Of a stretch of 42,196 nucleotides of DNA, positions 1 to 42,196 are shown in pieces; within the stretch, counting starts at the first letter, position 1, and each line of letters starts with the position of its first letter. Below the pieces are notes generated by a model that was given only the letters and a program-made list of their open reading frames with translations, ran no database searches and was not told the DNA's origin. Origin of the DNA: Lachnospiraceae bacterium. Lineage in GTDB: Bacteria; Bacillota; Clostridia; Lachnospirales; Lachnospiraceae. The stretch spans positions 1-42,196 of the forward strand of contig JAFQOE010000013.1 in NCBI GenBank assembly GCA_017395635.1. Reading direction: 5' to 3'. Both the position numbers and the translations under genes were made by a program.

Positions 1-154
1 GTTCATGATTACCTTTCTGGCTAATCAATCCCTTTTACTGTTTGGATCGTTTTACTAAACGTTCTCTTGAAAATCTTTTAGAATTTTCAGGGTTGTTTTG
101 TTGTTTAATCATCATTCAGTTTTCATTGTTCTTTGTTCGGCTTAGATTACTAAA
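1..154 (-). other. rRNA-operon-leader-like sequence, truncated by window edge
   Basis: No gene is visible here. Read on the minus strand, downstream of tRNA-Ser(GGA), the sequence contains AAAGAACAATGAAAACTGAA at about 115-134. This resembles the boxA-type antitermination motif and spacer found ahead of rRNA genes in Firmicutes (TTCTTTGAAAACT-like). Further on it reads AGCCAGAAAGGTAATCATGA near the edge. The tRNA transcript therefore probably continues into an rRNA gene just outside the window. This is inference from pattern memory; no mature rRNA sequence is present. Confidence 0.4.
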
Positions 155-243
155 CGGAGAAGGAGGGATTTGAACCCTCGCGCCGCTATTAACGACCTAC
201 TCCCTTTCCAGGGGAGCCCCTTCAGCCGCTTGGGTACTTCTCC
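155..243 (-). tRNA. tRNA-Ser (anticodon GGA)
   Basis: The minus strand folds as a class II tRNA. The acceptor stem is GGAGAAG/CTTCTCC with discriminator G, the anticodon stem is CTCCC/GGGAG around the loop CTGGAAA (anticodon GGA), there is a long variable arm typical of serine tRNA, and the T arm is GAGGG-TTCAAAT-CCCTC. CCA does not appear to be encoded. It is second in a two-tRNA transcript after tRNA-Ser(UGA), 41 bases away. Confidence 0.96.
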
Positions 244-284
244 AAGCCGCAAACATTTGCGTTCTTAAATTGTTATAAGAACAG

Positions 285-370
285 CGGAGAGGGTGGGATT
301 CGAACCCACGCGCCCTTGCGGACAAACGGTTTTCAAGACCGCCTCGTTATGACCACTTCGATACCTCTCC
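285..370 (-). tRNA. tRNA-Ser (anticodon UGA)
   Basis: The minus strand gives acceptor GGAGAGG/CCTCTCC with discriminator G, anticodon stem GCGGT/ACCGT around the loop CTTGAAA (anticodon TGA), a long variable arm, and T arm GTGGG-TTCGAAT-CCCAC. This is the serine isoacceptor for UCA-type codons. It is the first gene of the tRNA-Ser pair and lies about 40 bases downstream of a near-consensus promoter. Confidence 0.96.
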
Positions 371-410
371 GTGTCGTTTCCCTGACTGCTCTCCGTCAGC
401 GACATTGACT

Positions 411-439
411 ATATTAACACCAACTTTACATTGTGTCAA
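411..439 (-). promoter_or_regulatory. Near-consensus sigma-A promoter for the tRNA-Ser pair
   Basis: On the minus strand TTGACA (434-439) and TAATAT (411-416) are separated by exactly 17 bases. The -35 box overlaps the TGA stop codon of ispD (436-438), so the tRNA promoter starts inside the end of the upstream gene. The strength fits a stable-RNA promoter. Confidence 0.8.
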
Positions 440-1134
440 CAACTTTTTTCATTTTTTTTAAAAAAATTTTCAACCACTGACAAATCCTCAGTTGTCGTAA
501 TCTTAATATTGCAATAATCACCTTGAATTACCTTGACTTTTTTATCCAGATATCGCTCTATAATCATAGTATCATCAGTGATATCTGTATCCCCAGACGC
601 TTCCAAAATCCGATAAGCTTCCAAAATATCTCGATAAAGAAAACTTTGTGGTGTCTGTATCTGCCATAATCGATTACGTGGCGGTGTATCTAATCCAAAA
701 CAATCATCATCTACTAACTTAATTGTATCTTTCACAGGTACACCAACCGTACACGCGCCTGTTATTTGAACCTCTTCAATCGAGCGTTTTATTATATCCA
801 TCGTTAAGCATGGCCTTGCTGCATCGTGTATCAACACATAATCCGCTTTATCAGCTGACATTAATCCTTTCTTTACCGACAAATAGCGTTCTTCCCCTCC
901 AGCGATAATTGCTTTTACTTTACAAATATCATATTTTTCAACAATTTCATTTTTACAATAGGATACAGAGTCTTCACTCGTTACCAAAATGATGTCATCC
1001 ACCAAACTCTCCTCAAATGCCTTTAACGAATAATACAGCACGGGTTTGCCATCTATACTCATATATTGTTTTGGGATTTCTGACTGCATTCTACTTCCTT
1101 TGCCTGCAGCTAGAACAATTGCTGTAATATGCAT
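436..1134 (-). CDS. ispD: 2-C-methyl-D-erythritol 4-phosphate cytidylyltransferase
   Basis: Third step of the non-mevalonate (MEP) isoprenoid pathway: it joins MEP to CTP to give CDP-methylerythritol in the cytosol. The 232-aa length is normal. Visible motifs are the nucleotide-binding loop AAGKGSRM (residues 9-16), DAARP (104-108), PVKDTIK (133-139) and TPQSF (161-165), all diagnostic of IspD. The ATG at 1134 follows GAGGTG closely. It is 9 bases downstream of tsaD and probably cotranscribed with it. Its stop codon overlaps the -35 box of the tRNA promoter. The related YgbP-type sugar cytidylyltransferases (TarI) are a less likely alternative. Confidence 0.93.
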   Translation of the reverse strand: MHITAIVLAAGKGSRMQSEIPKQYMSIDGKPVLYYSLKAFEESLVDDIILVTSEDSVSYCKNEIVEKYDICKVKAIIAGGEERYLSVKKGLMSADKADYVLIHDAARPCLTMDIIKRSIEEVQITGACTVGVPVKDTIKLVDDDCFGLDTPPRNRLWQIQTPQSFLYRDILEAYRILEASGDTDITDDTMIIERYLDKKVKVIQGDYCNIKITTTEDLSVVENFFKKNEKSC

Positions 1135-1143
1135 AATTCACCT

Positions 1144-2169
1144 CTATAATCTTTGACCTATTTTCAAGTTTGGAATTGCATTCAAGTCTAAACCATGTCG
1201 CACACCTTTCTCATAAGAATAATATCCTGCCACCCCTATCATTGCCGCATTGTCTGTACAGTACAATGGTGAAGGATGATAGAATTGGATTCCTTCTTTT
1301 TCACAGGCCTGCTTCAAGCTTTCACGCAATGAAGAATTAGACGCAACACCACCTGCCAACGCCAATTTATCCATTCCCATTTCTTTCACTGCTTGTATTG
1401 CATGAACAGTTAAAACATCAATAACTGCATACTGAAAAGATGCAGCAACATCTGCACGGTTCACTTCTATCTGCTTCATTTCGCATTGATTCAAATAATT
1501 AAGTACTGCTGATTTCAACCCACTAAAACTAAAATCATATTCATTTCCATCCACTTTAGCACGCGGGAACACTATTGCATGTTTATCTCCTTCTTTTGCT
1601 AGTGCATCTATTTTCGGACCACCCGGATAGCCCAGACCAATTGCTCTTGCCACTTTATCAAACGCTTCTCCCGCAGCATCATCTCTAGTCTTTCCAACAA
1701 TTTCAAATCGGTCATAATCTAACACCTTCACTAAGTGTGTATGCCCACCAGAAACCACAAGACACATAAATGGCGGTTCTAAATCTAAGTTCTCTATATA
1801 ATTGGCTGCGATATGTCCTTCAATATGATGTACCCCTACTAATGGTTTTTTAGTAGCATAAGCAATCGCCTTTGCCTCTGCTACACCAACCAACAATGCT
1901 CCAACTAATCCCGGTCCATAGGTTACAGCAATCGCATCTATGTCATCAAGACTCATAGACGCTTTCGATAATGCCTCTTCAATTACCTGATTAATTTTCT
2001 CAATATGCTTACGAGAGGCTATTTCAGGAACCACACCACCATATAATTTATGTAATTCAATCTGTGAAAAAATAACATTCGAACATACTTCTCGTCCATT
2101 TTTAACAACCGCTGCCGCTGTTTCATCACAAGAAGACTCAATTGCTAATATATATGTATCCTTATTCAT
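1144..2169 (-). CDS. tsaD: tRNA N6-adenosine threonylcarbamoyltransferase
   Basis: Transfers the threonylcarbamoyl group from TC-AMP to A37 of ANN-decoding tRNAs (t6A), acting with TsaB and TsaE. The ASKHA-fold markers are present: ESSCDET (11-16 region), the metal-binding HIEGH with the HxxxH pattern (115-119), [12 protein letters not shown] and CTDNAAMIG near the C-terminus. Length is 341 aa. I chose the ATG at 2169 rather than 2181: the upstream ATG abuts AAGGAG with no spacer, while 2169 lies 12 bases beyond it and one base after the previous stop. tsaB and tsaE lie 2.4-3.6 kb upstream on the same strand. Confidence 0.95.
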
Positions 2170-2170
2170 G

Positions 2171-2776
2171 CTATTTCGCATCTCCTTCTTTGTCTGCCTT
2201 ATCCTGTTTGATAGCTTGCCAGCCTAATATTTTCCACTTGCCATCTGCATCTTTACGAAGAATATATTCCTCATCCACAGAAAAACTGGCACCATCTATT
2301 CTCATCGCAATGGTGACTCTCATTTTTGCATATTCATTACCTTTATCCGTGTTATATTCAATCTGACTTGCTTCTGCAAGAGTATAGCTCACTATTTTTT
2401 GTTTATTAGTCTGATACAAATCCATTTCTTTTTTCAAATTTCGCAATTGTTCATCTGCCGAATTGATCTCCAGTAATTCTTCATCAAACAATTGACGAAT
2501 TCTCTGATTCATCACAAACAAATCATCTTCTGTAAAATCTTTGGAGAAACCCTCGTTATAAATGTATTTCAAATATCTACAATGCATCTTAACAGTTTCG
2601 CGTACTGTTTTCGGATAATTCTCCACCATGTCATAATTTAACAGGATTTCCTTTTCGGAGGTAGGGGTGACATCTTGCTTGCCAGCTGCTTCATTTGTCA
2701 CATAAATATACAATCCCAATGCTAGCAGGGCCACTATAAAAACAACTAATGTAAATGCTTTCGTTCCTTTTTTCAT
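2171..2776 (-). CDS. Membrane-anchored protein of unknown function (possibly DUF6715-like)
   Basis: A 201-aa protein with a short basic N-terminus (MKKGTK), one hydrophobic segment at about residues 7-27 that would act as a signal anchor, then a charged extracytoplasmic region. That region has a helical middle and a C-terminal part ending in [11 protein letters not shown], reminiscent of NTF2-like or DUF4878-type small folds. I do not recognise a function; it may match a Lachnospiraceae DUF family such as DUF6715, which I cannot confirm. The ATG at 2776 (GGAGG seven bases before) is preferred to the GTG one codon upstream. Its start shares one base with the rnz stop, and it ends one base before tsaD, so the three genes are translationally linked. 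Confidence 0.7.
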
Positions 2777-3690
2777 CACTTGCCCTCCTCAAATAGTAAT
2801 GTTGTTGTCCTTCTATCTCTCGCTACAACTGTATCAGGAAAGATTTCTCTTACTTTTTCTTCATAATCCTGTGGACGAACCAAAGATGGGGAATAGTGCG
2901 TTAACCACATTTCCTTCACCATCGCTTCTTTTGCCATTTCAGCAGCCTCATAAAAAGTCATATGCTTATACTCACGCGCTTTCATCGCCTTATCCGGTTC
3001 TCCATACATCCCCTCACATATGAACAAATCCGAGCCCATAGCATTCTCTACAATCCCTTTTGTCGGTCTTGAATCTGTGCAATACGTAATCTTAATCCCT
3101 TTTCTCGGATCACCTAACACCATATCCGGAGTAAATACTTTATCTTCATGCTGTATCATTTCACCTTTTTGCAATTTACTCCAATACTGCATCGGAACTT
3201 CTAATTCTCTTGCCTTATCCACATCAAATTTACCCGCCCGGTCTAATTCTACATTATACCCATAGCAAGTTATATTATGTTGCACTCTAAATGCGTTAAT
3301 CCGAAGTCCATTAAAATCAAAACTTTCTTGTTCATTTTCCAGTTCAATAAATCGAATTGGAAACGGTAACTCCGGGGCAATCATTCTCAACGCATTCACT
3401 ATTTTTTCCAAACGTTTTGGACCAATCATCGTTATCGGCTCAGTACGTTCTGCATTACCCAGAGTCAACAACAAACCCGGCAATCCACTAATATGATCTG
3501 CATGAAAATGTGTAAAACAAATGACATCAATCGGTTTCACACTCCATCCTTGTTGTTTGATTGCAACTTGCGTTCCCTCACCACAATCAATCAATACATT
3601 CATTCCATTGTATCGTAACATCAAAGATGTCAACGCACGATGTGGCAAAGGCATCATGCCACCAGTTCCAAGCAGACATACATCTATCAT
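2776..3690 (-). CDS. rnz: Ribonuclease Z (tRNA 3' endonuclease)
   Basis: Removes 3' trailers from tRNA precursors lacking encoded CCA, which fits the nearby CCA-less tRNA-Ser genes. It is a metallo-beta-lactamase fold protein of 305 aa, the usual size. Visible are MIDVCLLGTGG at the start, DCGEGTQ (35-41) and the zinc motif HFHADHISGLPG (61-72); further metal ligands lie in the YCTDSR segment and the C-terminal LTHYSPS. The start was moved to the ATG at 3690, which has AGAGGG six bases upstream and matches the family N-terminus; the longer frame adds 12 unlikely residues. It overlaps the next gene by one base. Confidence 0.94.
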   Translation of the reverse strand: MIDVCLLGTGGMMPLPHRALTSLMLRYNGMNVLIDCGEGTQVAIKQQGWSVKPIDVICFTHFHADHISGLPGLLLTLGNAERTEPITMIGPKRLEKIVNALRMIAPELPFPIRFIELENEQESFDFNGLRINAFRVQHNITCYGYNVELDRAGKFDVDKARELEVPMQYWSKLQKGEMIQHEDKVFTPDMVLGDPRKGIKITYCTDSRPTKGIVENAMGSDLFICEGMYGEPDKAMKAREYKHMTFYEAAEMAKEAMVKEMWLTHYSPSLVRPQDYEEKVREIFPDTVVARDRRTTTLLFEEGK

Positions 3691-3797
3691 CCTATTCCCT
3701 CTTTTCTCAATATAATCCCATACCATTCAACATATTCAAGAATAAGTCCAATTTTCTTTCAATCCATCCGTAATACACAGTATTCTCTTACTACATA

Positions 3798-4013
3798 TTA
3801 CAACATTTCTATCGTATTTTCCCAATGAGATGGAATTATAAAATTCTCTTCTAACTTCTTAACACACTGCTCGCACATGACAAACTCCTGAGTTTTTCCA
3901 TCCTTCGCAGAAAAGTATCCCCATTCCTTATGGACAAAAACATAGTCTTCATGTGCAATTCCATTCTTCATTTTTATTTGTCTTCCACATTTATTACAAT
4001 GTATTTGTTTCAT
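3798..4013 (-). CDS. Small zinc-ribbon protein
   Basis: A 71-aa protein with two paired cysteine motifs, CNKCGR (residues 6-11) and CEQC (about 47-50), which would bind one zinc ion. No further domain is recognised. The ATG at 4013 has GGAGG five bases before it, so the 6-residue longer frame is unlikely. It sits between rimI and rnz with gaps of about 110 bases on each side, so it may be separately transcribed. A nucleic-acid or protein-binding role is possible but not shown. Confidence 0.75.
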   Translation of the reverse strand: MKQIHCNKCGRQIKMKNGIAHEDYVFVHKEWGYFSAKDGKTQEFVMCEQCVKKLEENFIIPSHWENTIEML

Positions 4014-4126
4014 ATCATCCTCCATAACCATATATTCACTATAATCAAATCTCCAACCTTTGTTGGCTCATTATCATTATGGTATCGTACTCCATTCACA
4101 AATACTAGTGGTAATAATTGTTCATA

Positions 4127-4570
4127 TTAAAGCATTCGTTCCATTATAATTGCATCTTCTCTAGGATTACTATAATAATTCTTTCTTCTTCCCAAGTCTG
4201 AAAATCCAACCTTCCAATAAAGTGCTTTTGCATGCACGTTACTTTCCCGTACTTCTAAAAGCATACGATATGCATTATTCCTCTTAGCATCAAGACATAA
4301 TTGTCCTAAAAGTTTCTGCGCTATTCCACACTTTCTATATTCAGAAGACACAGCAATATTCAAAAGCTCTGCTTCATCTCCAACTATCATAATGCCTGCA
4401 AATGCCACAACTTCATTCGTTTGCAAATTCTTTACTACATAATAAATGTTATTATCATATTTCAACAGGTCACAAACAGACCCAAGCGACCAATATTCCG
4501 GCAAACATTCTTTAGAAATCCTTGCCACATCTTCGCAATATTTCAACTCTAACGGAAGTATCTCTATCAT
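4127..4570 (-). CDS. rimI: Ribosomal protein bS18 alanine N-acetyltransferase (GNAT)
   Basis: GNAT-family acetyltransferase of 147 aa, expected to acetylate the N-terminal alanine of ribosomal protein S18 (or related N-termini). The acetyl-CoA binding loop is RKCGIAQKLL (79-88), followed by LEVRESN (105-111) and the YWKVGF segment typical of RimI. Its ATG overlaps the tsaB stop codon (ATGA arrangement), the conserved tsaE-tsaB-rimI order of Firmicutes. A short CCAAC/GTTGG hairpin lies downstream at 4053-4066. Confidence 0.9.
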   Translation of the reverse strand: MIEILPLELKYCEDVARISKECLPEYWSLGSVCDLLKYDNNIYYVVKNLQTNEVVAFAGIMIVGDEAELLNIAVSSEYRKCGIAQKLLGQLCLDAKRNNAYRMLLEVRESNVHAKALYWKVGFSDLGRRKNYYSNPREDAIIMERML

Positions 4571-5274
4571 TGACTTTTTCCCTTTTCCATTCGTTCTCGC
4601 TCTGCCTGAGACAAACGCAAATAATCCGGTTCAAAATCCGCTGCGCTATTGTAAAGTCCCTGTTTATAATATTCAAACGCACGAACACCAATTGCACCTG
4701 CACGTTGTTTATTCACATGGGCAGGTGCAAAGGAGTATGGAACCACCATGTTTTGTTCCAACATATCTTTATATACCGGTACCCCATCACCAAGAAAAAC
4801 TACTTTCTGTCCCAGTAAATTAAGTGCATCTATAATCTCTTCAATTCCTAATGGAGTTTGGTCTTTTACCACCTGAAGAGTTCCTTCCTGAAATTTGTAA
4901 ATACCTGTGTAGACTTGATTCCTTCTTGCATCCATCAATGGGCAAATTACCGCATCGGTATCATATAAATTCATAGCTAATCCTTCTACCGTTGGAATGC
5001 CTATAATCGGTTTATCCAATGCCAAACCCAGCCCCTTCACAGTAGCCGAACCTATCCTTAATCCTGTAAATGAGCCCGGACCTTTCGCAACTGCAATCGC
5101 ATCAACAGATGCCAAATCCATATCTGTCATTTGTACAATTTCATCCAACATCGGCAACAATGTCTGCGAATGTGTCTTCTTATAATTCACAGTATATTCT
5201 GCAAGCAAATTATCATCTTCTAATAATGCTACCGATGCAACCAAACCGGAGCTATCTAGTGCTAATATTCTCAT
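4567..5274 (-). CDS. tsaB: tRNA threonylcarbamoyladenosine biosynthesis protein TsaB
   Basis: Inactive ASKHA-fold partner of TsaD in t6A synthesis. The protein is 235 aa and carries LALDSSG at the start and GPGSFTGLRIG (65-75), which is diagnostic. The ATG at 5274 is preceded by GAGGG at 8 bases; the GTG five codons upstream lies inside that site and is rejected. The gene overlaps rimI by four bases and follows tsaE by about 50 bases, so the three form one operon. Confidence 0.95.
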   Translation of the reverse strand: MRILALDSSGLVASVALLEDDNLLAEYTVNYKKTHSQTLLPMLDEIVQMTDMDLASVDAIAVAKGPGSFTGLRIGSATVKGLGLALDKPIIGIPTVEGLAMNLYDTDAVICPLMDARRNQVYTGIYKFQEGTLQVVKDQTPLGIEEIIDALNLLGQKVVFLGDGVPVYKDMLEQNMVVPYSFAPAHVNKQRAGAIGVRAFEYYKQGLYNSAADFEPDYLRLSQAERERMEKGKSQ

Positions 5275-5325
5275 GCCACTATCCCTCACTTGAATATTAT
5301 CATTTTCATTCGTATAACACCAAAA

Positions 5326-5754
5326 CTATTCGTTCTCCGTTATACGAATCAAACGATAATCAAATCCCTTTTCTAAATTCTTTTCTATTGTTACTGTCAT
5401 ATACCGTTCCGGCAATATATCAGAAATCAAATTCGCCCATTCAATCAAACATACGCCTTCACTATATATCATGTCCAAAAAACCAACCTCGTCCATCTCC
5501 TCTGGATCATCAATACGGTACACGTCAAAATGATATAAAGGTATACGTCCCTCGTCGTAGACTTGTACAATTGTAAAAGTAGGACTATTCACACTGTCTT
5601 CGATTCCCAGTCCTTTTGCAAAGCCCTGAGAAAATAAAGTTTTCCCAACTCCTAAGTCTCCATTTAAGCAAATAACGGTTCCCGGAATTACTTTTTCTCC
5701 TAACTCTCTTGCAATATTATACGTCTCCTCCGGACTAAAACTATTATACTCCAT
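5326..5754 (-). CDS. tsaE: tRNA threonylcarbamoyladenosine biosynthesis ATPase TsaE
   Basis: ATPase that resets the TsaB-TsaD complex in t6A modification. At 142 aa it has the usual compact size. The Walker A loop GDLGVGKT is at 32-39, followed by SPTFTIVQVY and LYHFDVYRI, both family signatures. The ATG at 5754 follows AGAGGT with a 6-base gap. It is first of the tsaE-tsaB-rimI set and starts only 11 bases after the YcxB-like gene ends. Confidence 0.95.
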   Translation of the reverse strand: MEYNSFSPEETYNIARELGEKVIPGTVICLNGDLGVGKTLFSQGFAKGLGIEDSVNSPTFTIVQVYDEGRIPLYHFDVYRIDDPEEMDEVGFLDMIYSEGVCLIEWANLISDILPERYMTVTIEKNLEKGFDYRLIRITENE

Positions 5755-5765
5755 AGCGAAACCTC

Positions 5766-6308
5766 TTAATCTTTCTTAACTTTTCGAAGTTTTTTCAACT
5801 TTCCTTTTAATTGAACACGTGTATTCTTTGTATACTCCAAAACAAGTCGCTCCATATCTTCGATTTGTCCATTCAGCATATTCTTCGGAAAAATAAACGC
5901 ATGAATACGACTACTATACACCAAAAATTGCGACTTTGTTTCCACTACCTTCAACAATTGTTCCCAGGCTATCGTCTGACTTTCTTCATTTTGTGAAACC
6001 GTTACTCCTTCCTCATCAATACGATATTGCAACGGGTTCTTATACGCTTTCGTTCTATTAAACTGCGACTTACATCTACTCTTCATCATAATCGGATCAA
6101 TCACAGTAGACCATAATGCAATAATAATCATAACCGTCTTTGCCTGATTCGACATATCATTGAAATTCAAAACTAAATTAACTATGGCAATCAACGACAA
6201 ACACAAACCTAACAAACCAGAAAAACCGTGATACACATGATATAAAGTATAACGATATACTTCTTTTTCTGTCATTTGCACGGAAAAAGTAATAGATTTT
6301 TTCTCCAT
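5766..6308 (-). CDS. YcxB-like membrane protein
   Basis: A 180-aa protein with a soluble N-terminal strand segment, two hydrophobic stretches at about residues 32-52 and 58-78, and a C-terminal cytoplasmic part. That part contains YRIDEEGVTVSQNEESQTIAW followed, after a gap, by FIFPKNML, the pattern of the YcxB-like C-terminal domain (a PH-like fold). Function is unknown. The ATG at 6308 has AGAGG nine bases before it; the 16-residue longer frame lacks support. It ends 11 bases before tsaE. Confidence 0.75.
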   Translation of the reverse strand: MEKKSITFSVQMTEKEVYRYTLYHVYHGFSGLLGLCLSLIAIVNLVLNFNDMSNQAKTVMIIIALWSTVIDPIMMKSRCKSQFNRTKAYKNPLQYRIDEEGVTVSQNEESQTIAWEQLLKVVETKSQFLVYSSRIHAFIFPKNMLNGQIEDMERLVLEYTKNTRVQLKGKLKKLRKVKKD

Positions 6309-6366
6309 GTTCACATGCCTCTTTTCTATTATTCTAGCAACATTCATCCTCTGCATTTAATAATAT

Positions 6367-6412
6367 TATCTATTCAGAGCCTCATTCGAAAATACTCGGC
6401 TATGAACAGCTA
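6367..6412. repeat. Dispersed hairpin repeat, copy A
   Basis: Imperfect palindrome with 15-base arms (6367-6381 and 6398-6412, 12 of 15 paired). The left arm is TATCTATTCAGAGCC. It shares arm sequence with 22515-22560 (about three quarters identical over 42 bases) and with 37861-37889. It lies between tex and the YcxB-like gene and has no T-run on either side, so it is not a classical terminator. Confidence 0.6.
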
Positions 6413-6420
6413 CATATTCT

Positions 6421-8565
6421 TTAGATAATCATAGATAATTGAATTCTCTTGCGCTCCAAATCAACACTTAGCACTTTCACTTCTACAACATCACCCACAC
6501 TTACAACCTCTAGCGGATGTTTTATAAATTTCTTATTCGTAATCTGTGAAATGTGAACCAAACCATCCTGATGTACACCAATATCTACAAATGCACCAAA
6601 ATCAATCACATTACGAACCGTACCCTTTAACAGCATTCCTTCCGTCAAATCTTCCATTTCCAATACATCAGTACGAAGAATCGGTTTCGGCATTTCATCA
6701 CGTGGATCTCTTGCCGGCTTTTCTAATTCTTTGATTATATCATCCAAAGTCACTTCACCGATTCCCAAATCAGTAGCGAGTTGTGCACGATTCTTAGCAA
6801 GCATTGATAAACCAATCAGCCCTTGACTTGTAATATCCTTCAACGAATATCCCAATTTTTCCAACAAACTCGTAGCTGCCTGATAACTCTCAGGATGCAC
6901 ACTCGTTGCATCTAATGGGTTCTTGCCACCTTGAATTCTCATAAAACCTGCGCACTGCTCAAAAGCTTTCGGACCAAGTTTTGCCACCTTAAGAAGTTGT
7001 TTTCTGTCAGTAAATCTGCCATTTTCTTCTCTATAAGCAACAATATTCTTAGCAATCACTTTCGTAACGCCTGATACATACTCTAATAAGGATGCTGATG
7101 CGGTATTTAAGTCTACACCTACCTTATTTACACAATCCTCTACTACACCAGATAACGCTTCTCCCAGCTTCTTCTGATTCATATCATGCTGGTATTGACC
7201 AACACCGATTGACTTTGGGTCAATTTTAACCAATTCCGCTAACGGATCCTGCAATCTTCTGGCAATCGAAGCAGCACTTCTTTGTCCTACGTCAAAATTA
7301 GGGAATTCTTCTGTCGCTAATTTACTTGCAGAATATACGGATGCTCCAGCTTCATTTACTATGATATATTGCACATTTTCAGGAATTTCTTTCAATAATT
7401 CTACAATCACCTGTTCCGACTCTCTAGAAGCCGTACCATTTCCAACCGAAATCAAAGTGATTCCATATTTCTTAATCAATGCATGTACCGTTTTCTTTGC
7501 TTCCGCAATCTTTTTTTGTGGTTCTGTCGGATATACCACTACTGTATCCAACACTTTACCGGTAGCATCTACTACTGCAAGTTTGCACCCTGTACGGAAA
7601 GCAGGGTCCCACCCCAAAACAACCTGCCCTGCAATTGGTGGTTGCATCAAAAGCTGTGTTAGGTTCTTTCCAAATACAGTAATTGCTCCATCTTCCGCTT
7701 TTTCAGTCAAGTCACTTCTGATTTCACGTTCAATCGCACCTGCAATCAAACGCTTATAACTATCTTCAATCGCAGACTTTAATAACTCCGTCGTATTCGG
7801 ATTGTCATTGACAATTACCTTTGACTCTAAGTATCTTAAAATGCTTTCCTCCGGTGCTGTGACCTTTACCGTTAAGAATTTTTCTTTTTCGCCACGATTA
7901 ATTGCTAATACACGATATCCTGCCGCTTTACTGATTGCTTCTTCAAAATCATAATACATCTCGTATACCGACTTCGCTTCTGCATCCTTTGCCACAGTGA
8001 CAATCTTACCTTCTTTGATTGTGATATCTCTAATGTAAGTTCTGTACTCTGCTTCATCTGAAATATTCTCTGCAATAATATCCAAAGCACCTGCAATTGC
8101 ATCCTGAACCGTTGTAACTTCTTTCTCCTCAGAAAGATATGCCTCTGCCTCAACCTCAATCATCTTATCTGTCATTTGCAAATAAATGATGTTAGCAAGA
8201 CCTTCCAACCCCTTTTCTTTCGCGATGGTTGCACGAGTTCTTCGCTTCTGCTTATAAGGGCGATACAAATCTTCTACAGCAACTAAAGTCATCGCCTCGC
8301 GAATCTGCTTTTCTAATTCAGGCGTTAATTTATCCTGCTCTGTAATACTGGCAATTACTGTTTCTTTTCGTTCTTCTAAATTTCTCAAATAATTCAAGCG
8401 TTCATGCAAGTCACGCAAAATCTCATCGTTTAAGGAACCCGTTACTTCTTTTCGATATCTGGCGATAAATGGTATCGTGCACCCCTCATCAATCAACTTG
8501 ATCGTTGCCTCTACCTGACTTACCTTAATCCCTAATTCCTGTGCGACTACTTTTGCAATATCCAT
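6421..8565 (-). CDS. tex: Tex-family S1 RNA-binding transcription accessory protein
   Basis: Large nucleic-acid-binding protein of 714 aa, the normal length. Regions in order: helical Tex N-terminus, a YqgF/RNase H-like domain around VVLGWDPAFRTGCKLAVVD (about 315-335), a helix-hairpin-helix part (VDLNTASASLLEYVSGV), and a C-terminal S1 domain (LLKGTVRNVIDFGAFVDIGV). Tex homologues bind RNA and affect transcription and stress tolerance. The ATG at 8565 has AGAGGTT upstream. It is followed by the copy A hairpin. Confidence 0.94.
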   Translation of the reverse strand: MDIAKVVAQELGIKVSQVEATIKLIDEGCTIPFIARYRKEVTGSLNDEILRDLHERLNYLRNLEERKETVIASITEQDKLTPELEKQIREAMTLVAVEDLYRPYKQKRRTRATIAKEKGLEGLANIIYLQMTDKMIEVEAEAYLSEEKEVTTVQDAIAGALDIIAENISDEAEYRTYIRDITIKEGKIVTVAKDAEAKSVYEMYYDFEEAISKAAGYRVLAINRGEKEKFLTVKVTAPEESILRYLESKVIVNDNPNTTELLKSAIEDSYKRLIAGAIEREIRSDLTEKAEDGAITVFGKNLTQLLMQPPIAGQVVLGWDPAFRTGCKLAVVDATGKVLDTVVVYPTEPQKKIAEAKKTVHALIKKYGITLISVGNGTASRESEQVIVELLKEIPENVQYIIVNEAGASVYSASKLATEEFPNFDVGQRSAASIARRLQDPLAELVKIDPKSIGVGQYQHDMNQKKLGEALSGVVEDCVNKVGVDLNTASASLLEYVSGVTKVIAKNIVAYREENGRFTDRKQLLKVAKLGPKAFEQCAGFMRIQGGKNPLDATSVHPESYQAATSLLEKLGYSLKDITSQGLIGLSMLAKNRAQLATDLGIGEVTLDDIIKELEKPARDPRDEMPKPILRTDVLEMEDLTEGMLLKGTVRNVIDFGAFVDIGVHQDGLVHISQITNKKFIKHPLEVVSVGDVVEVKVLSVDLERKRIQLSMII

Positions 8566-8636
8566 GTTTCTAACCTCTGTCTTTCTATAAAAGTTTTAAT
8601 TACTGTATATTTTACCATTTCATTTCTTATGCTACA

Positions 8637-9116
8637 TTACAAATCCAATTCAATTTTTCTAGCCTTTGGCTCAAACGGGCGATAACTAACACCTGCCATG
8701 TTAAACATCATCTTTGATGCCATCGTAGACTCTGTATCTGCGTATTTGTCAGACAAATAAACTACTTCCTTAATTCCACTTTGTATAATAGCTTTCGCAC
8801 ATTCATTACAAGGGAACAATGTAGAATAGCACGTTGCTCCTGCCAAAGAACCTGCTCCATAATTCAAAATAGCATTTAACTCTGCATGGCAGACAAAAAA
8901 ATACTTATTTTCTAAAGGCTTGCCCACTCTACCCCACGGCATCTCGTCATCATTACAACCGGACGGCATACCATTATAGCCTACTGACAAAATCTTATTA
9001 TTGGCATCCACAATACATGCTCCCACCTGCGTGCTCGGATCTTTACTCCTCTCTGCTGATAGAAGTGCAATCCCCATAAAATATTGATCCCAATTCAAAT
9101 AATCCTCTCTCTTCAT
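8637..9116 (-). CDS. dCMP deaminase (ComEB-like)
   Basis: Zinc-dependent deaminase converting dCMP to dUMP for dTTP supply. It is 159 aa. The zinc and catalytic motif is HAE (H77, E79) with PCNEC (C103, C106), and SVGYNGMPSGCND is the nucleotide-binding signature of the family. The ATG at 9116 has GGAGG eight bases before it; that GGAGG overlaps the upstream in-frame ATG at 9131, which is therefore rejected. B. subtilis ComEB is the closest named relative, although its role in competence is doubtful. Confidence 0.92.
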   Translation of the reverse strand: MKREDYLNWDQYFMGIALLSAERSKDPSTQVGACIVDANNKILSVGYNGMPSGCNDDEMPWGRVGKPLENKYFFVCHAELNAILNYGAGSLAGATCYSTLFPCNECAKAIIQSGIKEVVYLSDKYADTESTMASKMMFNMAGVSYRPFEPKARKIELDL

Positions 9117-9283
9117 CTTGTGTTCCTCCATATATAATCATTCCAGTAGAATTACGAGTAAACAATTGTAAAATTTGCGTAAACATCCCTATCTCATACA
9201 AGTTTACACACAAATACATTGTCTATCATACCATAAAACACCTCATTCCGTAAATATCAACGTGGAAAAGAATATTTATATAA

Positions 9284-9337
9284 AAAAGAATCTCACAAAT
9301 TGAGGTGTGAAATAACCCCAAAAAGTAAGATTCTTTT
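9284..9337 (-). terminator. Intrinsic terminator after the DUF1294 gene
   Basis: Outer arms 9284-9296 and 9325-9337 pair over 13 bases (AAAAGAATCTCAC with GTAAGATTCTTTT, one wobble). An inner 7-bp hairpin TTGAGGT/ACCCCAA lies at 9300-9320. Read on the minus strand the structure is followed by a T-run, matching termination just after the stop at 9348. Confidence 0.75.
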
Positions 9338-9347
9338 CCATCTATAA

Positions 9348-9620
9348 TCACTTATAAAACAGCACACATGCAAATATAATAAGCGCAATATGTATAATCA
9401 TAAAAAGTGGTACACATATTTGAAATTTCAAATGTCTCGTCTTATGACGAAACACTTGCATTCCTACCAAAGCACCAAGACTGCCACCAACAAACGTAAA
9501 ACCCAGAAGTACTCTCTCCGGAGTACGTCTTCCCCTTGCTACTGCCTTTAACTTATCAACGCCATATAAAATACACGTAACAAGATTAATAATAATCAAA
9601 TATACAAATATGTATTGCAT
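9348..9620 (-). CDS. DUF1294 family small membrane protein
   Basis: A 90-aa protein with hydrophobic segments at about residues 3-20, 37-55 and 68-88 and the conserved GVDKLKAVARGRRTPE and GGSLGALVGMQVFRHKT signatures of DUF1294. Function is unknown; it is an inner-membrane protein by composition. There are two adjacent ATG codons; the second (9620) is six bases from AAGGAG and is preferred. It follows the next gene by 17 bases and is probably cotranscribed. Confidence 0.85.
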   Translation of the reverse strand: MQYIFVYLIIINLVTCILYGVDKLKAVARGRRTPERVLLGFTFVGGSLGALVGMQVFRHKTRHLKFQICVPLFMIIHIALIIFACVLFYK

Positions 9621-9637
9621 CATTATCTCCTTATGTA

Positions 9638-10585
9638 CTAATTTGTGTAATATAATGTAATATTACTAACCACGCCATCTGACAGCATAAGAGAAACCGA
9701 ATATGGACTATTGTCATTGGCATATATGTTGTAGAAAACAAAACCACTCATTTCACTTTTATTATAGGTTAAATCCACAATCACCTCTTCCACCTGAGAA
9801 GCAGTCATCCCAAGTGTAAGCCCGCCAAAAACTTCGACATCTTTCTCCGGATTGTTCTCAATGCTTATCATTCCAACTTTTCCATCTTTTATATCGGACA
9901 TTTTTTTACCCGTGTAATTTTTCACATTTATACAAATACCACACTCTTCACCATTTTTCGCAAGAAAGAGTGTTCTACTTTCAGCAGAATCCAATTCATC
10001 TTTTGCATTATCTTTACTATACTCACCTAACTCATATAATTCTAAGATTGTTGATAACTTACACGGAATCTGAATGTTTTCACCATCAATCACAATCTGC
10101 CCTGCAACCTTATCCGAAATTGAATTACTCCCCTTGTGTGTCTCAACAGACTTCGCTACATATTCATCTGCTTCATCCAACCACTTTTCTCCAAAATCAA
10201 TGCTTTTTCCCAAAGAAGTTTCATATCCTTCTTCAAACCCTTCCCAAAAAGCATCTTGCAATTCCTGGCCATACTCCGTCATACTAAACAAAACCACAAC
10301 AATCGCACCTAAGATGCCTAAAATAGAAAAAACCAGTCCCGTAATCGTCATACCGGAACGTTTTCCTTTTATTATGGCAACAATACCCAAAACAAAACCA
10401 ATCAAACCAAAAAAACCATTACAGCAACAAATCAAAAGCGCCAAGATACCAAACACCAACGTGGCAGTTTCTAAGCCTCGCCCTTGCTTTTTTATCGGTG
10501 TTGGCATCACGCCATCATATCCAGATACTGTATATGCCCCTTCATGTGCATTGTTCATTCCATTATAATGATTCATTTCATTCAC
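9638..10585 (-). CDS. DUF4190-type membrane protein with extracytoplasmic C-terminal region
   Basis: About 315 aa. After a polar N-terminus there are two hydrophobic hairpin segments (LVFGILALLICCCNGFFGLI and ITGLVFSILGILGAIVVVLF) with the linking IIKGKRSG, the pattern of DUF4190. A C-terminal region of roughly 200 residues follows, with no recognised domain but rich in beta-type sequence. The start is uncertain: GTG at 10585 has GGAGG six bases upstream, while ATG at 10576 is 15 bases away. A longer frame to 10636 has no site. Function is unknown. Confidence 0.72.
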   Translation of the reverse strand: MNEMNHYNGMNNAHEGAYTVSGYDGVMPTPIKKQGRGLETATLVFGILALLICCCNGFFGLIGFVLGIVAIIKGKRSGMTITGLVFSILGILGAIVVVLFSMTEYGQELQDAFWEGFEEGYETSLGKSIDFGEKWLDEADEYVAKSVETHKGSNSISDKVAGQIVIDGENIQIPCKLSTILELYELGEYSKDNAKDELDSAESRTLFLAKNGEECGICINVKNYTGKKMSDIKDGKVGMISIENNPEKDVEVFGGLTLGMTASQVEEVIVDLTYNKSEMSGFVFYNIYANDNSPYSVSLMLSDGVVSNITLYYTN

Positions 10586-10634
10586 AACCTTCCTCCACTT
10601 CGTGCAAACCAACAATGCAAAAACACAACTTTTC

Positions 10635-10670
10635 AAAAAGAGACATCTATATATTCATAAATGTCTCTTT
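10635..10670 (-). terminator. Intrinsic terminator after lysC
   Basis: A perfect 10-bp stem, AAAGAGACAT (10637-10646) with ATGTCTCTTT (10661-10670), around a 14-base AT loop. On the minus strand the right arm is followed by more T residues, placing it about 40 bases after the lysC stop. On the plus strand it also precedes Ts only weakly. Confidence 0.75.
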
Positions 10671-10711
10671 CATACGTCATTTTATCATATTATTCATACA
10701 AATTTTGCTGA

Positions 10712-11914
10712 TTACTCGCCTAATCCAAACTTATCATGAATTGCATTCATAGCCTTTTCAGCATGTTTCTCATCAATCAACACAGATACGCGAATCTCAG
10801 ATGTTGAAATCATCTTGATATTGATACCCTGATCATACAATGCTTCAAACATCTTAGCAGCCACACCTGCATTACTCATCATACCGGCACCAACGATAGA
10901 AACCTTCACTACATTCTTAGCCACATCAATCTTCTCATACTCATGGAAGTGTCTTTCGATAATCTCAACTGCCTCATCTGCATTATCCACTTCAACTGTA
11001 AATGAAATATCCTTTGTACCATCACGGCCTACTGACTGTAAAATCATATCTACATTGATATTGTGTCTAGCCAAATGATTAAATAATCTAAATGCCACAC
11101 CCGGCTCATCCTTTAATCCGATCAAAGCAACTCTCGCTGCATCCTTATCTGCTGCTACACCACTAACAAGCATCTTTTCCATCTTTGTATCCTCCTTAAC
11201 AATGGTACCCTCTGAAGTATTAAGACTAGAACGAACAACCAACTGTACGCCCTGTTTCTTTGCAAGTTCAACCGAACGGTTATGTAATACGCCCGCTCCT
11301 AAAGTTGCAAGTTCCAACATCTCGTCATATGTAATCTGATCCAACTTACGAGCCTTCGGAACCTTACGTGGATCTGCTGTATACACACCATCTACGTCTG
11401 TATAAATCTCACATGAATCTGCATTCAATGCTGCTGCGAGCGCTACAGCTGTTGTATCCGAACCGCCACGTCCTAACGTTGTATAATCATCAAACTTATT
11501 GATACCCTGGAAACCTGTTACGATAACAATCTTTCTCTGATCCAACTCATGACGAATTCTCTCACTATCAATTCTCTTTAATCTTGCATTACCATATACA
11601 GAAGTTGTATGCATCGCTACCTGAAATGCGTTTAATGAAATTGCAGGAACACCCAAGTTGTTCATAACCATACTCATTAACGAAACTGACATCTGCTCAC
11701 CGATTGTATAAAGCATATCCATCTCACGCTTAGGTGGATTCGGATTCATATCTTTTGCCATATCAATCAATTCATCTGTGTACTTACCCATAGCAGATAA
11801 TACAACTACTACATCATTACCTTTTTTGTAGTCCTCAATACATCTGTTAGCAACATTATACATTCTTTCCTTGTTAGCAACAGAAGTACCACCAAACTTC
11901 TTTACGATTAACAT
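10712..11914 (-). CDS. lysC: Aspartate kinase
   Basis: Phosphorylates aspartate, the first step to lysine, methionine and threonine. It is 400 aa. KFGGTSVA (6-13), the GRGGSDTTAVALAAAL active-site segment and two C-terminal ACT domains (around VAFRLFNHLARHNINVDMIL and VGAGMMSNAGVAAKMFEAL) give the single-polypeptide, allosterically regulated form. The ATG at 11914 has GAGGAGG about 11 bases before. It is the last gene of hom, apgM-like, lysC, all in one direction, which points to a threonine/lysine amino acid role. No T-box leader is seen within the operon. Confidence 0.95.
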   Translation of the reverse strand: MLIVKKFGGTSVANKERMYNVANRCIEDYKKGNDVVVVLSAMGKYTDELIDMAKDMNPNPPKREMDMLYTIGEQMSVSLMSMVMNNLGVPAISLNAFQVAMHTTSVYGNARLKRIDSERIRHELDQRKIVIVTGFQGINKFDDYTTLGRGGSDTTAVALAAALNADSCEIYTDVDGVYTADPRKVPKARKLDQITYDEMLELATLGAGVLHNRSVELAKKQGVQLVVRSSLNTSEGTIVKEDTKMEKMLVSGVAADKDAARVALIGLKDEPGVAFRLFNHLARHNINVDMILQSVGRDGTKDISFTVEVDNADEAVEIIERHFHEYEKIDVAKNVVKVSIVGAGMMSNAGVAAKMFEALYDQGINIKMISTSEIRVSVLIDEKHAEKAMNAIHDKFGLGE

Positions 11915-11957
11915 TTGATTAGTTTCCTCCTCATGTTTAGTTCACTTTGCTAATTTA

Positions 11958-13166
11958 CTACTTTTCAAATAAATGGTCAATCATTTTATACCCATTTTCT
12001 ATATAAATACCTGATTTTTTTGCATCTTTTTCATTGTAAAGCAATTCTGATGTCTTTTTATCGGTACTATCATACAACAAAAACGGTACCGGTTCACCTA
12101 CATGAGTACGGATACAAATCGGTGTTGGATGATCAGGAAGAACCAACATACGGAAATCCTCTCCTGCTTTTTCCAACGTCTCCTTAACCGGTTTAATTAC
12201 CTTTTCATCAAGGTATTCAACCGCTAAAAGCTTACGCTCCAGACTTCCCTGGTGTCCCATCTCATCCGGTGCCTCAACATGGATATATGCAAAATCATAA
12301 CCATCCTCACAAAGAGCTTTACAAGCTGCCATAGCCTTACCCTCGTAATTGGTACGAAGTCCACCATTGGCACCTTCCACATCAATATTGGTCATACCTG
12401 CACCAACTGCTATCCCTTTAAGTAAATCAACCGCAGAAATCATAACGCCTCGTTTACCATTCTTTTCTTCAAAATCTGACAAGGCAGGTCTTGTTCCTGC
12501 ACCCCAAAACCAAATAGAGTTAGCTGGGTTCAAGCCTTGTTTCTTACGTTCTATGTTAATCGGATGGTTTGCTAAAATTTCATAACTTTTCTTCATCATG
12601 TCATATAAGACTTTATCTTCCGGAAGATACTCTCCAATCGTTTTGCCTAAAATATCATGAGGGGGAGTCAATGGCAACACCTCACCCTTATCCCAAATAG
12701 TCAAATGACGATAACTTGTTCCGACATAAAATTTGTACCCTGCATATTCTTTTTCAAGAACATCACTAACAGCTTTCAATAATACTGCCGCATCTTCTGT
12801 TGAGATTTCAGAAGAACTATGATCAATGATGGTTTTGCTCTCGTATGCAGCCTCTTCCTCACTTACTGTTACAATATTGCAACGAAACGCAATATCTGTC
12901 ACCTTCATATCTACACCAATCGATAATGCTTCCAATGGCGAACGTCCCGAATAATACTTCTTCGGATCATATCCAATCACCGATAAATTGGCAGTATCAC
13001 TACCAGGACTCATTCCTTCCGGCACAGTAAGTACCAACCCCACTTCTGACTCTTTAGCCATTGCATCTAATGTAGGCGTATTTGCATGTTCAATAACGGT
13101 TTCATTTCCAATTTCTTCAATCGGATAATCTGCCATTCCATCACCTAAAACAATTACATATTTCAT
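11958..13166 (-). CDS. ApgM-type phosphoglycerate mutase homologue, proposed homoserine kinase
   Basis: Alkaline-phosphatase superfamily protein of 402 aa. VLGDGMAD (metal-binding D9), the PGSDTANLSV active-site segment with candidate nucleophile S56, and HVEAPDEMGHQGS and LPDHPTPI metal-binding motifs match the archaeal-type cofactor-independent phosphoglycerate mutase family (COG3635). Members lying beside hom and thr genes have been proposed to act as homoserine kinase, which fits here because no GHMP-type thrB is in the operon. Either activity is possible; context favours homoserine kinase. The ATG at 13166 has GGGAG seven bases before it. The gap to hom is 22 bases. Confidence 0.87.
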   Translation of the reverse strand: MKYVIVLGDGMADYPIEEIGNETVIEHANTPTLDAMAKESEVGLVLTVPEGMSPGSDTANLSVIGYDPKKYYSGRSPLEALSIGVDMKVTDIAFRCNIVTVSEEEAAYESKTIIDHSSSEISTEDAAVLLKAVSDVLEKEYAGYKFYVGTSYRHLTIWDKGEVLPLTPPHDILGKTIGEYLPEDKVLYDMMKKSYEILANHPINIERKKQGLNPANSIWFWGAGTRPALSDFEEKNGKRGVMISAVDLLKGIAVGAGMTNIDVEGANGGLRTNYEGKAMAACKALCEDGYDFAYIHVEAPDEMGHQGSLERKLLAVEYLDEKVIKPVKETLEKAGEDFRMLVLPDHPTPICIRTHVGEPVPFLLYDSTDKKTSELLYNEKDAKKSGIYIENGYKMIDHLFEK

Positions 13167-13188
13167 GTTTATTCTCCCTTATGCCCTA

Positions 13189-14412
13189 TTAAAAATCCAC
13201 ACGAATTACACTGTACACATCCTCAAACTCTTTGATATGTTCAGCAAAATCGCCTTCTGCGATTGGATCTGTAATAAACGCAAGCTCATCACTAACATCT
13301 GGAGCCTGAACATACAAAACATTACCAAATGCATTCTTAATAGCTAACATCTGATTATCATCTAAGCCCTGATCCTTCATACGAACAAAAAACTTATTCT
13401 TACACTTAGCAAATTCTCCAAGCTTAGTTTTCTTTTCATCCCAAATAACCATAATATTATCGTTTAAATGCTTCGCAGCATCTACCACATCTGACACAAC
13501 TGCACTGGCGGTAGGAAGTTTACCAGCACCACGTCCATAAAACATTACATCATCCAACACATTGCCATGCACAAAAACTCCGTTAAATACATCATTTACA
13601 TTGATTAACGGATGACTCTGTCCAATCATAACAGGAGCAACCATCGAATAGAATGTATCTCCATCTTTCTTACTTGTTCCTAATAATTTGATTGAAGCAT
13701 TCAACGCCTTTGCGTACTTAAAATCCTCTGTTGTAATCTTTGTAATGCCTTCTGTATGAATATCTTCATAATCAACCTGGGCACCTGTTACAAGAGAAGT
13801 TAAAATGGCAATTTTTCTACATGCATCATAACCCTCCACGTCTGCTTCCGGATTGCGCTCTGCATACCCCTTCTCCTGTGCTACTTTTAATACATCTTCA
13901 AAGGCCGAACCTTTTTCAGCCATTTCTGTCAAAATGTAATTAGTTGTACCATTTAATATACCAGTAATTTCTGTAATATCATCTGCAGTCAAAGACGTGT
14001 TAAGCGGACGAATAATAGGAATACCACCACCTACAGCAGCTTCGAACAAGAAATTGATATTCTTTTTCTTTGCAATTGCAAGTAACTCGGCACCATGTTT
14101 TGCCACTAACTCTTTATTAGAAGTACATACACTCTTACCTGCAAGCAATGCCTGCTTAACAAATGTATAAGCCGGTTCCACACCACCCATAACTTCTACT
14201 ACAATATCAACTTTCGGATCCTCTACAATCACCTTATAATCATGAACCAAAATTTTTTGTACCGGATCGCCTTCAAAATCACGAAGATCCAACACATACT
14301 TGATATTAATATCTTGTCCTGCTCGCTTATTAACAATTGCCTGATTCGTGTTAATTACCTCAACCACACCCGAACCAACTGTACCATATCCTAAAACTGC
14401 TATATTAACCAT
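13189..14412 (-). CDS. hom: Homoserine dehydrogenase
   Basis: NAD(P)-dependent reduction of aspartate semialdehyde to homoserine, shared by threonine and methionine synthesis. It is 407 aa. The Rossmann loop is GYGTVGSG (8-15), the catalytic region has GILNGTTNYIL and AYERNPEADVEGYDA-type sequence (residues about 160-205), and the C-terminal third is an ACT-type regulatory domain. The ATG at 14412 follows AAGGAGG by five bases; the ten-residue longer frame is rejected. It starts 33 bases after cheW. Confidence 0.95.
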   Translation of the reverse strand: MVNIAVLGYGTVGSGVVEVINTNQAIVNKRAGQDINIKYVLDLRDFEGDPVQKILVHDYKVIVEDPKVDIVVEVMGGVEPAYTFVKQALLAGKSVCTSNKELVAKHGAELLAIAKKKNINFLFEAAVGGGIPIIRPLNTSLTADDITEITGILNGTTNYILTEMAEKGSAFEDVLKVAQEKGYAERNPEADVEGYDACRKIAILTSLVTGAQVDYEDIHTEGITKITTEDFKYAKALNASIKLLGTSKKDGDTFYSMVAPVMIGQSHPLINVNDVFNGVFVHGNVLDDVMFYGRGAGKLPTASAVVSDVVDAAKHLNDNIMVIWDEKKTKLGEFAKCKNKFFVRMKDQGLDDNQMLAIKNAFGNVLYVQAPDVSDELAFITDPIAEGDFAEHIKEFEDVYSVIRVDF

Positions 14413-14445
14413 ATCTTCCTCCTTCTTAACCTTGCATTTCATGGT

Positions 14446-14910
14446 TTACTTATTATCTTCAATTAATTGCTCCACCATATTCTGGAGATCCTCAGATAAT
14501 ACTTTATCTACATTGATTGCAATAACAATATCTTTTCCGATATGCAAAACCTTATCCATAAAGATTGTTTCTTCTGATGAAGCAACAAACGGCATTTCAT
14601 TGATATCTTCCGGTTTCATTTCCTGGATGTCTTCCACAGCATCTACTTCATAAGCCAACATCGTTCCGGAACTATATGTAACTAAAAGGCTTTTTTCCGG
14701 ATTGTCGATGCGCACATCCATACCAAAACGCTCTCTCAAACTGTACACAGGAACAACTAAACCACGCAAATTAATAATCCCACTAATTCCTTCCGGCGCA
14801 TTCGGAACCGGAATAATGTGATAATCCTTTTCAATACCACTGATACGCATTAAGCTCATACCATATCTCTGTTCACCAAGCTGAAATACTACATACTTTA
14901 ATTCTTCCAT
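14446..14910 (-). CDS. cheW: CheW-like chemotaxis coupling protein
   Basis: A 154-aa CheW-domain protein: YVVFQLGEQRYGMSLMRI at the N-terminus, IPNAPEGISGIINLRG-like segment (about 35-55), and VVPVYSLRERFG. CheW bridges chemoreceptors to the histidine kinase CheA. No other chemotaxis gene is visible in the window, so it is an orphan copy lodged between prfB and hom. The ATG at 14910 has AAGGAG seven bases upstream and lies only four bases after the prfB stop codon, so translation is probably coupled. It could alternatively couple to a non-chemotactic receptor. Confidence 0.9.
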   Translation of the reverse strand: MEELKYVVFQLGEQRYGMSLMRISGIEKDYHIIPVPNAPEGISGIINLRGLVVPVYSLRERFGMDVRIDNPEKSLLVTYSSGTMLAYEVDAVEDIQEMKPEDINEMPFVASSEETIFMDKVLHIGKDIVIAINVDKVLSEDLQNMVEQLIEDNK

Positions 14911-14914
14911 AGGC

Positions 14915-16028
14915 CTACTCCTTATTCAAACTAATCCATTTCAAATAAGCATTCATAAACGGCTCCACATTACCATCCAATACACCACTTATGTTGCTTA
15001 TCTCAGCTCCTGTTCGATTGTCTTTTACCATTGTATACGGTTGCATAACATAAGAACGAATTTGCGAACCAAAACCATTCTCCATGACATCACCACGTAT
15101 ATCATCAAGTTTTTCCTGATTCTCCTGTTGTTTCAAAACATAAAGCTTTGACATCAACATTTTCATTGCTTTGTCTTTATTTTGATGTTGCGATCTTTGA
15201 TTCTGACACTGCACTACAATTCCTGTTGGTATATGTGTAATACGAATTGCAGATGATGTTTTATTGATGTGCTGACCACCAGCACCACTTGCGCGATAAG
15301 TATCAATCCGCAAATCTTCATCCTTAATATCAATTTGTATATCTTCATCAATATCTGGCATTACATCACAAGACGAAAATGACGTTTGTCTCTTTCCCGC
15401 CGCATTAAACGGCGAAATTCGAACTAAACGATGCACTCCTTTTTCTGACTTTAAATAGCCATATGCATTCTCTCCATTAATTTGGATTGTAACCGATTTA
15501 ACACCTGCTTCATCACCCTCTAGATAATCCAGAATTTCTGTAGTAAACCCTTTCTTTTCTGCCCATCTAGTATACATACGCATCAACATACTTGTCCAGT
15601 CGCAACTTTCCGTGCCACCTGCACCTGCATGTAAGGTTAATACGGCATTTGCTTTATCGAATTCGCCTGACAACAACGTCTGAATACGAAGCGTTTCAAA
15701 ATGTTCCTTAAAACGTTCAAAGGTTTCTTCAATCTCTGGCACTAGTGATGTATCATTCTCCTCATCTGCCATCTGAATCAACACTTCCACTTCTTCATAT
15801 TCATTCGAAACAGTCTCAAAGTCTTCTAAAATTCCTTTTAGCAATTTCACCGTTTTCATCACTTCATTCGAACGTTCCACATCATTCCAGAAGTCCGGCG
15901 CCTCCATATCTGCTTCTAACTCTGCCACCTTATCTTGCTTGATAGGGATGTCAAAGTGAATCCCTCACTTCCTGTAATGGACTTTGATACTGAGCAAGTT
16001 CAAACTTAATAGCATCCGTTTCTATCAC
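14915..16028 (-). CDS. prfB: Peptide chain release factor 2, with programmed +1 frameshift
   Basis: Terminates translation at UGA and UAA. It is encoded as two frames: 16028-15954 (25 codons from a GTG start) and, after skipping T15953, 15952-14915. The shift site reads CTT TGA C with an SD-like GAGGG five bases before CTT. The in-frame stop is codon 26, as in E. coli prfB. The join gives 370 aa with SPF at 205-207 and GGQ at 250-252, the exact E. coli RF2 positions, which strongly supports the model. The GTG start has AGAGGTGA four bases upstream. Annotated as one ORF, the gene would lose 33 residues. UGA readthrough by RF2 shortage would autoregulate it. It follows secA by 40 bases. Confidence 0.96.
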
Positions 16029-16068
16029 AGAATCACCTCTTTCTTTTATGCATTTCTTTTATATTTCA

Positions 16069-18642
16069 TTATGCATTTCTTCCACAACATTGTTTATATT
16101 TCTTACCAGAACCACATGGACATGGATCGTTACGTCCAACCTTGGCATTCTTACGTTTAACAGGCTCTCTAGATGCAGAATCATCTTTGTTTGTACCCGT
16201 TACTTTTGCCACTTCTTCACGCTCTACTCTCTGCTCAACGCGTACACGTAACATTGTCTTAACAGTATCCTGACGAATTGCCGCTGTCATATCATTGAAC
16301 ATATCAAAACCAGCAAACTTATATTCAACTAACGGATCTCTCTGACCATATGCACGCAAGCCAATACTCTGACGCATCTGGTCCATATCATCGATGTGAT
16401 CCATCCATTTTCTATCAATTACCTTTAATAAAATCACACGCTCTGCCTCGCGAATCATTTCCGGCTCTGGAAACTCTGTCTCTTTGGATTCGTAAAGCTT
16501 ATTGACTGTTTCTTTCAATCTCTGAGTCAAATCTTGCTTATCAATTTTCTTCAAATCTTCATCAGACAATTCAATCGCATCCATCGGAAAGATATCTAAT
16601 AAATCCTGATTAAATGCTTTCATGTCCCATTCTGATGGTTCCAAATCCTCTGATATATGACGATTCACAATTTCTTCGGCAGTTTCATTAATCATCTTAA
16701 AGATAACATCACGCATATTCTCGCCATCTAACACACGACGACGCTCTTTGTATATAACCTCTCTTTGGTCATTATTAACCTGATCATAATCCAATAAATT
16801 TTTACGAATTCCAAAGTTATTATTCTCAATCTTCTTCTGAGCCTTCTCAATAAAACTTGTGATCGTTTTATGACGAATTTCCTCACCTTCCGGAATATTC
16901 AAAGCACTATACATTGAAATAATACGCTCGGAACCAAACAATCTCATCAAATCATCTTCTAACGAAAGATAGAACTTAGACTGTCCCGGATCACCCTGAC
17001 GACCAGCACGTCCACGCAACTGATTATCAATACGACGAGATTCATGGCGCTCCGTACCAATAATACGAAGTCCTCCCAATTCTTTAACGCCTTCACCAAG
17101 CTTAATATCAGTACCACGTCCAGCCATATTAGTAGCAATTGTTACTGCATTCTTTTGACCAGCCTCTGCTACAATTTCTGCTTCCATTTCATGGAATTTT
17201 GCATTCAAAACCTTATGTGGAATATGTCTCTTTGTAAGAAGTTTGCTTACTTCTTCAGAAGAATCAATCGTAATAGTACCTACTAATACCGGTTGTCCTC
17301 TGTGGAAACACTCTGCAATGTCATCAATAATTGCACTTAATTTTTCTTTCTTTGTACAATACATAGAGTCATCTTCATCTATACGTGCAACCGGAAGATT
17401 TGTAGGCACTTCTACAACATCCATACCGTAAATTTCACGAAACTCATTTTCTTCTGTCAAGGCAGTACCTGTCATACCTGCTTTCTTTTCATATTTGTTA
17501 AAGAAATTTTGGAATGTGATAGTTGCAAGTGTCTTACTCTCTCTTTGTACTTTGACATTTTCTTTTGCCTCTATTGCCTGATGCAATCCATCCGAAAAAC
17601 GTCTACCCGGCATTACACGTCCGGTAAATTCATCAACAATCAAAACCTCATTATCCTGCACAATATAATCTTTATCTCTGAACATTAAATTATGGGCTCT
17701 CAATGCTAAAATGATATTGTGCTGAATTTCCAAATGTTCTGAATCAGCAAGATTATCAATATGGAAGAAACTCTCCACTTCCTTTACACCCTGTGCAGTC
17801 AACATTACCTGTTTATCTTTTTCATTCACAAGGAAATCGCCATCTTCTTCAATGTCAATGCCCATTATAGCATCCATCTTGGATAATTCACCATCACCTT
17901 GTCCACGTTTCATTCTACGCGCAAGCAAATCACACATTCTGTATAGCTCTGTCGATTTGCCACTCTGACCTGAAATAATAAGAGGTGTTCGTGCCTCATC
18001 AATCAATACAGAGTCAACCTCGTCCACAATCGCATAATGAAGCGTTCTCTGCACAAGCTGTTCTTTATAAATAACCATATTATCTCTAAGATAATCAAAT
18101 CCTAATTCATTATTTGTAACATAAGTGATATCACAATTGTATGCTTCTTTTCTTTCTTCCTTATCATAGTGGTTTAAAATAACACCAACCTTTAAACCAA
18201 GGAATTCATGAATTTGACCCATCCATTCAGCATCACGCTTTGCAAGATAGTCATTAACAGTAACAATATGAACACCCTTCCCCTCTAACGCATTCAAATA
18301 TGCAGGAAGTGTAGAAACAAGAGTCTTACCTTCACCAGTACGCATCTCTGGAATTCTGCCTTGATGAAGCAAAATACCACCCATAATCTGTACGCGATAA
18401 TGTTTCATTCCTAATGTTCTCACCGCAGCTTCTCTAACTACTGCATAAGCTTCCACCAAAAGATCATCTAACGTTTCACCTTCTGCGAGACGTTTCTTAA
18501 ACTCTGTAGTCTTAGCACGAAGTTCTTCATTGCTTAGTGCCTGCATCGTTTCATCCAATGCTTCAATTTGATCTACTAAAGGTGTAATTCTCTTTATTTC
18601 TTTGTCACTATGTGTTCCAAATAATTTCTCGATAATACTCAT
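16069..18642 (-). CDS. secA: Preprotein translocase ATPase subunit SecA
   Basis: Motor that drives proteins through SecYEG at the cytoplasmic membrane. It is 857 aa. MRTGEGKT (about 100-107) is the Walker A region, [19 protein letters not shown] the DEAD motif II part, and [10 protein letters not shown] the motif VI region. The C-terminus carries the zinc motif [13 protein letters not shown], as in SecB or ribosome-binding SecA forms. The ATG at 18642 has AGGAGAG five bases before it. The hpf-secA-prfB order is conserved in Firmicutes. An hpf terminator lies between hpf and secA. Confidence 0.97.
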
Positions 18643-18713
18643 TCCAACTCTCCTATTTACGTTTAAAGATAATCATACGGATATCATTCTAACACCAAAC
18701 ATACAAAAAGTAA

Positions 18714-18737
18714 AGGGTTGCCAAAACCGGCAACCCT
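18714..18737 (-). terminator. Intrinsic terminator after hpf
   Basis: A perfect 8-bp GC-rich stem, GGGTTGCC (18715-18722) with GGCAACCC (18729-18736), around a six-base loop, with an added A-T pair. On the minus strand it is followed by TTTACTTTTTG. It lies about 20 bases after the hpf stop and would separate hpf from secA unless read through. Confidence 0.85.
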
Positions 18738-18759
18738 CAAATCCCCTATTTTACATATA

Positions 18760-19287
18760 TCAACACTCTGGTTCAATCAAACCGTATGTATTTCCTTTTC
18801 TCTTATATACTACATTCACCTCATCCGTCTCCGAATTACGGAATACAAAGAAATTATGACCCAGTAAATCCATCTGCACACAAGCTTCTTCCGGATCCAT
18901 CGGTTTCACTGCAAATCTCTTTGTACGGATAATGCTAATCTCATCATCATCCGGAATATCCTCTTCGATAAATGCTTTCTGGAAGAATGATGCACTTTGA
19001 GCCTGATCTACTAATTTCTTCTTATGTCTGGAAATTTGACGTTCAATAACTTCTGTCACGAGATCAATTGATACATACATATCATCGCTAACCTGCTCAG
19101 CACGAATAATATTACCTTTAATCGGAATCGTAACTTCCATCTTCTGTCTATCTTTTTCTACCGAAAATGTCACCTGAACTTCGGTATCCTCGTTAAAATA
19201 CTTTTCAAGTCTATCTAACTTATCATATACTGCTGATTTCAATCCTTCTGTTACTTCAATGTTCTTACCACTAATTATGTACTTCAT
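18760..19287 (-). CDS. hpf: Ribosome hibernation promoting factor, long form
   Basis: Binds the 30S subunit in stationary phase and dimerises ribosomes into 100S particles. It is 175 aa, the long form, with an N-terminal S30AE domain (MKYIISGKNIEVTEGLK, residues 1-95) and a C-terminal dimerisation domain (about 118-175) containing KRFAVKPMDPEEACVQMDLL and FFVFRNSETDEVNVVYKRKG. AAGGAG lies 10 bases before the ATG. A good promoter is 118-145 bases upstream. Confidence 0.95.
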   Translation of the reverse strand: MKYIISGKNIEVTEGLKSAVYDKLDRLEKYFNEDTEVQVTFSVEKDRQKMEVTIPIKGNIIRAEQVSDDMYVSIDLVTEVIERQISRHKKKLVDQAQSASFFQKAFIEEDIPDDDEISIIRTKRFAVKPMDPEEACVQMDLLGHNFFVFRNSETDEVNVVYKRKGNTYGLIEPEC

Positions 19288-19404
19288 AATCTGTCAACTC
19301 CTTCTCGTCTAAATTACAGTTAGCCTTTTTCCCCAATCCCCCACGAAAAGCTTATTATCACAGCATCTTTTCCTGTACTTTCCGTATCAACCAACCGTAA
19401 CGTT

Positions 19405-19432
19405 ATTATACCACATCTTGTATTTTTTTCAA
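19405..19432 (-). promoter_or_regulatory. Sigma-A-type promoter for hpf
   Basis: On the minus strand TTGAAA (19427-19432) and a perfect TATAAT (19405-19410) are separated by 16 bases. It would give an hpf leader of roughly 110 bases. A 63-residue reading frame covering it is considered spurious. Confidence 0.7.
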
Positions 19433-19829
19433 TCAATATCCGCAAAAAAATTTTAGTTTTTTTCGTTTCAAGCCCGCAAAAATCTGTCAATTCATTTAGT
19501 TTTAATTGCATTTTTCGACATCTGATTTGTCAATTCATTTTATAAACAAGTTTTTTTTCGTCATTTTAGACAGAACAAATTTTCGATTTTTCTACTAATG
19601 TTATCCACCTTTTCCACTTCATTTTATGTGGATAATGTGGATAACTTTGTTAGTAACTCCTATTTTAAAGCTTTTTTCCAAAAAAGCAATGTGCAAAACC
19701 TAGTTTCACACATAATTTACATAATCCGTGAAACAATTTCATCTCTGTATAAACGATTTTTTTTGTGCACTTTTACAAAATCATCCCCTAAGTTCGAAAA
19801 AGAAATATTGTGAAAATTCAAAAAGTAAA
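19433..19829. other. AT-rich gene-free region with DnaA-box cluster
   Basis: No convincing gene is present in about 400 bases. The notable content is the DnaA-box group at 19601-19644; the rest is A/T tracts without strong hairpins. It lies between the hpf promoter and a strong terminator at 19830. No dnaA, dnaN or rpmH is nearby, and genes on both sides point the same way, so a replication origin is not favoured. Confidence 0.6.
19601..19644. promoter_or_regulatory. Cluster of DnaA boxes (two perfect, one near-perfect)
   Basis: TGTGGATAA occurs twice head-to-tail with no spacing at 19627-19635 and 19636-19644. It is the exact complement of the DnaA box TTATCCACA. In the opposite orientation TTATCCACC (19601-19609) has one mismatch. 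Candidate DnaA-ATP binding or titration site. Confidence 0.6.
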
Positions 19830-19877
19830 AGAAAAATGTGTGGCAACTCAAGATATAGCATTGCCACACATTTTTCT
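19830..19877 (-). terminator. Strong bidirectional terminator-like hairpin
   Basis: A perfect 17-bp stem, AGAAAAATGTGTGGCAA (19830-19846) with TTGCCACACATTTTTCT (19861-19877), around a 14-base loop. On the minus strand it ends in a T-rich tail (TTTTTCTTTTACTTTTTG). It lies 82 bases after the CarD-like gene and probably ends that transcript. Confidence 0.85.
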
Positions 19878-19958
19878 CCACCTATTATTATATTGAAATT
19901 ATAACCCTCTATGTCCAAATGATGTTTGTACATAATCTTTATTTTCCCACTTACAAAA

Positions 19959-20246
19959 TCATCTATTCTTATGAGTCAAAACATATTGAATCTCGCTTTT
20001 TTGCTTTTCCGTTAATTGTGATTGCTCACCATTTAAAAGCTCCTCTGCTTCTTTCACCGAAATCAAAGGTCTCAATTGTACTTGATGATTATCAACAGGA
20101 ATGTACGAAACTTTCTTCTTGTCTTCCACAGAACGCAATCCGTAATACAAAACTTGCTCTCCATTCTTAGCGGAAAGTTTTGTCAATTCTGCAACCTGAC
20201 AAACACCTAATGATTCACTAAATATGATCTCTTTCTTTTCAAACAC
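19959..20246 (-). CDS. Small CarD-like (RNA polymerase interacting domain) protein
   Basis: A 95-aa protein whose residues 1-70 match the Tudor-like RID fold of CarD/CdnL/TRCF proteins (MFEKKEIIFSESLGVCQV, YYGLRSVEDKK, SYIPVDN). The RID domain binds the RNA polymerase beta subunit. The usual C-terminal DNA-binding domain of CarD (total about 160 aa) is absent; only a short helical tail (EAEELLNGEQ) follows. It may regulate promoters through polymerase alone. The GTG at 20246 has AGGAG six bases upstream, whereas the GTG at 20255 overlaps that site. A TTGCCA-17-TATGAT promoter precedes it and a strong terminator follows. Confidence 0.75.
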   Translation of the reverse strand: MFEKKEIIFSESLGVCQVAELTKLSAKNGEQVLYYGLRSVEDKKKVSYIPVDNHQVQLRPLISVKEAEELLNGEQSQLTEKQKSEIQYVLTHKNR

Positions 20247-20304
20247 ACTCTCCACTCCTCTCTAAGACAGCGTCGTTCTCTTATATCTCTTCCTTGTAAT
20301 ACAA

Positions 20305-20333
20305 ATCATACCATATTTTGCAATTCGTGGCAA
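20305..20333 (-). promoter_or_regulatory. Promoter for the CarD-like gene
   Basis: On the minus strand TTGCCA (20328-20333) and TATGAT (20305-20310) are 17 bases apart. It overlaps the space just after the polysaccharide deacetylase stop, so the CarD-like gene is probably transcribed on its own. Confidence 0.6.
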
Positions 20334-20340
20334 ACAGTCA

Positions 20341-21258
20341 CTATTTAACCCCGCCATAGGCTTTGTGTAATTCTAACTCTTTTCCTTTATATTCTGTCAT
20401 CTTTCCGACCGAAACCACTTGAAATCCCATTTCTTTCAACCTCGGAACAAGAAGTTCCACTGCTTCTGCAGTAGACTCATATATATCATGCATTAAAATA
20501 ATATCTCCATCGTCAATATTGGTTATAATATTCTCCACAATTGTTTGTGCATTACGACTATCCCAGTCTTCCGTATCTAAATCCCAAAGCACCACCGGCT
20601 GTTGTAATTGATTGAGCACCTCATCATTATAAGCACCATACGGTGGTCTAATAACTGTTGTAATCTCTCCGGTTGATTTTTTCACGATACGATTAACTTT
20701 ATCAATTTCTTCTTCCACTTCTGCCGAATCAATATCCGTCAAATTTGCATGACTATAGGTGTGGTTCCCTATTTCATTTCCTGATAATACAATTTTTTGT
20801 AAAATATCCGGATATTTCTCTGCATTTGTTCCAACCACAAAAAATGTAGCATGCGAATAGTTTTCTGTCAACACCGTCAAAATACGATTCGTATATTCCG
20901 GATTGGGTCCATCATCAAAAGTCAATGCTACCATAGGTGCATTCACATCTACTTCTTCCGGGTTACTTGCACCAAAAGCATTATATCGATAATATGTTAA
21001 AAATGAACCATATTGCCCACTCTTGTCACCATCTGCATATTCAACAGATTTGTTAATAATATCCTTGTTAATCAAATTGTAATACCATCCCCGAAAACTG
21101 TTCGCTTGTGATATCTCTGCTAAAAGAATACAGAGCAACGATGTTCCAATTACAAAGCTGGTATATAGTTTTCTCTGCTCTACAAATGTATCTGCAAAAA
21201 AACACCCATAACTCTTTACAATTCTTTTCCCTTCATCTAATAAATTCTGTATATCCAT
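20341..21258 (-). CDS. Membrane-anchored polysaccharide deacetylase (NodB domain)
   Basis: Removes N- or O-acetyl groups from cell-wall polysaccharide such as peptidoglycan. It is 305 aa: a cytoplasmic start, a signal anchor at about 31-50 (LYTSFVIGTSLLCILLAEIS), then an extracytoplasmic linker and a NodB domain. Motifs are TFDDGPN (metal aspartates), NHTYSH (metal histidines), RPPYG, and LMHD near the C-terminus, so catalysis looks intact. The ATG at 21258 is preceded by GGAAGGAAA. Upstream is 295 bases of AT-rich DNA with no gene and no clear terminator. Confidence 0.9.
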   Translation of the reverse strand: MDIQNLLDEGKRIVKSYGCFFADTFVEQRKLYTSFVIGTSLLCILLAEISQANSFRGWYYNLINKDIINKSVEYADGDKSGQYGSFLTYYRYNAFGASNPEEVDVNAPMVALTFDDGPNPEYTNRILTVLTENYSHATFFVVGTNAEKYPDILQKIVLSGNEIGNHTYSHANLTDIDSAEVEEEIDKVNRIVKKSTGEITTVIRPPYGAYNDEVLNQLQQPVVLWDLDTEDWDSRNAQTIVENIITNIDDGDIILMHDIYESTAEAVELLVPRLKEMGFQVVSVGKMTEYKGKELELHKAYGGVK

Positions 21259-21553
21259 ATCATTTCCTTCCGTATATAAAGCAAAACTTCATCAAACCGG
21301 TATCTATATCTAAGCAAATATTATTTTTCGCAAATTGTTTACACAATCAACTCTCCTTAATTATGTAAACCATCACTTCTGCATTTCTAAGTATAACATA
21401 ATCTTTTTAGAATACTATCTTTTTTTCAAATTTTTTCTTAAAATTTCTTACAAAGTATGAATTCTTTTCCAACGCAATTTCCATGTATGATATTGCCATT
21501 CTATAAATCAGCATAACTATTGAAAATCAATCCAAAACCAAAACTTATAGCAG
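21259..21553. other. AT-rich intergenic region with no gene seen
   Basis: About 295 bases between the deacetylase and the amidase. A short pair GTTTAC/GTAAAC (21338-21369) and a weak TAACTATT/AGTTAC pair (21512-21555) are the only symmetric features. The latter may be a degenerate copy of the hairpin repeat. No convincing ORF is present. Confidence 0.4.
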
Positions 21554-22351
21554 TTACAAATTGACAATCAATGTTTCATAACCTTTTCGCTTCAATTCAC
21601 GTTCTAATTCTCTTGCATCATCCAAATCATCCTCTCTTCCCACCACAACTGCATAATATCCATTCCATTCAATTATTTGTGCATAATACCCCTGCTCCAT
21701 CATTTCCTCCAATTGATATTCTGCATTCTCAAAGCGGCGGAACAAACCTACCTGTACTCCAAACATTCTATTTCTCATTCTTTTCCCTGAATTTCCATCT
21801 TTCTTGGTTTGATCAGAGGATACACCCACTGTATTTTCAATTCCTGTTGTAATTGCCTGCACCATAGCATCAAATTTCTGGTCAAAAATCCGGTTATCTT
21901 CATCCGAATTAATAAAACCCGCTTCTATTAAAATTGCCGGCATAGATGTTCTCCTTAACACCGCAAGATCCTTTCTTTCTTCCACATTGATCTTATTAAA
22001 TCCCACCTGCTCTAACTCATCATTTATATTACGCGCCAGTGCCGCAGAAACGCCCGCATCATTATATACTAATGTCTGGACACCACTGTATTGATTCGGA
22101 ATCGTACTGGAATTTCGATGTATTGATACAAAATAGTCACCACCACTCTGATTAGCGAGTGTTGCTTTATCAATTGGTTTTTGATAAACATCTGTCGTTC
22201 TTGTATACACTATCGGAAAGCCAGCTTGTTCCAAACGCTGTCCTACTGCTAAAGCAAGACGTAATGTATCATCCTTTTCTCGTCTTCCATCATAAGAGGC
22301 ACCCGCATCAAACCCACCATGTCCTGCATCTATTATAATTGTTGGTTGCAT
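21554..22351 (-). CDS. N-acetylmuramoyl-L-alanine amidase with SPOR domain, CwlC-like
   Basis: Cleaves the bond between muramic acid and stem peptide. It is 265 aa with no signal peptide. The amidase_3 domain (1-180) has zinc ligands DAGHGG (H11), E25 and H78 (VSIHRN) and catalytic E143 (ILIEAGF). A C-terminal SPOR domain (about 195-265, FGVQVGLFRRFENAEY) binds glycan. This architecture, length and lack of signal resemble B. subtilis CwlC, a mother-cell lytic amidase of late sporulation. A spore-release role is an inference. The start at 22351 has GGGAA about nine bases before it. Confidence 0.9.
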   Translation of the reverse strand: MQPTIIIDAGHGGFDAGASYDGRREKDDTLRLALAVGQRLEQAGFPIVYTRTTDVYQKPIDKATLANQSGGDYFVSIHRNSSTIPNQYSGVQTLVYNDAGVSAALARNINDELEQVGFNKINVEERKDLAVLRRTSMPAILIEAGFINSDEDNRIFDQKFDAMVQAITTGIENTVGVSSDQTKKDGNSGKRMRNRMFGVQVGLFRRFENAEYQLEEMMEQGYYAQIIEWNGYYAVVVGREDDLDDARELERELKRKGYETLIVNL

Positions 22352-22514
22352 AACTCATTTCCCACATTATTTATTTTATACATTATATTCCGTATTCATT
22401 ATTTGTTTCTTGTTTTTTATATATTTTTCAGATACACTATTTTCATGCAACTTCTATGAACAAAAATATCTTTTTAGTACAGTGAAGCAAACATTGCACC
22501 ACTTAATAAATTAT

Positions 22515-22560
22515 TAACTTTTCAGAGTCCGATTCAAAAATGCTTTGCTCTGAATAGTTA
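22515..22560. repeat. Dispersed hairpin repeat, copy B
   Basis: Arms TAACTTTTCAGAG (22515-22527) and CTCTGAATAGTTA (22548-22560) pair at 12 of 13 positions around a 20-base loop. It is the closest copy to 6367-6412. It lies just upstream of the TIR gene, and its right arm contains the -35 region of the candidate promoter. Confidence 0.65.
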
Positions 22561-22573
22561 CACAAATTATAAA
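22545..22573 (+). promoter_or_regulatory. Candidate promoter of the TIR gene, overlapping repeat B
   Basis: TTGCTC (22545-22550) and TATAAA (22568-22573) are 17 bases apart. The -35 lies within the right arm of the repeat B hairpin. This is a moderate-strength match only, 28 bases before the gene start. Confidence 0.4.
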
Positions 22574-22601
22574 TATAGAGAAATCTGAGGAGTAAATACA
22601 C

Positions 22602-25547
22602 ATGAATTTAGAAAATGTAAAGTATGATGCCTTCATAAGTTACCGACATTGTGAACTCGACAAATTTGTAGCAGAGAACCTGCATAAGCAACTAGAAGCC
22701 TTTAAAATACCTAAAAGTCTAATCAACGCCGGTAAAACAAACGGTAAAACAAAAATAGAACGTGTTTTTCGTGACCAAGAGGAACTACCTCTTACCAGTA
22801 ATTTGGCGGACCCTATTACAAAAGCATTACAAGGCTCTAATTACCTAATTGTAATCTGCTCCCCAAGACTCCTTGAATCAAAATGGTGTCTTAAAGAAAT
22901 TGATACCTTCATCTCCATGCATGGAAGAGAACGTATTCTCGCTGTATTAATCGAAGGCGAGCCTGACGATTCTTTTCCAGAAATCCTACGATTCTACGAG
23001 CAAGAAACCATAGACGAATTCGGAAATACCCGCATCGAGAGAGTCGAAATTGAACCATTAGCAGCTGATGTTCGAGGCAAAAATAAGACAGAAATACTAA
23101 AACAAATCAAAAGCGAGATGATGCGTCTCATTGCACCAATGCTCAACTGCAATTATGATGATTTAAAAATGAGACACAAAGAAGCACGACAGAAAAAAAT
23201 TCTTCGTATCTCTTTTGCAATCAGTCTTGTATGTTTAATCTTTACAGCTATTAGCACTACAATGGCATTAACGATTCACAAACAAGCAAATACAATAGAA
23301 GCACAATATCAAGCTGCTTTAGAGAACCAAGCCATCAGTTACGCTTCCATCTCTCAGACACTTCTAAAGCAGGAGGACCGTATGGCAGCAACAGCAGTCG
23401 CACGAATGGTCTTGCCAGACTCATTAGATAACCAAAAAGATAAAGCTTATACCGCCGCTGCTGAATTTGCTTTATCAGACAGTCTTGGTATTTACAACAA
23501 CGGAAAAAACAATTTTCCAGTCAAATCATTAGAACAAGCTAGTCCGATTCGTTTTATGATGGTTTCTCCTGATGAAACCAACATAACCACAGTGAATACA
23601 AACGATATTGTTACAATATTTGATGTCGCACGAGCCTCTACTATTACTTCCTTTAAATGTTCATCCAGTGTCTATAATGAATCCGACATCACATATCTCG
23701 GATCCGATAAACTTACATACATATTCGATAACGGTTTTTTTATTTACGACATTCCTACTAAGACAGAAACCTTTTACGAATTGGACTCAATGGCTCTTTA
23801 TATTAATACATCCTCTGACGGAGCATATATCGGAATCTGTACCTTTAATAATTTTATTATTTGTGATCAAAACGGAAAATGCTTGTATTCAAAACCTATT
23901 CCGTCTACACACACAGGGGATAATATCTTTACTTTTAACCCTGAACAATCCCTTTGTGCTTTTGCTTGTCACGCATCAGATACAGGCAACGGAATTTTAT
24001 ACTTAGTCAATTATGCCACCGGCAAAGAAATATACTCTGTAGAATTTGATATCTCTAGTTTTAACAAGTGTATTTTCTACGGAAATCAACTCATTGTTTC
24101 CGGACAGAAAGACACTTCCTCTAGTTATGACTACGCAAACTATTCATCCAATACACATGTATTTTCTTTTCCTTTTGATAACAATACACCCAATTGGGAA
24201 TTTGTACAGAATAATTCTTCTTTTGATGAATTAACAGGCACATTACAATGGGAAAATCAAACCATAGTTTTATCAGGATATAATGAGATTGCATTTATCA
24301 ATGGCAAAAACGGAACCCTAATTCACTCTACTGCACTAAATTCCGAAATAGTAGATATTGCACTATTATCTACGGAAGGTTCCCTTTTAGCTAGTACAGA
24401 ACAGGGAGAAAAAATACTTGTCATGTATGATCCAAACTACAGAGACATTGTTATGGAGGAATTTGATACTAGCAACGGTGAATTTTCCGATTTTTATTAC
24501 TCTAACGAATTTGTTGCCGCTTATCATAAAAACTCAACCACAATTAATATATATCAAAAAACCACCAGCGATAAAGCCGAAAACATTGCAACATTCGATG
24601 ATTATATCAACAACAGCTTTTATTCAGCCAAACAAAACACTTTCCTCGTAACGACGTATGATAACCACTATTTCTTAAAACACGATGATACAGAAAATGT
24701 TATTACAATTGCGCACGACAATTACACAAATGATATATTTTTCATAGGAGATAACGAGGAACAAATTGTATTCGTTAACGAGGATTCTTTAACTTACTAT
24801 GATGCATTCACCGGAGATCGTCTGAAAGAACTCTCCATATCCGATGAATTTATCCAATTCGGATCACTTCCTTCCGCATACATTGACTGTACAAAAGACC
24901 ACGAAACAATTGTTTACACTTCATCTGATAATAAATCCATTTGCCTGTATTCCATCAGTGAAAACATCGCAACCACCGTTCCTTCACCAAAAATTCTACC
25001 TTCTACAGTAGAACGTATAGGTATCAATGAAACCGGAGACAAATATGCCATTGCATGTACAGAAGACAATACTTTATCTGTATTTGATAAGGATAGCCAC
25101 CTAATTGTCGAAACCGAAATTAATGCTGCTTTAGTTAACAACATCATCATTTCCGATACCGCCAATTGTGTAATTGTCTCTTATTTTGACAAAACAGTAA
25201 CATTATATCAATTGTCTGATTTGTCGCCATTGAAAACATTTACCAATATTCGAAATAATATAGAAAGATTAGATATCATCTCTTTCCATAGCGACGATTC
25301 AAACACACCTGCATATGCACTATATGATAAACATGAATGCTATTTATTAGATAAAGATTTAGAACAAATCGCACGCATACACAACTATACTGCATGCAAC
25401 GAAGAATCTAAACTCTTCTATCTTTGCAATGGAAATCAGATTTTTTCGGTACCATATTATAATTATGATATGCTAATAAAAGAAGCCGACAAACTATTAG
25501 AAAACTATGAATTGTCGAACTATCGAAAAAACCAATTAGGTATATAA
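22602..25547 (+). CDS. TIR-domain membrane protein with beta-propeller sensor region
   Basis: A 981-aa protein. Residues 6-150 form a TIR domain: YDAFISYRH (8-16), RVFRDQEELP (54-63), IVICSP (83-88) and SKWCLKEI (93-100). E99 matches the glutamate used by NAD-cleaving TIR domains. A basic linker containing EPLAADVRGK follows, then one membrane helix (about 200-224), a short helical stretch, and about 690 residues of repeated beta-strand blocks resembling WD40 propeller blades. The propeller would be outside the membrane and the TIR inside. SD GAGGAG is 9 bases before the ATG. It converges with the RCK-RyR gene across a shared terminator. Ligand and NADase activity are not shown; a scaffold-type TIR is the alternative. 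Confidence 0.85.
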   Translation: MNLENVKYDAFISYRHCELDKFVAENLHKQLEAFKIPKSLINAGKTNGKTKIERVFRDQEELPLTSNLADPITKALQGSNYLIVICSPRLLESKWCLKEIDTFISMHGRERILAVLIEGEPDDSFPEILRFYEQETIDEFGNTRIERVEIEPLAADVRGKNKTEILKQIKSEMMRLIAPMLNCNYDDLKMRHKEARQKKILRISFAISLVCLIFTAISTTMALTIHKQANTIEAQYQAALENQAISYASISQTLLKQEDRMAATAVARMVLPDSLDNQKDKAYTAAAEFALSDSLGIYNNGKNNFPVKSLEQASPIRFMMVSPDETNITTVNTNDIVTIFDVARASTITSFKCSSSVYNESDITYLGSDKLTYIFDNGFFIYDIPTKTETFYELDSMALYINTSSDGAYIGICTFNNFIICDQNGKCLYSKPIPSTHTGDNIFTFNPEQSLCAFACHASDTGNGILYLVNYATGKEIYSVEFDISSFNKCIFYGNQLIVSGQKDTSSSYDYANYSSNTHVFSFPFDNNTPNWEFVQNNSSFDELTGTLQWENQTIVLSGYNEIAFINGKNGTLIHSTALNSEIVDIALLSTEGSLLASTEQGEKILVMYDPNYRDIVMEEFDTSNGEFSDFYYSNEFVAAYHKNSTTINIYQKTTSDKAENIATFDDYINNSFYSAKQNTFLVTTYDNHYFLKHDDTENVITIAHDNYTNDIFFIGDNEEQIVFVNEDSLTYYDAFTGDRLKELSISDEFIQFGSLPSAYIDCTKDHETIVYTSSDNKSICLYSISENIATTVPSPKILPSTVERIGINETGDKYAIACTEDNTLSVFDKDSHLIVETEINAALVNNIIISDTANCVIVSYFDKTVTLYQLSDLSPLKTFTNIRNNIERLDIISFHSDDSNTPAYALYDKHECYLLDKDLEQIARIHNYTACNEESKLFYLCNGNQIFSVPYYNYDMLIKEADKLLENYELSNYRKNQLGI

Positions 25548-25595
25548 TTTACACATAAGCAACACGTCTATTCATATAGTTTTCAACAAAGAAAT

Positions 25596-25624
25596 AAAGG
25601 ATTGGGAAATTCTCCCAATCCTTT
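25596..25624. terminator. Bidirectional terminator shared by convergent TIR and RCK-RyR genes
   Basis: A perfect 12-bp stem, AAAGGATTGGGA (25596-25607) with TCCCAATCCTTT (25613-25624), around a 5-base loop. It lies 49 bases after the TIR stop and 22 bases after the RCK-RyR stop, with A/T-rich tails on both sides, so it can terminate both transcripts. Confidence 0.85.
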
Positions 25625-25645
25625 TACTATGATTTAAATCAATTT

Positions 25646-27082
25646 TTATTTCATTTGTTCTTTCCGATATTCCTCGATAAACTGTTCCACAATCACCTGA
25701 TCTTTGTCAATCTCTTCCTGAGTCAGCTCATTGAACGGAACCAAACATGGATGTGTTCGAAGCATCTTATTCTTTTCTTCTCCAAGCACCCAGTTATTCA
25801 TATAATGATAACGGCACCATCGGATATGCTCTAATTCTGTCAAAATAGCTACCAACTCATTATGCGAAAGTGTATCTCCATAATAATCAATATAGCGTCT
25901 TCTTACCTCATTAAAATCTGCCGAAGAAATATTAGAATAACGAAGAAATGCAGATAAATCCTGCCATTCTATTTTCCAATCCGGATTTGTAACATTCTCG
26001 TTATAAAGATTGTGTGTTTTAATTGCATTCTGATTCAATTTCTCATTAAGAATATAGTCTCTTGTACACAATTCTTCCATAGATGCAAATGGTTTAATAA
26101 CATCTGTTGTTCCAATCAACTCCAACACATCTCTATCGTAAATAGAAGCATACAATTCCACATCCGGTTTCATATTATAATATGCCAAGATATTACTTGC
26201 CACCATCATATTGTCCCTGTCTCTACCACAAAAAACAATTCGATCTGCTTGGGAAATCAATTCCCTTTCTTGATATATAGAAGAGTCATGTGCAATAATC
26301 TGATCCGGAAGCATTTTATCCAACTCTCGATGCCAATCAAAGAAATGATATGTCTCTCCAAAAATATGATATTCTATTTGTTGTTTCGAACTAAATATGT
26401 TACTGAGTAAGCCATACTTTAACACTTCTTGACCTAAATCTTCAAATCCAACAATTAAAATACGATACTTGCCTTTTTCTATCTTCTCGAAAGGAATCGC
26501 TTCTTCTCTCCAAAAAAGACGCGCTGCAATCTCCGTCATCGAAAATACATGGAGACTAGGATTCTTAATACTTAATTGATTCATTTCATTTAAATGAATA
26601 TATACTTGTTTACCTTCCAATTCGTTTTGATGCTTGGTATAAAAATCAATATTCTCCTCATCGGTATCAAACAAAATCACATGTTTGTCAGCATGAATAA
26701 TCACATTGTCCACCGGACGAATCCCTCTATGTGCAAGACTACTTAACAAAAATTCTCTTGTAACAGAATTTCCATACACTACAATATTATTCTTGTTAAA
26801 TTTCTTAAACCAATTCGACAAACGCTTGCCTAATGCTTCAATTACCAATATCACACCACTCGCAGTGGCAAATGGTGCCATCCAACGAGCAACCTCTACA
26901 TATCCATTAATCACATCCGGCAAATCAGCATCCATTCCATACAAGCGACATGCCATATAAGCAGCATCAATTATATTACCACCATTTAGTTTACTAAGTC
27001 CTATTGTTCCTAATATAAATGGCAACACAAATATTGTCAGTTGTAATACTCGAATCAATATCTTTCGTATTTTATTTATCAT
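25646..27082 (-). CDS. Membrane protein with two NAD-type Rossmann modules and a C-terminal RyR domain
   Basis: A 478-aa protein. Two hydrophobic helices lie at about 9-28 and 66-86, then a first Rossmann-like module (NIVVYGNSVTREFLLSSL, about 98-150), a second (YRILIVGFEDLGQEVLKYGL, about 205-330), and a C-terminal segment (416-478: IRWCRYHYMNNW, LRTHPCLVPFNEL) matching the bacterial RyR (ryanodine-receptor-type) domain. The Rossmann parts resemble TrkA_N/RCK NAD-binding regulators of potassium systems. The segment between the helices lacks a potassium selectivity filter, so a channel is not evident. It follows the GGDEF gene by 14 bases. The ATG at 27082 has GGAG eight bases upstream. Confidence 0.75.
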   Translation of the reverse strand: MINKIRKILIRVLQLTIFVLPFILGTIGLSKLNGGNIIDAAYMACRLYGMDADLPDVINGYVEVARWMAPFATASGVILVIEALGKRLSNWFKKFNKNNIVVYGNSVTREFLLSSLAHRGIRPVDNVIIHADKHVILFDTDEENIDFYTKHQNELEGKQVYIHLNEMNQLSIKNPSLHVFSMTEIAARLFWREEAIPFEKIEKGKYRILIVGFEDLGQEVLKYGLLSNIFSSKQQIEYHIFGETYHFFDWHRELDKMLPDQIIAHDSSIYQERELISQADRIVFCGRDRDNMMVASNILAYYNMKPDVELYASIYDRDVLELIGTTDVIKPFASMEELCTRDYILNEKLNQNAIKTHNLYNENVTNPDWKIEWQDLSAFLRYSNISSADFNEVRRRYIDYYGDTLSHNELVAILTELEHIRWCRYHYMNNWVLGEEKNKMLRTHPCLVPFNELTQEEIDKDQVIVEQFIEEYRKEQMK

Positions 27083-27096
27083 TGTTATTACTCCAT

Positions 27097-28404
27097 CTAC
27101 TTCACGGAAATTCTATTCTTGCCTGTACTTTTCACCTCATATAATACTTTATCAGCCTTTTCAAACACACGTTCTTTTTTGTCTCCGTATTTCCACTCTA
27201 CAACACCTGCCGAAAAATGAATTTTTTGCTGGATTTGTTCTAATCTTCTACATACTTCTGCCAACGCAATATTCTTAGTTAGAAGAATAAATTCATCTCC
27301 TCCAAATCGACCAATTATACTTTCTTCTGCAAAATTATGTTGTAGCATTTCCGCAAAATTCTTAATCACAATATCTCCATACTGATGCCCAAATTGATCA
27401 TTAATATGTTTGAAATCATCCATATCTAATATCACAAAGTAAAATTTAGAAAATGGGGCTTCATTGACATACTCCACCATCTTATCAAAGGCAATATCTT
27501 TTTGATAAACATTCGTCAAACCGTCTCTTTCAGCACGATAATTAATTCGTTCGCTCTCCATCTTCGCATCATGAACATCGCATACCCTACCTAACACACT
27601 GACGATTTTTCCACTACTGTCTGCTACACTTTTGTAAATTGCCATATGCCAACGGTATCCTCCACCAGATACGGTAGACAAATATTCCATACTATCCTCT
27701 GTTACCTGCATACATGCCGTTTCCAACGCTTTAGTAAATTTGTCTATATGTTCACTGTGTACCAGTGGAAACTGCTTAATGTATTGTTTGTAATGTTCTA
27801 TCTCTTTACGTTTTCTATTATTCGGCAAATTATAAGAAAAAACCATCTTATCTTTCGCCGGAAAATACTCAAATAGAATCCCTTGTGACGTAGCTTCCAA
27901 CATTCTATAACGCTCTTCTTGAATGGCTATTTCCGAATTCATTCTTCTTAATTTGCGAAGTTGTTCATCCTTTTCTTTTTCCAATGAAACATCTGTAATT
28001 ACCGCAAGATAAACCGGTCTATCAACATAAGATGTTTCTATCAAAGAGGCTTTCACCGCAAACCATCCAATACATCCGTTTTGACGTCTACTTCTTACCT
28101 CAAACTCTATATTTTTCTTCTTCGCAATATTATCTATGATATAAGTATAAAATGCATCTGCATCCTCAGAAACCAGTGTTGAAAACACATCATCATGTTT
28201 TGACGCATACGCTTCCTTATCCCATCCTATACAATCAAAATAGGCATTATTCAAATATAGTGCATGAATATGCTCCCCCACTTCAAACAAACACACACCA
28301 GCCCGAATATTATTCAATAGTATGACAAGCCACTCTTGTGCATCTTTGCCCAAACATCCAAGACGATGATAATCTGTTATATCATATCCACTCCAATCAT
28401 TCAT
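27097..28404 (-). CDS. PAS-domain diguanylate cyclase (GGDEF)
   Basis: Makes cyclic di-GMP from GTP. It is 435 aa. A first PAS-like sensor lies at about 30-140, a short coiled segment at 140-165, a second PAS at about 168-282, and a GGDEF domain at about 290-433 with intact RFGGDEF (366-372) and LDMDDFKHINDQFGH. No RxxD inhibitory site sits in the usual place. It has no membrane segment. The ATG at 28404 is preferred to the GTG three codons upstream. It is 49 bases after degV and 14 before the RCK-RyR gene, so it is probably in their operon. Confidence 0.9.
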   Translation of the reverse strand: MNDWSGYDITDYHRLGCLGKDAQEWLVILLNNIRAGVCLFEVGEHIHALYLNNAYFDCIGWDKEAYASKHDDVFSTLVSEDADAFYTYIIDNIAKKKNIEFEVRSRRQNGCIGWFAVKASLIETSYVDRPVYLAVITDVSLEKEKDEQLRKLRRMNSEIAIQEERYRMLEATSQGILFEYFPAKDKMVFSYNLPNNRKRKEIEHYKQYIKQFPLVHSEHIDKFTKALETACMQVTEDSMEYLSTVSGGGYRWHMAIYKSVADSSGKIVSVLGRVCDVHDAKMESERINYRAERDGLTNVYQKDIAFDKMVEYVNEAPFSKFYFVILDMDDFKHINDQFGHQYGDIVIKNFAEMLQHNFAEESIIGRFGGDEFILLTKNIALAEVCRRLEQIQQKIHFSAGVVEWKYGDKKERVFEKADKVLYEVKSTGKNRISVK

Positions 28405-28453
28405 ACAAACCACACCCCTTTACATTTATTCCCCAAAATACCTTCCATTTTTG

Positions 28454-29332
28454 TTAATCATCTAAGAATTGTACACCTGCTCCTAACATTCCCGGCCCCA
28501 AATAAATACCAAGAATACCTTCTATTCTTATAGGAAACACCTCATTATAATTCGGGAACAACTCTTTCATCTTCTCTTCTAGTTGATCTCGTTCTTCCCT
28601 AATGCCACCATCTGCTACCATAAGATTATACCTACGCCCAACATTTTCCGGTGCACTAACATAATTTTCCACCAATGAAATCAACTTCTTTTCTACCAAC
28701 TTATGCCCTCTAACCTTGGCAGCAGTACAAAGCTCACCTTCTTCTTCAAAGGTCAAGATCGGCTTAATATTAAGTGCCGTTCCTACTAGTGCAGTAGCTT
28801 TTCCAATTCTTCCTCCCTTCTGAAGATATTCCAATGTATCAATCGAGAAAAAGACAAATGTATCCTTACAAAGTTTCTCAGCCTTCTTACAAATCTCTTC
28901 AAAAGCCATTCCTTCTTCACGCCAGATAGATGCCTGTAACACCACCGCACCATGACCGATACTTCCTGACAAAGAATCAATAACACAAGTCTCCATATCC
29001 GAATCTTCAGCCGCTAATCTCACATGATTCACTGTACCTGAAATACCACCAGAAACCATAACCGCCAATACTTTTTCGTAACCTTCCGCTTTCAAATCCG
29101 CAAATAATGCTTCAATGGTCTCTCCACTCGGTGTACTGGTTTTCGGAATCTCTGTTTTTAGCCTTTCGTAAATATCTTCTATCGTTATATCTACACCATC
29201 TCGATATTCTCCATCTTCACAACGAATCATCATCGGTAACACTCGAACATCATACTGTTCCTGCATCTCTTTCGATAAATCCGCACAAGAATCCGTAATA
29301 ATCGCTATTTTTTTTCCATCATTCAATCCCAT
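28454..29332 (-). CDS. DegV family fatty-acid-binding protein
   Basis: Soluble lipid-binding protein of 292 aa, thought to deliver fatty acids to the fatty acid kinase FakA. DegV signatures are visible: IITDSCADLS near the start, PKTSTPSGE (about 65-73), MVSGGISGT (about 93-101) and LEYLQKGGRIGKA. Residue hallmarks of the acyl pocket cannot be assigned by eye. The ATG at 29332 is about ten bases after GAGGAG; a GTG two codons upstream is possible. It is first of the degV, GGDEF, RCK-RyR run. Confidence 0.9.
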   Translation of the reverse strand: MGLNDGKKIAIITDSCADLSKEMQEQYDVRVLPMMIRCEDGEYRDGVDITIEDIYERLKTEIPKTSTPSGETIEALFADLKAEGYEKVLAVMVSGGISGTVNHVRLAAEDSDMETCVIDSLSGSIGHGAVVLQASIWREEGMAFEEICKKAEKLCKDTFVFFSIDTLEYLQKGGRIGKATALVGTALNIKPILTFEEEGELCTAAKVRGHKLVEKKLISLVENYVSAPENVGRRYNLMVADGGIREERDQLEEKMKELFPNYNEVFPIRIEGILGIYLGPGMLGAGVQFLDD

Positions 29333-29466
29333 ATACACAACACTCCTCTCTATGAATCATTCTATTCACACTAATTTTCATTTTCATCAGTATAACATCG
29401 ATTAAACTATTTTTCCATAGTTTTCCTAAAACAGAAATTCACGAAAAACTCTTTATTATTATAAAC

Positions 29467-30816
29467 CTATCTCTTAGGATATCTTCTTCGCACAACACAA
29501 AAACATATTACATGTATCATAAACGTTATCAGCCACGTAACAGGATAAGATAAATACAATACAGTCGTTGTGTGATATTGCTCTACCTGAAAAATTGTAA
29601 ATATCCAAAGCAGACGCAATCCACACGCACCAATTAATGATACAATCATTGGCATAACAGAATATCCCAATCCGCGCAAAACTCCTACCATCACGTCCAT
29701 CAATCCACAGAGGAAATACACTCCACATATAATTCGCAAACGAATCATTCCCGCTGCAATAACATCCTCTTTCCCTGAATAAAGTCCCAGCAAATGTTCT
29801 CCAAACAAAACCACCAAACCACCCAATAGTATTCCGGTCATTATCACACACAGCATGACGCGCACTACAATCTTATTAATTCTTTCAAAACGTCCAGCTC
29901 CCATATTTTGACTAACAAAAGAAACCGCAGCTTGATGAAAAGCATTCATACCCATATATACAAATCCTTCTACGCTTCCCGCCGCTGCGTTTCCTGCCAT
30001 AATAACAGAACCAAAGGAATTAACCGACGACTGAATGACAACATTTGATAAAGAAAAAACCGTTCCTTGTAAACCAGCAGGTAATCCTATCTGCAATATT
30101 CGTCCCACATATTTTGTATGCAGACGAATGTCCTTCAAAATCAATTGATAAGCTTCTTTTTCTCGCAATAAACATCTGACAATCAAAGTAGCCGAAATAC
30201 ACTGTGACAATACAGTTGCCAATCCAACACCGGCAACATTCATCTTACATACAACCACAAAAAACAGATTCAAAACCACATTAATCAAACCTGCAAACAA
30301 CAGATAATACAAGGGGCGCTTTGTATCACCGACCGCTCGTAAAATAGCACTGCAAAAATTATATAGCATAGTCGCAATCATACCCATAAAATAGATGCGT
30401 AGATACGTTGTGGATAGCGCGATTACTTCTTTTGGTGTTTGCATCCATTGTAAAATCTGTTTTGCAAAAACAACACCAAATATAGTCAGAATAATCCCAC
30501 TTATTAAACTCAACGCAACCGCAGTATGAATCACATCATGAAGATGCCTATTTTCTTTTGCCCCATAATATCTCGCAGTTAATACATTCGCACCCACAGA
30601 CAAACCTATAAACAAATTAGTAAGTAAATTAATCAAAGAAGTAGTAGAACCAACCGCTGCCAATGAATTCTCGCCACAAAAACGTCCTACTACAACCACA
30701 TCTGCAGCATTGAACAACAACTGTAATATACTAGAACACATCAGTGGAATTGCAAAGCGCAACAGCTTTGGCAATATAGAACCATTACACATATCAATCG
30801 AATAACTTTTCACCAT
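29467..30816 (-). CDS. MATE family efflux transporter
   Basis: A 449-aa polytopic membrane protein with about 12 hydrophobic segments. IPLMCSSILQLLFNAADVVVVGRF at the N-terminus, ILRAVGDTKRPLYY and the equivalent VLRGLGYSVMPMIVSL in the second half, and LFIGLSVGANVLTARYYGA are MATE signatures. MATE proteins exchange cationic drugs or metabolites for Na+ or H+. The substrate cannot be read. The ATG at 30816 has GAGGTG five bases upstream. It is flanked by gaps of about 130-200 bases, so it is likely monocistronic. Confidence 0.92.
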   Translation of the reverse strand: MVKSYSIDMCNGSILPKLLRFAIPLMCSSILQLLFNAADVVVVGRFCGENSLAAVGSTTSLINLLTNLFIGLSVGANVLTARYYGAKENRHLHDVIHTAVALSLISGIILTIFGVVFAKQILQWMQTPKEVIALSTTYLRIYFMGMIATMLYNFCSAILRAVGDTKRPLYYLLFAGLINVVLNLFFVVVCKMNVAGVGLATVLSQCISATLIVRCLLREKEAYQLILKDIRLHTKYVGRILQIGLPAGLQGTVFSLSNVVIQSSVNSFGSVIMAGNAAAGSVEGFVYMGMNAFHQAAVSFVSQNMGAGRFERINKIVVRVMLCVIMTGILLGGLVVLFGEHLLGLYSGKEDVIAAGMIRLRIICGVYFLCGLMDVMVGVLRGLGYSVMPMIVSLIGACGLRLLWIFTIFQVEQYHTTTVLYLSYPVTWLITFMIHVICFCVVRRRYPKR

Positions 30817-30919
30817 ATTATCACCTCAAAGAATATTATATACCCTTTTCCTCAAAAATCTATATTCATACCTTCTAAAATTATCCCTCATATCATCATC
30901 CGAATTAACACTTTATATA

Positions 30920-30978
30920 AAAAGAACTTCGATTGTTTTGCAAGGTAATAACACCTCTCGAACAACCAAAGTTCTTTT
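30920..30978 (-). terminator. Terminator hairpin after the Nudix gene
   Basis: The stem AAAAGAACTT (30920-30929) pairs with AAGTTCTTTT (30969-30978). Inner pairings TTGTT/AACAA and AGGT/ACCT form a longer interrupted hairpin. It is about 40 bases after the stop at 31018 on the minus strand. Confidence 0.7.
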
Positions 30979-31017
30979 ATGTATTGTGAACTAAATTGAT
31001 ATAGTCACCTATTCCTA

Positions 31018-31524
31018 TTACAGTTCAAAAACCTGTTTAATACTATCATAGTGCAAGAAAATCCCCTGCTCTGCAAAGTTCTTAATTTCCCCTGACGTCG
31101 CCAACATAAAACCATCTGTTTCCGCCTCCTGCGGACATACATCCGATTCATCAAAATCCATAACAAAACGATAGATGTCTACAAAGTAGTTATCACCTTC
31201 ACTCGGATTCTCCCTTTTATAAGAAAATACATAACCACCTTCTGCAGCTGTTACATCTAATCCGGTTTCCTCTAGCACTTCACGCTTAACCGCCTGTTCT
31301 GAAGACTCGCCTGCCATCACAGCACCACCCGACACTTCCCACCAACCAGGTGCCCATGCCTTTGTCATCACCCTCTTGGTAATCAAAAACTTTCCATCTG
31401 GTCTGCAAACCACACCGAGTACTGTCAAATGATATTCTCCATCTTTCAAGCACCAGTCATTACGCTTCATTGTTCTACCTGTTGGCTTCTTATTTTTATC
31501 ATAGATATCCCATAACTCCATCAT
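31018..31524 (-). CDS. Nudix hydrolase
   Basis: Hydrolyses a nucleoside diphosphate linked to another group. It is 168 aa. The Nudix box G-x5-E-x7-RE-x2-EE-x-G is complete, running through GGAVMAGE, SSEQAVKREVLEETG (about 66-90). The N-terminus (MELWDIYDKNKKPTGRTMKR) resembles the isopentenyl-diphosphate-isomerase-like and related Nudix group. The start could be 31524 or 31521; 31524 is six bases from GAGG. The longer frame to 31602 overlaps the next gene and lacks a site. The substrate is unknown. Confidence 0.88.
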   Translation of the reverse strand: MMELWDIYDKNKKPTGRTMKRNDWCLKDGEYHLTVLGVVCRPDGKFLITKRVMTKAWAPGWWEVSGGAVMAGESSEQAVKREVLEETGLDVTAAEGGYVFSYKRENPSEGDNYFVDIYRFVMDFDESDVCPQEAETDGFMLATSGEIKNFAEQGIFLHYDSIKQVFEL

Positions 31525-31553
31525 CTTTATCCTCATTTCTCTATTACAAATAA

Positions 31554-32174
31554 TCAACGCACTATAGCATACACTTTCTTGTGTTCCATTGTCAACCTGC
31601 AAACATGTAAAATTGCCATAGCAACCTTAGAACAAATACCCACAATATATTTGCAATCTTCCTCCACCGAATGATGTCCTCGTCGAATATAATTACGGTG
31701 TTCTTCTTTCAAAAAATCACAAATATCAGACACGGTTCGAAAGTGTTCCAAATCCTCCAATTGCAAATTGCGTTTCCATCTTTCTATTTTCTTCTCATCA
31801 AGACCGCGAATATAGGCTCTAAGCTGATGTTTCAATTCTCCTTCATAAACACAGTGCTCAGCCATCGTTCCCGGATACTCCTTATTATGTGGATAAGTAA
31901 AATAATCTGCAATATAGTGAACCACTTCTCCCAGCTTTTCAAAATACACGGTAGATAGCTCTTTAGGAGAATCATACCCCTGTGTTAAACTACGAATTTT
32001 CTTTTCCACTAATGCAAATGTCTCATTAATCTCATGGCGTTTCGTCAAGAAAGAAGGCTTACAATCCGGCATAATACTTCCTACATAAAATGCCTTTTTA
32101 TGTTTAATAAAATTCGGAACATCCGAAATATCTACAATGTGCTTCGCTAATGAAATGTGTGACTTCTTACGCAT
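31554..32174 (-). CDS. Zinc-dependent phospholipase C-like protein
   Basis: A 206-aa protein with histidine and aspartate motifs of the zinc-dependent PLC / S1-P1 nuclease superfamily: SLAKHIVD (8-15), GSIMPDCKPSF (32-42), KRHEI, GEVVHYIADYFTYPHN (about 86-101) and HCVYEGEL (about 109-116). The function in this small cytosolic form is unknown; related proteins are common in Firmicutes. AGGAGG precedes the ATG at 32174. No signal peptide is evident. The gap to the Nudix gene is 29 bases. Confidence 0.8.
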   Translation of the reverse strand: MRKKSHISLAKHIVDISDVPNFIKHKKAFYVGSIMPDCKPSFLTKRHEINETFALVEKKIRSLTQGYDSPKELSTVYFEKLGEVVHYIADYFTYPHNKEYPGTMAEHCVYEGELKHQLRAYIRGLDEKKIERWKRNLQLEDLEHFRTVSDICDFLKEEHRNYIRRGHHSVEEDCKYIVGICSKVAMAILHVCRLTMEHKKVYAIVR

Positions 32175-32280
32175 GGCAACCTCCTAACTCTTTCATACGC
32201 ATTCTGTGTTTCACTCAATTTTTCCTATTAATGTCAGATAGATTAGCACTCTTAGTATTCTGTTAGATATTCATTTGTAG

Positions 32281-33216
32281 TTATTTGTCATACTCATCCA
32301 AAAAATGATGTTTCACTCCACCTTCTTTGTATGCAATCACTGTATTCAAATTCACATTCTCCACACTCCGGAAAATATTCATTTCAATCACATCACTTTT
32401 TTGCGAAAGTTCTTTAATTAATTGTTTGACTTCTGCACGCTTAGACTCTAATTCGCCTGTAGCACAACCTTCCGTGAATCGACATGCACACTGCAAGAAC
32501 TTCAACATATTGTAATCTCTCCAATGAATAATATCATCCTCGCGAATCAAGTACATTGGTCGAATCAATTCCATTCCTTCAAAATTGGTACTATGAAGTT
32601 TCGGCATCATGGTCTGAATCTGTCCACCATATAGCATGCCCATTACAATCGTTTCTATCACATCATCAAAATGATGCCCCAACGCAATCTTGTTACAACC
32701 AAGTTTCTTCGCATTACTGTAGAGATATCCTCGCCGCATTCTTGCACAAAGATAACAAGGTGAACCGCCAATATCATCCTTCGCAACAGTATTAAAAATA
32801 TCTGTTTCAAAAATATGAATCGGAACACCTAAAAACTTAGCATTATCCTCAATTTGCTTGCGATTTTCTGCATTATATCCCGGATCCATCACAAGAAATT
32901 CCACATCAAAATTCTTCTTTCCATGTCGTTCTAATTCCTGAAATAGTTTCGCTAACAACATAGAATCTTTGCCACCCGAAATACATACCGCAATTCGATC
33001 ACCATCCTGAATCATCTCATATTCATTGATGGCTTTGACAAACTTTCGCCAAATCTCTTTACGAAAGCGCTTTACAATACTGCGTTCTACATACTTCTCG
33101 TTCACAAGAACTTCTTCCCCGTCTACAATCTTAATGCGCTTATCTTCGCCTGCACTGTCTATTGTATGACTCAATGTTATTATATTATCTTTCATAGTAT
33201 CTGCATTCTTTTCCAT
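32281..33216 (-). CDS. TtcA-like tRNA sulfurtransferase (PP-loop)
   Basis: ATP-dependent tRNA thiolation enzyme of the TtcA/TtuA family. It is 311 aa. The PP-loop is SGGKDS (80-85). CYLC (C154, C157) and a further cysteine pair near CRFTEGC provide probable iron-sulfur and catalytic cysteines, and GHHFDDVIET is also typical. The target could be C32 (s2C) or another position. The start is uncertain: a GTG at 33234 has no site and the ATG at 33216 has only weak SD-like TAGAG; the family core starts later. It starts 24 bases after the tcdA stop. Confidence 0.82.
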   Translation of the reverse strand: MEKNADTMKDNIITLSHTIDSAGEDKRIKIVDGEEVLVNEKYVERSIVKRFRKEIWRKFVKAINEYEMIQDGDRIAVCISGGKDSMLLAKLFQELERHGKKNFDVEFLVMDPGYNAENRKQIEDNAKFLGVPIHIFETDIFNTVAKDDIGGSPCYLCARMRRGYLYSNAKKLGCNKIALGHHFDDVIETIVMGMLYGGQIQTMMPKLHSTNFEGMELIRPMYLIREDDIIHWRDYNMLKFLQCACRFTEGCATGELESKRAEVKQLIKELSQKSDVIEMNIFRSVENVNLNTVIAYKEGGVKHHFLDEYDK

Positions 33217-33240
33217 CTTAATCTCTATACTCACATTTCG

Positions 33241-34014
33241 CTATTTTACTAAATCTTTCACTACTTCTGATGCAATAATCAATCCAACCACGGATGGTAC
33301 AAATGCAACCGAACCGGGAGTCACTCTTTTCTTTACCGCAAAGCCTAGATCTTTTTTACTAACTTCTTCGTAAACATGATTGGTATCATGTGAATTCTCC
33401 GTCATTGTACTTGTAATACTCATCGGTGTAATCGGTTCTTCCTTTGAATAAACCACCTTTAACTTCTTCACACCACGCCTCTTCAATTCACGACGCATCA
33501 CCTTTGCTAACGGACACACTGAAGTTTTATAGATATCAGCCACTTCAAATTCTGCCGGATTCAATTTATTACCAGCACCCATACTACTTATAATAGGAAC
33601 ATTAGACTCCTTTGCCTGCATCACAAGCTGTATCTTTGCAGTCACAGTATCTACTGCATCCACAACATAATCGTATTCACCAAAATCAAATTGTTCTGCC
33701 GTCTCCGGGAGATAAAAACATCTGTGGGTTGTCACCTTACATTTCGGATTAATCTGCATAATTCGTTCTTTCATTGCGTCTACCTTGAATTGACCAATTG
33801 TAGCTCTCGTTGCAATAATCTGACGATTAAGGTTCGATTCAGCAACCGTATCACTATCAACCAAATCAATTGCACCAACACCACTTCGAACCAATGCTTC
33901 TACCGTATATCCACCAACACCACCAATTCCAAAAACAGCAACTCTGGCATTTTCCAAACGCTTCATTGATTCATTTCCAAATAATAGTTCTGTTCTCGAA
34001 AACTGCTCTGACAT
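33241..34014 (-). CDS. tcdA: tRNA threonylcarbamoyladenosine dehydratase
   Basis: E1-like enzyme that cyclises t6A to ct6A on tRNA using ATP, with sulfur chemistry often supplied by CsdE/CsdL-type partners. It is 257 aa. The ATP-binding GIGGVGG (29-35), the DSDTVAESNLNRQ stretch and the YVVDAVDTVTAK segment are ThiF/HesA-type, and AKVMRRELKRRG suits TcdA. The ATG at 34014 is used because family proteins begin near FSRTELLFG; GTGAG is the only weak SD. This enzyme would modify the t6A made by TsaB, TsaD and TsaE encoded at the left of the window. Confidence 0.88.
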   Translation of the reverse strand: MSEQFSRTELLFGNESMKRLENARVAVFGIGGVGGYTVEALVRSGVGAIDLVDSDTVAESNLNRQIIATRATIGQFKVDAMKERIMQINPKCKVTTHRCFYLPETAEQFDFGEYDYVVDAVDTVTAKIQLVMQAKESNVPIISSMGAGNKLNPAEFEVADIYKTSVCPLAKVMRRELKRRGVKKLKVVYSKEEPITPMSITSTMTENSHDTNHVYEEVSKKDLGFAVKKRVTPGSVAFVPSVVGLIIASEVVKDLVK

Positions 34015-34149
34015 CTTATTCTCACTTTCTACAAAATCTGTATACAAAACACTCTTATCTTTAATCATACACCAAACAAAATATGGTTGCAACAGACAAA
34101 GTGCTTCATCAATAATCGCGTATGCTCATCGTTATTATCTCATCACTTA

Positions 34150-35085
34150 CTACTCGCTAAATAACGGTGTAGACAAATAACGATCACCCGAATCCGGCAA
34201 TAAAACAACAATATTTTTTCCGATATTATCTTGTCTTTTTGCTAACATAGTAGCTGCTTTCAACGCAGCACCTGAAGAAATGCCAACTAAAATTCCTTCA
34301 CTCTGAGCAAACCTTCTGCCTTCTATCATGGCCGCCTCATTCTCCACCGTAATAATTTCATCATAGATTTCTGTGTTCAAAATCTCTGGCACAAAACCCG
34401 CTCCGATTCCTTGAATCTTATGGGCACCTGCCTGACCACCAGATAACACCGGACTATCTGCAGGCTCCATTGCTACAACCTTAACGTTCGGATTCTTCGA
34501 CTTCAAATACTCACCAACACCGGTAAGGGTTCCGCCTGTACCAACACCTGCCACGAAAATATCAACCTTTCCATCTGTTTGTTCCCAAATCTCCGGTCCG
34601 GTTGAGTTAAAATGAGCAGCCGAATTAGCAGGATTTACAAACTGACCTAGAATAACCGAACCCGGAATGCTATTCTTTAACTCCTCCGCCTTCTCAATAG
34701 CACCCTTCATTCCCTTGACACCTTCTGTTAAAACAAGTTCTGCACCATAAGCAGCAAGCATCGTTCTTCTCTCTACACTCATAGTTTCCGGAAGAGTCAA
34801 AATCGTCTTATAACCTCTCGACGCCGCTACCGCTGCCAAGCCAATGCCTGTATTACCGGAAGTAGGTTCAATAATGGTTGCACCCGGTTTGAGCATGCCT
34901 TTTCTTTCTGCATCTACAATCATGGATAATGCTGCTCTATCTTTTACAGAACCAGCCGGATTCAAATATTCTAACTTGGCAAGAATAGTTGCATGCTCCA
35001 CGCCAGCCACTTTGCTATAATTATTTAACTTCAGTAATGGAGTATTTCCAATTAACTCCAAAGCACTTTCCTTAATATTTCCCAT
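34150..35085 (-). CDS. cysK: Cysteine synthase A (O-acetylserine sulfhydrylase)
   Basis: PLP enzyme making cysteine from O-acetylserine and sulfide. It is 311 aa. The PLP lysine is K48 in [11 protein letters not shown], the phosphate loop is TSGNTG (75-80), and [12 protein letters not shown] is further along. AAAGGAG precedes the ATG at 35085 by eight bases; a 24-residue longer frame is unlikely. A LysR gene lies upstream on the same strand beyond a terminator, and metY is divergent, forming a small sulfur-amino-acid cluster. Confidence 0.95.
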
Positions 35086-35201
35086 CTTTCCATCTCCTTT
35101 ACTTTCTTTTATACATATGTCAGAATCAATATGTTGTTGATTATAAAACTCAAACATTTGAAGTTCAACCTATTTTCCTAACATTTCCCTTACCAAAAAT
35201 A

Positions 35202-35237
35202 AACAGTCAGTTATATCATATCATATAGCTGACTGTT
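35202..35237 (-). terminator. Terminator after the LysR regulator gene
   Basis: A 15-bp stem, AACAGTCAGTTATAT (35202-35216) with ATATAGCTGACTGTT (35223-35237), one G-T wobble and a six-base loop. On the minus strand it is followed by TATTTTTGG. It lies about 60 bases after the LysR stop, upstream of cysK. Confidence 0.75.
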
Positions 35238-35298
35238 CTGTTTTATCTGAATCATTTTATTCTATCAGTTAAGTCATCTCCTGCACGATTGTTTAACG

Positions 35299-36210
35299 TC
35301 AACTCAACACATTATCCTTATACTTTCCGAGTTCTTCCAAGTACTTCTGTCCTAGTAAACTGATTGCCACACCTTTTCTCGCAATATAACCAATTGTCAT
35401 AATTTCCTCAGAATCCAACTTCACGGCACAATATTCATTCCCATTCAAATCCTCACAAATAATACCGGAACATAAAGTATATCCGTCAAGACCCACCATT
35501 AAATTCAACATGGTAGCACGGTCATTTGCTTTAATTAACCTCTTGTATTCATACGTACTTAACACCTCTTCTGCAAAATAGAAAGAATTATTATTACCTT
35601 GATCAAAGGATAGACATGGATAATCCTGCAATTCTTCCATTGTAATCAATTTCTTATTTGCCAGAGGATGATTTTTTGCAATATATACATAAATATGGCA
35701 ATTTAAAATCTCATGAAATTCCAAATCTCTTTCTTTAAATATCTTCTCAAGCACTTTACGATTGAACTCATTGACATATAAAATTCCGATTTCGCTCTTG
35801 AAATTACTGACATCCTCAATCACATCATAGGTTCTTGATTCCCTTATTGCAAATTCATATTCATCCATACCAAACTGCTTCACCATCTCCATAAACGCAT
35901 TCACTGCAAAGGTATAATGTTGCATAGAAACACTGAATTTCTTCTTAATTGTAGTTTGATCTATATATTTTGACTCCATTAACTCGTATTGCTCTACAAT
36001 CTGTCTCGCATAACCGATAAATTCCTCTCCCTCCGGAGTAAGTGAAATACCACGGTTCGTTCTCCGAAACAGTTCCATTCCAATCTCTGTTTCCAACTCT
36101 TTGACAGAAGCCGAAAGACTTGGTTGAGCAATAAAAAGACTTCGTGCCGCCTCACTCATGGAACCGGAATTAGCTACTGTAATTATATATCTAAGTTGCG
36201 TAAGTGTCAT
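35299..36210 (-). CDS. LysR-type transcriptional regulator
   Basis: A 303-aa LTTR. The N-terminal winged helix-turn-helix (1-60) includes MTLTQLRYIITVANSGSM and FIAQPSLSASVKELE; the C-terminal part is the effector-binding fold. Divergent from metY and beside cysK, it most likely controls sulfur amino acid genes, with O-acetylserine or a similar inducer as a guess. GGGAGG lies six bases before the ATG at 36210. The intergenic 36211-36504 would hold its binding site. Confidence 0.9.
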   Translation of the reverse strand: MTLTQLRYIITVANSGSMSEAARSLFIAQPSLSASVKELETEIGMELFRRTNRGISLTPEGEEFIGYARQIVEQYELMESKYIDQTTIKKKFSVSMQHYTFAVNAFMEMVKQFGMDEYEFAIRESRTYDVIEDVSNFKSEIGILYVNEFNRKVLEKIFKERDLEFHEILNCHIYVYIAKNHPLANKKLITMEELQDYPCLSFDQGNNNSFYFAEEVLSTYEYKRLIKANDRATMLNLMVGLDGYTLCSGIICEDLNGNEYCAVKLDSEEIMTIGYIARKGVAISLLGQKYLEELGKYKDNVLS

Positions 36211-36504
36211 AATGTTCCTCCCGGGTACTCATACCACCTCTTAATACTATTCTCACATTGTCCTTCGGCACTTACAAAACATTTAAAAGCTATTGTCGAT
36301 TCAACACATGCCGAGTACATTTTTATATCAACTTTTTGTAATTATAATATATTCTGTAATATCCAACAAGACAGCATTTTACTTAGCCATAGTTTTTCCC
36401 TATAACCAGCCACTGTTTTTATATATTTTTCTTTTTAACCAAAAACATTATATACTTACCACATACAAGAAATTACAGACACAAAGAAAGAGAGGTAAAC
36501 AATT
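36211..36504. promoter_or_regulatory. Divergent LysR / metY promoter region
   Basis: No gene in 294 bases. For metY, TATACT at 36451-36456 is a likely -10; its 17-base-spaced -35 is poor (TTTCTT), which suits activator dependence. A short dyad ATATTCTGTAATAT near 36348-36361 is a possible LysR-type site. No S-box (SAM riboswitch) or T-box was found. Confidence 0.45.
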
Positions 36505-37782
36505 ATGACAAGTAACTCAGGAACAAAATGTATCCACGAAGGTTGGAAGCCATCTGAAGGAGAACCAAGACAGCTTCCTATTTATCAAAGTACCACATTC
36601 AAATATGATTCCAGTGATGTAATGGGACAATTATTCGATTTAGAGAGAGAAGGATATTTCTACACACGTTTACAGAATCCTACTAACGATGCAGTAGCAG
36701 CAAAAATCTGCGAATTAGAAGGTGGTGTTGCAGCAATGCTTACTTCCTCCGGACAGGCAGCTAACTTTTATGCTATTTTCAATATCTGTGAGGCCGGCGA
36801 CCACTTCATCGCTTCATCTGCTATCTATGGTGGAACTTACAACTTATTTGGCGTTACCATGAAGAAAATGGGAATCGAGTGTACCTTTGTAGACCAGACC
36901 CTTCCTGCAGAAGAATTGGAAAAATACTTCAAGCCAAACACAAAGGCAGTATTCGGAGAAACGATTACCAATCCAACCGTAACCATATTTGACTTTGAAA
37001 AATTCGCAAAGCTTGCACACGACCACGGTGTACCTTTAATTGTTGACAACACATTTGCTACACCTGTGAACTGTAAACCATTTGAGTGGGGTGCAGACAT
37101 CGTAACTCACTCTACGACCAAGTATATGGACGGTCATGCAGTAGGTGTTGGCGGATGTATCGTAGACAGCGGTAATTTCGACTGGATGGCACATGCAGAG
37201 AAATTCCCGGGACTTACAACACCGGATGAGTCTTATCACGGTATTACCTATGCAGAAAAATTCGGCAAAGGTGCTTACATCACTAAGGCAACCGCACAGC
37301 TAATGAGAGATTTCGGAGCCATCCAATCTCCACAGAATGCATTCTACTTAAATCTTGGATTAGAAACCTTACACCTTCGTATGAAACAACACTGTGAAAA
37401 TGCACTTGCAATCGCAAAATATTTGAAAGCAAACGACAAGGTTGCATGGGTACATTACGCTGACTTAGAAGGCGATGATTACAATGATCTTGCAAAGAAA
37501 TATATGCCAAACGGAACTTGTGGTGTATTAGCATTCGGTATCAAGGGTGGTCGCGAAGCTTCTATTAAATTTATGGATAACTTGAATTTCATTTCTATCG
37601 TAACACATGTTGCAGACGCAAAGAGCTGTTTGTTACATCCAGCAAGTCACACCCATCGTCAATTAACCGAAGAGCAGCTAATTGAAGCTGGTGTTGCTCC
37701 AGATTTAATTCGTTTATCTGTTGGAATCGAAAATGTAGAAGATTTGATTGCAGATTTGGAACAGGCTTTTGCAAGACTCTAA
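36505..37782 (+). CDS. metY: O-acetylhomoserine sulfhydrylase (homocysteine synthase)
   Basis: PLP enzyme making homocysteine from O-acetylhomoserine and sulfide. It is 425 aa. The Schiff-base lysine is K206 in THSTTKYMDGH, and SSGQAANFYA and YGGTYNLF are Cys/Met-metabolism PLP signatures; the length matches MetY rather than the shorter MetB/MetC. GAGAGGT is seven bases before the ATG. It is one of the few plus-strand genes. A strong terminator follows. Confidence 0.95.
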   Translation: MTSNSGTKCIHEGWKPSEGEPRQLPIYQSTTFKYDSSDVMGQLFDLEREGYFYTRLQNPTNDAVAAKICELEGGVAAMLTSSGQAANFYAIFNICEAGDHFIASSAIYGGTYNLFGVTMKKMGIECTFVDQTLPAEELEKYFKPNTKAVFGETITNPTVTIFDFEKFAKLAHDHGVPLIVDNTFATPVNCKPFEWGADIVTHSTTKYMDGHAVGVGGCIVDSGNFDWMAHAEKFPGLTTPDESYHGITYAEKFGKGAYITKATAQLMRDFGAIQSPQNAFYLNLGLETLHLRMKQHCENALAIAKYLKANDKVAWVHYADLEGDDYNDLAKKYMPNGTCGVLAFGIKGGREASIKFMDNLNFISIVTHVADAKSCLLHPASHTHRQLTEEQLIEAGVAPDLIRLSVGIENVEDLIADLEQAFARL

Positions 37783-37816
37783 AGATTCACCAGCTAATTG
37801 TATAGCAAAATAATCA

Positions 37817-37850
37817 AGGGCTATGGATTACTTCCATAGCCCTATTTTTC
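37817..37850 (+). terminator. Intrinsic terminator of metY
   Basis: A perfect 11-bp stem, AGGGCTATGGA (37817-37827) with TCCATAGCCCT (37833-37843), a five-base loop, then ATTTTTC. It lies 35 bases after the stop. Confidence 0.9.
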
Positions 37851-37860
37851 ATTCTACTTT

Positions 37861-37889
37861 CGTAACTATTCAGTACCTTCATAGTTACG
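37861..37889. repeat. Dispersed hairpin repeat, copy C
   Basis: A perfect 9-bp inverted repeat, CGTAACTAT (37861-37869) with ATAGTTACG (37881-37889), around an 11-base loop. GTAACTATTCAG on its left arm matches copies A and B. It sits just after the metY terminator, in the convergent gap with the next gene, and lacks a T-run. Confidence 0.6.
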
Positions 37890-37931
37890 ACTCATATACT
37901 ATTATACAAGTCTCATTCACATTCAGAAATC

Positions 37932-38387
37932 CTAAATTCCACTCATCATCATTCCAAGTACAACAGCAAGAATGAACTCTAAAACAGATGCAACCAACCA
38001 GATTGCCACACAGATTCCAACGCGTTTTCCTGTACTCATTTTATTATCAGAGGCAATCGTAGCAGTCCACGCTGAAAGTCCTCCAGCACATGCGCCACCG
38101 ATTGCTCCACCGATAAGTATAAAAAAATTCAAAATATGAAGAACTATAAATACCCATGTCCACTTTGGCATTTTAGTCAACTCAAAAGGTTCTCCCGTAA
38201 CACAATCCCTACCATCCATTGTAAGTATTGGTTGCTTGCCTTGTATCAAATTCAAAACAACTTCTCTATCTCCCACAGGGATATAATATTCCATATTCGG
38301 ATACTTAGACTGCTGCTTAATCTTATTTAACTTAATAGCATCTCCATTGTCTAGAGAATATAAATTCACAATATATAATCCACACAT
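37932..38387 (-). CDS. Membrane protein of unknown function
   Basis: About 151 aa. The N-terminal half has a strand-rich domain (residues 1-80), then two hydrophobic segments at about 85-105 and 127-147 with a small-residue-rich GGAIGGACAGGLSA between. No family is recognised. The start at 38387 is weakly supported (AGAAG; TATAAT lies about 14 bases further upstream); a longer frame to 38441 would overlap the promoter region of the divergent MFS gene. Confidence 0.6.
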   Translation of the reverse strand: MCGLYIVNLYSLDNGDAIKLNKIKQQSKYPNMEYYIPVGDREVVLNLIQGKQPILTMDGRDCVTGEPFELTKMPKWTWVFIVLHILNFFILIGGAIGGACAGGLSAWTATIASDNKMSTGKRVGICVAIWLVASVLEFILAVVLGMMMSGI

Positions 38388-38465
38388 ACTTCTTTGATTA
38401 TATAGACTTTCTACCAAAAACATAGTACAATACGATTTCAATGTTCAAATCAGGAGGTCTACAAA

Positions 38466-39689
38466 ATGAATAAAACGAATTCCAATATATCTATACGCTG
38501 GGTATACCTAACAATCGCTGTAATTGCCATGTTGTTTGCGGGTGTCTTATACACTTGGTCTATCTTAAAAGCTCCTCTTTCTAGTGAATTTGGATGGAGC
38601 ACTTCTACACTTGCCTTAAATTACACTCTCGCTATGACTTTCTTTTGCGTTGGTGGATTATTAGGTGCTCAGCTTTTCAAGCATGTCGGAACAAGAATTG
38701 CACTTATAATAGCTGGTATCTTGGCAGCATCCGGCTTTACTCTTACCGGTTTACTTCAGGGTACATCTGTTGCAATGCTTTACCTAAGTTACGGTGTGAT
38801 TGCCAGTATGGGTATAGGAATTGCCTACAATGTACTTATTGCCACTGTTAGTGCATGGTTTCCTGACAAAAAAGGACTATGTTCCGGCTGTTTAATGATG
38901 GGATTTGGTGCCTCTGCTTTGATTCTCGGAAACGCAGCAAATGCACTATTTAAAAGTGATATTGGATGGCGCACTACATACATGATTTTAGGAATTGTTA
39001 TTTGTATCGTTTTGATTACAGCCAGTCTTTTCCTTCAAAACCCCAAAGCTGACATTGCACTTCCTAAGCCTAATATTAAAAAAACCTCTAAAGAAGAAGC
39101 TTTCCAACAACAAGACTACACATCCGGACAGATGCTTCGTCGCCCTTCTTTCTGGATGGCTTTTATATGCATCTCTTTTCTAGCAGCCATAGGTAGTTCC
39201 GTTATCAGTTTTGCTAAAGATTTAGCTCTATCCGTAGGCGCCGCCGAAACACTAGCAGTATCTCTTGTTGGTGCTCTTTCTGTATGTAACGGTCTTGGAC
39301 GAATCCTTACCGGTACACTCTTTGATACCATTGGTCGTCGCAAAACTATGTTGTATGCTAATATACTCACCATAGGTGCTGCCACTGTTACATTAATAGC
39401 GGTATCCATCGGATCCTTGCCACTTTGCATTGCAGGTTTGTGCTTAACCGGTATGTCTTATGGAGCCTGCCCTACGATAACCGCAGCTTTTACTTCATCC
39501 TTCTATGGTATGAAGAACTTATCTACCAACATGGCTATCATGACCTTTACTGTCATGGGCGGTTCACTCATTGCAACTGTATCTAACAAAATTCTTGAGA
39601 TAACAGGTGGTTATACTGCTACCTTTGCAATGTTACTTACTCTAAGCTTTGTTGCATTAGTCTTGAACATATTCATTCGCAGACCTTGA
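38466..39689 (+). CDS. MFS transporter of the OFA (oxalate/formate antiporter-like) family
   Basis: A 407-aa protein with about 12 membrane segments. The N-terminal half has VLYTWSILKAPLSSEFGW and ASMGIGIAYNVLIATVSAWFPDKKGLCSG, a pattern characteristic of OFA-type MFS proteins; the second half has FDTIGRRKTMLYAN. The substrate is probably an organic acid but not shown. The ATG at 38466 has AGGAGGT seven bases upstream. It is convergent with the phosphatase gene across a long hairpin. Confidence 0.88.
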   Translation: MNKTNSNISIRWVYLTIAVIAMLFAGVLYTWSILKAPLSSEFGWSTSTLALNYTLAMTFFCVGGLLGAQLFKHVGTRIALIIAGILAASGFTLTGLLQGTSVAMLYLSYGVIASMGIGIAYNVLIATVSAWFPDKKGLCSGCLMMGFGASALILGNAANALFKSDIGWRTTYMILGIVICIVLITASLFLQNPKADIALPKPNIKKTSKEEAFQQQDYTSGQMLRRPSFWMAFICISFLAAIGSSVISFAKDLALSVGAAETLAVSLVGALSVCNGLGRILTGTLFDTIGRRKTMLYANILTIGAATVTLIAVSIGSLPLCIAGLCLTGMSYGACPTITAAFTSSFYGMKNLSTNMAIMTFTVMGGSLIATVSNKILEITGGYTATFAMLLTLSFVALVLNIFIRRP

Positions 39690-39696
39690 TTATTGT

Positions 39697-39750
39697 TATA
39701 GAGGAAACAATCTTTGTGCTTCCCGTTCCAAAGATTTGCGTTCCTCTATA
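39697..39750. terminator. Long interrupted hairpin between convergent genes
   Basis: The outer 10-bp stem TATAGAGGAA (39697-39706) pairs with TTCCTCTATA (39741-39750). After an internal loop, an 8-bp stem AATCTTTG (39709-39716) pairs with CAAAGATT (39729-39736) around a 12-base loop. It lies 8 bases after the MFS stop and 19 bases from the phosphatase stop. It has no marked T-run, so a bidirectional terminator or mRNA-end structure is likely but not certain. Confidence 0.6.
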
Positions 39751-39768
39751 TCATCATAAGAAATCTGC

Positions 39769-40353
39769 CTATTTTCTAATACTGGCTATGAACCACTCAA
39801 GAAACTCACGAATATATCGTTCATGTGGTGTTATAACATTAATATCAACATCTTGATTTTCTTCGGCATAAGTTTCTAACATTTTCTTAAGATTATCTTT
39901 TGATTTCATATAATCTTCTATAATATATTCTAAACCCATTCCCTCTTTCCATAACAACATTGCAGAAATCACTCCCGTTCTATCCTTGCCTGCATTACAA
40001 AAATAAAGAACATTCGAATCCACATTCATCATAAAATCCACTATACGAAGTAATTGTACATCTACCATCTCAATATACGATTTTGATACATCATCAACCG
40101 AATCGGGGATCGCATTTCCACCTGCCACAGGCATACAATAGTATGCAAATCTCTTATCTTTCAACAATGGACATTCTTTTCTTTCTCTTTCTTCCTCTGT
40201 TCTTAAATCAATAATCGTAGTAATTTTGTTTTCAAGCAACCATTCTTTTTCGCCATCGGAGATAATAGTTGGAACATCACTCCTTATATATTTAAAATTA
40301 TCCTTTAAAATCGAACGTGTATTTAACGTATTCTTAAAAAAATCCACCTTCAA
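39769..40353 (-). CDS. Protein tyrosine/serine phosphatase family protein
   Basis: A 194-aa protein with a cysteine-phosphatase P-loop, FCNAGKDRTGV, C at about residue 119 and R at 124. The usual H before C is F here. ITTIIDLRTEEE is the family's substrate-side region. It belongs to the Tyr_phosphatase3 group, some of which act on phosphoinositides or proteins. The start is uncertain: TTG at 40353 is best spaced from AAAGGAG (five bases); GTG at 40356 and 40347 are alternatives. The gap to the small membrane gene is 22 bases. Confidence 0.85.
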   Translation of the reverse strand: MKVDFFKNTLNTRSILKDNFKYIRSDVPTIISDGEKEWLLENKITTIIDLRTEEERERKECPLLKDKRFAYYCMPVAGGNAIPDSVDDVSKSYIEMVDVQLLRIVDFMMNVDSNVLYFCNAGKDRTGVISAMLLWKEGMGLEYIIEDYMKSKDNLKKMLETYAEENQDVDINVITPHERYIREFLEWFIASIRK

Positions 40354-40375
40354 CACATCTCCTTTATTTGAAAAT

Positions 40376-40561
40376 TTACTTTTTCTTCTCTATAGCAACT
40401 AATGATGCAATCGCATATACAATCATCACAATTGCCATTCCTATCACTAAATAAAGCAACCAACCCGTATGTAAAACAACATCAACTGCGTTAATCAAAA
40501 GAATAATTCCTATCATTGCAAAGACTATTCCTGATTGCTTATAATATGGTTTTTTATCCAT
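40376..40561 (-). CDS. Small two-helix membrane protein
   Basis: A 61-aa protein from the ATG at 40561 (preceded by AAGAGAG): MDKKPYYKQ, then two hydrophobic helices (about 11-31 and 35-55) ending in basic IEKKK. It has no recognised family. A longer form from the ATG at 40636 adds 25 charged residues and has a GGTGGG site, and a TTGGCG-17-TATATA promoter lies about 30 bases before it, so the true start is open. Confidence 0.6.
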   Translation of the reverse strand: MDKKPYYKQSGIVFAMIGIILLINAVDVVLHTGWLLYLVIGMAIVMIVYAIASLVAIEKKK

Positions 40562-40667
40562 TATTTCTCTCTTGTTTTGAGGCATATATATACGCATTAT
40601 TAAACAAAAATCCTTTTTCTTTTCTCTCTCTTCCATACACTATCCCACCCACATCGGTATGTATCTA

Positions 40668-40696
40668 TATATATCACACAAATATACAATCGCCAA
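40668..40696 (-). promoter_or_regulatory. Candidate promoter for the small membrane protein gene
   Basis: On the minus strand TTGGCG (40691-40696) and TATATA (40668-40673) are 17 bases apart, about 30 bases upstream of the ATG at 40636. Nothing else is seen in 40562-40773. Confidence 0.4.
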
Positions 40697-40773
40697 TATA
40701 TTATCATAACAAATCCTCTGAACAAAAACATGTGTATCTTCTGTTAAAATCAATGCGTGAAATCTAATTTATC

Positions 40774-41472
40774 TTAATTTCCTTTTGATTGCCGTTGCTT
40801 CATTTTCTGCCAACTATAATACCCATATATATCATTTACCAAGAAAGCAACAAAACACACAACAACCGATATATATTTAACATCATACATACTTGCCAAT
40901 ATCCACAATATAATTAGAATAATGTCGTTTGCAGCATATGCCAATGCAAAATACGGATTTCTTCTAAATGTGAGATATACCGCAAGAAAACTGGTTGTTA
41001 CCGACAAGGTGCTCGGCACAATATTAGCAGTATCGAAATGCTCCAAAATAAAGTAGAACATAACAGTGATTCCTACTGCCATTACCCACATCCATTCTAT
41101 TTCCTTTCTGCTAATTCTGTTAACTTTAACCTCTGCTTTATTGCCGTTGTAAGGGTTTTTCAGCCACGATATAAGAGCAAAAACAGCCATTGGCATTGTC
41201 ATACCAAGATATGTAATCATTTCCCCATAATAACCAAAGGTAAACGAGATAACTCCATACAACATACTAAAAATCACCATTAAAAACTGACCAAATGGAT
41301 TTCCTTTCGCATTGTAAATGAGCGATGTCACACCGATTAATGATGCAACCAACGTTAAGTAATTCTCTCTGTCAAAAACAAAAAACGACACCAAAATAAA
41401 AAACACGGATGAACACCATAATATAATTTCAGATTTTGAAAAATATCCTAACTTATCTTTTAATCCAAGCAT
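40774..41472 (-). CDS. pnuC: Nicotinamide riboside transporter PnuC
   Basis: A 232-aa membrane protein with about seven hydrophobic segments, importing nicotinamide riboside for NAD synthesis. YAANDIILIILWIL and the C-terminal NDIYGYYSWQKM (W and N-YG-W pattern) are PnuC signatures, as is GNPFGQFLMVIFSMLYG in the N-terminal half. PnuT (thiamine) and PnuX (riboflavin) are related alternatives, but no TPP or FMN riboswitch precedes it. The ATG at 41472 has GGAGG five bases before. A terminator-like structured leader lies directly upstream. Confidence 0.88.
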   Translation of the reverse strand: MLGLKDKLGYFSKSEIILWCSSVFFILVSFFVFDRENYLTLVASLIGVTSLIYNAKGNPFGQFLMVIFSMLYGVISFTFGYYGEMITYLGMTMPMAVFALISWLKNPYNGNKAEVKVNRISRKEIEWMWVMAVGITVMFYFILEHFDTANIVPSTLSVTTSFLAVYLTFRRNPYFALAYAANDIILIILWILASMYDVKYISVVVCFVAFLVNDIYGYYSWQKMKQRQSKGN

Positions 41473-41482
41473 AATAACCTCC

Positions 41483-41565
41483 AAAAATAAGCATCCGCAT
41501 ATACATCTTCAAAGACCTAACGATGTATAAACGAATGCTTTCGCAAATCACTACCCGGTGGCAGT
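41483..41565 (-). promoter_or_regulatory. Structured, attenuator-like leader of pnuC
   Basis: On the minus strand: hairpin 1, ACTGCC-ACCG-GGTAGT (41550-41565); then TGCGAAAGCA, a GNRA hairpin (41535-41544); then a two-tier stem AAGCAT/ATGCTT (41535-41540 with 41489-41494) and TATACATC/GATGTATA (41522-41529 with 41500-41507), followed by a T5 run (41483-41487) just before the ribosome binding site. The GNRA hairpin and the lower terminator stem share bases, so they are mutually exclusive. No known riboswitch class was recognised. Confidence 0.55.
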
Positions 41566-41572
41566 TCGTATC

Positions 41573-41600
41573 AATATATTTTTCTAATTCACTATTCCAA
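41573..41600 (-). promoter_or_regulatory. Candidate promoter of pnuC
   Basis: TTGGAA (41595-41600) and TATATT (41573-41578) are 16 bases apart on the minus strand. Transcription would begin near 41566, exactly at the first leader hairpin. Confidence 0.45.
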
Positions 41601-41635
41601 TGCACTCATAACATTTGCTTTCTCTGTATGTGTCA

Positions 41636-42061
41636 CTATATCATCCTCTCCTTCTCTACAATATTCCCCGCAATCATATTACCATAGCTCGCATAGTATA
41701 ATTGTTCATAATCCTTAAAACTCACCTCACAATTATAACCTAGTAACTCCATGTCTACCGTGTAAACATTGGCCTTCACACCAAGTTCAGACATTCCATT
41801 GCGAAGGTAAAATTCTTTTCTGCGCACCCGTTCTGCCGCATTCTTAGCGGTCTCATCTTCACATTCAATCTCAAGAAAAAATCGCTTATCTGCATATTTT
41901 TCCTGCAACAACTTAAGGGCTTGACTACCGAGTCCACCACTACGCAGATTTTCACAAACAGCAAAATAATCTAACAACACCATATCTAATTCATTGATTG
42001 TAATGGCAAATCCCACAAATTCCTCATCATGTTCCAACACCCAAATATCCGCTTCCCCTTC
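41636..42061 (-). pseudogene. 5'-truncated GNAT acetyltransferase
   Basis: The reading frame encodes the C-terminal part of a GNAT protein: GFAITINELDM, DYFAVCENLRSGGLGSQAL (acetyl-CoA loop, SGGLGS) and FYLRNGMSELG. It starts mid-domain: upstream codons continue in homologous-looking sequence (EADIWVLEHDEEF) to an in-frame TAG at 42062-42064, and the N-terminal strand and helices of the fold are missing. The nominal GTG at 42040 lacks a ribosome binding site. Either the 5' end was lost by insertion/deletion or the gene is dead. A short functional form is less likely. Confidence 0.6.
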
Positions 42062-42196
42062 CTATAATGTCAAGCCTAAAACACTTTATTTTTAAGCTTT
42101 TTTGTTTACTTTATTACCTCTAACAAACGAGCCAAAAGTGTGGAATAGTCTAGTATCTTGTACCGAATAGTCAAATCAGGGTATAACTAATAAAAC
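42062..42196. other. Unassigned AT-rich sequence at the window edge
   Basis: No ORF was recognised. It abuts the point where the GNAT frame breaks (near 42062), so it could be an insertion border or recombined DNA. No transposase or clear inverted repeat is visible in this short stretch. Confidence 0.35.

Follow-up and report, generated by a model that had tools for sequence, protein, structure and literature searches.

In the 42,196-nucleotide stretch of Lachnospiraceae DNA that we analyzed (the window), we found a plus-strand gene for a 981-aa TIR–membrane helix–double beta-propeller protein (22602..25547) and a minus-strand gene for a 478-aa RyR/RCK membrane protein (25646..27082), the latter called from its ORF, Pfam, a structure model and structural matches. 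The two genes converge and are not one operon, and the gap between them holds a 13-pair hairpin (25596..25624, no strand assigned) that is terminator-like on the minus strand. A sequence-only reading of this DNA had placed a TIR protein next to an RCK/RyR membrane protein, and the ORFs, Pfam matches and structure models bear this out.

In the TIR protein, the TIR domain spans aa 11-123 (22632..22970, plus strand, as are all features of this gene) and scores above the Pfam cut-offs for TIR_2 (2.5e-11), TIR and ThsB_TIR (26.8 bits against a cut-off of 21.2); Pfam gives no DUF4062 match, PADLOC a single weak match (PDC-S66, 4.8e-6) and NCBIfam sub-cut-off matches only. The domain contains the NADase motif W95-x-x-x-E99, with the candidate catalytic E99 codon at 22896-22898. 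The expectation that NADase residues would be kept holds for the propeller-type proteins, where W-x-x-x-E is retained in 6/6 aligned sequences; in the TIR alignment, 4 of 11 rows, including some TPR-type partners, have no Glu aligned at E99. Hydropathy places a membrane helix at aa 200-218 (23199..23255), and the structure model has a long helix at 185-256. A first WD40-type beta-propeller at aa 302-655 (23505..24566) is found in the structure model, in structural alignment and in Pfam, where the propeller matches are weak, and a second all-beta stretch at aa 656-951 (24567..25454), called with low to medium confidence, is a probable propeller. In structural comparison, tandem-propeller IFT-A chains align to the protein over 304-961. 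These propellers would sit on the outer face of the cell.

The RyR/RCK protein, whose features all lie on the minus strand, starts with membrane helix 1 at aa 2-32 (26987..27079), a short pore-like helix at aa 37-48 (26939..26974; seen in the alignment and the model, with Y48 kept in 64/64) and membrane helix 2 at aa 60-93 (26804..26905), both membrane helices being supported by hydropathy and the model. The TVGYG K+ selectivity filter motif is absent after the short helix. In the AlphaFold model, computed as a monomer, the membrane helices are followed by tandem RCK-type Rossmann folds at aa 97-193 (26504..26794) and aa 205-332 (26087..26470). Structural matches to the protein include GsuK with NAD or ADP and TrkA with ATP-gamma-S, at 10-18% sequence identity; Foldseek alone found nothing for the model at E<=0.001, and Pfam TrkA_N is unmatched in the window protein but matched in an Arcobacter counterpart. 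The second fold has the motif GFGxLG in the family consensus and a degenerate form, GFEDLG, in the window copy, and the glycine motif is absent from the first fold of the window protein. The RyR domain (PF02026) at aa 407-467 (25682..25864; 2e-8) is the sole Pfam match, with 34.8 bits against a cut-off of 27.4. Thus, the two Rossmann modules that had been proposed are recovered as RCK-type folds, and the proposed RyR segment matches the RyR profile. NCBIfam has nothing for this protein, and PADLOC has nothing for it or four neighbors.

We compared the RyR domain to those with described ligands. Excerpts of a 2026 preprint (PMC13232231) report that 2'/3'cADPR made by TIRs is a ligand of RyR domains, which can also cleave it, and that phage RyDEP is an RyR enzyme cleaving 2'/3'cADPR; the link between TIR and RyR is thus chemical and goes beyond a shared name. 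In a HMMER alignment to an RyR1 chimera, the window RyR has the H, W, H and D ligand residues of RyDEP and RyR3: H419, W422, H444 and D461 are the counterparts of RyDEP H75, W78, H100 and D117 at identical spacing, with H419 and D461 corresponding to the catalytic pair H75 and D117. All four are invariant in 18/18 proteins of an alignment from a whole-protein search. We also built a larger alignment (74 complete RyR ORFs, 72 of them of 440-530 aa, of which 63 plus the window copy were aligned and nine omitted for brevity only), in which H444 is kept in 64/64 and D461 in 63/64. Since the EHxRW[CSN]R[YF]H block served as the search pattern, its invariance in the larger alignment is partly built in, and the 18 rows of the smaller one are the fair test for the H419/W422 block.

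To quantify how often the two genes occur together, we scanned 299 genomes drawn from the family and found an RyR protein match in 45. These 45 and three more (G003, G016 and G038) gave a set of 48, which includes the window genome; TIR_2 was matched in 36 and unmatched in 12. The distance from an RyR match to a TIR is at most 2 kb in 13/48 genomes (0.18 expected), at most 5 kb in 20/48 (0.38 expected) and at most 15 kb in 23/48 (1.05 expected), where the expectation assumes uniform placement and rounded genome sizes; 0/200,000 simulated sets reached the observed counts. In a separate scan for RyR only, we confirmed 185 relatives and searched up to 10 kb each side of the best 80 of 185 (at least nine shared with the first set) with a profile trained on 31 TIR domains. 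Around these 80 loci, 40 of 49 TIR ORFs are no more than 1 kb away from the RyR match and 48 no more than 4 kb; 39/80 loci have a TIR within 500 bp and 47/80 within 5 kb. When we considered ORFs of at least 300 aa, 38/108 within 1 kb of RyR are TIRs as compared to 1/226 beyond 4 kb (Fisher 3.7e-20, with ORFs that are not independent). The 38 close TIRs are arranged as codirectional with TIR downstream (19), divergent (9), convergent (5) and codirectional with TIR upstream (5). The TIR/RyR pairing is real and recurrent across many bacteria, an outcome that the sequence-only reading had named as support for a module. The idea that two unrelated genes are adjacent by chance would fit their convergence without an operon and the RyR genes that have no TIR beside them, but the positional tests rule it out as a general account, and we consider it exceedingly improbable for the pair.

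No TIR was found within 5 kb at 33/80 loci (30/80 once DUF4062 is counted), where some contigs end near the gene. At two of the 33 (L146 and L208), a piece clusters with TIR partners, and among 20 neighbors annotated at TIR-less or mixed RyR loci, many are metabolic genes. Conversely, the window TIR protein has a match in 12/60 relatives, 8 of which have no RyR match, indicating that related propeller-TIR proteins work, or persist, without RyR.

The TIR beside RyR is exchangeable. Pfam on ten partners found TIR with MORN repeats (3), with a STAND-like ATPase and TPR (1), with TPR (1), with propellers (1) and alone (4), and some partners have a membrane helix ahead of the MORN repeats; none of ten partner or RyR proteins, nor the window pair, had an NCBIfam 20.0 model above cut-off. 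By clustering, the partners fall into a small number of families. Mapped onto a quick tree of 64 RyR proteins, these classes (cluster names, with some 'MORN-like' members short and without MORN matches shown) change 23 times, as compared to a minimum of 6 and a shuffled mean of 37.2; thus, partners are partly inherited and partly exchanged. The propeller-type partner may have a single origin on this tree. At three loci (L155, L193 and L192, the last on the contig of L099), a DUF4062-STAND protein takes the place of TIR, and excerpts of PMC13174449 describe DUF4062 as a TIR-like NADase. On an Arcobacter plasmid, in another phylum, consecutive genes encode TrkA_N (5.2e-9), RyR (4e-10) and DUF4062 (1.6e-14); the similarity of this counterpart to the window RyR protein is weak outside RyR. 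Three other plasmid records with RyR matches have no annotated TIR nearby, and one of them has a SIR2 family protein.

The pair is also gained or lost as a unit. The amidase and GGDEF genes that flank the pair in the window have counterparts in a genus-mate (G010; 65-71% identical) that are 174 bp apart with neither pair gene between them, as compared to 4745 bp in the window. Both genes are thus missing from otherwise retained flanks, and the pair behaves like a single cassette. In a second genus-mate (G003), the pair is at the same place, with the RyR protein 83% identical and the TIR protein 53% identical overall (TIR domain 82%, propellers 48% and 42%). In G016, eroded remnants of both genes lie side by side at a different place, adjoining genes that by eye are HEPN- and nucleotidyltransferase-like. 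The full pair is present in 2/26 genomes of the genus. Partner variation, DUF4062 substitution and movement as one cassette all extend the sequence-only reading. We rejected a link between the pair and the GGDEF or amidase genes because these flanks lie together without the pair in G010 and the G016 remnants are elsewhere.

The window flanks are housekeeping genes and form no defense island. We set 110 of 120 ORFs at 12 RyR loci (one, L094, without TIR) against 110 of 158 ORFs in control stretches, of which there were 12, all from genomes listed for the first set (11, plus G204). PADLOC families at 1e-10 numbered 56 near RyR as compared to 13 in controls, a weak excess because the 25 families shown include many overlapping models matched by one member. 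A phage-borne cassette was rejected: a search of viral_contigs gave 28 pattern matches and 0 confirmed relatives, and matches in 8 phage records are RyR-sized only, none covering 80% of the query.

ThsA-type effectors are of SIR2-SLOG, macro or caspase types. The sequence-only reading had seen no known ThsA/ThsB system here, and we agree: there is no ThsA, and the partner has RyR alone in Pfam. As in Thoeris, a TIR is encoded next to a separate effector bearing a domain for an NAD-derived ligand, and the window TIR, above the ThsB_TIR cut-off, has a putative NADase glutamate. In contrast to Thoeris, the partner is a two-helix RCK/RyR protein and no ThsA-type effector, the TIR is membrane-anchored with propellers, and PADLOC and NCBIfam Thoeris models give nothing above cut-off for the pair. 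The pair would work like Thoeris yet is not ThsA/ThsB Thoeris. The anti-Thoeris protein RyDEP shares PF02026 and the four ligand residues; however, as the excerpts of PMC13232231 describe it, RyDEP is free-standing and destroys or sequesters the signal, whereas the window RyR is part of a TIR-paired host membrane protein. Repeat12 of the animal ryanodine receptor belongs to a giant Ca2+ channel with another pore, whereas the window protein is small, RCK-type and carries a single RyR repeat. In CASTOR/DMI1, GsuK and TrkA, two RCK folds likewise follow a two-helix membrane part, and CASTOR, in the excerpts of PMC6697748, is likewise without TVGYG; in contrast, they have no RyR domain and align at 10-18% identity. 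Swarozyc-type DUF4062 NADases resemble the DUF4062-STAND or DUF4062-TPR proteins that replace TIR in relatives, but the excerpts of PMC13174449 do not mention RyR, and in the window a true TIR accompanies the RyR protein. TIR/RyR pairing is undescribed in the literature searched, which excluded Yirmiya 2025 (by title a survey of TIR signaling); there, PMC13232231 alone treats RyR domains in a TIR/Thoeris setting, in its excerpts on the phage side.

Taken together, these data support the proposed TIR–RyR signaling and suggest, with a probability of roughly 0.6, that the pair is a Thoeris-like two-gene cassette in which a sensor-TIR signals to an RyR/RCK channel. In this model, a sensor (here the predicted outer-face beta-propellers) would activate the cytoplasmic TIR domain, which would convert NAD+ to a messenger of the ADP-ribose type, with a cyclic ADPR isomer as the likeliest product. 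Once this messenger has bound the partner's RyR domain, the RCK ring would open the membrane pore, and the ion leak would halt the growth of a cell that is infected or damaged. The pair is probably an immune alarm. An outside propeller is odd for sensing intracellular phage. Also counting against the model are the pore, which has no K+ filter motif and was modeled as a monomer, the RyR loci and genomes with no TIR and the many metabolic neighbors, the TIR relatives with no RyR, the alignment rows with no Glu at E99, the Foldseek search with no match, the housekeeping flanks and the weak defense-neighbor excess. If the model is true, an RyR-gated ion-channel effector would be added to TIR signaling, the ligands destroyed or sequestered by phage RyDEP proteins would have a natural receptor in the host, TIR–DUF4062 exchange beside a constant RyR would mean that both enzyme kinds feed one receptor, and the old question of direct cADPR binding by RyR repeats could be addressed in a small bacterial protein. 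A more specific version, which we hold tentatively and put below even odds, is that TIR-made cyclic ADP-ribose opens the RyR channel as an immune counterpart of the animal cADPR–ryanodine-receptor route and that RyDEP's RyR fold originated on the host side.

Conservation of the glycosidase pair raises a serious rival, in which the RyR domain chiefly hydrolyzes the TIR signal and the RyR protein would be an off-switch or a self-limiting effector. The invariance of H419 and D461 noted above and the free-standing RyR ORFs of ~95 aa that adjoin TIR genes at G225 and G077 fit this role; however, the excerpts of PMC13232231 report that the founding RyDEP alone cleaved the signal, with the other tested homologues inactive despite high conservation while six of eight formed a complex, and a pure hydrolase would have no need of a two-helix membrane part and an RCK pair, and so we regard it as improbable. 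The RCK folds could themselves bind nucleotides, and direct NAD sensing is therefore another rival: TIR would merely deplete NAD+, and the RCK folds, not RyR, would sense the level of NAD(H) or adenine nucleotides, as the ligand-bound GsuK and TrkA matches and the consensus GFGxLG would allow. We find this improbable, since that motif is degenerate in the window's second fold and absent from its first, while the RyR pocket residues are invariant.

The same chemistry could also serve another purpose, with the pair sensing envelope or surface damage rather than phage. We consider this rather unlikely: the predicted outside propeller, the partners with a membrane helix before MORN repeats and the housekeeping genes around the window pair point to it, but patchy presence, cassette movement, fast sensor divergence and DUF4062/STAND exchange fit immunity, and the Arcobacter trio has a type I restriction gene and recombinases close by.

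Among the best 80 of the 185 confirmed loci around relatives of the RyR gene, we found that a recurrent family of 512–571 aa lies no more than 4 kb from the RyR gene at eight (L144, L148, L167, L173, L176, L181, L185 and L204). Two members match DHH phosphoesterase in Pfam, and the family is possibly a third component that degrades the signal. At L093, L109, L120, L121, L150, L155, L216 and L218, two RyR-type membrane proteins adjoin each other, usually one of ~475–545 aa and one of 550–800 aa; the effector could thus be a two-subunit pair. At L133, the RyR gene is adjoined by a 707-aa protein (8179-10302) with a sub-threshold Castor_Poll_mid match, which hints at plant-type RCK channels as a second such sign.

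RyR domains also occur on their own. ORFs of ~95 aa immediately precede the TIR genes at G225:C13 (L135) and G077:C1 (L130), and by sequence these are host-side domains resembling RyDEP, the phage RyR-domain protein that cleaves 2'/3'cADPR. Eight phage records (H1-H8; Arthrobacter, Erythrobacter and Brevundimonas phages), mostly annotated 'hypothetical', contain an RyR-sized match to the window protein and are candidate RyDEP relatives.

On an Arcobacter plasmid (L270; CP146529.1 42451-54837), TrkA_N, RyR and DUF4062 genes are consecutive, and a type I restriction gene, an integrase and a recombinase are nearby. On a Methylobacterium plasmid (L271; NZ_CP107533.1), an AAA-like part and an RyR domain are joined in one 910-aa protein, and a SIR2 family protein is encoded close by.

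The window genome has two more TIR_2 domains (G000:C170:20263-20616 and G000:C59:24658-24927), and no RyR match was found on either contig. In its genus-mate G016, eroded remnants of the TIR gene and the RyR gene adjoin each other (L107; G016:C72:37899-38569), beside genes that by eye are HEPN- and nucleotidyltransferase-like; the two genes appear to decay together.
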